In this document: one piece after another, positions 1-64,000 of the stretch | How the letters are laid out: each line of letters starts with the position of its first letter | How positions within the stretch are numbered: the first letter of the stretch is position 1 | From: [Mycobacterium] crassicus | Lineage (GTDB): Bacteria > Actinomycetota > Actinomycetes > Mycobacteriales > Mycobacteriaceae | DNA length: 64,000 nt | NCBI RefSeq assembly: GCF_020181615.1 | Contig: NZ_CP084029.1 | Coordinates: forward strand, 4,774,847-4,838,846 | Direction of reading: 5' to 3' | Translations under genes and position numbers: made by a program | The notes under the pieces: generated by a model | What the model was told of the DNA's origin: nothing | What the model saw: only the letters and a program-made list of their open reading frames with translations | Database searches by the model: none

Positions 1-80
<80 letters not shown>

Positions 81-90
81 TCACGCGAGG

Positions 91-3000
91 TCAGAGCAGC
101 CCGAGCAGCTCCAGGTCGGTGATGTACTTGACGATCACCGCCGGTGTCACGTGCGGGATGTCGTTCGCCGCACCGATTTCCGCCCGTTGCACCGCAGCCC
201 GGAAGCGATCGGTCGCGGCGATCGATCCACAGATCGGCGGCTGCGGCTTCTGGTAGTTGTGCAGCAGCGGCAGCAGCGACGCCTGACGCTGCCGCTCGGG
301 CAGCGCCCGCAGTGTGGTCTCGAACCGCTGCAGCCAGTCGCCGTAGTCGGCGATCCGCCGGATCGGGTAGCCGGCCTCGACCAGCCAGTCCACGAACTCG
401 TCCATCCCCAGACCGTCGTCGTACGGGTTCATCACGTGATAGGTGGCGAACCCGTCACCGGCAGCGGCCCCGAGAGTGGTGGACGCCTCGGCGATGAACT
501 CCACCGGCAGGCCGTCGTAGTGGGCACGCTGGCGCTTGCCGTTGGCGTCCAACTCGTAGAACGAGCCGGGAGCCACGCCGGTGGCGACCAGGCTGAACAT
601 CATCCGGGTGAACATGTCCGGCAGGTTGAGCTGGCCGGCGTAACCGGTGTCGGCCAGGATCATGTCGCAGCGGAACACCGCGACCGGCAGACCGCACAGG
701 TCGTTGGCCTCCCGCAGCAGCACCTCCCCGGCCCATTTGCTGTTGCCGTAGCCGTTGGCGTAGCCGTCGTTGATGGCGCGCACCGGACTCATCACCCGGA
801 CATCGGCGTCCTCGGTGAAACTTCCCAGCGGGATCTGGTCGCCGACACCGATGGTGGAGAAGTAGGTGAACGGCTTGATCTTGCCGGTCAGTGCGACCCG
901 GATCAGTTCCGCGGTGCCCACGGCGTTGGGGCCGAACAGCTCGCTGTAGGGCAGCACGTGGTTGACCAGCGCGGCCGGGTCGACGATGACGTCGACGGTG
1001 TCGGCCAGCCGTTGCCAGACCTGTTGCTCCAGGCCGAGATTCGACTCACCCTTGTCACCTGCGATGACCTCCAGATGCTTGGCGGCCAGTTCGGTGTAGC
1101 GAGCCAGCAACTGTGCGTCTCCACTGTCGAAGACGTTGTCCAGCCGGCGCCGGGCATCCTCGTCGGAGCGGGCCCGCACCAGGCAGATCAGCTTGCCGTC
1201 GGCGTCTCCGTACGCGGCATCCAATCGCTCCAACCACTCCATCGCCAGGTACCGGCCCAGGAAGCCGGTGGCCCCGGTCAGCAGCACGGTGCGCACCTGC
1301 TCAGACGGTCCGGTCAGCGACGGAGCCGCGGCCAGGGTGGCCTCGTCGAGGAACTTGTCCAGGGTCAGGTCGGCGGCGGCCACCTCAACTGCGTCGCGGC
1401 CGTGCACCGAGGCGAACGACGGCCGCTTCGAGCCCTTCCGCTCGTTTTCGATGTAGCCGGCGATCGAAGCCAGATCGCTTGCCGGGCTGACGATCACACC
1501 GACGGGGACGTCGACGTCGAAGATGTCGCGCAGCAGGTTGCCGAACGTCAGAGCCGACAGCGAGTCGCCGCCCAGATCGGTGAAATGGGCGTCGGCGGAG
1601 AGGTCTCCGGCCGAGGCACCCAACAGCGCGGCGGCGGCGCGACTGACGGTTTCCACCGCGGGCCGCTGCGCGCCGTGCCGGCGCAGCTCGGTCAGCTCGT
1701 TGGCCTGGCCTTCGGCCAGGTCGGTGTAGAGCCGCTCGAGGCGTTCGCCGTAGTGCGCCTTCAATTTTGGCCAGGCCAGCTTGCGGATACCGGTGAGCAG
1801 CCCGTTCTCCAGCGTGAAAGGCTCACCCTCGACGATGAAGTCGCGGGGCACCTCGTAGGACTGCAGGTCGGCGTCCTTGGCGACCTGCTGAAGCGACTCG
1901 GCGATAGCCGACTTGAGGCCGGGGCCATCGAAGCGTGCCAGGGCGTCCTCCGTCGGCACCACGACGGCCACCAGGTAGGGCTGCGCACTGTTGCCGTAGA
2001 CGTAGATCTGGCGCACCAGAGGGCTGTTGCCGAACTCCGCCTCCAGCTTGGCCAGGGTGACGAATTCGCCCTGGGCCAGCTTGAGCACGTTGTTACGTCG
2101 GTCGACGTAGACCAGCTGGTCGGGGCCGACCTCGGCAACCACGTCGCCGGTGCGGTAATAGCCGTCGGCGTCGAACACCTCGGCGGTGATCTCCGGGCGC
2201 TTGTAGTAGCCGGGGAACAGGTTCTCGGTCTTGAGCAGCAGCTCACCGCGCGGGTGCGGCTGGTCCGTGCCGAAGTAGCCGAGGTCGGGAACGTCGGCCA
2301 GCTTGTAGTCGAGCACCGGCGGCCGCTGCACCTGGCCGTCGAACAGCACCATCCCGGCCTCGGTCGACCCGTAGCCGTTCAGCACGTGCTGCTCGGTGAG
2401 CTCCTCCACCCAAGTCCGCAGCTCCTCGGAGATCGGCGCGGAGCCGGTCATCGCAAAGATGCAGCGCCCGCCGAGCAGGTCGCGGCGCATCTGGGCGAAC
2501 ACCTGCGCCTCGGCGGCCTCCGGGTCGACGCCGGTGACTCCGTTCAATTCGCTTTGGAAGTGCTGGTAGAGCATCTCCCAGATCCGGGGCACGAGGTTCA
2601 GCTCGGTGGGCCGCACCAGCGCGAGGTCTTCCAGGAAGGTCGACAGGTCGCTGCGCGCACTGAAGTAGGCGGTGCCGCCGTTGCCGAGGGTGCCGTACAG
2701 GATGCCGCGACCCATGATGTGGCTCATCGGCATGAAGTTCAGCGTGATCGAGGCCGCACTGGTTCCGAACCAGTTCTTGGCCGACCGGACCCACATCCGC
2801 ATCACGTTGCTCTGCGGGTACATCGCCCCCTTGGGCGCCCCGGTGCTGCCGGAGGTGTAGACGAGCAACGCCAGCGGGTTGTCTCGATCGTCGGCGGCGG
2901 GCTGGGCCGGCCCGGACAGGTTGCGGCCGCGGGCGAGCAGGTCGGCCAGCGGCTCGACCACGATCTCAGCACCGGCCAACCGCGCCCGGGCGTCCGCGAG

Positions 3001-3609
3001 CGCGTCGCGGTGGTCGTCAACCTGTTCGTGGTAGTCGAACACCACCAGACGGGTGGGCGCAGGCCCGGCCAGAACCAGCTCGACCGCATCCGACAGCGAG
3101 CCCACACTGGCGGCGATCACGCGCGGCTCGGTCTCGGCCACGATGGGTGCCAGGGTGCCGACGGCCGCGGAGGTCTGCAGCGGCACCGAGACGGCGCCGA
3201 TCTGACCCAGCGCGACGTCGATCACGGTGTAGTCGACGCTGGTGAATCCCAGCACTGCGACCCGGTCACCGGGCCGTACGGCGGCGGCGACCAGGGCCGC
3301 ACCGAGGGCGCGGACCCGTTCGGCCAGCTCGGCATAACTGATGGTGTCGAAGCGCGGCTGCAGCTGCGCGACGGCGCGACCGGTCACCGGGTCCGCGACG
3401 AACTCGACGGCGCGCTGCCCGAGCGCGGGCCGGTCGGCGTAACCGGCCAGGACGGTCCGCACCAGCGGAGCCAGGGTTTTTTGTTCTTCGACGGCGGCGA
3501 CGACGGCCGGGTCGGGTTGGGCTGCGGCGAATTGGGGATCGGTGGCGGCCAGATCGGCGATGCGACGGGCCTTCTGTTCTTCGGCTGCGGTGGATGAATC
3601 GATGGACAT
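91..3609 (-). CDS. car: carboxylic acid reductase (CAR), FadD9 type
   Basis: A 1172-residue ATP- and NADPH-dependent enzyme that reduces free fatty or aromatic acids to aldehydes. Domain order is visible: an adenylation domain with the AMP-binding motif [11 protein letters not shown] at about 251-261; a carrier domain with [11 protein letters not shown] at about 679-689, where Ser683 would carry phosphopantetheine; and a C-terminal NADP-binding thioester reductase starting at [11 protein letters not shown] near 775, with a later YxxxK pair. The length matches full CARs (about 1170). The ATG is preceded by AGAGG eight bases upstream. It is monocistronic, behind an AT-rich promoter gap. The phosphopantetheinyl transferase needed for activation is not in the window. 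Confidence 0.95.
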
Positions 3610-3653
3610 AATCAGAACCTCTAAGGGGATATCGCTGAAGTGATTTTTTGGTG

Positions 3654-3715
3654 GTGCAACGCTGCACTCAACAGAAACTATGTTAGCAAAACTAAATGAA
3701 AAAATGCACCTCTGA
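3654..3715 (-). promoter_or_regulatory. AT-rich promoter region and small dyad upstream of car
   Basis: The gap between car and the acyltransferase gene (3610-3766) holds an unusually AT-rich patch at about 3668-3712. Read on the minus strand it contains TAACAT, a plausible -10 element. Beside it, at 3654-3667, is a perfect dyad, GTGCA-ACGC-TGCAC, in the car leader. A promoter here is an inference from base composition and position. The regulator is unknown. Confidence 0.4.
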
Positions 3716-3766
3716 ACTGGTGTGATGTTGCACGCAGCACGGACCGACAGTGGTGTGCGACCCAGC

Positions 3767-5926
3767 TCAGCTGATCGATTCCTCCAGCCAGGGCAGCAGC
3801 CACTTCACGCCTTCGGGCGTCAGGTGAATACCGTCGCTGCGGACCCTGATGCCGTCCACCTTGGCGGCGTAGGTGCCGGCCGGCCCCAGCTTCTTGTTGA
3901 GGTCCATCACCGTGACCGCTTGGCGCCCACGGACCTCCCGGCGCAGCAGGGCGTTCCAGCGGTCCACCCGCCTGGGATCGTCCTCCGGCCACAGACTGCC
4001 ATCGGGCCGCTCGCCGTAGCGGCTGTAGGGCACGGTCGTCACAACGACCCGGCTTCCGGCGGACTCCAGCACGTCGAGCGCACTGCGCAGTTCCGCCGTG
4101 AGGTAGGCGTCGAACGTCGGGTCGCCGATATGCGTCCACTGGCCCTCGTTCACCCGGTCCACGGTCTCCCAGCGACCGACGAACAGCAGCACGACGTCGG
4201 GCCGGTCAGCTCTGATCTGCCGGGCCCAGCGGGCCGGCCATCCGTCGCAGTCCGAACCCTGGTCGATGACCTTGCCGGCCCAGCGGTAGGGCCCGGCACG
4301 CACGATGCTGCAACCCACGACGGTGTGATCGATGAAGTCATAGCCGGGGGTGGCCGGCAGGTAGTGCATCACGGTCCACCCGATCGAGTCGCCGAACACC
4401 GAGACGGTGCGCGGCCGGTTGGGGTCGTGGTGCACCGGCCGCGGTGGGGGCTTGTGCCGGCTCGGGGGCGAGGGGGACACCGCCGCGGCCGCGGCCACGT
4501 CCGGGCTCAGCCCGGTCTCGGCGGAGGGCCGTTCGACGACCGGAACCACCAGTACGGTGACCGCCACCGCGGTGCCGCTGATGGCCGCCCCGAGCGGCAG
4601 CAGCGACACCTGCGACGGCCGCCAGTGCCGGATCGGCTCCTCGATGACCCACCAGGACACCGCGGCCACCGCCAGCGTGGCGGCGCACCGCACGGCGAAC
4701 AGCACCCACCCCGACCATCCGGTGCGTTCGCCGTTGAGCACCAGGAACACCGGCCAGTGCCACAGGTATACGCCGTAGGAGATGGTGCCCAGCCACACCA
4801 GCGGGGACCAGGCCAGGGCCCGCGCCACCGGCCCGCTCTGGTGCAGCGCGACCGGCGCGATCACCGCAATCGCGGCGACCGCCACCACGGTGAGCAGCCC
4901 GCCGCGAAATTCCGCGGCGGTGCCGGTGGAGCGGTGCGCGGCCACCCCGAGCACGGCGAGGCCGGCCAGCGGCAGCAGCCAGGACAGCAGTCGGCCCCGG
5001 CGGCTGCGAACCACCGACCAACCGGCGGTCAGCGCCGGCCAGTCCCCCACCAGCAACGCCGCCGCGGCGGCGCCGATCAGCAGGGCCTGGGCACGGGTGT
5101 CGGTGCCGAAGTACACCCGATCCCGGGTGGTGTCGGACGCCAGCATCTCGGCGGCCGCCGCGGAAACCGCCGCGCCGGCGCTGGCCAGCAGGAAGACGGT
5201 CAGCCGTACCCCGCCGACCGTGGCCCTACCGTCACGGCGCCGGGCGCGGCCCGCCAGCGCCAGGGCGATCGCGATCAGCACCAGCGGCCAGACGAAGTAG
5301 TACTGCTCCTCGACACCCAACGACCAGGTGTGCTGCAGCGGCGACGGGGTGCCGGCCTCGGTGAAGTAGTCGGTGTGCTGGGCGACGAACCGCCAGTTGG
5401 CCACCCAGAAGAACGCGGCGATCGCATCCTCGCGCAGGCCCACCACCGCATCCGGAGGCAGCAGTTCGTGGGCGATCGCCACGGTCAGCACCATCAGCAC
5501 CAGCGCGGGCAGCAACCGCCGGCCGCGCCGGATCCAGAAGCCGGTGAGGTCGATCCGGCCGGTCCGGCTGAGTTCGTCGATCAGCAGGGAGGTGATCAGG
5601 AATCCGCTCAGCACGAAGAACAGATCCACCCCGATGAACCCGCCCGACATCCCGGGGATCCCGCCGTGGTCGGCCAGCACCAATGCCACGGCGATCGCGC
5701 GTAGGCCGTCCAGGGCGTGAATGCCCGGCTTGCGCCCGCCCCGACGAGTCCGGTCGGTGGCACGCGCAGTGGTCAACCGGGCGGCACGCGGGGCCGGCGC
5801 TACCCAGCGGGGCTTGCCCGGGGTGCGCATCGAGGTGGCCCGGCGTGTCCGGTTCCCGGCCGTCGGACTGGTGTGATCCTGGCCGCCGTTGGCGCCGATT
5901 GGTCGATCCTCTCCCTGGTGGACCAC
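3767..5926 (-). CDS. membrane acyltransferase 3 / SGNH-domain protein (OafA type)
   Basis: A 719-residue integral membrane protein. Residues from about 70 to 430 form an acyltransferase-3 domain with [16 protein letters not shown] at its start, [16 protein letters not shown] in the middle and about ten hydrophobic segments. The C-terminal 210 residues form an SGNH hydrolase-like domain with GDS at about 512-514 and the catalytic pair DGIH at about 698-701. Such proteins move acetyl or other short acyl groups across the membrane onto cell-wall or exported glycans and lipids. The N-terminal 65 residues are Arg/Pro rich. The GTG start has no clear ribosome site, so an internal ATG about 32 codons in is possible. 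The acyl acceptor is unknown. Confidence 0.88.
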
Positions 5927-5975
5927 CGAAATCTTAGGGGCGATCCACCGTCCTACGCCGATGACACGCTCGGCG

Positions 5976-6773
5976 TCAGAGAACCAATTCGGCAGTGCGC
6001 CACCAGATCAGCGCGATGAACAGGGCCACGAGCGCGGCGCTGGTCACGACCTGCACCTGGGTACGGCGCTCCGGCACGGGATAGACGTAGGCGTAGGCGA
6101 CCAGCACGCCGGTGACGAGGCCGCCCAGATGCCCCTGCCAGCTGATCCGGGGGATCGTGAAGGTGAAGACCAGGTTGATGATGATGATCGCGGCCACCCA
6201 GCCGATGTCCATCCGCAGTCGCTTGCCGACGATCAGGGTCGCGCCGAACAGACCGAAGATCGCCCCCGACGCACCCACGGTGGTGGTGTTCACCGGCGCC
6301 AGCAGGTAGACCGCGACCGAACCGCCCAGCGCGCTGAGCAGATACATCGCGCTGAACCGCGCCCGGCCGAGCAGGCCCTCCAGCGGCGGACCCACCACGT
6401 ACAGCGCCCACATGTTGAGCAGCAGGTGCATCGGGCCGTAATGCAGGAACGCCGCCGTCACCAACCGGTAGACCTGGCCGTCGGCGACCGCCGGCGACCA
6501 GATCACCCATCGGGTATCCGACGGTCCTGCCGCCAGTTGCGCAATGAACGCGAGCACGTTCACCGCGATCAGCCCATAGGTGATCACCGGCACGTCGTAG
6601 GCAGCCGGGACCCGCGACCGGGCTCGGCGCACCTGGGCGGAACCCGCCTGGGCACAGTCCACACAGTGCTGGCCGACGGCGGCACTGCGCATACAGTCAC
6701 CGCAGATGTAGCGGTCACACCGGGTGCAACGCAGCGCAGTGGCCCGATCGGGGTGCCGGTAGCAGACGGTCAT
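5976..6773 (-). CDS. rhomboid-family intramembrane serine protease with N-terminal zinc-finger
   Basis: A 265-residue protein. An N-terminal Cys/His-rich segment (Cys4, His7, Cys16, Cys19, Cys24, Cys27, His36, Cys37, Cys40) looks like a B-box-type zinc finger. It is followed by a six- or seven-helix rhomboid core with HLLLN at about 116-120, the nucleophile motif GASG (Ser169) and the catalytic His in WQGH (His215). It should cleave substrates within the membrane. Mycobacteria carry two rhomboid genes and the substrates are largely unknown. It is on the same strand as the acyltransferase gene and 49 bases upstream of it. Confidence 0.92.
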   Translation of the reverse strand: MTVCYRHPDRATALRCTRCDRYICGDCMRSAAVGQHCVDCAQAGSAQVRRARSRVPAAYDVPVITYGLIAVNVLAFIAQLAAGPSDTRWVIWSPAVADGQVYRLVTAAFLHYGPMHLLLNMWALYVVGPPLEGLLGRARFSAMYLLSALGGSVAVYLLAPVNTTTVGASGAIFGLFGATLIVGKRLRMDIGWVAAIIIINLVFTFTIPRISWQGHLGGLVTGVLVAYAYVYPVPERRTQVQVVTSAALVALFIALIWWRTAELVL

Positions 6774-6827
6774 GGCTATAGCCTCTCAGAGCACTCTTCC
6801 CAGAGCGCTGCCGGTAGATTGCACGCT

Positions 6828-7475
6828 GTGGCACCTCCCGCACCGCGCAGAGCGTTCAATGACGTCGTCACCCGGTTCTGGAGCTTTGCGGCTCCGGCCT
6901 ACGACGCCCAGTATCTGCAACACCTGGTCTATCGTCCGGCCCAGGACGAACTGATCGCCGCGCTGCGGGCCCACCGGCCAGCCCGGGTCGCGGATATCGC
7001 CTGCGGCACAGGAATTCTCGCCGACCGCATCGAACGCGAACTGCAGCCCGAAGCGGTCTACGGCGTGGACATGTCCGACGGCATGCTCAAGGCGGCCCGG
7101 GAACGCTCACCGAAGGTGCAGTGGCTGACCGGACCGGCCGAACAGCTGCCGTTCGACGACGGGGCGCTCGACGCGGTGGTCACCAGCTCGGCGTTCCACT
7201 TCTTCAACCAGCCGGCTGCGGTGCGCGAGTTCTACCGGGTGTTGGCACCGGGCGGAATGGCGGCGGTGACGGCGATGAGCCCGCGCCTGCCCGACCCGCT
7301 GAAGCAGCTCTCGGGGATCCGGTGGAACCCGGCGCAGCAGCCGACACCGAGCGAGATGCACGCCCTGTTCACCGATGCCGGGTTCACCGTCGCCGACCAG
7401 CACCGGGTGAAGCGTCCGGCCTGGACGCTGCTGGTCTCGGACCTGATCACCGTGGGCGTCAAGCCCTCAAGCTGA
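6828..7475 (+). CDS. class I SAM-dependent methyltransferase
   Basis: A 215-residue protein with the SAM-binding glycine motif VADIACGTG at about 54-62, an acidic strand end (VYGVDMS), and FDDGALDAVVTSSAFHF with VLAPGGM, typical of methyltransferase-11 (UbiE-like) enzymes. The GTG start was chosen because homology-like sequence begins with FNDVVTRFW soon after it, while the upstream in-frame sequence is low-complexity antisense of the rhomboid gene. It is divergent from the rhomboid gene with only 54 bases between the starts. The methyl acceptor is unknown. Confidence 0.85.
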   Translation: MAPPAPRRAFNDVVTRFWSFAAPAYDAQYLQHLVYRPAQDELIAALRAHRPARVADIACGTGILADRIERELQPEAVYGVDMSDGMLKAARERSPKVQWLTGPAEQLPFDDGALDAVVTSSAFHFFNQPAAVREFYRVLAPGGMAAVTAMSPRLPDPLKQLSGIRWNPAQQPTPSEMHALFTDAGFTVADQHRVKRPAWTLLVSDLITVGVKPSS

Positions 7476-7478
7476 CCC

Positions 7479-7580
7479 GATGACGGCGACCCCATGACGG
7501 CGACCCGCAGCGCGATCGCCGCTGGCCCCATGACGGCGACCCGCAGCGCGCGACTCCGTCGCGCTCGCGATCGCCGCTGG
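7479..7580. repeat. short direct repeats between methyltransferase and exported-protein genes
   Basis: The unit ATGACGGCGACC occurs three times (about 7480, 7494 and 7530). The last two copies extend to ATGACGGCGACCCGCAGCGCG. GATCGCCGCTGG occurs twice (about 7514 and 7569). The whole 102-base stretch is built from these pieces and a self-complementary GACTCCGTCGCGCTCGCGA segment. It resembles a small intergenic repeat cassette. It can be read as N-terminal codons of the next gene, but it is unlikely to be coding. Confidence 0.75.
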
Positions 7581-7595
7581 GTACCCTCGCCTGGT

Positions 7596-8039
7596 ATGAG
7601 ACCGATGAAGCTGGCCGGCACAGCGGCTGTCGCGCTGGCGGCATGCTGGGCGGCCGCCGGGGTCGCCGGGGCCGAGCCGACCCCCTCTCCCCCACCCGCG
7701 CCCAAACAGGTGATCGACGCCGACGGCACCTTCGCGGTGGGCAAGGACATCGTGCCCGGGACCTACCGCTCCGACGGGCCGCGGGACGGCAACGCCTGCT
7801 ACTGGCGCCGGATGAACGGTGACAAGACCGTCGACAGCGCCATGACCAAGAAGCCGCAGGTCGTGCTGATCGAGCCGAGCGACACCACGTTCCGGACCGA
7901 CCGCTGCCAGACCTGGCAGCTGACCGAGTGTCCGCCCACCTGCGCACCGGTACCGCAGCAGTCGGCGGGCCTGCCCGATGTGCTGAAGGGCTTCGTACCG
8001 CAGCCCCGGCCGCCGGCCCCGGCTCCCAGCGGCGGCTAG
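7596..8039 (+). CDS. small exported protein, function unknown
   Basis: A 147-residue protein. The start at MRPMKLAG was chosen because it is followed by a classical Sec signal peptide (hydrophobic core VALAACWAAAGVAGA, cleavage expected after AGA near residue 26). The mature part begins Pro-rich, then has GTYRSDGP and ACYWRRM and a Cys cluster (DRCQTW, TECPPTC) that probably forms disulphides outside the cell. It ends in a Pro-rich tail. The fold resembles small cell-envelope proteins of actinobacteria, but no family is recognised with certainty. An upstream ATG within the repeat region would give 181 residues without a signal peptide and is less likely. Confidence 0.75.
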   Translation: MRPMKLAGTAAVALAACWAAAGVAGAEPTPSPPPAPKQVIDADGTFAVGKDIVPGTYRSDGPRDGNACYWRRMNGDKTVDSAMTKKPQVVLIEPSDTTFRTDRCQTWQLTECPPTCAPVPQQSAGLPDVLKGFVPQPRPPAPAPSGG

Positions 8040-8091
8040 CCGACCGCCCCGATCCCCGCCGGCGACGAGGTCATGGCCGTCGGGTCGACGG

Positions 8092-8439
8092 CTACTTCTT
8101 CGTCAGCTGGTGCGGGCAGTAGGTGTTCGCCGCGATAGCCGCGAACTGCGCCGCGCCGTCGGTGGTGAAGCCGGGATTGTTGGCCTTCAGATCGGAGATC
8201 ACCTCCAGGCCCGTTTCACCCCGGTCCACCAGGCCGCAGACCGTACGGGCGGCGTCGATGGCCTGGCTCGGGCTGCTGTAGGTGATTCCGGCGGCCCTCA
8301 GCGACTCCAGGAAGGCCGCGTGGTGGGGGGCGGCGTCATCGGCGCTCGCCTGAGAGCCGAATTCGGGGTCGGCGCGCACCGGCGCGGCCGCGGAAAGGGC
8401 CAGGACGGCCCCGGCAGCCAATACCGTAAGCAGCTTCAT
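8092..8439 (-). CDS. DUF732-family exported protein
   Basis: A 115-residue protein with a Sec signal peptide (LLTVLAAGAVLALSAAAPVRA) followed by the DUF732 pattern: FLESLRAAGI, an alpha-helical repeat, a Cys in TVCGLV and a second Cys in NTYCP that would form a disulphide. DUF732 proteins are small secreted or surface proteins common in mycobacteria, with no defined biochemical role. It is convergent with the preceding exported-protein gene. Confidence 0.88.
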   Translation of the reverse strand: MKLLTVLAAGAVLALSAAAPVRADPEFGSQASADDAAPHHAAFLESLRAAGITYSSPSQAIDAARTVCGLVDRGETGLEVISDLKANNPGFTTDGAAQFAAIAANTYCPHQLTKK

Positions 8440-8491
8440 GGGCGATCCCTCCTGTTCGGTGGTTCGGGTTGCCGTTCGTCGAGGCTGTGGG

Positions 8492-9805
8492 TCAGCCGAA
8501 GGTGGATTTCGGCACCGTTACCGTGGCGGCGGCGTCGACGGCCTCTTTCGCGGCTTTCTTCAGGTGCACCGCGTGGAAGCCCGGCTTCTTCGACAGTTCC
8601 TCGAGCAGGTCGTCCAGGCCGTCCTCGTCGATCTGCCAATGCTGGACCGCATCCTTCTGCTTCTGCAACTGTGCCAGGACCTTATCGAGTTGGACCGGCG
8701 CCTGCCCCTTGCCGCCTTTGCCGACGGCCCCGCCGCGAACATTGGCACCGTTGATCAGTCGCGACCCCGGCGCGCCCAGGGCGCCGCCGGTCAGACTGCC
8801 CAATGCGGCCGGGTTGAGCACGTTTCCGATGCCGGCCAGCGGCGCCGCAGCGGCACCGGTCGTGGGCAACGAGGTGGCGGCCAGCCGGATCGCCGGGGTG
8901 GCGGTGGCCCAGCCCTGCGGCACCGACAGCCCCCCGACCGACGGAGCAGTTCCCACTCCGGCGGTCACCGCGCGGACCATGCCGCCGCTGATGCGTGAGC
9001 TCGGCCCACCTCCCAACCCGGCGCCCAGCGAGCTCATCCCGCTGCCGCCCAGCCCGGCCCCGAGCCCGGATTTGGGGAACTCCGGCAACTTCGACACCGG
9101 CTTGTAGAACGTCTTCAGCTGGACCATGCCGAAGTTGGGCCCGCTCAGCGCGAAGTTGGCGAGACCCCCGAACTTCATCACCGCCCCGACGGCGCTGAAC
9201 GCACCCTCGTAGACCCCCGTGATCTCGGATGCGTCCCCGGCCGCGGCGAGGCCCGGCTGGGTCTGGTCGGCCGGGGTGGTGGTGGCCTGCGGCGGCGCGG
9301 TGAACGGCGTCAACCTGGTGGCGGCCGCCGTGGCGGCCTGGTACTGGAACATCGCGCCGGCGTCTTGCGCCCACATCTGAAAGTACTGGGCATCGGCGGC
9401 CGCGATCGCCGCGGTGTGCTGCCCAAAGGTGTTGGACGCCAGCAGCGCAGCCCGCAGGCTCCGGTTGGCGGCGATCACCGGTGGCGGGACCACGGCGGCC
9501 AAAGCCACCTCGAACGCGCTGGCCGCGGCGCCGGCCTGCACCGCCGATTCCTTGGCCTGCGCGGCGGCGGTGGACATCCAGTCCACGTACGGCGTCGCCG
9601 CGGCCATCGTGGCCGCCGCCGACGGGCCAACCCACGATTCGGCGGTCAGGGTGGTGAGCACCGTGCGGTAGGAGGTCATGGTGGACTGCAGCTCAGCGGC
9701 CAGACCTTCCCATGCGGTGGCCGCGGCCAGCAACGACTCGGCGCCCGGGCCGGCGTACATCTGACCGGAGGTGACTTCCGGGGGAATCAGGGTGAAGTCG
9801 ATCAC
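8492..9805 (-). CDS. PPE-family protein, SVP subgroup
   Basis: A 437-residue protein. The PPE domain (residues 1-170) starts DFTLIPPEV and contains the helical hairpin with WVGPSAAATM and VVPPPVIAANR. The C-terminal part carries the PPE-SVP signature GLSVPQGWA. It then ends with a charged, Lys/Asp-rich tail (about the last 80 residues) that is not typical of SVP proteins. PPE proteins are exported by ESX type VII systems, usually paired with PE proteins or EspG chaperones. None is present here. It lies 12 bases downstream of the next PPE gene, so the two are probably co-transcribed. Confidence 0.92.
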   Translation of the reverse strand: MIDFTLIPPEVTSGQMYAGPGAESLLAAATAWEGLAAELQSTMTSYRTVLTTLTAESWVGPSAAATMAAATPYVDWMSTAAAQAKESAVQAGAAASAFEVALAAVVPPPVIAANRSLRAALLASNTFGQHTAAIAAADAQYFQMWAQDAGAMFQYQAATAAATRLTPFTAPPQATTTPADQTQPGLAAAGDASEITGVYEGAFSAVGAVMKFGGLANFALSGPNFGMVQLKTFYKPVSKLPEFPKSGLGAGLGGSGMSSLGAGLGGGPSSRISGGMVRAVTAGVGTAPSVGGLSVPQGWATATPAIRLAATSLPTTGAAAAPLAGIGNVLNPAALGSLTGGALGAPGSRLINGANVRGGAVGKGGKGQAPVQLDKVLAQLQKQKDAVQHWQIDEDGLDDLLEELSKKPGFHAVHLKKAAKEAVDAAATVTVPKSTFG

Positions 9806-9817
9806 GGCACGCCTCTC

Positions 9818-11083
9818 CTAGTCCTCGGGCACCGGGATGACCAAGATGGTGGCCGTGGTCAACGCCTCGGTGTCGGGGGCTTTGTCGATCACCCGGGTGG
9901 CGCCGCCCGCGACGGACTGCACCGCGGTGCCGGCGACCGCACGGCCGGCCAGGCTCGACAACGCCATCTCGTTGAACATCGCGCTCGATGAGCCCTCGAC
10001 GGCGAACGCCGAAGCGCTGGAGCTGACCGAACTGCTGGACAGCATCGCCGGCATCACCTTGCCGGCAGGCGCCGCGGTAGACCAGCTGGCCGGCACCGAC
10101 AGCGAACCGACCATGCTCGCCTGCCCGGCGCTGGCCGCCACCGTGGTGGCGCCCGCCGAACCGGCGGCCGAGAGTGGCACCTGGTAGGAGATGTACCCGC
10201 CTGACAGCGGCCCCAGTGCGCCGGTGACCGGGGCCGGCCCGTTGAGCACGCTGATCACACCGGGCGGGTTCTGGGCCAAACCCACGAGCTGCCCGGCGAT
10301 CAGCCACCCGCTGCCGAGGTTGGCGAGGTGACCGAGCGGCGAGTATGGCCCGGTCAGTTGGCCCAGGAACTTGGCGAAATCCGAGAGGCCGGACCCGAGA
10401 TCGCCGAGAGACGTCCCGGCCTGCGCCGGGGACGGGCTGAGGTTCTGCAGAGTCCTGGGCACCGCCGACAACAGCTGGGACACCCTCGACGGGGCGGCCG
10501 AGGCGGTTCTGGCACCGGCAGCCTCCAGGGCCTGGGCGACGTCGGACGACCCGCCACCGGTATCGGTGGCCTCCGGCGCCGGGTTGAACGGGGTGAGCTG
10601 AGTGGCCGTGGCTGCGGAGCCGGCATAGGCGTACATGGCGGAGGCGTCCTGGGCCCACATCTCGGCGTAGAGCGCGTCGGTGGCCGCGATCGCCGGCGTG
10701 TTCTGGCCGAGCAGGTTGGTGGCGACCAGCGTCAGCAGCAGGCTGCGGTTGGCGGCGATCACCGGCGGCGGTACGTGTGCCGCGAAGGCAGCCTCATAGG
10801 CGGCGGCCGCCGAGGAGACCTGCATCGCCGCGTGCTCGACCTGCAGGGCGGTACTGCTGATCCACTCCGCATAGGGGGTGGATGCGGCCACCATCGCCAG
10901 CGCGGACGGGCCGTGCCAGATACCGGTCAGGTCGGTGATCACCGAACGGTAGGCGGCGGCCGCGGTGTGCAGTTCACCCGCCAGCGCCTGCCACGCACCG
11001 GCGGCCGCCAGCAAAGGCCCCGGACCTGCTCCGGAGTACATCAGGCCGGAATGGACCTCCGGCGGCACCGCTCCAAACTCCAT
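9818..11083 (-). CDS. PPE-family protein, SVP subgroup
   Basis: A 421-residue protein. The start at MEFGAVPPEV was chosen because PPE proteins begin within a few residues of that motif and because AGAGGTCGGGTGAG precedes it. An ATG 13 codons earlier would add a non-homologous tail. The PPE domain has the conserved WHGPSALAM and HVPPPVIAANR segments, and the C-terminal half carries SLSVPASWS. It is first in the two-gene PPE transcript. The 198-base gap upstream (11084-11281) probably holds its promoter; nothing else was recognised there. Confidence 0.92.
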   Translation of the reverse strand: MEFGAVPPEVHSGLMYSGAGPGPLLAAAGAWQALAGELHTAAAAYRSVITDLTGIWHGPSALAMVAASTPYAEWISSTALQVEHAAMQVSSAAAAYEAAFAAHVPPPVIAANRSLLLTLVATNLLGQNTPAIAATDALYAEMWAQDASAMYAYAGSAATATQLTPFNPAPEATDTGGGSSDVAQALEAAGARTASAAPSRVSQLLSAVPRTLQNLSPSPAQAGTSLGDLGSGLSDFAKFLGQLTGPYSPLGHLANLGSGWLIAGQLVGLAQNPPGVISVLNGPAPVTGALGPLSGGYISYQVPLSAAGSAGATTVAASAGQASMVGSLSVPASWSTAAPAGKVMPAMLSSSSVSSSASAFAVEGSSSAMFNEMALSSLAGRAVAGTAVQSVAGGATRVIDKAPDTEALTTATILVIPVPED

Positions 11084-11281
11084 CTCACCCGACCTCTGAA
11101 TGTCGCACTTGCTGACGGTCACGCAGATGACCAGGGGATGAATTTACGGTGACTTGCTGGAAGGTAACCGGGAACAAGCTGTGAACGGTCGTGGAGATCC
11201 GTGTGGCTACCATCACATCGGGCAGGCTGACACGGCAACAGGCAACCCGCAACCGATAGGGCCCGGACGGCGGCGGCGAAC

Positions 11282-11920
11282 TCAGGCCGGCGCGGCGTCC
11301 ACCAGCAACCGGGTAGCGGCGTCGACCAGCGTTCGGATCACCTCGTCGGTGGTGAAGTCGCTGAGCCACAGGTTCGGCGAATCGGTGCGATGCAGCATCG
11401 CGACCCCGTGCAATGCCACCGACAGCGCGGCCGCGATCCGGTCCGAATCCGGATCCGAAGCGGCATCCGCCGGTTCAGCGAGGCTCGACGGCGGTTCGCC
11501 GCGGCAGGCCAGCAAAGCCCGGGTCACCGTGGCGAGGGCCTGGCGGGCCGCCGGCGGCGCTTGGCCGTCCTGGGTCATCAGCGCGTAACGCAGCGGATGC
11601 CGCTGTGCGAACGACACGTACACCCGGCAGCCGATCAGCAGCCGCTCACGGGGATCGGTGGCGGCCTGGACGTGTTCGGCGATCTCCTCGGAGACCCGTA
11701 CCCAGCTGGACTCGGCGACGGCCTCGAGCACTCGATCCCGGTCGTCGAAGTGGGCGTAGACCGATGGCGCCGCAATACCGGCCTCTCGGGCGATGCTGCG
11801 CAGCGACACCTCGCCCTCACTGTCGGCACCGTCGATCACGCGGATGGCCGCGGACAGGATCTCGTCACGCAGCAGTGCGCCGTGGCCTCGCAGATTGCGT
11901 CGACGAGGGGTACTGGACAC
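11282..11920 (-). CDS. TetR-family repressor divergent from mmpS-mmpL
   Basis: A 212-residue protein. The N-terminal helix-turn-helix lies at about 20-65 (SLRSIAREAGIAAPSVYAHF), with a C-terminal ligand domain of the TetR_C_33-like type. It is divergent from the mmpS-mmpL operon and separated from it by about 120 bases containing a perfect dyad just upstream of its own start. By analogy with other TetR-MmpSL loci it probably represses itself and the transporter and responds to a transported lipid or drug. The ligand is unknown. Confidence 0.9.
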   Translation of the reverse strand: MSSTPRRRNLRGHGALLRDEILSAAIRVIDGADSEGEVSLRSIAREAGIAAPSVYAHFDDRDRVLEAVAESSWVRVSEEIAEHVQAATDPRERLLIGCRVYVSFAQRHPLRYALMTQDGQAPPAARQALATVTRALLACRGEPPSSLAEPADAASDPDSDRIAAALSVALHGVAMLHRTDSPNLWLSDFTTDEVIRTLVDAATRLLVDAAPA

Positions 11921-11929
11921 TCCGACATC

Positions 11930-11943
11930 CTAACGACTGTTAG
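11930..11943. promoter_or_regulatory. putative TetR operator (CTAAC-N4-GTTAG)
   Basis: A perfect inverted repeat, CTAAC-GACT-GTTAG, sits ten bases upstream of the tetR start and within the divergent mmpS promoter region. A TAGTTGTTGG extension follows it. Position and symmetry suit autoregulation by the adjacent TetR protein. This is inferred from sequence only. Confidence 0.55.
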
Positions 11944-12042
11944 TTGTTGGCACCTGCGTGCTGAACAACATCATGCGCACCAGTGTGAGCTGACACAATC
12001 TAACTTTACATGTGTTTCCTTATGGTCGTAAGGTCAGCGTTC

Positions 12043-12489
12043 ATGAGCGCAATGCAGAGACTGCGGAGGCCGCTGGAACGGCTGTGGATCGTGTTGGTGA
12101 TCGTCCCGGTCGCCGCGGTCGGCGCGTTGGTCATCTACCGGTTCCACGGTGTCTTCGGTTCCGAGGGCGCGGCGGCCGGCGGTAACAGCGGCGGCGAGAT
12201 CGTCTCGACCGTCCCCAAGTACGTCACCTACGAGGTCTACGGCCCCGAAGGCACCTCGGGGATGGTCAGCTACGTCGACGAACGCGCCCAGGCCCAGGAG
12301 GCGACGTTTCACTCGCTGCCGTGGTCGTTGACCCTGACCACGACTTTGCCGAGCGTCTACGCCAACGTCATGGCCCAGGGCGACGGCCACGAGTTGGGCT
12401 GCCGGATCACCGTCAACGGTGAACTGCGCGACGAGCAGCAGACCGACGGGCATGCCGCCGCGACGTTCTGCGTGGTGAAGGCGGCGTGA
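12043..12489 (+). CDS. mmpS: MmpS-family membrane accessory protein
   Basis: A 148-residue protein with a short cytosolic N-terminus, one transmembrane helix (about 14-35) and a periplasmic beta-sandwich domain with VTYEVYGPEG, ITVNGELRDEQ and a Cys pair (GCRIT, TFCVV). MmpS proteins act with MmpL permeases in siderophore, lipid or drug export. The ATG at 12043 was chosen because AAGGT lies ten bases upstream. An ATG 11 codons earlier lacks a ribosome site. The stop overlaps the mmpL start by four bases, so translation is coupled. Confidence 0.93.
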   Translation: MSAMQRLRRPLERLWIVLVIVPVAAVGALVIYRFHGVFGSEGAAAGGNSGGEIVSTVPKYVTYEVYGPEGTSGMVSYVDERAQAQEATFHSLPWSLTLTTTLPSVYANVMAQGDGHELGCRITVNGELRDEQQTDGHAAATFCVVKAA

Positions 12490-15413
12490 GCGCCCGCCGC
12501 CGCGCCCCGGGCGCCGGGGCCCAGACGCCGCTGTACCCGCGGCTGATCCGTGCGCTGTCCATCCCGATCATCCTGTTCTGGCTCGCCGCGGCCGCGGCGA
12601 CCAATCTGCTGGTCCCGCAACTGGAGATCGTCGGAGCGCGCAATGCGGTCTCCCTCTCACCGCAGGATGCGCCGTCGGTGCTGGCCATGAAACACATCGG
12701 CGAGAAGTTCGGCGAGTTCAGCTCCGACTCGGTGCTGATGATCGTGCTCGAAAGCGACTCCGAGTTGGGTGAGGACGCCCACCATTACTACGACCGGCTG
12801 GTGCAGACACTGGAGGCCGACACCGCACACGTCGAGCACGTGCAGGACTTCTGGGGTGATCGGGTCACCTCGGCGGGCTCCCAGAGCGAGGACGGCCGGG
12901 CCGCCTACGTGCAGGTGCACCTGGCCGGCAACCAGGGCTCGGCCCAGGGCGTGGAATCGGTCGACTCGGTGCGCGAGATCGTCGAGGAATCCGATCCGCC
13001 GCCCGGGCTGCGCCCCTATGTGACCGGTCAGGCCGCCCTGGTCGCCGACACCAACGAAGCCGGCGACGCGTCCATGATCAAGATGACCGGCATCACCCTG
13101 GCCGTCATCACGGTGATGCTGCTGGTGGTCTACCGGTCGATCGCCACCACCGCGATCGGCTTGCTCGTCGTCGTCACCGAGATGAGCGTGGCCCGCGGAT
13201 TGATCGCGACGCTGAGCCACTTCCACGTCTTCGCGATCTCCACCTTCGTGGTCAGCATCCTCACCGCACTGGCGATCGCGGCCGGAACCGACTATTGGAT
13301 CTTCCTGATCGGGCGCTACCACGAGGCCCGCAGCGCGGGCGAAGATCCCGAGACCGCCCAGCGCACCACGCTGTCCAGCGTCAGCCACGTCATCCTGGGC
13401 TCCGGGTTGACCATCGCCGGCGCCATGTTGTGCCTGCACTTCACCCGTCTGAACTACTTCAACACCCTGGCGGTGCCGTGCGCCCTGGGCATGTTCACCA
13501 TCCTGCTGATGGGGCTGACCTTTGCCCCGGCGGTGCTCGCGGTCGGCAGCCGATTCGGCCTGCTCGACCCCAAGCGGGTGACCAGCGCCGGCGGCTGGCG
13601 CAAAGTGGGCACCGCCGTGGTGCGCTGGCCGGTGCCGATCCTGGCCGCCGCCAGTGCCGTTGCCGCCGTCGGTGTCCTGGTGCTGCCGGGCTACCAGACC
13701 AGCTACGACAACCGGCACTACATCCCCGCCGACGTCCCGTCGAACATCGGCTACGCCGCCGCCGAGAAGCACTTCAGCTCGGCGCGGATGAACCCCGACA
13801 TGCTGATGGTCGAAGCCGACCACGACATGCGTAACCCGCGCGACATGCTGGTGCTGGACCGCATCGCCCGCAACATCTTCCGGGTGCCGGGTATCGAGCG
13901 GGTCCAGTCCATCACCCGCCCGCTCGGCCCGCCGATGGAGCACGGCTCGGTGCCGTTCCAGATCAGCGCGCAGGGCGTCACGATGGCCGAGAACCTGCAG
14001 TTCCTCAAGGCCCGTCTGGACGACACCCAGTCCATGGCCGACCAGCTCTCGTCGATGGTCGCGGTGATGGACCGGCTGCACGGGCTGACCGTGCAGCTGT
14101 CCGACGCCACCCACGGCACCGACGAGGCCGCCCACGACATGCAGGGCACGATGGAAGAGGTTCGGGACCGGATCGCCGACTTCGACGACGAGGTCCGGCC
14201 GCTGCGCAACTATTTCTATTGGGAGCCACACTGTTTCAACATCGGTGTGTGCAACGCGTTCCGGTCGATGTTCGACGCCACCGACGGCTTTGACAAGCTG
14301 GCGGAGAACACCTCGGCGTTGGCCGGCCAGCTGGACCGAGTCGATGCGATCACCCCGGAGATCGCCGACCAGATCCCGCCGATGATCGCCATCACCACCA
14401 ACATGCGCGACCTGATGTTGACCATGCACAGCAGTTTCAGCCAGGTGGTGACGCAGTTGGAGCAGATGACCGACACCGCCGCGGTGATGGGCCAGGTCTT
14501 CGACGACGCCCGCAACGACGACATGTTCTACCTGCCGCCGGAGGCCTTCGACAGCCCCGACTTTCAGCGCGGGATGGAGTTGATGATGTCGCCGGACGGC
14601 CAGGCGGCACGCATTCTGATCACCCACGACACCGACCCCGCGACCGTCGACGGCATCTCGCACGTCGACTCCGAGCTGCAGGCCGCCAAGGAGGCCGTCA
14701 AGGGCACCCCGCTGGCCAAGGCGAAGTTCTATCTGGGCGGCACCGCTGCCACCTATGCCGACATCCAGACCGGCGCACACTACGACCTGCTGATCGCGGC
14801 GATCGCCGCCATCATCCTGATCTTCGTGGTGATGTTGCTGATCACCCGGGCGCTGGTCGCCTCGATCGTGATCGTCGGGACCGTGGTGCTGTCGCTGGCC
14901 TCCTCCTTCGGACTGTCGGTGCTGCTGTGGCAGTACGTGTTCGGTATCGAATTGCAGTGGCTGGTGATCGCCATGTCGGTGATCGTGCTGCTGGCGGTGG
15001 GCTCGGACTACAACCTGCTGGTGGTGTCGCGGATGAAGGAGGAGATGGGTGCCGGCCTGAAGACCGGATTGATCCGCGCCATGGGCGCCACCGGCAAGGT
15101 GGTGACCGCGGCCGGAATGGTGTTCGCGTTCACCATGATCGCGATGATCGCCAGTGACCTGCGGTCGGTCGGGCAGATCGGCACCACCATCGGGCTGGGC
15201 CTGCTGTTCGACACGTTCATCGTGCGCAGCCTGATCACGCCGTCGATCGCCGCTCTGCTCGGTCGGTGGTTCTGGTGGCCGATCAACGTGCACCGCCGGC
15301 CCGCCCCGCCGAGCGTGAACTCAGCCGCACGTTCGGACACCGAGCGTGAAGCCACGTTCACTCCCGGCGGGGAGCAGGCGACGGGAGCGCCGGTATTGTC
15401 AGCCCATGCTTGA
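12486..15413 (+). CDS. mmpL: MmpL-family RND transporter
   Basis: A 975-residue permease with twelve expected membrane helices, two MMPL domains and a large periplasmic loop between helices 7 and 8 containing the conserved [10 protein letters not shown] segment with a paired Cys. Proton-relay-type motifs GTDYWIF (helix 4) and GSDYNLL (helix 10) are present. It is of the MmpL4/5 subclass that pairs with MmpS. The GTG start overlaps the mmpS stop. The C-terminal tail is short and polar. The substrate (siderophore, glycopeptidolipid-like lipid or xenobiotic) cannot be told from sequence. Confidence 0.95.
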   Translation: MSARRRAPGAGAQTPLYPRLIRALSIPIILFWLAAAAATNLLVPQLEIVGARNAVSLSPQDAPSVLAMKHIGEKFGEFSSDSVLMIVLESDSELGEDAHHYYDRLVQTLEADTAHVEHVQDFWGDRVTSAGSQSEDGRAAYVQVHLAGNQGSAQGVESVDSVREIVEESDPPPGLRPYVTGQAALVADTNEAGDASMIKMTGITLAVITVMLLVVYRSIATTAIGLLVVVTEMSVARGLIATLSHFHVFAISTFVVSILTALAIAAGTDYWIFLIGRYHEARSAGEDPETAQRTTLSSVSHVILGSGLTIAGAMLCLHFTRLNYFNTLAVPCALGMFTILLMGLTFAPAVLAVGSRFGLLDPKRVTSAGGWRKVGTAVVRWPVPILAAASAVAAVGVLVLPGYQTSYDNRHYIPADVPSNIGYAAAEKHFSSARMNPDMLMVEADHDMRNPRDMLVLDRIARNIFRVPGIERVQSITRPLGPPMEHGSVPFQISAQGVTMAENLQFLKARLDDTQSMADQLSSMVAVMDRLHGLTVQLSDATHGTDEAAHDMQGTMEEVRDRIADFDDEVRPLRNYFYWEPHCFNIGVCNAFRSMFDATDGFDKLAENTSALAGQLDRVDAITPEIADQIPPMIAITTNMRDLMLTMHSSFSQVVTQLEQMTDTAAVMGQVFDDARNDDMFYLPPEAFDSPDFQRGMELMMSPDGQAARILITHDTDPATVDGISHVDSELQAAKEAVKGTPLAKAKFYLGGTAATYADIQTGAHYDLLIAAIAAIILIFVVMLLITRALVASIVIVGTVVLSLASSFGLSVLLWQYVFGIELQWLVIAMSVIVLLAVGSDYNLLVVSRMKEEMGAGLKTGLIRAMGATGKVVTAAGMVFAFTMIAMIASDLRSVGQIGTTIGLGLLFDTFIVRSLITPSIAALLGRWFWWPINVHRRPAPPSVNSAARSDTEREATFTPGGEQATGAPVLSAHA

Positions 15414-16080
15414 CGCGATCTACCGGGGCGCGCACGGCCGGATCAGCGCACTGGCCGCCGGCCTGAACGCAGACCAGCTACAAAGCCCGGTTCCGGCCAC
15501 ACCCGGCTGGACGGTGCATGACCTGCTGGCCCACCTGGTGGGCGGTGCCGCCGACGCGGCCGCCAACCGGATCGACGGCGCGCCGGGCGAATCCTGGACT
15601 GCCCGGCACGTCGCCGAACGGCGCACCCGCCCGGTCGCCGAACTGCTCGATGAATGGGAGACCGCCGCACCGACGGTCGAGGCCGCTTTGGTGGGCCAGA
15701 AGTTCGTCGGCGCCAATCTGGCCGCCGACGCGATCTGCCACGAGGCCGACCTGCACGAGGCCCTGGGACTGGCCCGCACCGATCGTGAGCACTGGCAGCC
15801 CCTGCTGAATGTGATGGGAAATCTTCCCGGCCGACGGTTGCGCGACACCGCGACGCTGGTGATCAGCGACAAGCTGGGACAGCAATGGCGTTGCGGCACA
15901 GGAGAAACCGTCACCACGCTGCGCGCCGACGGCTACGAGCTGATGCGCGCGCTGTTCACCCGGCGGTCACGGCGGCAGATCGCCGCCTGGGACTGGTCGC
16001 CCGCGCCATCCGAGGAGATGGTCGACAGCTTCGGCGCTTTCGGCCACCGCGACGACGACCAGCCGATCCCCGCCCCCTGA
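15406..16080 (+). CDS. maleylpyruvate-isomerase / DinB-type mycothiol-dependent family protein
   Basis: A 224-residue protein of the TIGR03083 group: a four-helix DinB-like bundle with TPGWTVHDLLAHLVGG near residues 30-45 and HEADLHEALG in the middle, where conserved His residues would bind a metal. Family members are mycothiol-dependent transferases or isomerases. Many have no assigned substrate. The start overlaps the last eight bases of mmpL in another frame, implying one transcript. The ATG was chosen because the earlier in-frame sequence is antisense-like. Confidence 0.82.
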   Translation: MLDAIYRGAHGRISALAAGLNADQLQSPVPATPGWTVHDLLAHLVGGAADAAANRIDGAPGESWTARHVAERRTRPVAELLDEWETAAPTVEAALVGQKFVGANLAADAICHEADLHEALGLARTDREHWQPLLNVMGNLPGRRLRDTATLVISDKLGQQWRCGTGETVTTLRADGYELMRALFTRRSRRQIAAWDWSPAPSEEMVDSFGAFGHRDDDQPIPAP

Positions 16081-16081
16081 C

Positions 16082-16720
16082 TCAGACCACGCAGGCGGTG
16101 AGACGCGGTGGGGCGAACGACACCGAACCCACCCCGCCGACGATCATGCCGTTGTCGGCCAGCGTCATGGCCGTCACGTACGAGCAGGTCTGAATCTCGG
16201 TCAGCCCGTTGAGATACACCACGTCGAAGGTGTAGGCGAAGTTGCGCACCAACTGCCCCGCGGTCCACGGCACGTCGACGACGAAGCCCAGCGACGATGC
16301 CGAGCGTGCCCCCAGTGCTCGCGGACCGGCTTCGCCGATGTGCGGCGTGATCGAGAACGGCACGCCGTCCCGTTTGGTGCCGGTCAGGCCGGTGCTGTTG
16401 ATCCGATAGCCGGTGGCCGCAGCCGGCACCAACTCTCCGGGCCGGATGTTGGTGCTGAACAGGATCGAGTAGTTCGTGCCACCGACGACCGCAGTGGTGC
16501 TGAAGCTGGTCGAGGTGAACTCTTCGGGCAGTTGCACCACGCAGTTCTCGATCAGTTCGTTCGGGTCACCACAGTCCTGCGAGCCGGCCGGCACAGCCAG
16601 CGCCCGCGGCGCCGCGAGCGTGAAACCGAGGGCAGGCACCGACCAGGCGGCGCCGCGCACGAACATCCGTCGGGAGATCGCCGGGTTCAAACGGTTCAAG
16701 CGGTTCGCAATGTCCGTCAT
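16082..16720 (-). CDS. Tat-exported protein of unknown function
   Basis: A 212-residue protein with a clear twin-arginine signal: SRRMFVRG at about 16-23, then a hydrophobic stretch, with cleavage expected after ALA near residue 41. The mature part is a beta-rich domain with VVQLPEEF, two Cys (QDCGDP, NCVVQ) near the N-terminus and two more near the end (QTCSYV, LTACVV), suggesting two disulphides. The ATG at 16720 was chosen because it places the Tat motif at the proper distance; the longer upstream reading frame is shadow sequence. It is convergent with the DinB-like gene (one base apart) and divergent from the MMPL-methyltransferase gene. No family is recognised. Confidence 0.8.
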   Translation of the reverse strand: MTDIANRLNRLNPAISRRMFVRGAAWSVPALGFTLAAPRALAVPAGSQDCGDPNELIENCVVQLPEEFTSTSFSTTAVVGGTNYSILFSTNIRPGELVPAAATGYRINSTGLTGTKRDGVPFSITPHIGEAGPRALGARSASSLGFVVDVPWTAGQLVRNFAYTFDVVYLNGLTEIQTCSYVTAMTLADNGMIVGGVGSVSFAPPRLTACVV

Positions 16721-16788
16721 GCATTCGAGGGTACCGACCAGGCACGTTGGTTGTTGTTCGAAATTCGATTCAATGACATGCTCGCCAG

Positions 16789-19700
16789 GTGGTGTGGGAC
16801 CGGTTGGCTGCTGCCGTAACCGGACGACGTTGCTGGCTGACAGCACTGGTTCCGCTTCTGATCGCCGGCGCGCTGATGGCCCTCGGCGGAGCAAACGGCG
16901 CTGCGGCCCGATCGCCGGTGACGCTGCCCAGCAGTTCGGAATCCGCCCGCGTCGCCGCGCAGCTCTCGGAGTTCGCCGATGGGGATCAGGCGGCCACGCT
17001 GCTGGTCGCCACGCGCAAAGACGGCCTGGCCCTGACTCCGGACGACCTGGCCGCCGTGCAGCAGGCCCGCGACCGGATGGCCCGGCTGCCGCAGGTGCTC
17101 CCCGGCCCGCCGTCACCGGTGTTGACCTCCGCCGACGGTCACGCGGCCCTGGCAGCGGTGGCGTTGAGCGCGCAGCTGTCCGGTTTCGAGCTCACCGACG
17201 CGGTCCAGGCGCTGCGGGCCGCCGCCGCTGACGGCCTGCCGGGGCGGCTGTCTACGCACGTCACTGGTGGGCCGGCCTTCGGTGCCGATATCGCCAATGC
17301 GTTCACCGGCGCCAATGTCACGCTGCTGGTGGCGACGGCGCTCGTGGTGGCGCTGCTGTTGATCATCACCTATCGCTCCCCGGTGCTGTGGCTGGCGCCG
17401 CTGATCGTGATCGCGTTTGCCGATCGGGTCGCCACCGTGGTGGGTACCGACGTCGCGCAGGCCGCCGGGGTGACGTTCGACGGCTCCACCTCCGGCATCA
17501 CCAGCGTCCTGGTCTTCGGGGCCGGCACCAACTACGCGCTGCTGTTGATCTCCCGCTACCGCGAGGAGCTCCGCGCTGAAACCGATCACCGCGCCGCGCT
17601 GCGCCGCGCCGTGGCCGCCGCCGCACCGGCGATCCTGGCCAGCAACGCCACCGTGGTACTGGCCCTGCTGACCCTGATCCTGGCGGTCACCCCGAGTACC
17701 CGCAGTCTGGGCATCTGCGCCGGCTGCGGCCTGGTGGTGGCCGCGGTGTTCGTCCTTTTGGTACTGCCCCCGGTGCTGGTGTTGTGCGGACGGAAGGTGT
17801 TCTGGCCGTTCACCCCCCGGGCGACGGACGCTTCGGCCACCACGACCGGCCCCTGGCACCGAGTCGCCGACGCCGTCTCGCGTCGTCCCGCGGTGGTGTG
17901 CACAGCGGCGGTCGCCGTACTGGCGATGTCGGCGGCCGGGTTGTCGGGCACCGGGATCGGGCTGTCGCAGACCGAGCAGTTCCGGTTGCGGGCCGACTCG
18001 GTGACCGGATTCGACACCCTGGCCGAGCATTTCCCCGGCGGGGCCGCGGGTCCGGCCGTCGTGATCGGCTCCACCGCCCGATCGCAGCAGATTCAGCAGG
18101 CGATCACCGCCGTTCCCGGCGTCGTCTCGGCCGTCCCGACGGGCGAGTCCGCCACCGGCAGCACCCGGTGGTCGGTGGTGCTCGATGCCGCGCCGTCAAC
18201 CGAGCGGGCGTTCACGATCGTTGCCGGACTTCGGGATTCGGTCCACGCGATCGACACGCAGGCACTGGTGGGTGGCGCCGACGCTCAAGCCCTCGACATC
18301 CGCGACGGCGCGGTGCGCGACCGGATGGTGCTGATCCCGCTGATTCTGCTGGTGGTGCTGGCGGTGTTGTTCGTGCTGCTGCGAGCCGTGGTGGCGCCCC
18401 CGGTTCTGGTGGCCGCGACGGTGCTCAGCGCGCTGGCGGCCCTCGGCCTGGGCAGCTGGGCCAGCCGGCAGGTCTTCGGGTTCCCGGCACTGGACAACAG
18501 CACACCGCTGTTCGCGTTCCTGTTCCTGGTCGCCCTGGGCGTGGACTACACGATCTTCCTGGTGACCCGTGCTCGGGAGGAGACGCCGGACTACGGCACC
18601 CGGATCGGCATGGTGCGCGCGGTGTCGGCCACCGGCGGGGTGATCACCAGTGCCGGCGTCGTGCTGGCGGCGGTGTTCGGTGTCCTCGGGGTGCTGCCGC
18701 TGATCGTGTTGACCCAGCTGGGGATCATCGTAGGTCTGGGCATCCTGCTCGACACGTTCGTGGTGCGCACACTGGTGATTCCGGCCCTGTTCGCGTTGAT
18801 CGGCGACCGGGTGTGGTGGCCCGCCTTCCCCCGGCGCGATCGTAGATTGGTGCTCATGCCCGAGGAGACCGCCGCGCAGTTCGCCGATCGCGTCATGGAC
18901 ACCATCGACAGCGCCAGCCTGGCGTTGCTGATCAGCCTGGGCCACCAGAGCGGGCTGTTCGATGTGCTGGCCGGGCGGCCATCCGCCACCAGTGCGCAGA
19001 TCGCCGAATCGGCCGGGCTCGACGAGCGCTACGTCCGGGAGTGGCTCGGCGGCATGACGGTCGCGAAGGTGGTCGACTACGACCCCGACACGAAGACCTA
19101 CCGGCTTCCCGAGCACCGCGCTGCCGCACTGACCCGGGCGGCAGGTCTGGACAACCTGGCGCGCATCACCCAGTACATTCCGCTACTCGCCGAGGTCGAA
19201 CAGCCGATCCTCGAATGCTTCCGCAACGGTGGCGGACTGGACTACGCGCAGTACCCGCGCTTTCACGCGGTGATGGCCGAACGCAGCGGCGAGGTCTTCG
19301 ACCATGCGCTGATCGACGACGTACTGCCGCTGGTCGAGGGCCTGCCGGAGTTGCTGCGAGCCGGGGCAGATGTCGCCGATTTCGGCTGCGGCAGTGGGCG
19401 TGCGATCAATGTGATGGCGCAGGCCTTCGGCGCGAGCCGATTCACCGGGATCGACTTCTCCGCCGAGGCGGTCGGTCGCGGGGCGCGGGAGGCCGCCCGG
19501 CGCGGCCTGACCAACGCGACCTTCGAGAGCCAGGACCTGGCCGCGCTGGTCAGGCCCGAAACCTACGACCTGATCACCGCTTTCGACGCCATTCACGACC
19601 AAGCCCGACCAGATCGGGTGCTGGCGAACATCTTTACCGCGCTGCGCCCAGGTGGTCTGCTGCTGATGGCCGACGCGAAGGCCTCCAGCGACCTGGAGGA

Positions 19701-19923
19701 CAACATCGGCGTCCCGCGATACACCTACCGTTTCACCGTGTCGCTGATGCACTGCATGCCGGTGTCGTTGGGCTTGGGCGGTGCCGGCTTGGGGACGATG
19801 TGGGGCCGGCAGGTCGCGGTGGCGATGCTGGGCGAGGCGGGGTTCACCGATGTGACGGTGTCCGAACTCGAGTCGGACCCGTCGAACTACTACTACCTGG
19901 CCCGGAAAACGGCGCGGTCCTAG
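16789..19923 (+). CDS. MMPL permease fused in frame to a SAM-dependent methyltransferase
   Basis: An open frame of 1044 residues. Residues 1-685 are a compact MMPL/RND permease of the YdfJ type: two blocks of six helices, [17 protein letters not shown] in helix 4 and [15 protein letters not shown] in helix 10, with small periplasmic loops. Residues from about 690 are a separate module resembling Rv2258c-like methyltransferases: a winged-helix-like N-terminus ([21 protein letters not shown]), the SAM motif VADFGCGSG at about 862-870, and [21 protein letters not shown]. No stop separates them. An internal ATG at 18856 (residue 690) lies exactly where a free-standing methyltransferase would start, but it has no obvious ribosome site. 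It could be a true fusion, or two genes merged by loss of a stop codon or a base error. Confidence 0.8.
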
Positions 19924-22742
19924 GCGTCCACCCGCCGCCGCAGGGGACGCTGCCGCACGATCGTCGGCCACCAGAACCACGTCCCGTAGATCCGCACCAG
20001 GCACGGCACGATGAATGACCGCACGATCAAGGTGTCCAGCAGCAGGCCGATGCACACGGTGGAGCCGACCTGACCGATGGTGCGCAGATCGCTGGCGAGC
20101 ATGGCCAGCATGGTGAAGGCGAACACCAGGCCCGCCGACGTCACCACCCCGCCGGTGCTGCCCAGGGCGCGGATCAGTCCGGTGTTGAGTCCGGCGCCGA
20201 GTTCCTCTTTGAGCCGGGCGATGAGCAGCAGGTTGTAGTCCGATCCGACCGCCACCAGGATGATGAACGTCAGGGGCAGGATCAGCCAGTGCAGATGCAG
20301 GCCGATCAGGTGTTGCCAGATGAGTATCGACAGCCCGAATGCCCCGGCGTAGGAGAACGCCACGGTGCCCGGGATCACCAAGGCGGCCACCAGGCTTCGG
20401 GTGATGACCAGCATGATCAAGAAGATCAGCACGAAGGCGGCGATCGCGGCGATCAGCAGGTCCGACCGCGAGTACTTCGCGATATCGGAGTTGTTCGATC
20501 CCGAGCCGCCGATGTAGATCTTGGCGCCGGCCAGCGAGGTCTCCTTCAACGCGATCTTGATGGCGTCGGGGAACTTCTCGACGTGCTCGATGCCCTCGGG
20601 ACCCATCGCGTTGCCCTCATGGGTGACGATGAACCGGGCCGCCTTGCCGTCCGGTGACATCATCAGCTCCATCCCGGTCTTGATGTCCTCGTTCTCGAAG
20701 GCCGGCCGGGGAATATAGAAGAAGTCGTCACTGCGGGACGCGTCGAAATCGTTGCCGACGTTGATCATGTCGTCGAAGGTCTGGTCGGTGTTACTGGCCT
20801 GAATACTCGTGGGCCCGTAGGTGTTCACGATCAGGGCGCGCAGGGCGATCTGATCGTCGGCCATGATGTTGAGTTGCGCCACCATCTGCGGCAGCAGCGA
20901 GTCGACCACCTCCAGGGATCCCACCGCGTCCTTGATGTTTTCGGCGAGCTTGTCGACGTTGTCCATCATGTCCCATGTCGACCGGAACGCCCAGCAGATC
21001 GGGATGTCGAAACAGTGCGGTTCCCAATAGAAATAACTGCGCAGCGGCATCAGGAAGTCGTCGAGGTTGGAGATCTCCTCGTTCATCTGCTCGGTGAGGG
21101 CCTGCATGTCCTCCATCGTCAGGACGGTGGAATGCAGTTCGTCGGCCAGCTTCTGGGTGAGCGCGATGGTTGACTGCAGCACCTCAACGGTATGGCCCAT
21201 GATCTTCGCCTGCTGGTCGGTGTTGGCGTTCTGCTCCCTGGTGAACGGCAACTGCTGCCCGTTGGCGCTGCCCTGTCCGGTGAACAGGTAGGGCAGCGAG
21301 GCGTGCTCGAGGGCGCGGCCCATCGGCCTGGTGATGCTCTGCACCATCGCCACGCCGGGCAGCCGGATCAGCGCCTTGGCAACACGATCCAGCGAGATGA
21401 AATCCGCCGAGTTGCGCATGTCATGGTCCGACTCGATCATCAGCATCTCGGAGAACAGCTTGCTTTTCGGGAAGTGCCGATCGGCGGCGGCGAACCCCAG
21501 GTTGGCCGCGGAGTCGTGCGGTTGATAGGTGCGGTCGTCGAAGCTGACCTGATAGGTCGGAACGAAGACCGCCCCGGCGGCCACCAGGGCGGCACTGGCG
21601 GTCAGGATCGGCTTGGGCCAGCGCACCACGCTGGTGCCGATCCGCCGGTAGAGCCGGGCCTTGGCCTTTTGCCGCGGATCGAACAGGCCGATCAGGCTGC
21701 CCACGCTGAGGATCGCCGGCCCGAGCGTCAGCGCCCCCACCACGGTGAGCACCATGCTGATGGCGACCGCCGGGCCCATGGTGTTGAAGTAGTTCAGCCG
21801 CGCGAAGCTCAGGCAGAAGGCCGCGCCGGCGATGGTGAGCCCGGAGCCCAGGATCACATGGGACACACCGCGATAGGCCGTGTAGAACGCCTCTTCGCGG
21901 CTTTCGCCGTTGTGCCGCGCCTCGTGATAGCGCCCCATCAGGAAGATGCCGTAGTCGGTGCCCGCGCCCAGTGTCAGCGAGACCACCATGTTCACCGCGA
22001 ACGACGACAACTGGATGTAGCCGAAGTGCCCGAGGGTCGCGATCACCCCCTTGGCGGCCAGCATCAGGATCAACACCCCGAACAACGGCACCAGCATGGT
22101 GATGATGGACCGGTAGACCATCAGCAGCATGAAGATGATCAGGAAGATCGTCGCGATCGTGATGTTGTTCAGGCTCTTGTTGGCCGTCGCGACGGTGTCG
22201 GCGGCCAAAGGTGCTGCGCCACTGACATAGACCTTCAGCCCCGGCGGCGGGTCGGAGGTGTCCACGAGGTGGCGGACCGCGGCGACGGAGTCGTTGGCCT
22301 GCATCTGGCCGATGTCACCGGCCAGGCGCAACAACACATAGGCGGCCTTGCCGTCGAGGCTCTGGGCGCCGGCCGCGGTGATCGGGCGGCCCCAGGTGTC
22401 CATCACGTACTGCACATGCTCGGTGTCGTTCTGCAACGTGCGCACCAGCGCGTCGTAGTAGTGGTGGTCCGCCCCGCCCAGCGGGCGGTCGGCCTCCAGT
22501 ACCAGCATGGTCATGCTGGTGGAGGTGGACTCCTGGAACTTCTCGCCGATCGCCAGCATCGCGGCCTGCGAGGGCGCATATGTCGGCACCATCGGCCCGG
22601 CGAGCTCCTCGGCGACCTTTTCCACCTGCGGCACAAAGGTATTCGTCACCGCGGCTAGCAGCGCCCAGAAGACGATGATCGGAATGGCCAGCACCCGCAC
22701 CAGCCGGGCGGCCAACGGGCGCGCCTTGCGCTCAACGTTCAC
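19920..22742 (-). CDS. mmpL: MmpL-family RND transporter
   Basis: A 940-residue permease of the MmpS-associated subclass. It has helix-4 [16 protein letters not shown], helix-10 [15 protein letters not shown], and the large periplasmic loop with [17 protein letters not shown], whose Cys pair parallels the other MmpL in this window. It follows mmpS on the minus strand with a four-base overlap. Its 3' end overlaps the end of the MMPL-methyltransferase frame by four bases (convergent). The overall pattern suggests an ancient duplication of the mmpS-mmpL module now seen at 12.0-15.4 kb, with clear divergence. The substrate is unknown. Confidence 0.95.
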
Positions 22743-23173
22743 GCGGACTTGACCCGGCAGGTGATGTCGGCGTTAGCGCGGGCGTTGGTGTGCTCGTCGC
22801 GGATGATGTCGTCGACCAGGATCCGGCAGCCGACGTAGTCGCCGCGCACCTGCACCGAGATGCTGCCCGACACCACCGTCAGCATCGTGGTCTCGTCATG
22901 CCGCCACGGCAACGCGTCCAGTTCGACGGTGTGCGGGTGCCCATCGATGTCGATGTAGGACAGCAGCACCCCGTCCCCGGCGGAGCCGAACACCTCGTAG
23001 CTCAACGTCTTCGGCGTGAACTGTTCGGGCGCCTGCGGCGGGTTGACCGTCAGAACCGGCCCGGGAGCCGACATCTGGTGCACTTTCCACATGCTCGTCG
23101 CGCCGATACCGATCGCCACCAGCGCCACCAGCGGCAGCCAGGCCCGCGCCAGCAGCGACCGCGTGGGCCTCAC
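22739..23173 (-). CDS. mmpS: MmpS-family membrane accessory protein
   Basis: A 144-residue protein with an N-terminal membrane helix (about 10-30) and a periplasmic MmpS domain: LSYEVFGSAGDG, ILVDDIIRDEH and a Cys pair (GCRIL, ITCRV). It is the middle gene of a three-gene operon: the preceding membrane-protein gene overlaps its start by four bases, and the following mmpL overlaps its stop by four. The GTG start follows from this spacing. Confidence 0.92.
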   Translation of the reverse strand: MRPTRSLLARAWLPLVALVAIGIGATSMWKVHQMSAPGPVLTVNPPQAPEQFTPKTLSYEVFGSAGDGVLLSYIDIDGHPHTVELDALPWRHDETTMLTVVSGSISVQVRGDYVGCRILVDDIIRDEHTNARANADITCRVKSA

Positions 23174-23622
23174 CGCGCCACCGAAACCGGGAGGCGTTTC
23201 TTGAGTTTGGCGATCCGCAGCGTCTGGGCGGTCACGTTCAACGAGCCGAGCATCGGGATCACCCCGATGAACGTGCGCTCCGAGGGGGTTATGCCGTGCA
23301 GTTGCTCCAGGCTGCCGAGCACATAGAAGCAGCCCAGCGAAAAGATCGCCACGGGAATGCAGAAGGCCAGCGGGGATCGATGATCGGCGATCACCCGGTC
23401 GGCGAACTCATACTCCTGCGGCGAGAGCGGCTCGCCCTTGCGGACCTTGGTCAAGACCGCCTTGCGGGCTCCGACCCCCTCGCTGATCGGCAGGGCTGTC
23501 CGACTGCGCAGCCGCCGGATGTGGAAGAACACGCCGGTCGCCGACACCAGCAGCGTCAGGAAGGCGACCGCGGCCAGGTCTCCGAACAAGTGCCAGTTCG
23601 TGCCGAGGAAGTTCCAGTTCAT
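23170..23622 (-). CDS. small membrane protein leading an mmpS-mmpL operon
   Basis: A 150-residue protein with an N-terminal membrane helix (about 12-33), a polar middle with KVRKGEPLSPQEYEFADR, and two further hydrophobic stretches (FCIPVAIFSLGCFYVLG and an ERTFIGVIPMLGSLN segment). The start at MNWNFLGT was chosen because AGGGGGG precedes it by about ten bases. It is translationally coupled to mmpS, so it may be a third component of the export system. I do not recognise a family. Confidence 0.75.
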   Translation of the reverse strand: MNWNFLGTNWHLFGDLAAVAFLTLLVSATGVFFHIRRLRSRTALPISEGVGARKAVLTKVRKGEPLSPQEYEFADRVIADHRSPLAFCIPVAIFSLGCFYVLGSLEQLHGITPSERTFIGVIPMLGSLNVTAQTLRIAKLKKRLPVSVAR

Positions 23623-23741
23623 CGCGACACCCGCCCCCCTATTCGTGGTGCACGCGGAGTGCGCGGAACCCACTGCTGGACATCAACAAGCCGACGAGGG
23701 AGACTATCCGGTCTGGTAATGAGACGTCAACGTCCTATAAA

Positions 23742-23753
23742 CAGACGCGTCTG
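23742..23753. promoter_or_regulatory. putative TetR operator (CAGACGCGTCTG)
   Basis: A perfect 12-base palindrome, CAGACGCGTCTG, lies 16 bases upstream of the tetR start and between the divergent membrane-protein/mmpS/mmpL operon and tetR. It overlaps a TATAAA-like -10 region. A second pair of GACGTC/ACGTC sequences lies at 23723-23734. Control of both directions by the adjacent TetR is inferred. Confidence 0.55.
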
Positions 23754-23769
23754 CCGCTATCATCGGGGC

Positions 23770-24342
23770 ATGGACGTCGAGTGCCGGGAGCTCACCGGTT
23801 CGCAATCACGGACGCGGGCGGCCATCCTCGACGCGACCGTATCGGTACTCGCCCGGGACCGCACCGCCACACTGCCCGAGATCGCCGCGGCCGCCGAAGT
23901 GGCCCGTTCCACCGTGCACCGCTACTTCGCCGATCGGGATCGGCTGATCTACGAGACCACCCTGGACTCGATCCGCGTCATGAACGACATCATCGTGGCG
24001 GCAGCCACCGACGAGGGGCCGGCGATCGATGCGATGCGGCGGTTGATCACCACCCTCGTCCCCGAGGGCGACCGGATCGTGTTCCTGTTCGCCGACCCCG
24101 CGGTGCTGCGAGGCATTCCCGCCGAACAACTTCCGAACTCGACACCGATCCTCGAACTCATCATCCGCGGCCAGCAGGAAGGGACGTTCGATCCCGAGAT
24201 CAGCGCGGAGTGGATCCGGATCGCGTTGTTCGGCCTGCTGATCAAGTCCAGCCGGGAAGCGGCGTACGACCTGATTCCGCGGCACAGCATCGTCCCGACC
24301 CTCATCCGGATCTTCGAACGCGGCGTGACTGCCCCGGTTTAG
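23770..24342 (+). CDS. TetR-family regulator divergent from the second mmpSL operon
   Basis: A 190-residue protein. The helix-turn-helix lies at about 30-55 (TLPEIAAAAEVARSTVHRYF), with a C-terminal ligand domain with TPILELIIRGQQEGTF. The ATG at 23770 is the first that leaves only a short N-terminal arm before the HTH; upstream in-frame sequence is antisense of the operon. It is the probable repressor of the divergent membrane protein-mmpS-mmpL operon. The ligand is unknown. Confidence 0.88.
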   Translation: MDVECRELTGSQSRTRAAILDATVSVLARDRTATLPEIAAAAEVARSTVHRYFADRDRLIYETTLDSIRVMNDIIVAAATDEGPAIDAMRRLITTLVPEGDRIVFLFADPAVLRGIPAEQLPNSTPILELIIRGQQEGTFDPEISAEWIRIALFGLLIKSSREAAYDLIPRHSIVPTLIRIFERGVTAPV

Positions 24343-24370
24343 CAACTCAGATCACCCTCGGCGTGGCATC

Positions 24371-24432
24371 GTTATCCGCATAACAACGGTCTGTTGCCAG
24401 CCCTCCAGAGCTACTACGCTCTGTCGTAGTAG
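24371..24432 (+). promoter_or_regulatory. two inverted repeats in the cydABDC promoter region
   Basis: The 117-base gap before cydA contains two perfect dyads: GTTAT-CCGC-ATAAC at 24371-24384, and CTACTACG-CTCTGT-CGTAGTAG at 24411-24432. The second ends 27 bases before the cydA ATG. From memory, its TACTAC/GTAGTA half-sites resemble those reported for mycobacterial BlaI, a regulator linked to respiration genes; this needs checking. Alternatively it forms a leader hairpin. Confidence 0.5.
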
Positions 24433-24459
24433 TTGCCCCGCAGCTCCGGGAGATCGCCC

Positions 24460-25944
24460 ATGGACGTCGTTGACGTATCACGGTGGCAGTTCGGAATCAC
24501 CACCGTCTACCACTTCATCTTCGTACCGCTGACCATCGGCCTGGCCCCGTTGGTCGCCGTCATGCAGACGGTGTGGGTGCTCACCGACAACGTCGCCTGG
24601 TATCGCCTCACCAAGTTCTTCGGCAAGCTGTTCCTGATCAACTTCGCGCTCGGGGTGGCCACCGGGATCGTGCAGGAATTCCAATTCGGGATGAACTGGA
24701 GCGAGTACTCCCGATTCGTCGGCGACGTGTTCGGGGCACCGTTGGCGATGGAGGGGCTGGCCGCGTTCTTCTTCGAATCGACGTTCATCGGGCTGTGGAT
24801 CTTCGGCTGGAGCCGGTTACCGCGGCTGGTGCACCTGGCGTGTATCTGGATTGTCGCCATCGCCACCAACGTTTCGGCGTTCTTCATCATCGCCGCCAAC
24901 TCGTTCATGCAGCACCCGGTCGGGGCGCACTACAACCCGCAGACCAAGCGCGCCGAACTGGACAGCATCATGGCGCTGTTCACCAACAACACCGCCCAGG
25001 CGGCGCTGTCGCACGCCGTCGCCGGCGCGTTCCTGACGGCGGGCACCTTCGTCGCCGCGGTGAGCGCCTGGTGGATGGTGCGGTCGCGGGCCGGGATAGC
25101 CGCCGGCGGCGGGGATGCCCAGGCCGCGGAGTCCGACGCCACCACCATGTATCGCCCGGCGACCATCCTGGGCTGTCTGGTCGCACTGGCCGCCGCGGCC
25201 GGGCTGTTCTTGACCGGCGACGTGCAGGGCAAGCTGATGTTCGTCCAGCAGCCGATGAAGATGGCTTCGGCGGAGTCGTTGTGCGACACCGCCACCGACC
25301 CGAGCTTTTCGGTGCTGACCGTCGGCCGGCAGAACAACTGCGATCACCTGACCCGGGTGATCGAGGTGCCCTACGTGCTGCCGTTCCTGGCCGAGGGCCG
25401 GTTCACCGGTGTGCAGCTCGAAGGGGTCCGCGACATCCAGCACCGCTACGAGCAGCAGTTCGGTCCCGGCGACTACCGGCCGAACCTGTTCGTCACCTAC
25501 TGGTCGTTCCGCGCGATGATCGGCCTGCTGCTGGTGCCGGTGCTGTTCGCGCTGACCGCGTTGTGGTTGACCCGCCGCGGGCGGATCCCGAACCAGCGCT
25601 GGTTCGCCTGGTTGGCGCTGCTGACCATCCCCACCCCGTTCCTGGCCAACAGCGCTGGCTGGGTCTTCACCGAGATGGGCCGGCAGCCCTGGGTCGTGGC
25701 CCCCAACCCGACCGGCGATCCGAATGTGCGACTCACTGTCGCCCAAGGGGTTTCGGACCACAACGTCGGCCTGGTCGTCACCTCCCTGGTGATGTTCACG
25801 CTGGTCTATGCGGTGCTCGCGGTCATCTGGTTCTGGTTGATCAGGCGCTATGTCGCCGAGGGCCCGCTGGAGCACGACGCCGAACCCGCACCGCCGGTCC
25901 CACCCGGCGAGGACGAGGTCGCGCCGCTGTCATTCGCCTACTGA
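24460..25944 (+). CDS. cydA: cytochrome bd ubiquinol/menaquinol oxidase subunit I
   Basis: A 494-residue haem-bearing subunit of the bd oxidase, which oxidises menaquinol and reduces O2 without pumping protons. It opens SRWQFGITTVYHFIFVPLT, with the conserved His on the first helix. It has EYSRFVGDVFGAPLAMEG in the core, the SHAVAGAFLTAG helix with a haem-ligand-type His, YWSFRAMIGL with the Met ligand, and the GRQPW motif near residue 400. The ATG at 24460 is preceded by GGGAGA at proper spacing and removes a nine-residue non-homologous extension. The next gene, cydB, is 24 bases downstream. Expression is probably induced by low oxygen or inhibition of the main chain. Confidence 0.97.
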   Translation: MDVVDVSRWQFGITTVYHFIFVPLTIGLAPLVAVMQTVWVLTDNVAWYRLTKFFGKLFLINFALGVATGIVQEFQFGMNWSEYSRFVGDVFGAPLAMEGLAAFFFESTFIGLWIFGWSRLPRLVHLACIWIVAIATNVSAFFIIAANSFMQHPVGAHYNPQTKRAELDSIMALFTNNTAQAALSHAVAGAFLTAGTFVAAVSAWWMVRSRAGIAAGGGDAQAAESDATTMYRPATILGCLVALAAAAGLFLTGDVQGKLMFVQQPMKMASAESLCDTATDPSFSVLTVGRQNNCDHLTRVIEVPYVLPFLAEGRFTGVQLEGVRDIQHRYEQQFGPGDYRPNLFVTYWSFRAMIGLLLVPVLFALTALWLTRRGRIPNQRWFAWLALLTIPTPFLANSAGWVFTEMGRQPWVVAPNPTGDPNVRLTVAQGVSDHNVGLVVTSLVMFTLVYAVLAVIWFWLIRRYVAEGPLEHDAEPAPPVPPGEDEVAPLSFAY

Positions 25945-25968
25945 GACACCGAAGAAGGAGGTCGCGCG

Positions 25969-27012
25969 GTGGGACTGCAAGAAGTGTGGTTTGTGCTGGT
26001 CGCGGTGCTGTTCCTCGGGTTCTTCGTGCTGGAGGGCTTCGACTTCGGGGTTGGGATGCTGATGGCACCGTTCGGTCGCGTCAGCGCCGGTGGTAACCCG
26101 GAAGCGCACCGCCGGGCCGCGCTGAACACCATCGGCCCGGTGTGGGACGGCAACGAGGTCTGGTTGATCACCGCCGGCGGAGCGATGTTCGCCGCGTTCC
26201 CGGGCTGGTACGCCACGGTGTTCTCGACGCTGTACCTGCCGCTGCTGGTGATCCTGTTCGGGATGATCGTGCGGGCCGTCGCCATCGAGTGGCGCGGCAA
26301 GGTCGACGACCCGAAGTGGCGGGGATGGGCGGATCTCGGGATAGCCGCCGGATCCTGGCTGCCGGCGATTCTGTGGGGGGTGGCGTTCGCGGTCCTGGTC
26401 CGGGGTCTTCCGGTGGACGCCGACCACCACGTCCACCCGGCGTTCGGCGACGTGATCAATGCCTACACCCTGCTGGGCGGGTTGGCCACCGGCGGGCTGT
26501 TCCTGTTCTACGGGGCGGTCTTCACCTCGCTCAAGACCTTCGGGGCGATCCGCGATGACGCGCACCGGTTCGCCGCCCGGCTGTCGCTGCCGGTGACGGC
26601 GGTGGTCGCCGGCTTCGGGGTGTGGACCCAGCTGGCACACGGCACCGGGTGGACGTGGCTGGTACTGGGCGTCGCGGTCGTCGCCCAGCTGGCCGCGGTG
26701 GCGCTGGTGTGGCGTCGGATCTCCGATGGTTGGGCATTCACCTGCACCGCGTTGGTGGTTGCGTCGGTGGTGATCCTGCTGTTCGGCGCCCTGTATCCGG
26801 CGCTGGTGCCCTCCACCCTGGATCCGCAGTGGAGCCTGACGATCTACAACGCCTCGTCGACTCCGTACACGCTGAAGATCATGACGTGGGCGGCGGCGAT
26901 CTTCGCGCCGCTCGCGCTCGTGTACCAGGGCTGGACGTATTGGGTGTTCCGGCAGCGGATCTCGGCCGAGCAGATTCCGCCGTCCATCGGGTTGACGAGG
27001 CAGCCGTCCTGA
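25969..27012 (+). CDS. cydB: cytochrome bd oxidase subunit II
   Basis: A 347-residue membrane protein with eight or nine helices. It begins GLQEVWFVLVAVLF and FVLEGFDFGVGML, the signature CydB opening, and has GPVWDGNEVWLITAGGA at about 45-60. A strong GGAGG ribosome site precedes the GTG start. It forms a heterodimer with CydA. The next gene, cydD, starts 23 bases downstream. Confidence 0.97.
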   Translation: MGLQEVWFVLVAVLFLGFFVLEGFDFGVGMLMAPFGRVSAGGNPEAHRRAALNTIGPVWDGNEVWLITAGGAMFAAFPGWYATVFSTLYLPLLVILFGMIVRAVAIEWRGKVDDPKWRGWADLGIAAGSWLPAILWGVAFAVLVRGLPVDADHHVHPAFGDVINAYTLLGGLATGGLFLFYGAVFTSLKTFGAIRDDAHRFAARLSLPVTAVVAGFGVWTQLAHGTGWTWLVLGVAVVAQLAAVALVWRRISDGWAFTCTALVVASVVILLFGALYPALVPSTLDPQWSLTIYNASSTPYTLKIMTWAAAIFAPLALVYQGWTYWVFRQRISAEQIPPSIGLTRQPS

Positions 27013-27035
27013 GCTCACGCGCCTCCCGGGCACCG

Positions 27036-28685
27036 GTGGACCCACGCCTGTGGCGCGCGTCGCCGGCGGTACGGCGTTTCCTGGCCGCATCGGTGTTGTG
27101 CGGGGTGCTGATCTCAGGCTGCGCGATCGCCTCGGCGATCGTGTTGGCCCGCATCGTTTCTGCTGTCATCACCGACCCCTCGACCCGCAGCGTCGCGCAC
27201 TGGTCGCCCGTCCTGGCGGTCTTGCTGGCGCTGTGGACAGCGCGCACCGCGGCACACTGGTTGCAGGCGCGGCTGGGTCAGCGCGGTGCCAGTGCGGTGA
27301 TCGCCGAGCTGAGCGGGCAGGTGTTGGCCGCGGTGACCGCGCGTTCCCCCGGGCGGCTGGCCGCCGAGCGGGACGACGCCGCCGTCGTGGTGACCCGGGG
27401 CCTGGACGGTCTGCGCCCGTACTTCACGGCCTACCTGCCCGCGCTGCTGCTGGCGACGATCCTGACCCCGGCGTCGGTGGCAGCGATCGCGTTCTTCGAT
27501 CGACGGGCCACTGTGCTGGTGGCGATCACGCTGCCGTTGATCCCGATCTTCATGGTGCTGATCGGCCTGGCCACCGCGGAGCGGTCGACGGCGGCCCTAG
27601 CGGCCATGACGACGCTGCAGGCGCGGCTGCTGGATCTGATCGCCGGGCTGCCCACCCTGCGGGCGCTCGGCCGTGCCGCCGGCCCCGAGCATCGCATCGC
27701 CGAGCTGTCCGACGCCCACCGCCGGTCGGCCATGGCCACCCTGCGGATCGCGTTCCTGTCGGCGCTGGTCCTGGAACTGTTGGCCACGCTCGGGGTCGCG
27801 GTGGTGGCCGTCAGTATCGGGCTGCGACTGGTGTTCGGCGAGATGAGCCTGACCGCCGGGCTGACGGTGTTGCTGCTGGTGCCCGACGTGTACTGGCCAC
27901 TGCGACGCATCGGGGTGGAGTTCCACGCCGCCGAGGATGGGCGCGCCGCCGCCGAGAAGGCCTTCGCACTGATCGGCGATCCGGCCGCCGAAGCGCCACG
28001 CGGACAACGGCGGGTAGACGCGCAGGGCGCGGTGATCGGCCTCGAGCGGCTCGGTGCGGCCGGCCGGGACGGTACTGCGCCGCACGCTCTGAGCGCGCGG
28101 ATCGAGCCCGGCCAGGTGACGGTGTTGACCGGCGCCAACGGCGCCGGCAAGAGCACCACGCTGGCGGCGATCGCCGGGCTCACCGCGCCCACCTCAGGAC
28201 GCGTCACAGTCGCCGGAGTCGCCATCGCCGATCTCGAGCCGGCGGCGTGGTGGCGTCAGCTGTCCTGGCTGCCGCAGCGTCCGGTGCTGATTCCGGGCAC
28301 TGTCGCCGCGAACCTGGCCCTCTTCGGCGACCTGGCCGATGTCGAGTCCGCCTGCGTCGCTGCCGGTTTCGATGAGGTGATCGCCGACCTGCCCGACGGG
28401 CTGCAGACCGTGCTGGGGCGCGGCGGGGTCGGATTGTCGTTGGGGCAGCGGCAGCGGCTGGGCCTGGCGCGGGCGCTCGGCTCGACGGCACCGGTGCTGT
28501 TGCTCGACGAGCCGACCGCTCACCTGGACGCCACGACCGAACAGCGGGTGCTGGCCGCCCTGGTGCAGCGTGCGAAGTGCGGGACGACGGTGGTGGTGGT
28601 CGGCCACCGGGCGCCGGTGCTGGCGATCGGTGACCGGGTGATCACGGTGAGCAGCCGGCGGGCGGTGGCCGATGCACGAGCCTGA
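27036..28685 (+). CDS. cydD: thiol reductant ABC exporter, CydD subunit
   Basis: A 549-residue half-transporter: an N-terminal membrane domain of six helices, then an ATPase domain with Walker A GANGAGKST, Q-loop LPQRPVL, signature LSLGQRQRLGLARAL, Walker B VLLLDEPTAHLD and a switch His in VVGHR. With CydC it exports glutathione/cysteine-type thiols needed for bd oxidase maturation. Mycobacteria use other thiols, so the substrate may differ. The GTG at 27036 is the first good start after cydB; no strong ribosome site is visible, so a start a few codons away cannot be excluded. It overlaps cydC by 14 bases. Confidence 0.93.
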   Translation: MDPRLWRASPAVRRFLAASVLCGVLISGCAIASAIVLARIVSAVITDPSTRSVAHWSPVLAVLLALWTARTAAHWLQARLGQRGASAVIAELSGQVLAAVTARSPGRLAAERDDAAVVVTRGLDGLRPYFTAYLPALLLATILTPASVAAIAFFDRRATVLVAITLPLIPIFMVLIGLATAERSTAALAAMTTLQARLLDLIAGLPTLRALGRAAGPEHRIAELSDAHRRSAMATLRIAFLSALVLELLATLGVAVVAVSIGLRLVFGEMSLTAGLTVLLLVPDVYWPLRRIGVEFHAAEDGRAAAEKAFALIGDPAAEAPRGQRRVDAQGAVIGLERLGAAGRDGTAPHALSARIEPGQVTVLTGANGAGKSTTLAAIAGLTAPTSGRVTVAGVAIADLEPAAWWRQLSWLPQRPVLIPGTVAANLALFGDLADVESACVAAGFDEVIADLPDGLQTVLGRGGVGLSLGQRQRLGLARALGSTAPVLLLDEPTAHLDATTEQRVLAALVQRAKCGTTVVVVGHRAPVLAIGDRVITVSSRRAVADARA

Positions 28686-30393
28686 CCTCCTGCGGGCCGG
28701 CTGGGATCTGCTGCAGCCGCGGCTGCCCCGTCTGCTGCTGGCCGGCGTGCTCGGGGTGTTGTCGCTGTGCAGCGCACTGGCATTGGCCGGGGTTTCGGCC
28801 TGGCTGATCACCCGCGCCTGGCAGATGCCGGCGGTACTGGACCTGACGGTCGCGGTGGTGGCGGTCCGGGCGCTGGCGATCTCCCGGGGCGTGTTGCACT
28901 ACTGCGAGCGGCTGGCAAGCCATGACACCGCGTTGCGTGCCGCGGGCACCGCCCGCGCACAGATCTATCGTCGCCTGGCGCACGGACCGGCGGAGGCGGC
29001 GATGCGGCTGCCCAGCGGCGACCTGGTCGCGCGGGTCGGCACCGATGTCGACGCACTGGCCGACATGCTGGTGCGCGCCGTGCTGCCGATCGGGGTCGCC
29101 GCGGTGCTGGGCGTGGCCGCCACTGCGGTGATCGCGGTAATCTCCCCGGCGGCCGCCGCGGTGCTGGCGGTGTGCCTGCTGGTCGCCGGGGTGGTGACGC
29201 CGTGGCAGTCGGCGCGGGCCGCAGCGGCGCAGGAAGAGGTGGCCCGCCAACATCTTTCCGACCGCGACGTGTCGGCTCTGCTGGCGTTGGACCATGCGCC
29301 CGAGTTGCGGATCGCGGGGCTGCTGCCCGAGGTGATCGCCGAATCGCAACGCCGCCAGCGCGCCTGGGGTGCCGCCGTGGACGCCGCCGCCAAACCGGCG
29401 GCCATCGCCGCGGCCGCGCCCACCGCCGCGGTCGGGGCAAGTCTGCTCGGCGCGGTGGTGGCCGGGATCGGTATCGCCGATGCCGTCGCACCCACCACGG
29501 TCGCGATCCTGATGCTGTTGCCGCTGTCGGCGTTCGAGGCGACCACCGCGCTGCCGGCCGCCGCGATCCAGCTGACCCGCTCGCGTATCGCGGCGCGGCG
29601 ACTGGTCGACCTGGCGCCGCCGGCGCCTCCCGTGCGGCCCGCGCCGCAGGCTCCCCGCATCGCCGCCCGGCGGCTCCATGCCGACGTGCGATCCGGGCAC
29701 CACCGCGACCATGCGGTCCGGGTGCAGCTGGATCTGGAACCCGGAGACCGGCTGGCGATCACCGGTCCCAGTGGTGCGGGCAAGACCACGCTGCTGATGA
29801 CCCTGGCCGGCCTGGTGGCACCGCTGGACGGCCAGGTCACGCTGGGCGGCACGGCGCTGGAAGCGCTCGATGAGCACGAATTGCGTTCCGCCGTGGGTTT
29901 TTTCGCCGAGGATGCCCATGTCTTCGCGACCACGGTTCGGGACAATCTGCTGGTAGCACGCGGAGACTGCGAGGACGACGAACTGGCCACAGCCCTGGAG
30001 CGGGTCGGTCTTCGCCGGTGGCTGGCCGGCCTGCCCGAGGGCTTGGCGACGGTACTGTCCGGCGGCGCCCAGGCGTTGTCGGCGGGCCAGCGCCGGCGGT
30101 TGCTGTTGGCCCGCGCCCTGCTCTCACCCGCCCGGATCGTGCTGCTCGACGAGCCGACCGAGCACCTCGACGCCGGCGACGCCGAGGATCTGCTGCGCGC
30201 GCTGCTTCGGGCCCCCGGCCTGTTCTCGACGGAGCGCACCGTGGTGGTGGCCACCCACCATCTGCCCGACGACACCGGGTGCCGGCAGCTCGACCTCGCT
30301 CTGGCGGTTGCCGCCGACCTAGCCGGCGCCGGGAGTCGGGATGCCGCCGCGGAGCAGCTCATTGGCCAGCGGGGTGTGGGCGGTCAGCCATAG
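28672..30393 (+). CDS. cydC: thiol reductant ABC exporter, CydC subunit
   Basis: A 573-residue half-transporter partnering CydD: six membrane helices, Walker A GPSGAGKTT, a signature of the form LSAGQRRRLLLARAL (Ala in place of Gly in LSGGQ), Walker [13 protein letters not shown], and switch His THH. The ATG overlaps the cydD stop by 14 bases. Its last 25 codons overlap the 3' end of the opposite-strand dioxygenase gene by 75 bases. The C-terminal Arg/Asp/Gln-rich residues there are poorly conserved-looking, so the stop may have drifted downstream. Confidence 0.93.
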   Translation: MHEPDLLRAGWDLLQPRLPRLLLAGVLGVLSLCSALALAGVSAWLITRAWQMPAVLDLTVAVVAVRALAISRGVLHYCERLASHDTALRAAGTARAQIYRRLAHGPAEAAMRLPSGDLVARVGTDVDALADMLVRAVLPIGVAAVLGVAATAVIAVISPAAAAVLAVCLLVAGVVTPWQSARAAAAQEEVARQHLSDRDVSALLALDHAPELRIAGLLPEVIAESQRRQRAWGAAVDAAAKPAAIAAAAPTAAVGASLLGAVVAGIGIADAVAPTTVAILMLLPLSAFEATTALPAAAIQLTRSRIAARRLVDLAPPAPPVRPAPQAPRIAARRLHADVRSGHHRDHAVRVQLDLEPGDRLAITGPSGAGKTTLLMTLAGLVAPLDGQVTLGGTALEALDEHELRSAVGFFAEDAHVFATTVRDNLLVARGDCEDDELATALERVGLRRWLAGLPEGLATVLSGGAQALSAGQRRRLLLARALLSPARIVLLDEPTEHLDAGDAEDLLRALLRAPGLFSTERTVVVATHHLPDDTGCRQLDLALAVAADLAGAGSRDAAAEQLIGQRGVGGQP

Positions 30394-31263
30394 CCGCAGC
30401 AGATGTCGCCGCAGACTCGGATCGTCGTCGTCGAGGTAGCCCTCGCGGGCATGCAGCACGGTGGTGTTGTTGAGCAGCTGCACATCCCCCGGCCGAAAGT
30501 CCATCTCGATATGAAACAACGGATCGTTGGCGATGGTCTCCACCAGAGCCAACGCCGCCAGCTGCTCGTCGGTCAGGCGTGGCGCGGAACTGTGCTGCTG
30601 TGAGTCGCGGATGTACCAGGCGATGAAGAAGATGCGCGGGACCCCACCGATGTCGATGATCGGTGGCAGCTCGAAGTAGGGCTGCTCACCCGGGCCTTCT
30701 TCGCCGTTGCGGCTCCACGGCATCGGGGCGTACATGACGTCGAGCAGATGCGGATCGCGGCGAAGCATCTCGTTGAAAATCGCGTGCGCACTGGCGATTC
30801 GGGATGCGCCACCGGTCTTGGCAGGACGCAAGCACAGCAGTCCGACCAGGTCGGAGCCGTCGCTGTGGAAATCTTGCGGCAGGTTGGTCCGGTATTTGCG
30901 CACCGTCGGCCCGGCGGGGATTCGTTCATCACGGATATGGGTGATGATGTTGCCGTCGCGGTCCTGCCCGACCGGTGTTCCCAGCAGCGCACCCAACCCG
31001 CGGTAAGCATGGGCGATCTGCTGCTCGGTGAGCTCATCGATCGGGAAGTTGCGCAGGCGCACGAATCCCGGCCCGTCGTGCAGAAGCTCCGCCCACTGCG
31101 CGGCGTGTGCACCGATCCGCCGGCCCAGATCGGCGCCGGCGCGGCCGTGGTCGATCAGCGCCTGTCTGTCGGTGGTGCTCAGCTCGAATGACCAGACCGA
31201 CTCATCGGGGAAGTCCGCGCGCGTCCATACCGACGGTGAGTCATCGGGGACCGGGGATACCAC
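30319..31263 (-). CDS. TauD/TfdA-family Fe(II)/2-oxoglutarate dioxygenase
   Basis: A 314-residue enzyme with the facial triad in place: His133 and Asp135 in FHSDGSDLVG, and a distal His at about 271 in VLHAREGY, followed about 15 residues on by Arg for 2-oxoglutarate. It should hydroxylate or desaturate a small substrate using O2 and 2-oxoglutarate. The GTG at 31263 was chosen because AAGGAG sits seven bases upstream. It is last in a three-gene minus-strand set with the SRPBCC protein and the deacylase. Its substrate is unknown. Confidence 0.88.
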   Translation of the reverse strand: MVSPVPDDSPSVWTRADFPDESVWSFELSTTDRQALIDHGRAGADLGRRIGAHAAQWAELLHDGPGFVRLRNFPIDELTEQQIAHAYRGLGALLGTPVGQDRDGNIITHIRDERIPAGPTVRKYRTNLPQDFHSDGSDLVGLLCLRPAKTGGASRIASAHAIFNEMLRRDPHLLDVMYAPMPWSRNGEEGPGEQPYFELPPIIDIGGVPRIFFIAWYIRDSQQHSSAPRLTDEQLAALALVETIANDPLFHIEMDFRPGDVQLLNNTTVLHAREGYLDDDDPSLRRHLLRLWLTAHTPLANELLRGGIPTPGAG

Positions 31264-31302
31264 GATGGTGCTCCTTCGCGTCGTGCTGCGCACGGTATCG
31301 GA

Positions 31303-31806
31303 TCAGGCTGGGCCAGCCGTCTCGAAACGCTGGTCGGTGTAGCGGCGCAGGTTGGACAGGAACCGGCGAAACGCCAGGTTCATCAGCGGGCCGCTGATCG
31401 GCGAGGCCCAGCGCGCCGCGCCGGCCAGGCGGTTGGCCAGCGTCCAGGTGAGCCGGCACCCATCGGCGGTGGGTTCGATGTGGTAGTCCTCGACGAAGGC
31501 CGCCAACGACGACGTCGAGCTTGCGTTGAACCGAAATGCCATGTGCCGGGCCGGTTCCCAGGCCAGGAACTCCTCGTCGCCGATGATCCCGCCGCGCATG
31601 TCGACCATCCGGGTGGTGCCGACGCCGTGCGGTTCGGGGCTGGTCCAGGTCACGTTGGTGATGACACTGGCCCAGCGCGGCCAGGCCTCGGCGTCGGCGA
31701 GCACTTCCCAGGCCTGCTCGGGTGTGATGGCCAGCTCGACGCTGTTGCTGAACCGCTGCGGTGCACAGTCCACGAACCCGAGATCGACCTGCTCGCAGGG
31801 ATACAT
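31303..31806 (-). CDS. SRPBCC/polyketide-cyclase-like protein
   Basis: A 167-residue protein of the START-like fold: N-terminal strand FSNSVELAITPEQAWEVLAD, then WPRWASVITNVTW, and a C-terminal helix with LMNLAFRRFLSNLRRY. Such proteins bind hydrophobic ligands or act as cyclases/dehydratases. It lies between the deacylase and dioxygenase genes on one strand. The ATG at 31806 is used; a TTG three codons earlier has a better-placed GGAAGGG ribosome site and is a real alternative. Confidence 0.82.
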   Translation of the reverse strand: MYPCEQVDLGFVDCAPQRFSNSVELAITPEQAWEVLADAEAWPRWASVITNVTWTSPEPHGVGTTRMVDMRGGIIGDEEFLAWEPARHMAFRFNASSTSSLAAFVEDYHIEPTADGCRLTWTLANRLAGAARWASPISGPLMNLAFRRFLSNLRRYTDQRFETAGPA

Positions 31807-31838
31807 CCGAGACAACTGTTGATTCCCTTCCAGTCCTG

Positions 31839-33602
31839 TCAGCGCGCCCCGCGCACCAGCCGGCCCGGCCGCGCGCCGGTGTCGGCCCCGTTGCGCCGGG
31901 TGACGGTGCCGCTGACGATCGTCGCAACATACCCGCTGGCGCCCTGCAGCAGACGACGGCCACCGGCCGGCAGGTCGTAGGCCATCCGGGCCGGATGCAG
32001 CGTCAGCGCGTCCATGTCGATGACGTTGATGTCGGCCTTCTTGCCGACCTCGATGGTGCCGCGATCGTTCAGCCCGAACAGCTGCGCGGTGTCCCGGCAC
32101 TGTTTGCGCACCAGGTATTCCAGCGGCAGCCGCTCGCCCCGGTGCCGGTCGCGGGCCCAGTGGGTGAGCAGGTAGGTGGGGTAGGAAGCGTCGCAGATCA
32201 TTCCGCAGTGCGCGCCGCCGTCGGACAGGCCCAGCACCCCGGCGGGGTGGGTGAGCATCTCACGGATCGCGTCGTGGTTTCCGTCGGCGTAGTTGAAGAA
32301 CGGCAGCATCAGCATCGCGCCGGCGTCGCCCTCCAGCATCAGGTCGTACAGCGTCACCAGCGGGTCCTCGCCGCGGGCCGCGGCGATCGACGCCACCGAG
32401 CGCTCGGCGGTCGGCTCGTAGTCCGGCGGGTCGCCCAGGTCATAGATGCGGTGCAGCGAGTGCTGCACCAACGCGAACATCGCGTCGAACTGCACGGCGG
32501 GATCGGGCGGCAGGTCGTCTTCGGCCAGGATCGCGGCCTTCACGGCCGGATCGGCCAGTCGCGCGGCGAGTTCGGCACGGCTGCAATCGGCCTTCAGCCG
32601 GCGGTAGGTCGGCCGGTGGGTGAACGCGTGATGCCCCGGGAACCCCAGCAGCATGCCGAACGGCCGGGCCGCGATCTGCGGGTACAGCGCGCTGCCGGCC
32701 TGGTGGGCGGCCGCCGAGATGTCCAGCTGCTCGCGCCACAGGTTCGGGTCGGCGTCGACCTGGATCAGCGCGAACGACACCGGTCGGTCGATCTCCGCGC
32801 CGAGGCGCTGCATCCACTCCAGTTCCTTCTTGGGCGCCACGATGTCCTCGCCGGCCGCACCCTGCGGAGCGAGTTCGAACACCGCCTGACCGCCCGCCGC
32901 CATGGCCCGGCCCAGGCCGAACAGTTCGTCTTCGGCGGCGAACGTGCCCGGTACCGGTTCACCGTCCATGGCCCGGTGCGCCAGCGTGCGCGACGTCGAG
33001 AAACCCAGTGCCCCAGCCTCAACGGCCTCTTGCACCAGCCGGCTCATGGCCGCGATGTCGTCCGGGGTGGCCGGCTCGTTGCGGGCCCCGCGGTCACCCA
33101 TGGCGTAGGCGCGGATCGCGCCGTGCGCGACCTGGCTGCCGACGTCGACGGCCAGATTCTGACTCTCGAGTTTGTCCAGGTACTCCGGGTAGCTCTCCCA
33201 GCCCCAGGTGATGCCCTCGGTGAGCGCGGTACCGGGGATGTCCTCGACGCCCTCCATCAGCTCGATCAGCCACTCCTCACGGCCCGGCCGAACCGGGGCG
33301 AAGCCCACCCCGCAGTTGCCGGTGACCACCGTCGTGACGCCGTGCCCGCTGGACGGATCCAGCAGGCCGTCCCAGCTCACCTGGCCGTCGTAGTGGGTGT
33401 GGATGTCCACGAATCCCGGTGCGACGATCCGGCCGGTGGCGTCGATCGTCTCGGCCGTCGCACCGGTCAACCCGGGATCGTCAGCTCCGGAGCGGCGCCG
33501 GACCGCGACGATCCGGCCGTCGGAGATCCCGACGTCCGCCAGGTAGCGGTCGGCTCCGGTTCCGTCGACGACGGTGCCCCCGGTGATCGTGAGGTCGTAC
33601 AT
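31839..33602 (-). CDS. N-acyl-D-amino-acid deacylase-family amidohydrolase
   Basis: A 587-residue protein with an N-terminal beta-domain, then the metal-binding motif HTHYDGQ at about 68-74, further His in [11 protein letters not shown], and a C-terminal [13 protein letters not shown] segment closing the composite domain. This matches the D-aminoacylase/N-acyl-D-glutamate deacylase branch of the amidohydrolase superfamily, in which many members hydrolyse unknown amides. The ATG at 33602 has GAAGGAG seven bases upstream. It is first in the minus-strand unit, divergent from tetR across a strong dyad. Confidence 0.9.
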
Positions 33603-33656
33603 GGACAGCTCCTTCGATCGTGGCATCGGACGTGCCGAGAGCGGGTGTTGATCAAT

Positions 33657-33683
33657 TTGTACACATCTCGATAATGTGTGCAA
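33657..33683. promoter_or_regulatory. putative TetR operator overlapping the regulator start codon
   Basis: TTGTACACAT-CTCGATA-ATGTGTGCAA forms a 10-base-arm inverted repeat with one mismatch and a seven-base spacer. It lies between the divergent deacylase and tetR genes and overlaps the assigned GTG start of tetR (33678). The overlap suggests strong autorepression, a leaderless message, or a start slightly downstream (another GTG at 33684). Confidence 0.65.
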
Positions 33684-34301
33684 GTGCCTGGCGATCCGAC
33701 GCTGCTCCCGACTCCACTGCTCGTCGCGGCCGCCGACACGCTGCGTCAACTCGGCCCGCGCCGGTTCAGCCTCACCGCGGTCGCCGAAACCGCCGGGGTG
33801 TCACGCGGCACGGTGCACAACACCTTGGGGACCCGCGACGCCGCCATCACCGCGGCCCTGGACCACCTGTCCGCGGCGTTCATCGCGACGCTGGCCGCCG
33901 AGGTCAACGAGCAGAGCACGCTGGCCGACCAGGTGGCCGCCGCGGCGGTGCTCATCTCGGCGCACCGCCGCAAGAAGGCGAGCACCCCGCGCGGCATCAA
34001 CCAGGGTGTGCTGATCCTGCTGTTGGAACACGGCAACGAAGCGCTGCTGCGGCGTTCCGTCGAGTTGTGGACGCCGCTGGTCCGCGCCGCCGCTCGCCGC
34101 GGCGAAGTGGCCGCCGGGATCAACGCCGGCCGGGCCAGTGAATGGATCATGCGTGTGCTGTTCAGCTTCGAGCTGCTGCCGCCCATCCGGGTGGATCTGG
34201 ACAATCCCCGCGCGGTGCGCCGCTTCGTCAGCGACCACATCGTCGCCGGCCTGGGCGGAGCGAGCCGCGACACCCAACAGGAAAAGGAGATTCCCGCATG
34301 A
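33678..34301 (+). CDS. TetR-family regulator
   Basis: A 207-residue protein. The helix-turn-helix lies at about 30-55 (SLTAVAETAGVSRGTVHNTL), with a C-terminal ligand domain containing TPRGINQGVLILLLEHG. The GTG start gives a normal short arm before the HTH. It is the first gene of a unit with a mycofactocin-type SDR (four-base ATGA overlap). It presumably controls this unit and the divergent deacylase unit through the dyad at its start. Confidence 0.88.
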   Translation: MQVPGDPTLLPTPLLVAAADTLRQLGPRRFSLTAVAETAGVSRGTVHNTLGTRDAAITAALDHLSAAFIATLAAEVNEQSTLADQVAAAAVLISAHRRKKASTPRGINQGVLILLLEHGNEALLRRSVELWTPLVRAAARRGEVAAGINAGRASEWIMRVLFSFELLPPIRVDLDNPRAVRRFVSDHIVAGLGGASRDTQQEKEIPA

Positions 34302-35119
34302 CCGATTCCTCGCTGACCGGCAAGGTCGCCTATGTGACCGGGGCCGCCCGCGGGCAGGGCCGCTCGCACTGCGTCCGGTTGGCCCGCGCCGGGGCCGACA
34401 TCGTCGCCATCGACGCCTGCGCGCCGGTGACCGAACACAACGGCTATCCACCCGCGACGTCCGAGGACCTCGCCGAGACCGTCCGACTGGTCGAGGGCGA
34501 GGGCCGCAAGATCCTCGTCGGGGAGATCGACGTGCGTGACCTGGCCGGCCAGCAGCGCATCGTCGCCGACGCGATCGAGCAGTTCGGCCGCCTCGACATC
34601 GTCGTCGCCAACGCCGCGGTCCTGAACTGGGGCCGGCTGTGGGAGATCTCCGCCCAGCAATGGCAGGACACCCTGGACATCAATCTGACCGGCCTGTGGA
34701 ACACGGTCAAAGCCGTTGTCCCGCCGATGATCGCCGCCGGAAACGGCGGGTCGATCATCGCCGTCAGCTCCGCGGCGGGAATCAAGGCGGTGCCCGGCTG
34801 CGGCCACTACTGCGCCACCAAGTTCGGCGTTGTCGGCCTGACCAACTCCCTGGCCGTGGAGCTCGGCGAGTTCGGGATCCGGGTCAATTCGGTGCACCCC
34901 TACGGCACCGACACCCCGATGGGCAACGACACGTCGATCTACGAGATGCTGCGCGACCACCCCGGCTATATCCACAGTTTCTCGCCGGGCGCGCTGCCCA
35001 CCGACTCACTCATCGCGCCCGATCAGGTCTCCGACATCGTGGTCTGGTTGGCCGGCCCCGAGTCCTCTTTGATCACCGCCGCCCAGATCCCCGCGGAAAA
35101 GGGCTACCTCAAGATCTGA
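34298..35119 (+). CDS. mycofactocin-coupled SDR-family oxidoreductase
   Basis: A 273-residue short-chain dehydrogenase. The Rossmann motif TGAARGQGRSH lies at about 14-24 with the QGR form typical of the mycofactocin-dependent group (TIGR03971). An insert after the second strand (CAPVTEHNGYPPATSEDL) is also characteristic. Catalytic Ser is near 158, with Tyr171 and Lys175 (YCATK). Family members carry non-exchangeable NAD and pass electrons to the peptide-derived cofactor mycofactocin, usually oxidising alcohols. It overlaps tetR by four bases and has AAAAGGAG before the ATG. The mycofactocin biosynthesis genes are not in this window. Confidence 0.88.
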   Translation: MTDSSLTGKVAYVTGAARGQGRSHCVRLARAGADIVAIDACAPVTEHNGYPPATSEDLAETVRLVEGEGRKILVGEIDVRDLAGQQRIVADAIEQFGRLDIVVANAAVLNWGRLWEISAQQWQDTLDINLTGLWNTVKAVVPPMIAAGNGGSIIAVSSAAGIKAVPGCGHYCATKFGVVGLTNSLAVELGEFGIRVNSVHPYGTDTPMGNDTSIYEMLRDHPGYIHSFSPGALPTDSLIAPDQVSDIVVWLAGPESSLITAAQIPAEKGYLKI

Positions 35120-35221
35120 GCCTCGCCTGCTGTCCTTTTCGCCGGACACCGATCGTCGGCGGTGCCATGATCAGCTGCAGTACACCATCGTTTTCGAAGT
35201 CCACGACGTTAGGGCGACAAC

Positions 35222-36403
35222 ATGGGCGAACGGGTAATCGACCGGCTGATGGAGATCGCCGACCAGCTGCGCGAGCAGGCCGGCGAAGCCGAGCGGATCG
35301 GCCGGCTGACCGATCAGACGGTCAAGGCGATGAAGGACGCCGGCTCGATCCGGTTGCTGCAGTCGGCCAAACACGGCGGGTATGAGGCGCATCCGCGCGA
35401 GTGGGCCGAAACCGTCATGGCCACCGCGGCGCTGGACCCGTCGGCGGGGTGGGTCAACGGGGTGGTCGGGGTGCACCCCTACCAGCTGGCCTACGCCGAT
35501 CCGCGGGTGGGCGAGGAGATCTGGGCCGAGGACGTCAACACCTGGATGGCCTCGCCGTATGCGCCACAGGGCGTGGCCAAGCCGGTCGACGGCGGCTATA
35601 TCTTCAACGGCCGGTGGGGGTTCAGCTCCGGTACCGACCACTGCGACTGGATCATTCTCGGTGCGATCGTCGGCGACGCCGACGGCGTTCCGGTCATGCC
35701 GCCTGCCATCTTGCACATGATTCTGCCGCGCTCGGACTATGAGATCGTCGACGACTCCTGGGATGTGGTGGGGCTGCGCGGAACCGGATCCAAGGACGTC
35801 ATCGTCAAGGATGCCTTCGTCCCGAGCTACCGGACGATGGACGGCATGAAGGTGATGGACGGCAGCGCCCAGCGCGAAGCCGGCATGACCAATCCGCTGT
35901 ATCTGATGCCGTGGTCGACGATGTTTCCGCTCGGCATCTCCTCGGCGGTCATCGGTATCACCGAAGGCGCGCTGGCCGCCCATCTGGACTATCAGCGGGA
36001 ACGGGTGAGCGCCACCGGGACCGCGATCAAAGACGACCCCTACGTCATGTACGCGATCGGGGAGGCGGCCGCCGACATCAACGCCGCCCGCCAGGAGCTG
36101 TTGGCCAACGCCGACCGGATCTTCGACATGGTCGCCGCCGGCAAGGAGGTCAGCTTCGCCGACCGCGCCGCGGGGCGCCGCACCCAGGTTCGTGCGGTGT
36201 GGCGCGCGGTGGGCGCCGTCGATGAGATCTTTGCCCGCTCCGGCGGTAACGCGTTGCGGATGGACAAGCCGCTGCAACGGTATTGGCGCGACGCGCACGC
36301 CGGGCTCAACCATGCGATTCATGTGCCCGGGACCACGTTCCACGCCTCGGCGCTCAGTTCGTTGGGCATCGAGCCGCAGGGCCCGCTGCGGGCGATGATC
36401 TAA
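35222..36403 (+). CDS. HsaA-like flavin-dependent monooxygenase, oxygenase component
   Basis: A 393-residue member of the acyl-CoA-dehydrogenase-fold monooxygenases (C-terminal domain PF08028 type). Features shared with HsaA of cholesterol degradation are GGYIFNGRWGFSSG, VGLRGTGSKDVIVKD, MPWSTMFP and WRDAHAG near residue 358. Such enzymes hydroxylate phenols or similar rings using FMNH2/FADH2 from a separate reductase. No HsaB-type reductase gene is present in the window. It lies downstream of tetR-SDR (102-base gap) and ends ten bases from the convergent amidohydrolase operon. It could instead act on a non-aromatic substrate. Confidence 0.85.
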   Translation: MGERVIDRLMEIADQLREQAGEAERIGRLTDQTVKAMKDAGSIRLLQSAKHGGYEAHPREWAETVMATAALDPSAGWVNGVVGVHPYQLAYADPRVGEEIWAEDVNTWMASPYAPQGVAKPVDGGYIFNGRWGFSSGTDHCDWIILGAIVGDADGVPVMPPAILHMILPRSDYEIVDDSWDVVGLRGTGSKDVIVKDAFVPSYRTMDGMKVMDGSAQREAGMTNPLYLMPWSTMFPLGISSAVIGITEGALAAHLDYQRERVSATGTAIKDDPYVMYAIGEAAADINAARQELLANADRIFDMVAAGKEVSFADRAAGRRTQVRAVWRAVGAVDEIFARSGGNALRMDKPLQRYWRDAHAGLNHAIHVPGTTFHASALSSLGIEPQGPLRAMI

Positions 36404-36413
36404 GGCGGTAACC

Positions 36414-37667
36414 CTACCCGCGGGCCGGCGCCATCCGCTTGAGGGCCAGCCCCCCTTCGAACGGCCGGTAGCCGAAGCCGCCCGGGGACACATATCCGGT
36501 GTCGCCCAACGGTGTCGCGACTTCGGCGACGGACGGCCCGATCTCGGCGGCGACCGGCGCCAGGGCATCCAGGTCGAACCGGTACAGCCGGGCCGCGTTG
36601 CCGCCGAGGATCTTGCGGCACTCGTCCTCGGACCGGTCATGCAGCGCCCAGCGGATGGCCAGTTTTGAGTGCGGCGCGAAACCCTCCTCATGCGGATAGT
36701 CGCTGCCCCACATGATGTGGTCGACACCCAGGTAGTCGATCATCGACGACTCGTAGGGGGTCAGCTCGCTGGCCAGGTACACATTCCGCCGGGCGTACTC
36801 GCTGGGCAGCAGGGTCATCTCGTCGACGGACGACCCACCGAACATCCCGTAGGTGCGGTTGTGCGCCTCGGTTTTCATCATCGGCACCATGACATCGAGC
36901 ATCATCAGCTGTTGCTGCACCCACATGGTGCCCTGCTCGGTCGGCACGAATCGCAGTGTCGGGTACCGCTCGAAGACTCCGGCGAGGATCAGGTGGCTCA
37001 GGGTGCGCTGAGCCCATGACGCCATCTCGGTGATGAGCACCGGGTTGGAGGCCGGCTGGTCCATCGGCATCTCGGGGCTGCCGGCCCCGGCGTGCTGCAC
37101 CACCGTCAGGTCCAGTTCCGCGCACAACGCCCAGATCGGTTCGTAGCGGGTGTGGAACAGCGGGGCCACCTGTGGATCACCCGGCGACACGGCCGGGACG
37201 AGCACCCCGCCGAAGCAGTCCTGCCCGGCACCCCAGCGAATCTCCTGGCACGCCAACTCGATGTCGTTGGGGAAGATCTGAATCAGACCGCGACGCCGGG
37301 CCGGGGCCGACGCGCAGAAGTCGACCTGCCACCGGTTGTGGGCCTGCACTCCGGCCCACCGCTTTTCGAAATCGTCACGGGTGCGGGGCAGGCTGATGGT
37401 GATGTTGGGGGTGGTCGGGAAGAACGGCGGAACGGTGTTGGGCAACAGCACCTCTGCGGCGACCCCGTCGGCGTTCATGTCCGCGATCCGCAGGTCGTGA
37501 TCCCAGTTCCTGCTGGCGGTGGCGACGATCAGATCGTCGAACGGGCTGCTGTATGCCTTTGCCCAGGCGTCGAACTCGTCGTGCAGCCGCTCCGGCAGAT
37601 ACCGCCTGTAGTCGTAGAGATCGGCCCCGGCGTGGGTGTCGGTCGAGATGACGACGTAGCGATCCAT
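36414..37667 (-). CDS. amidohydrolase-2 family protein (paralogue 1 of 3)
   Basis: A 417-residue TIM-barrel protein of amidohydrolase family 2 (ACMSD-like). Metal-site residues are Asp10 and His12 in STDTH at the N-terminus, a His in VVQHAG, and Asp in HIMWGSDYPHEEG. The first motif is DxH rather than the usual HxH or ExH. Family members hydrolyse or decarboxylate cyclic substrates through one divalent metal. GAGGAG precedes the ATG. It is last of five genes in the minus-strand operon, ten bases after paralogue 2. Confidence 0.88.
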   Translation of the reverse strand: MDRYVVISTDTHAGADLYDYRRYLPERLHDEFDAWAKAYSSPFDDLIVATASRNWDHDLRIADMNADGVAAEVLLPNTVPPFFPTTPNITISLPRTRDDFEKRWAGVQAHNRWQVDFCASAPARRRGLIQIFPNDIELACQEIRWGAGQDCFGGVLVPAVSPGDPQVAPLFHTRYEPIWALCAELDLTVVQHAGAGSPEMPMDQPASNPVLITEMASWAQRTLSHLILAGVFERYPTLRFVPTEQGTMWVQQQLMMLDVMVPMMKTEAHNRTYGMFGGSSVDEMTLLPSEYARRNVYLASELTPYESSMIDYLGVDHIMWGSDYPHEEGFAPHSKLAIRWALHDRSEDECRKILGGNAARLYRFDLDALAPVAAEIGPSVAEVATPLGDTGYVSPGGFGYRPFEGGLALKRMAPARG

Positions 37668-37677
37668 CGTGGACTCC

Positions 37678-38946
37678 TCAGTTCTGCACCAGGTCGGGGA
37701 TCGGCTCGGCGTCGGTGAGCCAGTGCCGGCCGACCGCCCGCGCCGCCTCCCACTTGGGGATGCTGATCGCGTCGTCCTGGCCGAGGTCCGCGGGCGTCGG
37801 GCCGATGCGCGCGGCCAGCGGGGCCAGCGCCGCGAGATCGAAGTGGTACAGCTCGGCTGCCGCCAGGCCGAGCATCTGCCGGGTCTCGTCGACCGGAATG
37901 TCCCAGAAGGACCGCCGCAGCCAGTCGAGGGTGTGCGGCCAGGTCCCTTCCGGGTGCGGGAAATCGTTGCCCCACAACATGTTGGAGACACCGATCTCAT
38001 AGCGTCTGGCCAGCTCCCGGCGTTCGGTGGTGGTGGCCCCGATGAAGCAGTTCCGGTCGAAGTAGGCCGACGGCGGCATCGTCAGGTCGCCTTCCATGTG
38101 ATGGCTCATCTTCTTGGCGGAGTGCTCCCGCAGGAACCGGGTGTCCATCAGCCACAGCAGATCGTTGGCCCAGAAGGCACCGCACTCGGTGACCCCCCAG
38201 CGCAGGCCGGGGAACCGCTCGAACACCCCCGACCACAACGCGAACCACAGCGGCCGGGCACCCCACCAGCGCACCTCGGTGACGTAGATGCCCAGGTGCC
38301 CGCCGTACTCCTCCTGCGGGGCGGGCCCGGAGTGGGTGTGCACCGGCATCTGCAGGTCTTGGCAAGCGGCCCAGACCTTGTCGTAGCGGCGGTCGTGGTA
38401 CGGCGGGTACCCGACCCAGCGGGCCGGGATCAGGATCCCGCCCCGCAGCCCGGATTCCGCCGCGCGGGTGATCTCGGCGACCGCCGCGTCGACGTCGGCC
38501 AGGATCGGCACCACCGCGACCCCGGCGCGCCGCTCGGGGCTGTGGCTGCACAGTTCGGCGAGCCAGCGGTTGTGGGCCCGTGCCCCGGCCATGGCGCGTC
38601 CCGGGTCCAGGTCACCGGACTGGCCCAGGCCGGCCCCGAACGGGGCCCCGGCGACCCCGGTCACCGCGTCGGCGTCGGGGAAGATGACCTCGCCGACCAC
38701 CCCGTCACCGTCGAGTTCCCGGTCCCGCAGCGCCACATCCCAGCCGCCGGCGATGCCCTCGCCGTGCTCGTCGAACCACTCCTGGGCGAACTCCTCGTCG
38801 ATGAACCCGCCGGCCTGCGCCGCGGCGGTCTTCTCGGCCAGGTAGACCTCGAAGTCGTCTAGGTATTCGGGATCGACGTATTCGCGGTACCGCTCGGTCG
38901 GCAGTTCGGCGTGGGTGTCGGCGGAGATGATCGTGTACGGGTCCAT
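37678..38946 (-). CDS. amidohydrolase-2 family protein (paralogue 2 of 3)
   Basis: A 422-residue paralogue of its neighbours with the same Asp10/His12 start (SADTHAELP), a His in VHTHSG and Asp in NMLWGNDFPHPEG. An extra segment at about residues 28-65, rich in Asp/Glu (DDFEVYLAEKTAAAQAGGF), is absent from the other two, so the substrate pocket probably differs. AAAGGA precedes the ATG at 38946, which was chosen over an ATG 20 codons earlier lacking a ribosome site. It is fourth in the operon. Confidence 0.88.
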   Translation of the reverse strand: MDPYTIISADTHAELPTERYREYVDPEYLDDFEVYLAEKTAAAQAGGFIDEEFAQEWFDEHGEGIAGGWDVALRDRELDGDGVVGEVIFPDADAVTGVAGAPFGAGLGQSGDLDPGRAMAGARAHNRWLAELCSHSPERRAGVAVVPILADVDAAVAEITRAAESGLRGGILIPARWVGYPPYHDRRYDKVWAACQDLQMPVHTHSGPAPQEEYGGHLGIYVTEVRWWGARPLWFALWSGVFERFPGLRWGVTECGAFWANDLLWLMDTRFLREHSAKKMSHHMEGDLTMPPSAYFDRNCFIGATTTERRELARRYEIGVSNMLWGNDFPHPEGTWPHTLDWLRRSFWDIPVDETRQMLGLAAAELYHFDLAALAPLAARIGPTPADLGQDDAISIPKWEAARAVGRHWLTDAEPIPDLVQN

Positions 38947-38959
38947 AGCGGTCCTTTCG

Positions 38960-40174
38960 CTACCAGGTACGGATGGGGTCGGGTTCGAAAACGGTGCTGC
39001 TCGCATCGGCGGGTACGGCCAACAGTGGTTCGGCCACCTCGGCCACGGTCGGGCCGATCCGTTCGGTCAACGGCGCCAGCGCCGCCAGGTCGAAGCCGTA
39101 GACGGCAGCCGCGTTCCCACCGAGCATGGCCGCCACTTCGGCTGGAGGGACACCGGCAAAGGTGTGCCGCAACGCTTCCCGGGTGTAGAGACCGGTGCCC
39201 TCGTAGTGCGGGTAATCGCTGCCCCACATGATCTTCTCGATGCCGATCGCGTGCCGTTCGGCGCACTCCACGGGCCGCATGAAGCTGGCGCCGACATAGC
39301 ACTGCCGGGACCAGTACTCGCTGGGCCGCAGGCTCAGCGAGCCGGCGGTGGGTCCGGCGAAGCGGGAGATCGCCGAACCGGGCCGCGCATAGCGGGCCGC
39401 CGCGACGTCGAGCGAGTCCAGTGTCGCCGGTATCCACCCGGCGCCCTGCTCGGTGAAGACCACGGTGAGGTCCGGATGGCGATCCAGTGCGCCGGAGAAG
39501 ATCAGGTGCCACAGCGCCCGGTGCGCATACCAATGGGTCTCGTACACCCATACCGCGAATGAGCTGCCCCACCCGTCGGTCGGGGTCGGTCCGGCGGTGC
39601 CGCCGTGGTGGTTGACCACCACACCCGCCTCGTCGCAGGCCGCCCACAGCGGCGCCCAATGCTCGGCGTAGAGCTGCGGGATCGCGGCACCGGGGGCGAC
39701 TCCGGGCAGTAGCACCCCGCCGCGCAGCCCGAGTTCGGCGATCCGGGCGACTTCGGCGACGGCTTCGTCGAGGTCTTCGAGCAGAATCTGGCCCACCCCG
39801 GCGCGCCGCTCCGGTGAGCGCGAACAGAAGTCGGCCAGCCAGCGGTTGTGCGCCCGCAGTCCGGCCCAGCGCAGTTCGACCTCCCGGGCGGTCTCCGGGG
39901 GCGGGGCGGCCAAGCTCCCGCTGGGGAAGAACGGCGGCACAGTATTGGGGTAGATGATCTCGCCGGCAACACCTTCGGCGTCCAGGTCGGCGTTACGCCG
40001 CTCACTGTTCCAGCTGCGTTCGGCGTCGGGCTCGGTGAGGTCGCCGAACGGGTTGACGTAAGTCTTTGCCCAACCATCGAATTCGTCCCGAAACTTCGGT
40101 TCCAGGTATTCGCGGTAGTCCAGCAGGTCGGCGCCGGCGTGGCAGTCGGCCGAAATGATGGTGTAGCGGTCCAT
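38960..40174 (-). CDS. amidohydrolase-2 family protein (paralogue 3 of 3)
   Basis: A 404-residue paralogue, closest in layout to paralogue 1 (both have an N-terminal DYREYLEPKFRDEFDGWAK-like helix). Metal residues are Asp10 and His12 in SADCH, a His in VVNHHGG and Asp in KIMWGSDYPHYEG. It is third in the operon, five bases after the decarboxylase-like gene and 13 before paralogue 2. All three proteins end with a FDLxALxPxxxxIGP segment, showing a common origin. Confidence 0.88.
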   Translation of the reverse strand: MDRYTIISADCHAGADLLDYREYLEPKFRDEFDGWAKTYVNPFGDLTEPDAERSWNSERRNADLDAEGVAGEIIYPNTVPPFFPSGSLAAPPPETAREVELRWAGLRAHNRWLADFCSRSPERRAGVGQILLEDLDEAVAEVARIAELGLRGGVLLPGVAPGAAIPQLYAEHWAPLWAACDEAGVVVNHHGGTAGPTPTDGWGSSFAVWVYETHWYAHRALWHLIFSGALDRHPDLTVVFTEQGAGWIPATLDSLDVAAARYARPGSAISRFAGPTAGSLSLRPSEYWSRQCYVGASFMRPVECAERHAIGIEKIMWGSDYPHYEGTGLYTREALRHTFAGVPPAEVAAMLGGNAAAVYGFDLAALAPLTERIGPTVAEVAEPLLAVPADASSTVFEPDPIRTW

Positions 40175-40178
40175 GTGC

Positions 40179-40982
40179 CTAGGCCCGCGCCGACTCGGGC
40201 CGCGGGGCGGCGAGCAGGGCGACATCGTCGTAGCGCTGGTGCACGTAGGGCAGCAGCCATTCGGCCGGCACCCGTTCGGCGATCCGCCCCAGCTGGACGG
40301 TGCGGCGGCGGCACCAGGTGATCGAGCGGATCTCACGGATCACGATGTCGGCCACCGGATCCAGCGGCGACTCCCCCAACTCGCACGTGCCGTCGATGTT
40401 TTCCAGCACCTCGTAGTGCCGGTGGTATTCGCCGTACACCAGGTGGGGATCGGTGATGCCGTTGCCGTCGGGGGCGCGCAGGAACTTGAAGTAGAACTCG
40501 GTGTTGATCTGGTCGGGCGGCAGCTCCGCCGGGCCGGTCACCCGGCCGCTGACGGTGATGAGCTGATGGCCCAGCCGGTCCACCCCGGCGGTGACGCGAT
40601 CCCCGTCGCGCTCCACCGCGATGTTCGCTATCTTCTTGGGCTCGCCGAAGGTTTCGCGGCCGCCGGTGACCGATTGTTCGGTGGACTGCGGCATGAACAG
40701 CGGATAGTCGCCGGCGGTCTCGCCGTGCCGGGCGGTCACCGAGAACACCGCCGACGTGAAGGTCGGCATGCCCTCGATGCGGACCCGCTGTAGCTGGACG
40801 CGCACCAGCGGTTCGGCGGCCGGCTCCAGCGGCCGGGGCAGTACGGCCGCGACGATCTCCGGGTCGGTCAGGTAGGTGATCGTCACCGCCTCGGTGGCGA
40901 TCGGCGCCTTGGTGGCATCGATCTCGTGGTCGACCCGCGTCTCCGGCGGGCGAGGACCGTAGCGAACTCCGGTGGCACTCAA
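40179..40982 (-). CDS. acetoacetate decarboxylase-family protein
   Basis: A 267-residue protein aligned by eye with acetoacetate decarboxylase. GGRETFGEPKKIANI matches the clostridial segment around the Schiff-base lysine, and both adjacent lysines are kept (Lys116 and Lys117 here). It may therefore decarboxylate a beta-keto acid or do related Schiff-base chemistry. The TTG start at 40982 is supported by AAGGAGGA seven bases upstream and by a TTGA four-base overlap with the SDR stop. It is second in the operon. Confidence 0.85.
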   Translation of the reverse strand: MSATGVRYGPRPPETRVDHEIDATKAPIATEAVTITYLTDPEIVAAVLPRPLEPAAEPLVRVQLQRVRIEGMPTFTSAVFSVTARHGETAGDYPLFMPQSTEQSVTGGRETFGEPKKIANIAVERDGDRVTAGVDRLGHQLITVSGRVTGPAELPPDQINTEFYFKFLRAPDGNGITDPHLVYGEYHRHYEVLENIDGTCELGESPLDPVADIVIREIRSITWCRRRTVQLGRIAERVPAEWLLPYVHQRYDDVALLAAPRPESARA

Positions 40983-41914
40983 GGCGTTCCTCCTTCTTCC
41001 GAGGCGTTTTTGGCATGCTGCCCGAGGACGTCGACCAGGTAGTTGGGCTCGCCGCGCCCGAGGATGGACGCCGCCTTGGCGCTCACCACCTGATCGGCCG
41101 GGGTGGGCGGGCCCATCATCCAGAACCGGTCTGCCGCAATGCCGTCGATCACCAGTTCGGCGACCGTGTCGAGCGAGGTGAATTCGACATGGGCGCCGGC
41201 GGCTTCGAAACGGTCCACCACCCCTGCCAGGGTCGTCTCCGGGGTGCGCCGTTGCTGGGTAGCGGCGTAACGATCCGGGCGATGCCGCCACGACTCCCAG
41301 ATCCCGGTGTTCAAGAAGCCGCCCGGGAAAAGGACGTGCGCCCGCACCCCGGTACCGGTCATCTGCAGGTGGGTGTAGAGGCTTTCGGTCAGGCAGAGCA
41401 CCGCGGCCTTGGTCATGGGATAGACGGCGGTAGCCGGCCCACCCATGGCACCCCGGGCGATCGGGGCGAACCCGCCGTTGCCCGAACAGGTGTTGACCAC
41501 GTGTCCCTCGCCCTGTTCCAGCAGGATCGGCACGAAGGCTTTGATGCCGTGGACGACGCCCAGCACATTGACGTCGATCCCCCACCGCCAGTCGGCCAGG
41601 TCGTGCTCCCACAGGTACCCCTCGGAGACCGCGCCGGTGCCGGCGTTGTTGCACACCACATGCACGGCACCGAAGCGATCGAGAGCAGCGTTGGCCAGTG
41701 CCTCGACCGAGGCCCAGTCGGTGACGTCGGTGACCACTCCGGTCGCCTCGATCCCCTCGTCGGCGAGAGTCCGGACCGCCTCCTGCAGCGGTTCGGCGAG
41801 GACGTCGGCGAGCACCACGTTCATGCCCGCCCGACCGAAACACCGGCCCAGGGCTTGACCGATGCCGCCGGCTCCCCCGGTCACCACCGCCGTTTTGCCT
41901 CGAAAGTCAGTCAT
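40979..41914 (-). CDS. short-chain dehydrogenase/reductase
   Basis: A 311-residue SDR. TGGAGGIG at 12-19 binds NAD(P); CNNAG is at about 88-92; catalytic Ser is at about 144, with Tyr165 and Lys169 (YPMTK). The C-terminal 60 residues extend past the classical fold. The ATG at 41914 gives the usual length; the longer reading frame upstream is non-homologous. It is first in the five-gene operon and is divergent from iclR across a 75-base gap. Confidence 0.88.
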   Translation of the reverse strand: MTDFRGKTAVVTGGAGGIGQALGRCFGRAGMNVVLADVLAEPLQEAVRTLADEGIEATGVVTDVTDWASVEALANAALDRFGAVHVVCNNAGTGAVSEGYLWEHDLADWRWGIDVNVLGVVHGIKAFVPILLEQGEGHVVNTCSGNGGFAPIARGAMGGPATAVYPMTKAAVLCLTESLYTHLQMTGTGVRAHVLFPGGFLNTGIWESWRHRPDRYAATQQRRTPETTLAGVVDRFEAAGAHVEFTSLDTVAELVIDGIAADRFWMMGPPTPADQVVSAKAASILGRGEPNYLVDVLGQHAKNASEEGGTP

Positions 41915-41954
41915 TGTGGCTATCGTCACATGGTCACGTATAGCGGCGCAATGC

Positions 41955-41969
41955 GTCGCACTATGCGAC
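41955..41969. promoter_or_regulatory. putative IclR operator (GTCGCA-N3-TGCGAC)
   Basis: A perfect dyad, GTCGCA-CTA-TGCGAC, lies between the divergent SDR operon and iclR genes, 21 bases before the iclR ATG. IclR-family sites are often about 15-base pseudo-palindromes, which fits. Joint control of both directions is inferred. Confidence 0.6.
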
Positions 41970-41989
41970 CACCCGGCTATGGTTTCGCT

Positions 41990-42874
41990 ATGGCCGCCCG
42001 TCCCTCCCCGCAGACCGAACGGGTGGTGAACCTGTTCGAGCACCTGGCGGGTGCGGCTGACGAGGGCATGACGTTGGCCGAGGTGTCACGTCAATTGAAC
42101 GTCCACAAAGCCAGCTGCCACTCGATGCTGGCGGAGCTGCTGCGCGCCGGCTGGTTACTGCGCGACCCGGTTCGCAAGACCTACCACCTCGGCCCGGCCC
42201 TGGTTCGGCTCGGCCGCGAGGCGGCCGGCCGTTATCCGGCCCTGGTGCTGGCCCGGTCGGAGATGGCCGAGCTGTCGGCGGCCACCGGCGCGCACTGCGT
42301 TGCCTTCTCGGTGAGCGATGACTACTCCACCGTTGTCGACCAGGTCCGCAGCCCCCACGGCGGCGGTCACCCGATGCCGATCGGCACCCAGTTTCCGCAC
42401 CGTCCGCCGTACGGGGCGTCGATCGCAGCGTGGTCGGGACCGGATGTCCGGGAGCAGTGGCTGGCCGCCGTCCCCGGGGACGTGCGTGATCGTTACCGCC
42501 AGGCCCTCGCCGCCGCCGGGCAACGGGGCTACGCGGTGGGACTGCACATCCTGCCCGACCTACGCCTGCAGGAACTGGCGCTGATCGTGCGTAGCGCCGA
42601 GGTACGTTCCACCCGGCTCAGCCAGCTGGCGCAGGCCTTGACCGACGAGCTGATCCACACCGAGGAGTGGTTCCCGATCAGCCTGGCGCCCGACCGTGCC
42701 TACACGGTGAGCCACATCGATTCCCCCATCCTGGGGCCGGAGTCGCGCGTCGAGTTGATGCTGAGCCTGGTTCCCCGCGCCGACCCGATGAGCGGCGTCC
42801 TGGTCACCGATCTGGGAACGCAGCTCTGTGCGGCAACCCGCCGACTCAGCACCGCCCTGGCCGCCGAAGGTTAG
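41990..42874 (+). CDS. IclR-family transcriptional regulator
   Basis: A 294-residue protein. The N-terminal winged helix lies at about 10-70 (MTLAEVSRQLNVHKASCHSM), with a C-terminal effector domain with GAHCVAFSVSDDYSTVVDQV and PYGASIAAW. It is the probable regulator of the divergent SDR-decarboxylase-amidohydrolase operon. IclR proteins commonly control catabolism of aromatic or short acids and sense pathway intermediates. The ATG at 41990 was chosen as the closest to the HTH. Confidence 0.9.
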   Translation: MAARPSPQTERVVNLFEHLAGAADEGMTLAEVSRQLNVHKASCHSMLAELLRAGWLLRDPVRKTYHLGPALVRLGREAAGRYPALVLARSEMAELSAATGAHCVAFSVSDDYSTVVDQVRSPHGGGHPMPIGTQFPHRPPYGASIAAWSGPDVREQWLAAVPGDVRDRYRQALAAAGQRGYAVGLHILPDLRLQELALIVRSAEVRSTRLSQLAQALTDELIHTEEWFPISLAPDRAYTVSHIDSPILGPESRVELMLSLVPRADPMSGVLVTDLGTQLCAATRRLSTALAAEG

Positions 42875-42983
42875 GTCGGCCCCCGACGCCCGGAGCGCAC
42901 TGAAGTGGGCTGCGGCAAACCCGCGCGATACTGTGCTCTGGTCGGCCACAGCAGACCTGCCGATAGAACGGTTGAGTCAATTC

Positions 42984-44012
42984 ATGACCGCACCAGAGAC
43001 GTCGGCGATGGAAGCCCGGGTCGGCCACTACTACCAGATGGACGGCACGTACGTCGTCGGCCGGGAGAAGGTCCGCGAGTACGCCCGCGCCGTACAGGAC
43101 TACCACCCCGCGCACTGGGATGCCGCCGCCGCCGCGGAGATGGGCTACTCGGGGCTGGTGGCGCCGCTGACGTTCACCTCGACTCCCGGGATGGCGTGCA
43201 ACCGCGAGATGTTCGAATCCGTCGTCGTCGGCTACGACACCTACATGCAGACCGAAGAGGTCTTCGAGCAGCACCGCCCGATCGTGGACGGCGACGAGCT
43301 GACCATCGACGTCGAGCTGACCTCGGTGCGCCGGATCGCCGGCCGCGACCTGATCACCGTCACCAACACCTTCACCGACACCGCGGGGGAAGTGGTGCAC
43401 ACCCTGCACACCACCGTCGTCGGCGTCACCGCCGAGGACATCGGCCCCGAGGTCAAGACCGCGGTGCAGCGCGCGATGATGCACGACGTCAACATCCTCG
43501 ACGTCGGCGAATCGGCCGCGAACTACGAGAAGACGGTGCGGCCCGAGGGCGAGATCCGGATCTCCGAGGGAGGCCTGACCCGCACCCCGGCGACGCCGTC
43601 CTTCGACGAGGTGAAGGTCGGCGACGCGTTGCCGGTGCACCACACCCGACTGTCCCGGGGCGACCTGGTGAACTATGCCGGGGTGGCCGGCGACGCCAAC
43701 CCGATTCACTGGGACGAGGAGATCGCCAAGCTGGCCGGGCTGCCCGACGTGATCGCGCACGGCATGCTCACCATGGGCCTGGGCGCCGGTTTCGCCTCCG
43801 CCTGGACCGGCGACCCCGGGGCGGTCACCCGCTACGCGGTGCGACTGTCGGCGCCGGCGATCGTGTCGGCCAAGGAAGGCGCCGACATCGAATTCAGCGG
43901 CAAGATCAAGTCACTCGACCCCGAGACCCGCACCGGGGTCCTGCTGGTCGGCGCGAAGTCCTGCGACAAGAAGATCTTCGGTCTGGCGACGCTGAACGTC
44001 CGCTTCCGCTGA
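42984..44012 (+). CDS. MaoC-type dehydratase, fused HadA/HadB-like
   Basis: A 342-residue double hot-dog protein. The N-terminal half (about 1-165) is a HadA/FAS1-dehydratase-like domain with DYHPAHWD, and the C-terminal half is MaoC with the hydratase-2 motif around AGDANPIHWDEE and HGMLTMG (Asp and His active site). It should dehydrate or hydrate (3R)-hydroxyacyl thioesters, in lipid synthesis or in a degradative role. The ATG at 42984 was chosen because homologous-looking sequence begins at MEARVGHYYQMDG soon after. It follows iclR by about 110 bases on the same strand. Confidence 0.87.
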   Translation: MTAPETSAMEARVGHYYQMDGTYVVGREKVREYARAVQDYHPAHWDAAAAAEMGYSGLVAPLTFTSTPGMACNREMFESVVVGYDTYMQTEEVFEQHRPIVDGDELTIDVELTSVRRIAGRDLITVTNTFTDTAGEVVHTLHTTVVGVTAEDIGPEVKTAVQRAMMHDVNILDVGESAANYEKTVRPEGEIRISEGGLTRTPATPSFDEVKVGDALPVHHTRLSRGDLVNYAGVAGDANPIHWDEEIAKLAGLPDVIAHGMLTMGLGAGFASAWTGDPGAVTRYAVRLSAPAIVSAKEGADIEFSGKIKSLDPETRTGVLLVGAKSCDKKIFGLATLNVRFR

Positions 44013-44030
44013 ACCCCGGTCAGCCGGGGG

Positions 44031-44783
44031 TCAGCCCGGAACGGCGGCCTTCAGCGACTCCAACGCGGCGGTGCTGAGGCGGGCCAACTCCGCGGCCTCG
44101 GCCGGATCGAGGGCAGCCGCGAACAGATCCGCCATCCGCCGGTTGGTCACCTGCTCGATCTGCGCGTACTCGTCGCGCTTGGCGGCGCCGTCGGCGTAGG
44201 GCTCGGGCCAACCGAACATGGCGGCGTACTGCGGTCCCTTGTTGAGCATGTGAGCCTCGATCGGGGTGACACCGGAGATGCACAGCGCGTTGAAGTGCAC
44301 CGCGGCCCGCAGTTCGCGCAGCACGAACATCACCTGCAGTGCCCGGGCGGCGGCATCGTCGGCCAAAGGCATCGCACGCCAGCCCGCGTATAGCGGCAGC
44401 CCCGCGGACGCCGTCGCGGCGATGACCTTCTCACCCAGCTCGGCGATCCGATCCAGCCCGTCGGCGCCGGCCAGATACTTGCGTCCGAACCCCGCGGTCT
44501 GGTCCCAATACAGTTGCGCCGCACCGGCAGCGCCGCGTACCGCGACACCTTCGTCCCACATCGCGCCCAGCGAGGTCGGCTCGAACACCGCGAACACCGA
44601 CGCGACGGTGCCACCGCTGGCCTCACCCAGGACTCCCCCGCGGCCGGCCACGTAGCCCGCCAACGGGTTCACGTAGCCGGCGGCGATGCTTTCACCGAAG
44701 GTCTCCGGGTGCAGCATGAAGATCGCGACGGCCTGCTCCATCGCGGTTCCGGTCGCGTCAACGGCGTCCAACATCTCGCTCAT
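44031..44783 (-). CDS. SCO6745-family protein
   Basis: A 250-residue mostly helical protein resembling actinobacterial proteins of the SCO6745 group: GYVAGRGGVLGEASGGTV near 45-62, a long middle with RALQVMFVLRELRAAVH, and ISGVTPIEAHML. The biochemical role is unknown. The ATG at 44783 has AAGG close upstream. It lies 53 bases downstream of the tetR gene on the same strand and is the last gene of this unit. Confidence 0.75.
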   Translation of the reverse strand: MSEMLDAVDATGTAMEQAVAIFMLHPETFGESIAAGYVNPLAGYVAGRGGVLGEASGGTVASVFAVFEPTSLGAMWDEGVAVRGAAGAAQLYWDQTAGFGRKYLAGADGLDRIAELGEKVIAATASAGLPLYAGWRAMPLADDAAARALQVMFVLRELRAAVHFNALCISGVTPIEAHMLNKGPQYAAMFGWPEPYADGAAKRDEYAQIEQVTNRRMADLFAAALDPAEAAELARLSTAALESLKAAVPG

Positions 44784-44836
44784 AGCCTTGTCTCCATCCT
44801 TCGGTTCATCGGGCGGTTCCAGTCTTGCATCAGGCA

Positions 44837-45484
44837 TCAGGTATCCGGCAGGGGTCCCCACAGCCCGGCCGGGCGGCCGAGGAGGCCCAGCACCGCGTCG
44901 CGGAGCGTCGACACCATCGCGATGGGCCGCAACGCGTCCGGGTTGAGCATCCATTGGTATCCGACGCCGCGCAGCATCCCCTCGATCGCCACCGACGCGG
45001 CGACGGGATCGATGTCGGTGCGCGCGGTTCCATCCTGCTGCGCCTCCACGATCCAACGCCGCAGCCGCCGGCGGTAGGACTCGTCATGGCGGGCGAGCAG
45101 TTGCTGGATGGCCGGTTCGAGGCCGGGCGCTTCACTGGCCAGCACCTGCAGCACCCGCGATGCCACCGGGTTGGTCTCCAGTCCGGCCATCGCCACTTCG
45201 ATGGCGTGCGCCAGCGCGGCCATCCCACGACGCGGTTCGGCCGACTGAATGCGCTCGTCCCAGTTGTGGGCGATCTCTTCGATGATCTTCTCGACGATCT
45301 CCGACTTCGACGTGAAGTGATAGTCGGCAAGTCCGCGACTGTAGCCGGCACGCTCGCCGATTCTGGCCATGGTGGCGTGGCTGAAACCGCCTTCGGCGAT
45401 GAGGGATTGGGCGGCTTCGATCATTTTGCGTTGTGCGGCGGTGCCGCGTTCCTGCTTGCGTGAGGGTGGGTTGGGTGCGGCCAT
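44837..45484 (-). CDS. TetR-family regulator
   Basis: A 215-residue protein. The helix-turn-helix lies at about 36-62 (ATMARIGERAGYSRGLADYHF), with a long C-terminal ligand domain of the TetR_C_6-like type. It sits three bases after the enoyl-CoA hydratase gene in the same transcript, so it is co-expressed with the acyl-CoA dehydrogenase operon it probably controls. An IR upstream of that operon (49230-49245) is a candidate site. Confidence 0.88.
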   Translation of the reverse strand: MAAPNPPSRKQERGTAAQRKMIEAAQSLIAEGGFSHATMARIGERAGYSRGLADYHFTSKSEIVEKIIEEIAHNWDERIQSAEPRRGMAALAHAIEVAMAGLETNPVASRVLQVLASEAPGLEPAIQQLLARHDESYRRRLRRWIVEAQQDGTARTDIDPVAASVAIEGMLRGVGYQWMLNPDALRPIAMVSTLRDAVLGLLGRPAGLWGPLPDT

Positions 45485-45487
45485 GCC

Positions 45488-46252
45488 TCAGCGCCCGGTG
45501 AACCGCGGGGCGCGTCGCTGGGCCGACGCAGCGACGCCCTCAACGAAGTCCGCGGTGTGCTGCAGCCGGGTCTGTTCGGCGAGTTCGTGGCCGGTGGCCG
45601 CCGCGACGGCCTCGGCCAACCCGGCACGCATGGTGGCGCGGATGCTGGTCAGCGCCTGCGGGGCCGAGGCCGCGATGCGCTGGGCGAACCGCAGCGCGGC
45701 CGGGCGCACGTCGCCGTCGGCGGCCAGCTCGTCGAGCAGCCCGGCCCGGTGGGCCACTTCGCCGCCGAACCGCTCACCGGTCAGCAGCCATTCGAGTGCC
45801 CGCTGCTGCCCGACCACCCGCGGCAGGGTCGCGGTGATCCCGAACCCCGGATGGAATCCGAGTTGGCTGAAGTTGGCCGCGAACCTCGACGACGGCGACC
45901 CGACGCGGAAGTCCGCGCTGAGCGCCAGACCGAGTCCGCCGCCGATCGCGGCGCCGGCGACCGCCGCGACGACCGGGGTCCGGGCCCGGAACAGTCGCAC
46001 GGCCTGGCGGTAGAGCTCGCCGGCGGAGGAACCGTCCCCGGTGTTGCCGGACAGATCCGCACCCGCGCAGAAGTTCTTGCCCTGCGCGCACAGCACGATC
46101 ACCCGGCAGTTCTCGACTGTGTTGTCGAGCCGCTCGTAGGTATCGGCGAGGTCGCGGATCAGGGTGGCGTCGAAGAAGTTGTTCGGCGGGCGGCGCAGCT
46201 CGACAACCGCTACGTGCCCGGTGAGCTCGACGGCTAGTTCCGGCGCGGTCAC
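45488..46252 (-). CDS. enoyl-CoA hydratase/isomerase-family protein
   Basis: A 254-residue crotonase-fold protein with the oxyanion-hole segments KNFCAGADLSG and AGAAIGGGLGLAL. Of the two glutamates used by classical hydratases, the second is present (RALEWLLTG) but the first position reads SQLG, with Gln instead of Glu. It may therefore act as an isomerase or on an unusual substrate. It overlaps the hydrolase gene upstream by four bases. Confidence 0.87.
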   Translation of the reverse strand: MTAPELAVELTGHVAVVELRRPPNNFFDATLIRDLADTYERLDNTVENCRVIVLCAQGKNFCAGADLSGNTGDGSSAGELYRQAVRLFRARTPVVAAVAGAAIGGGLGLALSADFRVGSPSSRFAANFSQLGFHPGFGITATLPRVVGQQRALEWLLTGERFGGEVAHRAGLLDELAADGDVRPAALRFAQRIAASAPQALTSIRATMRAGLAEAVAAATGHELAEQTRLQHTADFVEGVAASAQRRAPRFTGR

Positions 46253-47013
46253 AGCCGGTCCAGAAAGTCGCCGACGGCGGTGTTGAACACCTCGGGCTGA
46301 TCCATGTTGGCGGCGTGCCCGGCGTCGTCGATGACGACCTTGTGGGCATTCGGTATGCGCCGCTGCAGGTAGTCGGCGGGGGCCAGGAACTTGGTGTCCT
46401 GGGCTCCCACCACCACCAGGGCCGGCACCGTGATGTCGCCCAGTGATTCGATCACCCGGGCGTCGTGTTGGGCCATGATGCCGCGGGCGGCACGCGGCAG
46501 TCCCTCGGGGTGGGCGTGGACCGCTTGTCCGGTTTCGGCGGTGATACCCGAAAGGGCTTCACCGCGTTCGAGTTTCGCGGCCTGTCGCTCCACCCAATCG
46601 TTCCACCCGGCGCGGGCTTCGTCGTTGCGGTAGCCCGGCCCGGAGTCGACGAGCAACAGGGCCGCCACCCGCTGCGGGTGAGCGAGGTGGAACGCCAGGG
46701 AAAGGTAGCCGCCCAACGACATTCCGCCGATCACCGCCCGCTGCGCGCCGGCCGCGTCCAGGACGGCGGCCATGTCCTCGACGCTGAGCCGCTCGCTGTA
46801 GTGCGCCATGTCCGCCGGGGCGTCGCTGCTGCCGTGCCCGCGCAGGTCCCACACGATCACCGGCCGATCCGCCGACAGCGCGTCGACGTTGCGGTCCCAC
46901 ATTCCGGCGGTGGCGCCGAAGCCGTGGGTGAGCAGTATCGGGATTCCGGACGCCTGCGGGTTGTGCACCCGGTAGGCCAGCGTGACACCGTCGGGTCGCT
47001 GCAGCCGGTTCAT
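46249..47013 (-). CDS. alpha/beta hydrolase
   Basis: A 254-residue hydrolase. HGFGATAGMWD forms the oxyanion loop, the nucleophile is Ser99 in GGMSLGG, the acid is in VVGAQDTKFL, and the base is His in DDAGHAANMDQP. It is similar to esterases and C-C bond hydrolases of catabolic pathways. The ATG at 47013 overlaps the acyl-CoA dehydrogenase stop (ATGA), which fixes the start. Confidence 0.9.
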   Translation of the reverse strand: MNRLQRPDGVTLAYRVHNPQASGIPILLTHGFGATAGMWDRNVDALSADRPVIVWDLRGHGSSDAPADMAHYSERLSVEDMAAVLDAAGAQRAVIGGMSLGGYLSLAFHLAHPQRVAALLLVDSGPGYRNDEARAGWNDWVERQAAKLERGEALSGITAETGQAVHAHPEGLPRAARGIMAQHDARVIESLGDITVPALVVVGAQDTKFLAPADYLQRRIPNAHKVVIDDAGHAANMDQPEVFNTAVGDFLDRL

Positions 47014-48062
47014 CTCAGCACCGCCGACACCACCGCGGAGCCGGATTGGATGGCCGGGTAGAGCGCGTCGGGTCCGGCCGCCACCAGCGTGTCGCCGAGC
47101 AGGTCGGCCCAGCGGTGATGGCCGCCGCCTTCGGTGCGCCAGGCCCACAGTCGTCGGGTGAGGTATTGCAACGGGTACTCCTTCGTCATACCGATGGCGC
47201 CGTGCGCCTGGTGTGCGGCGCGCGCCGCGAGTTGTGCACCCCGGTCGGCGAGCAGCTTGGCGCAGGCGATCTCGAAGCTCGCCCGGCCACGCTCGACGGC
47301 CGTGACCGCACCGTCGATAGCGGCCGCGACGACGGTGGCCTGTTGGTGGATGGTGACCAGATGCGCCTGCACGGCCTGGAACCGGCCGATCGGGCGGCCG
47401 AACTGCTCGCGTTCGCCGGTGTAACGCAACGTCATTGCGGCCACGGCACTCAACGCACCGCCGATGAGAGCCGCCCGGCCCAGCGCGGTCCGCTCGCAGA
47501 GGTCCTGCTCGGTGACCGGCGCGTCGGCGCGGGCGGTCACCGCCACGCCGTCGAACCGCAGGGTGTCACGGGGCTCGTCGGCGAGGTTGACCCCGCGATC
47601 GCAGCTCGGACCGCCGGCTCCCGGCCCGGGGGCCAGCACCACGACGCCGTCGACCAGCCCGATCAGGTGCTCGGCCCGATGACCCCACGGCACGCCGTGC
47701 ACCGTGCCGAACAGCCGGTCGCCGTCGAGCCGCAGCGATCCGGGCGGCAGCACGGTGCGGACACCTTCGGGCAGCGCCAACCCGGCGGCGGCCAGCAGCC
47801 AGCCCCCGACCAGTCCTGCCTCGGCGAGCGGCACCGGTGCCGCGTGGACGCCGGCGGCCTGCAGCAGCTGGGCCGCGTCCGCCACGCTGCCACCCGATCC
47901 GCCGAGTTCTTCGGGGACTCCGACGTCGAGGAACCCGGTGTGCTGCAACGCTTCCCACAGCGGCCCGATCCATCCGGCGGCTTCGGCCTCGCCGATCGCC
48001 TGCCACCCGCTGTGCTCGGCGAACAGCCGGTCGGCGACGCTGCGCAGCTCGCCGGCGCTCAC
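47010..48062 (-). CDS. acyl-CoA dehydrogenase-family protein (short subunit)
   Basis: A 350-residue FadE-type protein with the C-terminal REQFGRPIGRFQAVQAHL and AHQAHGAIGMTKEYPLQ segments. The middle and N-terminal domains are divergent. At the place where its partner has a catalytic-type Glu in FER, this one has ALGRAAL. It may be the non-catalytic half of an alpha2beta2 enzyme like FadE28-FadE29. The GTG start at 48062 overlaps the preceding stop (GTGA). Confidence 0.88.
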   Translation of the reverse strand: MSAGELRSVADRLFAEHSGWQAIGEAEAAGWIGPLWEALQHTGFLDVGVPEELGGSGGSVADAAQLLQAAGVHAAPVPLAEAGLVGGWLLAAAGLALPEGVRTVLPPGSLRLDGDRLFGTVHGVPWGHRAEHLIGLVDGVVVLAPGPGAGGPSCDRGVNLADEPRDTLRFDGVAVTARADAPVTEQDLCERTALGRAALIGGALSAVAAMTLRYTGEREQFGRPIGRFQAVQAHLVTIHQQATVVAAAIDGAVTAVERGRASFEIACAKLLADRGAQLAARAAHQAHGAIGMTKEYPLQYLTRRLWAWRTEGGGHHRWADLLGDTLVAAGPDALYPAIQSGSAVVSAVLR

Positions 48063-49207
48063 GCCAGCCCCTTGGCGGCCACCGAACGCAGCACCTCGGT
48101 GGTTCCGCCCCGGATGGTGAACGACGGGGCGTCCAGCACGGCGCGGTGCAGCAGCCGCTCGAACAGTGACGGTGGCTGCGCGGGGTCGAGGCTGCACACC
48201 AGTTCCCGGTCCAGCAGCTCCTGCAGCGCCAACACCACGTCCTGTTCGAAGCGGGTGCCCATCTCTTTGATGAGCGCGGCCTCGGCGGCGGGGGTTTCGC
48301 CGGCGTCGATCGCCCGGGCCACCGCTAGTGAGAGTCGGCGCAGCGCCCAGTACTGGGCCGCCTGCTCACCGACCAGCCGGCGTCCGGCCGTGCCGGCGGC
48401 CAGCTCCGGGTGCTCGCGGATGAATTCCTGGACCAGCAGAAAGGTCGAGATCCACCGGTCCGGCCCGCTGCGCTCGAAGGCGAGTTCGCTGGTGTTCTGC
48501 GCCCAGCCCTGGCCGATCTCGCCGATCACCATGTCGTCGAGGACCGCCACGTCGTCGAAGACCACCTGCGCGAAATGGCCGGTGCTGCCGTCCAGGTACG
48601 GGATCGGTTCGACGGTCACGCCGGGGCTGCGCATGTCGATCAGGAACCGGCTGAGGCCCTCGTGCCGGGCGCCGTCCCCGGTGCGGCACAGCGCGATCAT
48701 GTAGTCGGCGTACATCGCGTTGCTGGTCCACACCTTGACGCCGGACACCCGCCAGCCGCCGTCGGTGCGCACGCCCCGGGTTCGCACGGAGGCGAGGTCG
48801 CTGCCGGCGTCCGGCTCGCTCATGCCGATACAGAAGCACAGTTCGCCACGGCAGATCCGCGGGAGCAGCCACTGCTTCTGCTGCTCGGTGCCGTAGCGCA
48901 GCAGCACCGGGGCGATCTGCCGGTCCGCCACCCAGTGCTGTCCGACCGGGGCGCCCCAGCGCAGCAGTTCCTCGACCACGACGAAACGGTCGACGGCGGT
49001 GGCTCCGGGTCCGCCGTAGGCCGCCGGTACCGCCATGCCGACCCAGCCGCGCTCGGCCAGCGCGGCGGAGAACGCCGGATCCACCGGAGCACCCATGCCC
49101 AGACCCGGTTCGAATGTTCCGGCGGGCAGCCGCTGGGCCAGGAAGGCGCGGACCTGCTCGCGCAGGTCCAGTTCCGCCGCGGTGAGTTCGGCAGACGGTA
49201 GGTGCAC
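48059..49207 (-). CDS. acyl-CoA dehydrogenase (catalytic-type subunit)
   Basis: A 382-residue FadE-type protein with FAD-binding segments CIGMSEPDAGSDLASV and KVWTSNAMYADY, and a Glu in LAFERSGPDRW at the site used by isovaleryl-CoA-type dehydrogenases. The C-terminus reads IRGGTTEVLRS, without the medium-chain-type Glu. It is first in a six-gene minus-strand run (dehydrogenase pair, hydrolase, hydratase, TetR, SCO6745-like), most joined by four-base overlaps. It should oxidise an acyl-CoA, possibly with a ring or side chain. Confidence 0.9.
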   Translation of the reverse strand: MHLPSAELTAAELDLREQVRAFLAQRLPAGTFEPGLGMGAPVDPAFSAALAERGWVGMAVPAAYGGPGATAVDRFVVVEELLRWGAPVGQHWVADRQIAPVLLRYGTEQQKQWLLPRICRGELCFCIGMSEPDAGSDLASVRTRGVRTDGGWRVSGVKVWTSNAMYADYMIALCRTGDGARHEGLSRFLIDMRSPGVTVEPIPYLDGSTGHFAQVVFDDVAVLDDMVIGEIGQGWAQNTSELAFERSGPDRWISTFLLVQEFIREHPELAAGTAGRRLVGEQAAQYWALRRLSLAVARAIDAGETPAAEAALIKEMGTRFEQDVVLALQELLDRELVCSLDPAQPPSLFERLLHRAVLDAPSFTIRGGTTEVLRSVAAKGLA

Positions 49208-49229
49208 AACCGGGAGACTAACCCAGTTC

Positions 49230-49245
49230 CTTGTCGTCTAACAAG
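49230..49245. promoter_or_regulatory. putative operator upstream of the acyl-CoA dehydrogenase operon
   Basis: A dyad CTTGT-CGTCTA-ACAAG lies 22 bases upstream of the operon start in the gap 49208-49321, which is otherwise AT-richer than its surroundings. The TetR encoded at the end of this operon is the natural candidate. Arms are only five bases, so support is modest. Confidence 0.4.
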
Positions 49246-49321
49246 AGTCTGTCAAACAATTGCTCGATCAGCCCTGCGGATCGGCGTCATATTTCCGTCA
49301 ACTTTGTGCATCGACAAGAAA

Positions 49322-49903
49322 TCACGCCGGCGCCAGCAGTCGTCGGGCGACGTCGGCGGCCAATTCCACGGTGCCCGCGTCGGGGCCGCCGGCGGAGGTC
49401 AGGGTGCGCCGCACCAGGGCCAGCGGCGCGTCGACGACGGCCAGCAGCACGCGGTCGCGGTCTTGCGCCGGGAAGCGGAGCAGGAAGGCGCCCAGCGCTT
49501 CGTAGGTATGGCGGTCGAGGGCGTCGGCGTCGGCCAGCACCGTCGGCGAGCAGTCGACGCCGACGAAGTCGGAGCGGCTGTAGCGGGCCAGCAGGGCCGC
49601 GGAATCGGAGTTGTCGACGCTCCACTGCAGCAGTTGACGGGCCGCTTCCACACCGACCTCCACCGGGTCGCCGTCGGCCGCGAGCACCGGGAAGAACTCG
49701 TCGTGGAAGCGGTGCAGCGGCGTGAGCCAGGCCGCGGCGAGCAGGTCGCTGCGCCTGGGGAACCGGTGATACACCGACCCGCTGGGCGCCCCGACCGCGT
49801 GGGCGACAGCGGTGGCGGTGGCCGCCCCCGGGCCGCCGGCCAGGATCAGCCGGGTGGCTGCGTTGACGAAGTCGTCCGAGGTGAACTTACCTGGCATCGG
49901 CAT
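49322..49903 (-). CDS. TetR-family regulator
   Basis: A 193-residue protein. The helix-turn-helix lies at about 25-50 (ATAVAHAVGAPSGSVYHRF), with a C-terminal domain with SRSDFVGVDCSPTVLAD. Two in-frame ATGs two codons apart give either MPMPGKF or MPGKF. It is divergent from the SRPBCC-hydrolase pair across a perfect 16-base palindrome located five bases upstream of its start. Confidence 0.88.
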   Translation of the reverse strand: MPMPGKFTSDDFVNAATRLILAGGPGAATATAVAHAVGAPSGSVYHRFPRRSDLLAAAWLTPLHRFHDEFFPVLAADGDPVEVGVEAARQLLQWSVDNSDSAALLARYSRSDFVGVDCSPTVLADADALDRHTYEALGAFLLRFPAQDRDRVLLAVVDAPLALVRRTLTSAGGPDAGTVELAADVARRLLAPA

Positions 49904-49907
49904 GAAA

Positions 49908-49923
49908 TAGAGAGTACTCTCTA
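49908..49923. promoter_or_regulatory. putative TetR operator (16-base perfect palindrome)
   Basis: TAGAGAGTACTCTCTA is a perfect palindrome without spacer, five bases before the tetR start and 38 before the divergent SRPBCC start. It likely binds the adjacent TetR and governs both units. Confidence 0.7.
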
Positions 49924-49961
49924 ACGCAATTAGTGATGTGTCTCTAGATCGGAGGGTGACG

Positions 49962-50468
49962 ATGCGAGTCAACAATGTGCACAGCCGGGTGTTCGCCGTC
50001 GATAGTCTCGAGCAGGTGGGTGCCCTGATCGACAGCCTCGCCACCGCAGACGATCGGCTCTGGCCGCATGAGACCTGGCCGGCGGTGCGGTTCGACCGGC
50101 CACTCGGGGTCGGCGCGAGGGGCGGGCACGGACCGGTCCGCTACGACATCACCGAATACCAGCCGGCCCGGCGGCTGCGCTGCGGCTTCACCAACCCGAC
50201 CGGCCTGCACGGCTATCACGAATGGACCGCCCGGCCGGTGCCCGGCGGCTACGAGCTGCGCCACAGCCTGATCGCGAACACCACCGGATGGACGGTGCTG
50301 AGCTGGCCGTTGATGTGGCGGCCGTTGCATGACGCACTCGTCGAGGACGCCCTCGACAAGGCGGCCGGGCACCTGGGCATTCGCGCCGCCAGGACGTGGT
50401 GGTCCGGCTATGTGCGGGCACTGCGACGCACCGCGAAAGTCCGCCGACGCCCGAAGGTCGGCGTGTGA
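49962..50468 (+). CDS. SRPBCC-family protein
   Basis: A 168-residue START-like protein: HSRVFAVDSLEQVGALID at the start, WPAVRFDRPL, VRYDITEYQPARRLRCGF, and a C-terminal helix DALVEDALDKAAGHLG followed by a basic tail. The ATG at 49962 has GGAGGG six bases upstream, so the eight-codon longer form is rejected. It overlaps the hydrolase gene by four bases and is divergent from tetR. The ligand is unknown. Confidence 0.82.
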   Translation: MRVNNVHSRVFAVDSLEQVGALIDSLATADDRLWPHETWPAVRFDRPLGVGARGGHGPVRYDITEYQPARRLRCGFTNPTGLHGYHEWTARPVPGGYELRHSLIANTTGWTVLSWPLMWRPLHDALVEDALDKAAGHLGIRAARTWWSGYVRALRRTAKVRRRPKVGV

Positions 50469-51343
50469 CGAACTGGTTCGACGGCCACACCGACCTCACC
50501 GTGTGCGGCGGCCCGGTGCGCGTCTACCGCGCCGGCGCCACCGGGGTGCCGCTGCTGCTGTTGCACGGCGCGATGCTCGACACCGCGCAGGGGGTCTGGC
50601 GCCGTGTGGTCCCGGCGCTGGCCGCCGACTACCGGGTGCACGTCATCGACCTGCCCCGCCATGGCGCCAGCCGGCCATGGCGGGGAGTGCTCGACGACGG
50701 CTTCTTCCGGCGCTTTCTCGCCGACCTGCTCGACGCGCTGGAGCTGCCGCAGGTGGTGCTGATCGGGCTCTCGCTGGGCGGGGGCATCGCCACCGGGTTC
50801 GCCCTGGATCATCCGCAGCGGGTACAAGCCCTGGTGGCGATCGGCCCCGGCGGCCTCGACGCCAAGCGCCCGGCGCAGTTCCTGACCTGGCTGGCGATGC
50901 GCACACCCGGCATGTTGCGTGCCGGCAGCTGGTATCTGGCCCGCTTCCCCGATGTCGTTCGCCGGTCGATGATCGCCAATCTGGCTGCCGGAGAACGCAC
51001 CCCGGATTTCGACGCCATCGTCGCCACGGCGGTCGCCGAAGCCGGGGCCAAGTATCGATACCGCGAGAAGGTGCTGGACGACTGGCAGGTCGAAGCCTAC
51101 GGACCGCGATCGATGCGGCTGAATCTGCTGCCCGCGCTGTCCGGCCTGGACGTCCCGACCCTGTGGGTCCGCGGCGCCGACGATCCCCTGGTGGGCGCGG
51201 CGGAACTGGCGGCCGCCCATGCCGCAGCGCCGAATTCCCGCTTGGTCACCCTGGACGACGCCGGGCACATCGTCACCTACGACCAGCCCGATGCGTTCAT
51301 CCGGCTGGTCCGCGAGTTCCTCGCGCAGACCCTGGGCCGCTAG
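50465..51343 (+). CDS. alpha/beta hydrolase
   Basis: A 292-residue hydrolase. LLLHGAMLDTAQGVW forms the oxyanion loop, the nucleophile is Ser103 in IGLSLGGG, the acid is in WVRGADDPLV, and the base is His in DDAGHIVTYDQP. It is of the esterase/C-C hydrolase type. The GTG start at 50465 is set by the overlap with the SRPBCC stop. Its stop overlaps the stop of the opposite acyl-CoA dehydrogenase by four bases. Confidence 0.9.
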   Translation: MTNWFDGHTDLTVCGGPVRVYRAGATGVPLLLLHGAMLDTAQGVWRRVVPALAADYRVHVIDLPRHGASRPWRGVLDDGFFRRFLADLLDALELPQVVLIGLSLGGGIATGFALDHPQRVQALVAIGPGGLDAKRPAQFLTWLAMRTPGMLRAGSWYLARFPDVVRRSMIANLAAGERTPDFDAIVATAVAEAGAKYRYREKVLDDWQVEAYGPRSMRLNLLPALSGLDVPTLWVRGADDPLVGAAELAAAHAAAPNSRLVTLDDAGHIVTYDQPDAFIRLVREFLAQTLGR

Positions 51344-52464
51344 GTCTTCGTCAGCTCCGCATACCGTGCGACGTGGTGATCGGTGGTGCCGAACTCGTAC
51401 TGAATTGCGGTGAGCCGCTTGAAGTAGTGGCCGATCGCCAGTTCCTCGGTCATGCCCATCGCGCCGTGCAGCTGAACCGACTGCTGGCCGATCATCCGGG
51501 CGGCCCGGCCGATGGTGGCCTTGGCCACCGAGACCGCACGCGCACGCGTGGTTTCGTCGGCGTCAAGGTTGAGCATCGCCAGGTAGGCCGCCGCGACGGA
51601 CTGCTCCACTTCCATGTACATGTCCACCATCCGGTGCTGCAGAGCCTGGAAGCTTCCGATCGGTTGGCCGAACTGCTGCCGCTGCTTGCAGTATCCGACG
51701 GTGTCCGCCAGTACCTTCCGCATGCAACCGACGGCTTCGGAGCAGATCGCCGCGGCGCCCTCGTCGCGTGCCCGGGCCACCGACGGCCACGCTCCGCCCT
51801 GCTCGCCGAGCAACGCCGCGGACGGCAGCCGTACATCGTTGAAGACGACGTCGGCCGCGCTGCGGTCATCGATGGTCCGATACGGGTGGGCCTGCACACC
51901 GGCCGAGTCACTGTCGACCAGGAACAGCGAGAGTCCGTCGGTGCCCTCGGTGCGCGCGGTGACCAGTAGGTGTGTGGCCAGGGGAGCGCCCACCACCATG
52001 ATCTTGGAGCCGGTCAGCACCCAGCCGTCACCGTCCCGGCGCGCCAGGCTCGACGCGTCCTGCCAACGCTCACCCGAATCGGGTTCGGCGGCGGCCAGCG
52101 CCACGATGGTGGTTCCGGCGACGATCTGCTCCAGCAGTTCTGTCGCGGCCGGATCGCCGCAGCGTTGCAGCAGGCCCCCGGCGACCACCACGGTGTCGAC
52201 GAAGGGCTCGATCACCAGCGCATGGCCGAGCGCCTCGGTGATGACCATGAGTTCTACTGCGCCGCCGCCGATTCCGCCGACTTCTTCGGGCAGACTCGCA
52301 CCCAGGACACCCAACTCGGATGCCAGGGCGCGCCAGATGTCCGGCTGCCAACCGGCACCGGTCTTGGCCGCCGCCCGGCTGGCATCGAGGTCATAGCGCG
52401 AGGCGAGATACTTGGTGAGCCCGTCACGCAGCATCTGCTGTTCATCGGTCAGGTTGAAGTCCAT
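51340..52464 (-). CDS. acyl-CoA dehydrogenase-family protein (short subunit)
   Basis: A 374-residue FadE-type protein with DFNLTDEQQMLRDGL at the start, LAAAEPDSGERW in the FAD region, and RQQFGQPIGSFQALQHRM with VQLHGAMGMTEELAIG near the end. At the catalytic Glu site of its partner it reads ARDEGAAAICSEAV. It directly follows the 410-residue dehydrogenase with no gap between stop and start, so the two probably form one heteromeric enzyme. Confidence 0.9.
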   Translation of the reverse strand: MDFNLTDEQQMLRDGLTKYLASRYDLDASRAAAKTGAGWQPDIWRALASELGVLGASLPEEVGGIGGGAVELMVITEALGHALVIEPFVDTVVVAGGLLQRCGDPAATELLEQIVAGTTIVALAAAEPDSGERWQDASSLARRDGDGWVLTGSKIMVVGAPLATHLLVTARTEGTDGLSLFLVDSDSAGVQAHPYRTIDDRSAADVVFNDVRLPSAALLGEQGGAWPSVARARDEGAAAICSEAVGCMRKVLADTVGYCKQRQQFGQPIGSFQALQHRMVDMYMEVEQSVAAAYLAMLNLDADETTRARAVSVAKATIGRAARMIGQQSVQLHGAMGMTEELAIGHYFKRLTAIQYEFGTTDHHVARYAELTKT

Positions 52465-53697
52465 TTACAGCCCCAATGCCGCTTTGGCCAGAATGTTGCG
52501 CTGAATCTCGTTGCTGCCGGCGTAGATCGAGCCGGCCCGGTCGTTGAAGTACCGCAGCGGGGCCACCGCCTGCCAAGCCTCACCGGATTGGTATCCGTCG
52601 GCGGGGGGGAGGTAGTCGGCGATCGGGCCCCCGGGTGCGGTGACGTGCGGCTGGTAGATGCGACCACGCGGGCCCGCCGCCTCCAGTGCGAGCTCGGTGA
52701 GTTCCTGGCTGAGCTCGGTGCCCAAGATCTTGAGCATCGACGACGACGCCCCGGGGTTGCGGCCCTCGGCCACCGCGGTCAGTACCCGGTACTCCAGAAC
52801 CTCCAACACTTCGGCACGGATCCGGGCGTCGGCCAGCTTGCGCGTGAAGGCGGCGTCGTCGGCAAGTGGCCCACCCGCCGGCCCGGGCTGGCGCCTCGCG
52901 GCATCGGCGATCTCCTCGGCCATCACCTGCAGGCCGGGCGCCACCGCGCCGCCGCCGCGCTCGAACTCGAGCAGATACTTGGCGACGGTCCAGCCGTCAT
53001 CGATCTCCCCGATCACGTTGGCTTGGGGCACCCGCACTTCGTCGAAGAACACCTGGTTCTGGATCTGTTCGCCGGAGGTCATCACCAGCGGCCGAATCTC
53101 GATTCCGGGTGAGCCCATCTCGATGAGCAGGAAAGTGATGCCCTGCTGCTTGCGCTCCCTGCGCGACGTGCGCACCAGCGCGAAGATCCAGTTCGCTTCG
53201 GCGGCATGGGTGGTCCAGATCTTGCTGCCGGTGCAGACCAGGTCGTCGCCGTCGACGGTGGCGGTCATCGACAGCGCCGCCAGATCCGATCCGGCCTCGG
53301 GCTCGGAGTATCCCTGGCAGAAGAACACCTCGCCGGTGAGTATCCGGGGCAGGAAGTAGTCCTTCTGCGCGTCGGTGCCGTAGGCCACGATCGCGTGCGC
53401 GACCATGCGAATCCCCATCGGGGACAACGACGGAGCGCCGGCCAGGGTGCTCTCGCGGTTGAAGATGTAGTGCTGGGTGAGGGTCCAGTCGCAGCCGCCG
53501 TACTCGACGGGCCACCCGGGCGCCGCCCAGCCGCGCTCGTGCAGAATCGCCTGCCACGCCATGCTGGCCTCGTGGTCGGCGTACACGCTGGTCATCAGCC
53601 GTCCGGCGCGGCGCAGTTCCGGTGTCAGTTTCTCGTCGAGGAACGTCCGGACCTCATCTTGGAATGCACGGTCGGCCTCCGACCAGCCCAGATCCAT
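52465..53697 (-). CDS. acyl-CoA dehydrogenase (catalytic-type subunit)
   Basis: A 410-residue FadE-type protein with FCQGYSEPEAGSDLAAL and SKIWTTHAAEANW for FAD/substrate binding, and Glu in LLEFERGGGAV at the isovaleryl-CoA-dehydrogenase-type position. The terminal motif IYAGSNEIQRNILAKAALGL has Ala where medium-chain enzymes have catalytic Glu. GGGGAG precedes the ATG. It is first in a two-gene unit, divergent from an enoyl-CoA hydratase gene across a strong dyad. Confidence 0.92.
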   Translation of the reverse strand: MDLGWSEADRAFQDEVRTFLDEKLTPELRRAGRLMTSVYADHEASMAWQAILHERGWAAPGWPVEYGGCDWTLTQHYIFNRESTLAGAPSLSPMGIRMVAHAIVAYGTDAQKDYFLPRILTGEVFFCQGYSEPEAGSDLAALSMTATVDGDDLVCTGSKIWTTHAAEANWIFALVRTSRRERKQQGITFLLIEMGSPGIEIRPLVMTSGEQIQNQVFFDEVRVPQANVIGEIDDGWTVAKYLLEFERGGGAVAPGLQVMAEEIADAARRQPGPAGGPLADDAAFTRKLADARIRAEVLEVLEYRVLTAVAEGRNPGASSSMLKILGTELSQELTELALEAAGPRGRIYQPHVTAPGGPIADYLPPADGYQSGEAWQAVAPLRYFNDRAGSIYAGSNEIQRNILAKAALGL

Positions 53698-53717
53698 ATG
53701 TCTCCCCTGCCGTGACG

Positions 53718-53742
53718 GCGGATAGGCGCTCTATCTATCCGC
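53718..53742. promoter_or_regulatory. putative operator between acyl-CoA dehydrogenase and hydratase genes
   Basis: GCGGATAG-GCGCTCTAT-CTATCCGC is a perfect inverted repeat with eight-base arms and a nine-base spacer; the spacer end also repeats CTAT. It is 21 bases upstream of the dehydrogenase start and about 56 before the hydratase ATG. No regulator gene is directly adjacent, so a nearby TetR or a distant one would have to act here. Confidence 0.6.
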
Positions 53743-53798
53743 GCGAGTCTAGCGTCAGTACGGTGACTAGCGACCCCGCCCATGGAAGCGAGTTGAGC

Positions 53799-54653
53799 AT
53801 GTTCACCCAGATCGACTACGCCGTCGCCGACGCGATCGCCACCATCACCCTGCAACGACCCGACAGGCTCAACGCCTTCACCCACACGATGGCCGATGAG
53901 CTGGTGGCCGCATGCGACCTGGCGGAGAACGACGACACGGTGCGCGCCGTGGTGGTCACCGGCAGTGGGCGCGCGTTCTGCGCCGGCGCCGACCTGGACC
54001 CGCAGGCCGCCCAATTCAGCCAGGAGCCCCGGCCGGACCAGGTGTTCGAAGACGGCGTGCCGCGTGACATCGGCGGGGTGGTCTCGCTGCGGTTCGCGGC
54101 GATGCTCAAGCCGACGATCGCAGCCATCAATGGCCCGGCCGTCGGGATCGGGGCGACGATGACCCTGCCCATGGACATCCGGATCGCCTCGGACACCGCC
54201 CGTTTCGGCTTCGTGTTCGTTCGGCGCAACTTGGTGCCCGAAGCCGCGTCGAGCTGGTTTCTGCCCCGGGTGGTCGGCATGTCCAAAGCGATGGAATGGG
54301 TGGTGACGGGCCGGGTGTTCGACGCCCCCGAAGCACACGCCGCCGGCCTGATCTCCGAGGTGATCGCCGACGGCGGTGTTCTGGACGCCGCCTACGTCCT
54401 GGCTCGCGAGATCACCGAGAACGCCTCACCGGTGGCCGTCGCGTCGGCCAAGCAGATGCTGTGGGCCATGTCCGGTGCCGAGAGTCCCTGGGCCGCGCAC
54501 GAACTGGATTCTCGCGTGTTGCACGAACTGGTCGCCTCAACTGATTTCGCCGAGGGTGTCGCGGCGTTTCTGGAGCGACGCAAACCGCAGTTCGGATTGC
54601 GGCCGCGCACTGACCTGCCCGCGGCGATCGCCCGGTGGCCGCGGGGCTCCTGA
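53799..54653 (+). CDS. enoyl-CoA hydratase/isomerase-family protein
   Basis: A 284-residue crotonase-fold protein: TLQRPDRLNAFTHTM at about 17-31, oxyanion motifs RAFCAGADLD and GPAVGIGATMTLPMD, and FVRRNLVPEAASSWFLPR with AMEWVVTG, the pattern of short-chain hydratases in the EchA group. The ATG at 53799 gives the usual N-terminus. A GTG at 53763 lies seven bases after a TAGCGT -10-like element, so a leaderless form 12 codons longer is possible. Confidence 0.87.
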   Translation: MFTQIDYAVADAIATITLQRPDRLNAFTHTMADELVAACDLAENDDTVRAVVVTGSGRAFCAGADLDPQAAQFSQEPRPDQVFEDGVPRDIGGVVSLRFAAMLKPTIAAINGPAVGIGATMTLPMDIRIASDTARFGFVFVRRNLVPEAASSWFLPRVVGMSKAMEWVVTGRVFDAPEAHAAGLISEVIADGGVLDAAYVLAREITENASPVAVASAKQMLWAMSGAESPWAAHELDSRVLHELVASTDFAEGVAAFLERRKPQFGLRPRTDLPAAIARWPRGS

Positions 54654-54657
54654 CCCG

Positions 54658-55152
54658 TCACCGGATCCGGCCGGCGATTCCGTCGACCAACAGGCTGCGT
54701 GCATCGGGGGCGCCGTCGAGGCGGCGGGTGATGCGTTTGACGATCTGCCACTGATCCGGTGCTTCGGGTGAGCGTTGCAGGTGGAAGTAGTTGGCGCCGC
54801 CGCGCGCCACTCGGTACCCGGACTCGTGTTTGACCAGCAGCGTCGAATCACATACGGCCACCGCCTGATCGCCGTGGACGGTGACCACCGCCGGTCCCAG
54901 GAAATGCACACAGCCGCGGTCGATCAGATCCTGATGTCCCCGCGAGCGCACCATCGCCGCGATGTCGGCACGGCCGGCCATGAGCCAGTCCTCGACGTCG
55001 TAGACGCCGTCGGCCTGCCACAGGGCGGCCACCGCTTCGGCGTCGCCGGCATCGACCAGCGGTCCGTAGCTGGCGATCATCCGCTCGATCGCGCGTTCGT
55101 CCTCGATCCGCCGCAGTCGCTGTTCGAGATCGGCCAGCCGGTGGTCGTTCAT
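54658..55152 (-). CDS. SnoaL-like / nuclear-transport-factor-2-fold protein
   Basis: A 164-residue protein: N-terminal helix DLEQRLRRIEDERAIERMIASYG, then LWQADGVYDVEDWLM, VHFLGPAVVTV and WQIVKRITRRLDG, the SnoaL_4 pattern of cyclases, dehydratases and ring hydroxylase beta-like proteins. It overlaps the upstream oxidoreductase gene by four bases. The substrate is unknown. Confidence 0.85.
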   Translation of the reverse strand: MNDHRLADLEQRLRRIEDERAIERMIASYGPLVDAGDAEAVAALWQADGVYDVEDWLMAGRADIAAMVRSRGHQDLIDRGCVHFLGPAVVTVHGDQAVAVCDSTLLVKHESGYRVARGGANYFHLQRSPEAPDQWQIVKRITRRLDGAPDARSLLVDGIAGRIR

Positions 55153-56015
55153 GGCTGCTCCGTCCGCGAGAGATCGGTCAGCTCGGCAAGCGCCGCGAGC
55201 TGATCGCAGTAGTGCTCGGCGGACTGCGCGGCGATCACGCAGTTGACATCGGTTGCCCCGGCCTCTTTCAGCCGGCCGATCCGGTCGGTGGCCTGCTGTG
55301 CTGCGCCGATCGGGTCCAGCGGTGGCGTCGCCAGAGCCACGGCGAAGTCATCCGGGCGCTCCACGGCCCCAAGCATTTTCGCCATCTCGGCGATATTGAG
55401 TCCGAACGGTGTCCACCCGTCGCCCAGTTCGACGGCGCGTCGCAGTGAGCGCAATGTTCGACCGCCCACCCAGATCGGTACCCGCGGTTGTAACGCGCAG
55501 GGCTGCACCACCATCGCGTCGTATCGGTAGTACGGGCCGTCATAGGCGGGGTGGGTAGTGGACAGCGACGCCCGCAGTGCCTTCATCGCATCGTCGGCTC
55601 GGGCGCCACGGTCGTCCCAGGCGCAGCCGAGCAGATCGAACTCCTCACGCAGCGACCCGACACCCACTCCCAGGATCAGCCGGCCACCGCTGATCCGGTC
55701 GAGGGTGCCGTACCGCTTGGCGATCTCCAGCGGATGGTGATAGCCCAGCACCAGCACCGAGGTGAGCAGCCTGATCCTGCTGGTGCGTGCGGCGAGAAAT
55801 GCCAAGGTGGCCAACGGGTCCCAGTAGACGGCACCGCGGGCTTCGGCGGCAGTCGCCGGTACCGCGACGTGCTCGGAACAGGTCAGGTAGGCGAACCCGA
55901 GCCGGTCGGCCGTCGCACCGATTCGCGCGACGTCGTCGATCCCGGCGTCGGCTTCCCAGGCCGAGGCGGTGCCCGGGACCTGGATGACCACCGGCGTGGA
56001 CAGGGCTAAGCGCAT
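55149..56015 (-). CDS. LLM-class F420-dependent oxidoreductase
   Basis: A 288-residue luciferase-like TIM-barrel protein with FAYLTCSEHVAVP, TSRIRLLTSVLVLGYHHP, DRISGGRLILGVGVGSLREEF and PIWVGGRTLRSLRRA. This corresponds to the TIGR03619-type F420 group of mycobacteria. It probably transfers hydride between F420 and a carbonyl or C=C bond. It is first in a unit with the SnoaL-like gene, divergent from the SDR-tetR unit. Confidence 0.88.
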   Translation of the reverse strand: MRLALSTPVVIQVPGTASAWEADAGIDDVARIGATADRLGFAYLTCSEHVAVPATAAEARGAVYWDPLATLAFLAARTSRIRLLTSVLVLGYHHPLEIAKRYGTLDRISGGRLILGVGVGSLREEFDLLGCAWDDRGARADDAMKALRASLSTTHPAYDGPYYRYDAMVVQPCALQPRVPIWVGGRTLRSLRRAVELGDGWTPFGLNIAEMAKMLGAVERPDDFAVALATPPLDPIGAAQQATDRIGRLKEAGATDVNCVIAAQSAEHYCDQLAALAELTDLSRTEQP

Positions 56016-56044
56016 CGGCTGTCCTTCCCTGGTGCCGCGAAGGT

Positions 56045-56086
56045 GAGGTAACCTCGTCCCATCAGAAACTAAAATGAATTTTAGTT
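56045..56086. promoter_or_regulatory. two putative operators, one strongly AT-rich
   Basis: GAGGT-A-ACCTC at 56045-56055 and AACTAAAAT-GA-ATTTTAGTT at 56067-56086 are both perfect dyads in the divergent gap between the F420 oxidoreductase and SDR genes. The second is a 20-base site made of A/T in a very GC-rich region, 14 bases before the SDR TTG start. The TetR encoded after the SDR is the likely binder. Confidence 0.7.
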
Positions 56087-56099
56087 ATGGAGGGGATTC

Positions 56100-56939
56100 T
56101 TGTCCAGCGACGATCTGGCTCAGGCGCAGCCGTACGGGCCGTGGGCGGTGCTCGCGGGCGGCTCCGAGGGCGTCGGCGCCGAGTTCGCCTTCCTGCTCGC
56201 CCGGGCCGGGATCAACCTGGTCCTGATCGCCCGCAAACCGGGACCGCTGCGGGACACCGCCGATCGGTGCCGTGAACTGGGCGCACAGGTCCGCGAACGG
56301 GCCCTGGACCTGACCGATCCCGGCGCCGTCGCTCAGATCATCGATGCCACCACCGATCTGGAAGTCGGCCTGGTGATCTACAACGCGGGGGCCAACACCC
56401 ACAGCGAGGAGTTCCTCGACGGCGACCTGGGGGCCTTCCAGCGGGTGATCGACCTGAACGTGACCACCCCGCTGGCGCTGGTCCACCACTTCGCGGCGCC
56501 GATGCGCCGGCGACGACGCGGCGGTGTGCTGCTGGTCGGGTCGCTCACCGGCTATCAGGGCTCGGCGCGGCACACCGTCTACGGAGGCGTGAAGGCCTTC
56601 ACCCGGATCTTCGCCGAGGGCTTGTGGCTGGAGTTGCGCGACTACGACGTGCACGTACTCGAGCTGGTCCTCGGCGTCACCAAGACGCCGGCCATGGCGC
56701 GCGTCGGGCTCAACTTCGACGCGCCCGGGCTGCGGGTATCCGATCCGGTCGATGTCGCTCGCGAAGGCCTGGCCCAGCTTCCCCACGGTCCGGTTCACGT
56801 CGTCTCGACTCAGGCCGGCAACCCGGCGCTGCACGCCGGCCTCGATCGGGCCGAAGCCGTGCTGTCCTCCCACCGGTGGATGCAGAAACTGCTGCAGCGC
56901 ACTGCGACACCCGAGTCCGATGCCCCGACCGCCGGGTGA
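56100..56939 (+). CDS. short-chain dehydrogenase/reductase
   Basis: A 279-residue SDR. The Rossmann motif GGSEGVG lies at about 20-26, YNAGAN at about 94-99, catalytic Ser at about 148, Tyr161 and Lys165 (YGGVK). The TTG start is supported by GGAGGGG seven bases upstream. Its end overlaps the tetR start by 20 bases, so the two are co-transcribed. Confidence 0.88.
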   Translation: MSSDDLAQAQPYGPWAVLAGGSEGVGAEFAFLLARAGINLVLIARKPGPLRDTADRCRELGAQVRERALDLTDPGAVAQIIDATTDLEVGLVIYNAGANTHSEEFLDGDLGAFQRVIDLNVTTPLALVHHFAAPMRRRRRGGVLLVGSLTGYQGSARHTVYGGVKAFTRIFAEGLWLELRDYDVHVLELVLGVTKTPAMARVGLNFDAPGLRVSDPVDVAREGLAQLPHGPVHVVSTQAGNPALHAGLDRAEAVLSSHRWMQKLLQRTATPESDAPTAG

Positions 56940-57510
56940 TCGGGAGCCGGCGACCCCCAGAACGCCCGCCCAGCGCGAGCGCTGCGAACGGATCCTGGCG
57001 ACCGCTGCCCGGCTGGGGGCCCGCGTCGGCCTGGAGGCGGTCCGGATGCAGGACGTGGCCGACCAATCGGCGGTTTCGATCACCACCGTCTATCGGTACT
57101 ACCCGACCAAGCATCACCTGTTCACCGCGCTGCTGCTGCACCACACCGCGGCCGCCGCACCCCCGCAACCGCTGACCGGTTGTCCGGCAACCGATGTCAC
57201 CGAGCTCATGGTCGGGGTGTGCAAGACGATGCTCGCGCGTCCGCGTCTGGCCCGGGCGATGATCACGTCGGTCAACGCCCGACGCGCCGAATCGACCGCC
57301 GTCGGCGACTTCAACCTGCGGGCAACCATCTTGTCGGTTGCGGGGATCGCCCGGCCGACCCCGCAGGACACCCAGCTGGCGCTGCTGGTCGAGCAGTGCG
57401 CCTACGGCATCCTGTCGTGGGCCGTCATGGGTGAGACGACCCCCGCGCGGGCCGAGCGCGACATGCGCCGGGCGTGCGAGTTGCTGCTGGCGCCCTGGCG
57501 GGGGCGCTGA
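56920..57510 (+). CDS. TetR-family regulator
   Basis: A 196-residue protein. The helix-turn-helix lies at about 40-65 (MQDVADQSAVSITTVYRYY), with a C-terminal domain with ARAMITSVNARRAES. The ATG at 56920, overlapping the SDR end, was chosen as the first that yields a normal N-terminal arm. It is probably a regulator of the unit it belongs to, through the AT-rich dyad upstream of the SDR. Confidence 0.87.
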   Translation: MPRPPGDREPATPRTPAQRERCERILATAARLGARVGLEAVRMQDVADQSAVSITTVYRYYPTKHHLFTALLLHHTAAAAPPQPLTGCPATDVTELMVGVCKTMLARPRLARAMITSVNARRAESTAVGDFNLRATILSVAGIARPTPQDTQLALLVEQCAYGILSWAVMGETTPARAERDMRRACELLLAPWRGR

Positions 57511-57518
57511 TCGTGAGG

Positions 57519-57564
57519 GGGAATTCGACGACGTGACACGCCCACGTTGCGTCGTCCAATTCCC
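57519..57564. terminator. hairpin between convergent tetR genes
   Basis: GGGAATT-C-GACGAC and GTCGTC-C-AATTCCC form 14-base arms with one mismatch around an 18-base loop. The hairpin lies between the two convergent tetR genes. There is no U-tract, as is usual in mycobacterial terminators. A bidirectional terminator role is inferred. Confidence 0.5.
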
Positions 57565-57565
57565 G

Positions 57566-57598
57566 CTGGGCACTCATTGCCACTGGGCACTCATTGCC
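57566..57598. repeat. 17-base tandem repeat spanning the tetR stop codon
   Basis: CTGGGCACTCATTGCC occurs at 57566-57581 and again at 57583-57598 (period 17). The stop codon of the minus-strand tetR gene (57591-57593) falls in the second copy, so a duplication may have moved or created the gene end. Confidence 0.75.
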
Positions 57599-58292
57599 GC
57601 CGTGCCCGAGCCACCTGCGCGGCGCCGTTCCCGGTGATGAACCAGAGGCTGCCGAGTTGAACGATGAACTCGTCGAGGGATAGGCCGACATCGCCGGACA
57701 CGAAACTCAAAATGGCCTCCGCGGTGCCGCCGACGATGAACGCGGGCGCCACACTGGCCAGTGGATCAGCCTCCAACTCAACACCATGCACGCTGCGTCC
57801 GTGGTCGATCAGTACGTCGGTGAGGCGATGCATGACCTCGGTTCGGTGGCGGTGCAGCTCGGGTGAGGCCGCGACACCGCCGAGCAGCACCCGCGCACGG
57901 CGCGGGTCGTCAACCAGCGCGCGTACCGCCGCGGCGACGCCGGCAGCCGCCTGCACCTCCAAGGGCTGCTGCGCTGCGGCAGCCGCTGCCCCGACCGTTG
58001 CGGCGCGAACGTCTTCCGCGATGTCGTCGACCACTGCGGCGGACAGAGCGTCGAGATCGATGAAGCTCTCGTAGAAGTACCGTTTGTTCAGATTCGCTGC
58101 GGCGCAGACCTTGTCGACGGTTGCGCTGCGCCACTCGTTGGCCGCCATGGCATCCATCGCGGCGTCCAGCAGACGCTCCCGCCTGAGCAGGCGACGAGTC
58201 TCCGCTGATTGACCGCCGTAGGCGCGTTGACCGGCGTCGAGCCCAGCTGAACCGCGGGATCTAGGCGGTGGGCTCGGATTAGGCGTTGACAC
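57591..58292 (-). CDS. TetR-family regulator
   Basis: A 233-residue protein. The helix-turn-helix lies at about 55-80 (TVDKVCAAANLNKRYFYESF), preceded by a Pro/Arg-rich arm, with a C-terminal domain with RVLLGGVAASPELHRHR. The GTG at 58292 was chosen because the longer frame runs through the divergent promoter. It faces the unknown-protein/SDR pair across a pair of direct repeats, its probable binding sites. Confidence 0.85.
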   Translation of the reverse strand: MSTPNPSPPPRSRGSAGLDAGQRAYGGQSAETRRLLRRERLLDAAMDAMAANEWRSATVDKVCAAANLNKRYFYESFIDLDALSAAVVDDIAEDVRAATVGAAAAAAQQPLEVQAAAGVAAAVRALVDDPRRARVLLGGVAASPELHRHRTEVMHRLTDVLIDHGRSVHGVELEADPLASVAPAFIVGGTAEAILSFVSGDVGLSLDEFIVQLGSLWFITGNGAAQVARARRQ

Positions 58293-58309
58293 CACCCGGA
58301 CATTCTGAC

Positions 58310-58350
58310 ACGATTCCGTACCAGATATTAGGAACGATTTCGTACCAGAT
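58310..58350. promoter_or_regulatory. direct-repeat operator upstream of the unknown-protein/SDR unit
   Basis: ACGATTCCGTACCAGAT (58310-58326) and ACGATTTCGTACCAGAT (58334-58350) are 17-base direct repeats 24 bases apart with one difference. Each begins with a small dyad (ACGA..TCGT-like). Two regulator dimers side by side on the same DNA face class would fit. They lie between the divergent tetR and the 226-residue gene. Confidence 0.65.
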
Positions 58351-58368
58351 TGCCGATCAGGAGGACGT

Positions 58369-59049
58369 ATGGCGACCGCAGGCAGAAACAAAGACAGTGC
58401 CAACGACGCACCGGACAAGGCTCGTACCTCGGTGCTCGACGACCTTCAGGAGTTGGCCCGCACATCCCCGGCACTCGCCCGTAACCAGGGCTGGGACTAC
58501 CTACAGCAACTCGGCGCCGCCGGTCGCCGCGACCAGCTCGCCGCCCTGTTCGAGCGAGGGCAGGCACCCGACGGGCCGCACGGCGCCATGGAAGGCCTGA
58601 TCGTCGGCAACCTCTTCGGCATCCCCGAGGCGTACCTCGCCAACCCGCTGTTGAAGATCGACCCGACTTGGCGCGGAAAGACATTCGACACCGATACCGG
58701 ATTCAACCGGCTCTCGCCGCTGGCCAAGTTCGCGATGCCCGTCATCGCCCCCGGCTACCGCGGATTACGCCGAGTCGGATCCGAGATGGTGGGCTTCGCG
58801 TTCAACCACCGCATCGACACCGCGGCCATCGCGCCGCACAACCAGGTGCGCGCACTGGACTACAGCCCGCAGGAGTACCGGAACCCGACTTTCCGCACGT
58901 TCCCGATCAAACGGACCCGCGACGAAGTGGTGGAGCTTCTGCCCGGCCTGTACCTCGGTCGCGCTCTGCTCACCATGCACAGCGGCGAGATTCGGCTTAT
59001 CGCCTACTTCGCACTGCGGGAGTTCGCCGACGAGAGTCCTGGTCGATGA
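58369..59049 (+). CDS. protein of unknown function in an SDR operon
   Basis: A 226-residue soluble-looking protein with no signal peptide or membrane helix. N-terminal Lys/Asp-rich arm, LDDLQELARTSPALARNQGW, then GLIVGNLFGIPEAYLANPLLK, a middle of WRGKTFDTDTGFNRLS, and a C-terminal RDEVVELLPGLYLGRALL. The start has GGAGG at good spacing and the stop overlaps the SDR start by four bases. I do not recognise a family. By context it acts with the SDR, possibly as a ligand-binding partner or enzyme. Confidence 0.82.
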   Translation: MATAGRNKDSANDAPDKARTSVLDDLQELARTSPALARNQGWDYLQQLGAAGRRDQLAALFERGQAPDGPHGAMEGLIVGNLFGIPEAYLANPLLKIDPTWRGKTFDTDTGFNRLSPLAKFAMPVIAPGYRGLRRVGSEMVGFAFNHRIDTAAIAPHNQVRALDYSPQEYRNPTFRTFPIKRTRDEVVELLPGLYLGRALLTMHSGEIRLIAYFALREFADESPGR

Positions 59050-59855
59050 TCGACCTCGCCGGTGCCGTCGCGTGCGTCACCGGGGGCGCACGCGGCATCG
59101 GACGGGCCACCGCAGTGGCGCTCGAAAGGCGGGGCGCAAAGGTATGGATCGGTGACGTGGACGCCGACGAGGCTGCGCGCACGGCGACTGAAATCGGCGT
59201 GAAAGCAATGCATCTGGATGTGACCGACCCGGAAAGTGTGGCGTCGTTTCACCGCGCGGCATCCGAGAGCGGACCGGTGGCGATGCTGGTCAACAACGCG
59301 GGCATCCAGCACATGGGGCCATTCGCCGAGCAGAAGCTCGCGGCCTACCACCGAGAGGTGGCGGTCAACCTGACCGGCGTCATCAACGGCATGCACGAGT
59401 TCCTGCCCGGCATGCTCGAACGGGATCGTGGCCACATCGTGAACGTTGCGTCCATGGCGGCCAAGGTGACCACTCCCGGAATGTCGGTGTACTGCGCAAC
59501 GAAGTACGCGGTGGCCGCCTTGTCACGGGCCGTCCGCGCCGAGATCGCGCACACCAACGTCACGATCACCACGGTGATGCCCACCGCGGTCCACACCGAA
59601 CTGACCGCGGGAGTCACGCTCGACCTGCTGCCAACGCGGCAGCCCAAGCAAATCGGAACCGTCATTGCCGAGAGCGCACGCCGGCCGGGGCGCGAAGTCA
59701 CCGTCCCGAAATGGTTGTCGCCGTTCGGACTGTTGGAGGAAGTTACACCGGAACCCTTGATGCAGCGGATCAAAAGGCTCGCGACCCGGAATGAACCACC
59801 CGGCCATTTCGACGCAGATCGGCGCCGCGAATACCTCGATCGGTTAGACCGATAG
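59046..59855 (+). CDS. short-chain dehydrogenase/reductase
   Basis: A 269-residue [11 protein letters not shown] lies at 12-19, VNNAG at about 82-86, catalytic Ser at about 136, Tyr149 and Lys153 (YCATK). The C-terminal extension with [18 protein letters not shown] is long. It is translationally coupled to the preceding unknown gene (ATGA overlap) and convergent with the ABC-F gene (16-base gap). Confidence 0.9.
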
Positions 59856-59871
59856 GCAGCCGCCGCCGACC

Positions 59872-61548
59872 CTACAACTCGGTGACGCGCCCGCCCTCGA
59901 CCAGCCAGGAGCGATCCAGCCGGACGTTCTGCAGCATCCGGCGGTCGTGGGTCACCAACAACAAGGCACCGTCGTAGGTCTCCAGTGCCTGCTCGAGCTG
60001 CTCGATGGCGGGCAGGTCGAGATGGTTGGTCGGCTCGTCGAGTACCAGGACATTGGTGCCGCAGGCCTGCAGTAACGCCAGGCCGGCCCGGGTGCGCTCG
60101 CCGGGTGAGAGGTCGTCGACCGCACGTTCCACATGGTCGGCGGTCAGTCCGAACTTGGCCAGCAGGGTTCGCACGTCGGCGGTTGACCAGTCCGGGACCC
60201 GCTGCTCGAAGCGATCGACCAGGCGGGCGGAGCCGGTGAAATCGGCTCGCGCCTGGTCGATTTCACCGATCGCGACGTTGGCGCCCAGACTCGCGCGGCC
60301 CGCATCGGGCTCCCGGCGGCCGAGCAGCAGCCGCAGCAGGGTCGACTTACCGGCGCCATTGGGGCCGACAATACCGATCCGCTCGCCGGCATCTACCTGC
60401 AGCGACACCGGGCCCAGAACGAAATCACCCTGCCGCACCACAGCATCGTCCAGTGTCGCGACAACCGAGCTCGACCGTGGCGCGGCACCGATGGTGAACT
60501 GCAGCGTCCATTCCTTGCGCGGCTCGACCACTTCCTCGAGGCGGGCGATCCTGCTCTCCATCTGCCGCACCTTCTGCGCCTGCTTCTCGCTGGACTCGGT
60601 GGCGGCTCGGCGCCGGATCTTGTCGTTGTCGGGGGCCTTACGGATGGCGTTGCGGACACCTTGACTGGACCATTCCCGCTGGATGCGGGCCCGCGCGACC
60701 AGGTCGGCCTTCTTCTCGGCGAACTCGTCGTACTGTTCACGCCGGTGCCGGCGGTTGATCTCGCGTTCCTCCAGGTAGCTTTCATACCCGCCGCCGAAGA
60801 CGGTGTTGGTGTTCTGGGCGAGATCCAGTTCCAGGACGCGAGTGACACAGCGGGACAAGAACTCCCGGTCGTGGCTGACCAGCACCACCCCGCCACGCAG
60901 ATCGCCGACGAACTGCTCCAGCCGGGCCAGCCCGTCCAGGTCGAGGTCGTTGGTCGGCTCGTCGAGCAGGACGATGTCGAACCGCGACAGCATCAGGGCG
61001 GCCAAGCCCACCCGGGCGGCCTGCCCACCCGATAACCCGGTCATCAGTGTCGACTCCGGCTGCACCGCCTCGGAGTCCAGGCCCAGGTCGGCCAGCACCG
61101 CGGGTAGCCGTTCGTCGAGGTCAGCGGCGCCGGTGGCCAGCCAGTGATCCAGCGCCACCGAATAGGCCTCTCCCGGATCGAGAGCGGGATCGGTATCCGC
61201 GGGAGCCTGATCCGGGTCGGCCAGGGCGGCGGCCGCGGCGTCCATGGCCTGCGCCGCTTGTGCGCAACCGGTCCGGCGCGCGATGTAGGCGCTGACGGTC
61301 TCGCCTTCCACCCGCTCGTGCTCCTGCGGCAGCCAGCCGACGAACGCGTCGGCGGGGGCGGCGCTGACCGAACCGGCGAGCGGCGCGAGCGCGCCGGCCA
61401 GGATCCGCAACAGGGTGCTCTTGCCGGCGCCGTTGACGCCCACCACCCCGATCACGTCACCCGGCGCCACCGTCAGGTCGAGTCCCTCGAACAGGGTGCG
61501 GTGGGCGAAGCCGCCGGCCACATTCTTGGCGACAAGCGTTGCGGTCAT
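59872..61548 (-). CDS. ABC-F family ATPase
   Basis: A 558-residue soluble protein with two ATPase domains and no membrane segment. Domain 1 has GVNGAGKST at about 37-45, [15 protein letters not shown] and [11 protein letters not shown] charged linker of about 80 residues ([18 protein letters not shown] onward) holds the P-site tRNA-interaction motif type. Domain 2 has [23 protein letters not shown] and [14 protein letters not shown] proteins act on ribosomes in translation or antibiotic protection. It resembles the Rv1473-like branch more than EttA, judged by the N-terminus (tentative). The ATG at 61548 was chosen because it starts the first domain correctly. Confidence 0.92.
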
Positions 61549-61570
61549 CCGTACATGGTCGCAGCAATGC

Positions 61571-63556
61571 TCAGCGGTTGCGGTTCCACTCCAGCCAGCC
61601 AACGCCGGTGCGCCCGTCGGCCATCGTGATCCGCGCCCACGCGCGCGGGAACTGGCTGATCCGGCCGTCGAGCGACTCCAGTCGCACCGGTGCGTGCGCG
61701 ATGATCTCCGCGGTGGCGACCAGGCCGGTCGGTTGCAGGTGCAGCGTCGTAGACACCGGCAGGTCGTCGGCACCGAAGACCTCCTCGGCCGACACCGACT
61801 GCAGTTCGGTCAAGCCGGCGTCGTCCTGGATGTAGCCGATACCGACCGGAGGCATGCCGGGGATCCGGACGTCGACGCCGTGCAGGTGGGTGCCGTCATC
61901 GAGGTGCAGGGCGTTCCACACCCAATCCATGGCCCACCAATCCCGCACCCCCCAGGAATGGTCGCGCTGACCGGGTACCGCGGATATCTCGTGGGTGGTG
62001 CCGTTCACCGTGACCGAACCGGTGACTGTGCAGGGGATCTCAAAACGCGGCGTGATCCGGTATTGATAGGGCCGCCCGGCGGTTGTCCATTGTAGATCCA
62101 TGCTCAGCTGAACCGGGCGGCCGGTCTCGTTGCGTAGCAAGCCCGCCGGATCGTCATACGCCTGGCCGTCACCGCTCACCGTCACCCGGTAGCGGCGCAG
62201 CGGCTCGATGACCTGCTGAGTCAGGGTGATGCCGACGGTGCGCAGTGCGAACGGATCGGCCGGCAACTCGGCGCGGAAGTCGTTGAGCGCCACGGTGGGC
62301 ATGCCGGGCCCGCACACCAGCGCGTTCACCCAGGCGTGGTTCTCGTTGGGGTACAACCCCAACCGGATCCAGCCGCCGATCTGCCCACCCTCGTCGACGA
62401 AGTCGAAGTACCAGCTCTCGTTCCACAGCGGCTCGGGCGCCGGCGGGTGCGGGTACTCGTCGGACTCGGCCGGCACCAGCGGTTCCGGTACCGCGGGGGC
62501 AGGCAGGATCGCCAACGCATCGGTGTCCAACACCTGGGAGCAGTGCCGGGCGAGCATGGTCATGAACATGTCGTCGCCGCGCTCGGTCTGCCCGACCAGC
62601 ATGGACGACACGATGGCCATCATCACCCCGAAGAAGCTCTGCCGACGCAGGCCCTCCCGAACCTGCGCGGTGGTGACGCCGGCGTCTGGTCCGCGGCCGG
62701 CCAGGTACGCCTCGACAAGTGCCGCGGAATTCGCCCGGCGGATCTCGACCGGCAGCGCACAGCCCAGGAAGTAGGCGAGGTCGACGAACGCCGGCGCCCA
62801 CGTCACGGTCTGCCAATCCACCACCGTCAGGGTGGGCCCCCGTCCGGCTTCACCGAGCAGCATGTTGTCCAGCCGATAGTCGCCGTGCACCAGCCCGTGC
62901 GGTTGCTGCTGCTCGCCGGCCAGGTAGGCGTCGAAACTGTTGACCAGCCGGTCACAGACCGTGCGCTGCTCGTCGGTGATCCGGCCGGCGTATCGGTCCA
63001 CAAATCCGGCGTACAGCGCCGTGATCAGCGCCTGGTTGACCGGGGTTTCCCGGTTGAGCCACGCCACGCCGGCCAGATCGGTGTCGGCTTGCAGCGAGGA
63101 GTGCATCCGGCCCAGCTCGGAGACCGCCAGCAGCGCCTGATCGACGGTGGCGCCGGCGATGTCGTCGCCCGGCTGCGCCGGTGCGGCATCCTCGAGCAGC
63201 AGGTCGAAGGCGCCGGTGTCGGTGTCGATCGCGGCGTGATAGCAGTGCGAGATCGGACCGGACAGTCGCGGGGCGATATCGGTGTAGAAGCCGACCTCAC
63301 GCTGGTAGAGCCCGAGCGTCAACCCGGTTTGACGACTGGTCGGTTCACGGGCGGCGACCTTGAGCACCAGCGACGGCGGCCCGGCGCTTGCCTGCGCGTA
63401 ATCCAGGCTCAGCCGATAGCACTCGCTCATCTGTCCGGTGCCGATCTGTTCGGCCCGGAACCCGGTGACGGTCGGCCCGCCGAGCACGCCGGTCAGCCAT
63501 TCGGGGGTCAGATCCGAGGGAGATTCGATCGGGGCCGCGTCGTGGTGAGTCTGCAC
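61571..63556 (-). CDS. APH-like phosphotransferase fused to a CrtC/AttH-like domain
   Basis: A 661-residue protein. Residues 1-345 form an aminoglycoside phosphotransferase-like kinase fold with HGDYRLDN at about 224-231 (catalytic Asp and Mg-binding Asn) and VVDWQ at about 245-249. Residues from about 360 form a second domain, beta-rich, with RDHSWGVRDWWAMDW and YFDFVDEGGQIGG, resembling the DUF7064/7065, hydroxylase-like lipocalin group. Such fusions are uncommon. The target of phosphorylation is unknown. It lies 22 bases upstream of the ABC-F gene on the same strand. Confidence 0.82.
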   Translation of the reverse strand: MQTHHDAAPIESPSDLTPEWLTGVLGGPTVTGFRAEQIGTGQMSECYRLSLDYAQASAGPPSLVLKVAAREPTSRQTGLTLGLYQREVGFYTDIAPRLSGPISHCYHAAIDTDTGAFDLLLEDAAPAQPGDDIAGATVDQALLAVSELGRMHSSLQADTDLAGVAWLNRETPVNQALITALYAGFVDRYAGRITDEQRTVCDRLVNSFDAYLAGEQQQPHGLVHGDYRLDNMLLGEAGRGPTLTVVDWQTVTWAPAFVDLAYFLGCALPVEIRRANSAALVEAYLAGRGPDAGVTTAQVREGLRRQSFFGVMMAIVSSMLVGQTERGDDMFMTMLARHCSQVLDTDALAILPAPAVPEPLVPAESDEYPHPPAPEPLWNESWYFDFVDEGGQIGGWIRLGLYPNENHAWVNALVCGPGMPTVALNDFRAELPADPFALRTVGITLTQQVIEPLRRYRVTVSGDGQAYDDPAGLLRNETGRPVQLSMDLQWTTAGRPYQYRITPRFEIPCTVTGSVTVNGTTHEISAVPGQRDHSWGVRDWWAMDWVWNALHLDDGTHLHGVDVRIPGMPPVGIGYIQDDAGLTELQSVSAEEVFGADDLPVSTTLHLQPTGLVATAEIIAHAPVRLESLDGRISQFPRAWARITMADGRTGVGWLEWNRNR

Positions 63557-63620
63557 TCGATCAACGTATGACGAGACTGCGGGTCTGTCTTCGAGTTCGG
63601 GCGTTCGAGTTCGGGGTTCG

Positions 63621-64000
63621 TTACCGGTCCAGATCCCACTGGCCGAAATCGGCTGCGAGAACGTCGTCTACGTCGACGTGTATGTCGTCGATCATGAAAC
63701 CCGGGTCGGCAGCGGCGACGATCTCTCGCTGAAACAGGACGGCCGCCGGCTCACGTTCTCCCCCCGACCATGCCCTGGTCTGCCAGGCCCACCGATGGCC
63801 CGGACTGGTCGAATGCCCGATGACATCGTCGGCGATCGCCCAGGAACACTGGCGGGCGCCACCGTAGATTCCGGTGCGAGCCACACCCAGGACCGAGTTG
63901 ATCCCGCGAAACCACCCGACCGCCAGGCTTTTCCACGCCTTGGAATCGATGTCTTCGTCGACGCTGAAGAAGATCGGGGCGGTCTGCGGTCCCCCGGCCG
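63621..64000 (-). CDS. DUF1906 glycoside hydrolase-like protein (partial, 5' end missing)
   Basis: The C-terminal 125 residues of a protein whose start lies beyond the window edge. IFFSVDEDID, INSVLGVARTGIYGG, WQTRAWSGG and ADFGQWD are typical of DUF1906 (Rv2525c-like) glycoside-hydrolase-fold proteins, which are often Tat-exported and linked to cell-wall processes. The TAA stop is at 63621-63623. The full length and export signal cannot be assessed here. Confidence 0.8.
   Translation of the reverse strand, partial: AGGPQTAPIFFSVDEDIDSKAWKSLAVGWFRGINSVLGVARTGIYGGARQCSWAIADDVIGHSTSPGHRWAWQTRAWSGGEREPAAVLFQREIVAAADPGFMIDDIHVDVDDVLAADFGQWDLDR

Follow-up and report, generated by a model that had tools for sequence, protein, structure and literature searches.

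A conserved actinobacterial gene module combining paired candidate dinuclear oxygenases with an SDR and an acetoacetate decarboxylase-like protein

Introduction

What would three amidohydrolase-like proteins do next to a dehydrogenase and an acetoacetate decarboxylase-like (ADC-like) protein? This question is raised by the locus at positions 36414-41914 of the window (i.e., the whole stretch of 64,000 nucleotides of [Mycobacterium] crassicus DNA that was analyzed), where three amidohydrolase-2 genes (AH1, AH2 and AH3) follow an SDR gene and an ADC-like gene. An earlier sequence-only reading regarded the three copies as kept side by side, suggesting a multisubunit enzyme or successive cleavages of one substrate (with cyclic amides or lactones among the candidates) in a possibly undescribed pathway. 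Here the ligand residues, relatives, genomic distribution, regulation and neighborhood of these genes are compared with known systems.

Results

Gene layout of the locus

The five genes are arranged head-to-tail on the minus strand in the order SDR, ADC-like, AH1, AH2 and AH3, with gaps of only -4, 4, 13 and 10 bp, and the ADC-like gene has a TTG start that overlaps the SDR stop (Table 1). The SDR also matches NCBIfam NF004843/PRK06194 (385 bits vs. a cut-off of 308) and contains Y-x3-K, the characteristic motif of short-chain dehydrogenases. AH1, AH2 and AH3 are all PF04909 domain proteins above cut-off, with pairwise identities of 38% over 403 columns for AH1-AH2 (E 2e-76), 43% for AH1-AH3 (8e-106) and 33% for AH2-AH3 (4e-60), i.e., similarity far beyond chance. 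The tight packing of five genes, the presence of an SDR and an ADC-like protein, and the paralogy of three amidohydrolase-2 proteins, all proposed earlier, are thus borne out by coordinates, gaps, Pfam domains and these E-values. A scan for promoters and terminators gave no signal above chance. Elsewhere in the window, at 31839-33605, a further amidohydrolase was found that belongs to another family (Amidohydro_3, PF07969) and falls outside the PF04909 paralogues.

Table 1. Features of the locus, with positions as in the window
Feature	Position	Strand	Description
SDR	40979-41914	minus	NAD(P)-type dehydrogenase; Pfam adh_short 9e-39, above cut-off
ADC-like gene	40179-40982	minus	Pfam ADC (PF06314) 3.5e-46, above cut-off
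AH1	38960-40174	minus	Amidohydro_2 2.2e-31, above cut-off; ARO-type dinuclear oxygenase candidate
AH2	37678-38946	minus	Amidohydro_2 2.5e-21, above cut-off; ARO-type candidate, full ligand set
AH3	36414-37667	minus	Amidohydro_2 2.3e-31, above cut-off; ARO-type paralogue, facultative neighbor, full ligand set
Palindrome GTCGCACTATGCGAC	41955-41969		probable IclR operator, SDR/IclR intergenic
IclR-type regulator gene	41990-42874	plus	divergent; PF09339 6.9e-8, frame taken from 41999; ATG at 41990

AH1, AH2 and AH3 carry the ligand set of dinuclear oxygenases

The hydroxylases PtmU3 and AibH2 have a dinuclear metal center, for which AibH2 provides the ligands Asp25, His27, His211, Glu265, Asp337 and His340 (PMC7782822). 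Its acidic residue 342 corresponds to Glu313 of PtmU3, which binds iron there, and is missing in the mononuclear AibH1 (PMC7782822). The class has been named amidohydrolase-related dinuclear oxygenases, or AROs (PMC10811679). Upon alignment, all six AibH2 ligands (D, H, H, E, D, H) proved to be kept in AH1, AH2 and AH3, and the acidic residue two positions past the last His, absent in AibH1, is a Glu in each of them. In AH1 the positions are D10, H12, H190, E242, D320, H323 and E325, with equivalents in AH2 and AH3. The Asp10/His12 (D-x-H) pair that had been singled out earlier is indeed found in all three proteins and, given the full set, represents the first two of the six oxygenase ligands. 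By itself D-x-H proves nothing, since L160, a PF04909 protein of the same genome that lacks the full set, has it as well.

The classical HxH arrangement with a His at the Glu position is absent from AH1, AH2 and AH3. In the alignment, the family decarboxylase LigW has a His in place of this Glu and a Tyr in place of the second His, and three further PF04909 members of this genome have a His at the Glu position and lack the second His. Among solved structures, PtmU3 (E 5e-39) and DitZ (9e-25) match the AH1 sequence best, better than any decarboxylase or hydrolase listed, and both also lead among the solved relatives of AH2 and AH3, PtmU3 being the best sequence match of all three. Structure comparison likewise placed the known AROs closest, with the decarboxylases ranking below PtmU3 and DitZ by sequence as well as by model.

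Conservation of the ligand set was followed in 237 unique homologues, retrieved by tblastn with AH1, AH2 and AH3 from 285 frames after removal of duplicates and of frames shorter than 330 residues. The six ligands and an acidic seventh residue were kept in 237/237, the seventh being Glu in 230 and Asp in 7; it is Glu in 90/90 AH2-type rows, and Glu in 106/113 and Asp in 7/113 AH1-type rows (including other paralogues). Since these homologues were picked by similarity, a wider control was needed, for which the PF04909 proteins of the own genome were used. Of the 16 found, the full set is present in 11, and one further protein keeps the six ligands but has a Thr at the seventh position; the remaining four (including L160) lack the set.

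AH1, AH2 and AH3 therefore likely belong to the oxygenase class that has PtmU3, AibH2 and SfbO among its members, and would be expected to bind metals and perform oxygen chemistry as dinuclear oxygenases. Hydrolytic cleavage of amides or lactones is not supported as their activity, because their ligands match in full those of dinuclear oxygenases, unlike those of the hydrolase and decarboxylase members compared. If this is true, the common annotation "amidohydrolase family protein" hides oxygenases, the full signature being present in 11 of the 16 PF04909 proteins found here.

AH1 and AH2 are an old pair, with AH3 as a separate neighbor

The best 80 of 542 AH1 candidate loci comprise 48 from Mycobacteriaceae, 31 from Streptomyces and one from Bailinhaonella. 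Within these 80, AH2 adjoins AH1 in 80, and the module includes the ADC-like gene in 79 and the SDR gene in 76. Imperfect cases are locus L044 (AH2 incomplete), M. barrassiae (L039; where the SDR and ADC-like genes are missing, as is the beginning of the IclR gene), L043 (truncated by the end of its contig) and two Streptomyces loci (L088 and L095; no full SDR match). The gene order is SDR-ADC-AH1-AH2 in the 48 Mycobacteriaceae loci and ADC-SDR-AH2-AH1 in the 32 others, and a divergent TetR-like gene lies beside the latter module in the four loci read. Streptomyces with a complete set of four include S. chattanoogensis (L091) and S. filipinensis (L094). The two orders, with their different regulators, are separated by 58-61% AH1 identity, and among named relatives, Mycolicibacter sp. 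MYC017 has the protein closest to AH1 (97%). Outside the block, neighboring genes vary between genomes.

Of 118 genomes sampled from the genus, 26 contain AH1, and AH2 adjoins it in 26/26. Co-occurrence was supported by a Fisher p of 1e-9 that ignores kinship. In genome G279, one of six ADC-positive genomes, an ADC piece is located at the end of a different contig from AH1.

AH3 behaves differently. Within the best 80 of 542 loci, it lies no more than 6 kb from the module in 16/48 mycobacterial ones, i.e., downstream of AH2 (as here) in 5 and upstream of the SDR gene, mostly past the IclR gene, in 11. AH3-like matches were present in 23 genomes of the genus sample, 9 of which show no AH1 (at least one through a contig end). 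Genome G101 is collinear with the window but misses the IclR-SDR-ADC-AH1-AH2 block, and its AH3 adjoins the SCO6745-type gene that is located at 44031 in the window. In a tree of 58 rows that included other actinobacterial classes, AH2 forms a clade with 100/100 support that spans actinobacterial classes, and AH3 forms a clade with 100/100 support on a stem of 0.81 changes per column, apart from AH1, although long branches blur its exact sister.

Synteny and tree together indicate that AH1 and AH2 are an old paralogue pair, and that AH3 is a separate gene seen as a neighbor in two arrangements. A recent tandem triplication was considered and is ruled out by the tree and by G101, where AH3 is present without the module. 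The idea that three copies are held side by side as a unit consequently gives way to that of a separate and often distant AH3. Independent origins of the copies, named earlier as an outcome that would refute the idea, apply in part, in that the copies are old paralogues and AH3 joined the operon separately. In another actinobacterial class (genome G397; L123:5870-8021), a TetR-like gene adjoins an AH2-AH1 pair and, judged by eye, is similar to the TetR gene next to the module in Streptomyces.

A private palindrome separates the SDR and IclR genes

The sequence GTCGCAnnnTGCGAC is present in 39/39 mycobacterial loci with SDR and IclR genes at most 600 bp apart, and the 765,646 bp covered by the 48 mycobacterial loci contain no further copy. 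The only copy in the entire 4.87-Mb genome is the one at the SDR/IclR gap, and the count of the palindrome expected in the window by shuffling is 0.03. This pattern is strong evidence for one dedicated operator. The IclR-type protein would bind it, making both a candidate regulator-operator pair, and such a private palindrome could serve to report the inducer of the pathway.

Electron supply

A small Rieske gene nearby has been used to find AROs, and is typical for AibH2-like proteins rather than defining. No Rieske match was found within the window, and a scan of the 80 loci with a pattern that recovers an AibG-like control returned one chance-looking motif. Since a Rieske neighbor stands beside 90% of AibH2-like genes (PMC10401708), its absence here is a real difference. 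Plausible plant-type ferredoxin motifs were seen 6.5-8 kb from AH1 in 4/80 loci only (L027, L033, L041 and L060), other ferredoxin-pattern matches in the 80 loci being mostly chance-looking. Upstream in the Streptomyces loci there is a recurrent C-x-H...C-x2-H protein that looks unrelated to Rieske proteins.

The ADC-like protein keeps its lysines and lacks a Glu76-type residue

The ADC-like protein has the PF06314 fold with adjacent active-site-type (Schiff-base-type) lysines, and this pair, K116/K117, is invariant in 23/23 aligned sequences, in agreement with the earlier statement that both lysines are kept. It shares the fold and the P-K-K lysine pair with 3BGT, 3BH2, 6EEJ and 5UPB (acetoacetate decarboxylase and ADC-like aldolase-dehydratases), reading GEPKK where 3BGT reads GFPKK. 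Identity to these structures is 13-25%, however, and an equivalent of Glu76 of canonical ADC is absent: the aligned position is not Glu in the profile, and the 23 rows, read by eye, have T, G or A there. Decarboxylation by the ADC-like protein is therefore not assured.

CoA-linked and possibly degradative neighbors

A class III CoA-transferase gene lies 3′ of AH2 in 11/47 mycobacterial loci, directly after AH2 in 6 and after an EchA19-like hydratase gene (with a score below its cut-off) in 5; it was not seen in the other 36/47, some of which end soon after AH2. In another class, two genomes have the AH2-AH1 pair flanked by acyl-CoA dehydrogenase-like genes. PtmU3 accepts CoA-linked substrates (PMC7782822). 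Together, the CoA-transferase, the acyl-CoA dehydrogenase-like flanks and the substrates of PtmU3 point to CoA esters, and the substrate of the module is probably CoA-linked. A CoA thioester is hard to reconcile with an ADC whose substrate is a free beta-keto acid.

Next to the operon in the window (34298-36403), the gene for a mycofactocin-coupled SDR (TIGR03971, above cut-off) adjoins that for an HsaA-like flavin monooxygenase (NF045629, 376 bits, below the cut-off of 450); both suggest breakdown of the steroid or aromatic type. In other mycobacteria, two AH3 genes away from any AH1 or AH2 (L135:7956-12379 and L139:5629-9339) adjoin genes for a PadR-like regulator and a 3-ketosteroid-delta-1-dehydrogenase (NF009479, above cut-off). 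The steroid link via these AH3 neighbors is suggestive only.

Discussion

On balance, we find it somewhat probable that paired oxygenases, SDR and ADC-like protein constitute a four-gene pathway with a local IclR-type regulator, and that AH1, AH2 and AH3 are TIM-barrel dinuclear (Fe/Fe or Mn/Fe) oxygenases. AH1 and AH2, probably as a heteromeric hydroxylase, would hydroxylate a carboxylic acid, or the corresponding CoA ester, at an unactivated carbon, after which the SDR would convert the resulting alcohol to a ketone. A lysine of the ADC-like protein could then make a Schiff base with this ketone, followed by breakage of the adjoining C-C bond in a beta-keto acid decarboxylation or a retro-aldol step. 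In some mycobacteria, the class III CoA-transferase and the EchA19-like hydratase may feed or drain the CoA ester. AH3 would be a related oxygenase of another unit, which adjoins the operon in Mycolicibacter and, arranged differently, also in other mycobacteria. The order of steps, the substrate and the AH1/AH2 heteromer are all inferred. Breakdown of 2-aminoisobutyrate follows a like logic, with hydroxylation by AibH1H2, two oxidations and then decarboxylation (PMC7782822).

A bolder version, for which we claim only tentative standing, is that of a new kind of heteromeric dinuclear oxygenase, with complete metal sites in both partners and no Rieske protein dedicated to it, that would join an SDR and a Schiff-base lyase in a four-gene route of oxidative C-C cleavage, serving a steroid- or terpenoid-like acid from mycobacteria to Streptomyces. 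The multisubunit enzyme suggested by the sequence-only reading is possible for AH1 and AH2, adjacent in every compared locus, but not as a unit of three copies. If a heteromeric oxygenase is indeed at work, many actinobacterial "amidohydrolase" genes would encode oxygenases.

It is alternatively conceivable, if rather unlikely, that AH1, AH2 and AH3 each act alone, in the manner of PtmU3, and attack one polycyclic substrate at successive positions, with no AH1/AH2 complex. The full dinuclear set in all three would suit such separate oxygenases, since none looks like an AibH1-type silent partner, and so would the steroid-type genes near AH3 (HsaA-like in the window, 3-ketosteroid dehydrogenase at L135 and L139); the adjacency of AH1 and AH2 in all 80 loci (best of 542) and all 26 AH1-positive genus genomes, however, exceeds what they would need. 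That the three proteins are instead metal-dependent PF04909 hydrolases, decarboxylases or hydratases acting on the products of the SDR and the ADC-like protein seems quite improbable, given that the non-oxygenase members compared (LigW and the three own-genome proteins) do not have the set of Glu and D-x-x-H-x-D/E and that decarboxylases rank under PtmU3 and DitZ by both sequence and model.

Compatible with oxygenases but unlikely is a biosynthetic operon in which the ADC-like protein is an aldolase-dehydratase that forms a C-C bond (like 6EEJ of Streptomyces bingchenggensis), as the CoA-transferase, EchA19-like and acyl-CoA dehydrogenase-like neighbors point to breakdown. The last alternative is that unrelated genes have come together by chance in a gene-dense actinobacterial island. 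It might draw on the genes outside the block that differ among genomes, and is a fair account of the position of AH3. For the four-gene core it is very improbable indeed and was rejected, as four genes are kept in two orders with different regulators across 58-61% AH1 identity, have a private palindrome and co-occur (by the same Fisher test, blind to kinship).

Turning from the favored four-gene pathway to known systems, PtmU3, the diterpenoid hydroxylase of Streptomyces platensis (PDB 6OMP), has the PF04909 barrel and the same ligands, with Glu as the last one, as in AH1, AH2 and AH3; an operon with SDR and ADC-like genes is not described for it in the literature consulted. DitZ of Rhodococcus rhodochrous (PDB 8UYR), for which no paper was found in the open-access literature, shows 25% identity over the structural alignment and has Asp, not Glu, at the last acidic position. 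The 2-aminoisobutyrate hydroxylase AibH1H2 of Rhodococcus wratislaviensis likewise consists of two adjacent PF04909 paralogues, and the aib catabolic cluster resembles the module in including dehydrogenase and decarboxylase steps. AibH1 has one metal and lacks the last acidic residue, which AH1 and AH2 both keep, and the aib cluster also encodes a Rieske ferredoxin (AibG) and a reductase (AibF), neither of which was seen at this module.

The oxygenase class itself is already known (papers of 2021-2024; PtmU3 structure released in 2019). No description of a module of SDR, ADC-like protein and paired AROs was found among titles and abstracts of the open-access literature, a search mostly outside subscription journals, and NCBIfam offers no name for AH1 or AH2 and one far below cut-off for AH3. 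The module under its own putative operator is thus probably undescribed, and the earlier notion of a coherent, apparently new pathway gains support from the conserved synteny, the IclR-type regulator, the palindrome and this literature search. With four genes, it would be a small and testable system for a recently recognized class, for which few natural substrates and electron donors have been established.

The own genome also contains an AibH1H2G-like set (G000:C1:3942437-3945024), with one gene that has degenerate ligands (3942437-3943459), one with Thr at the seventh position (3943587-3944618) and a small Rieske gene (3944719-3945024). This layout equals aibH1-aibH2-aibG, and the set likely encodes a true AibH-type monooxygenase.
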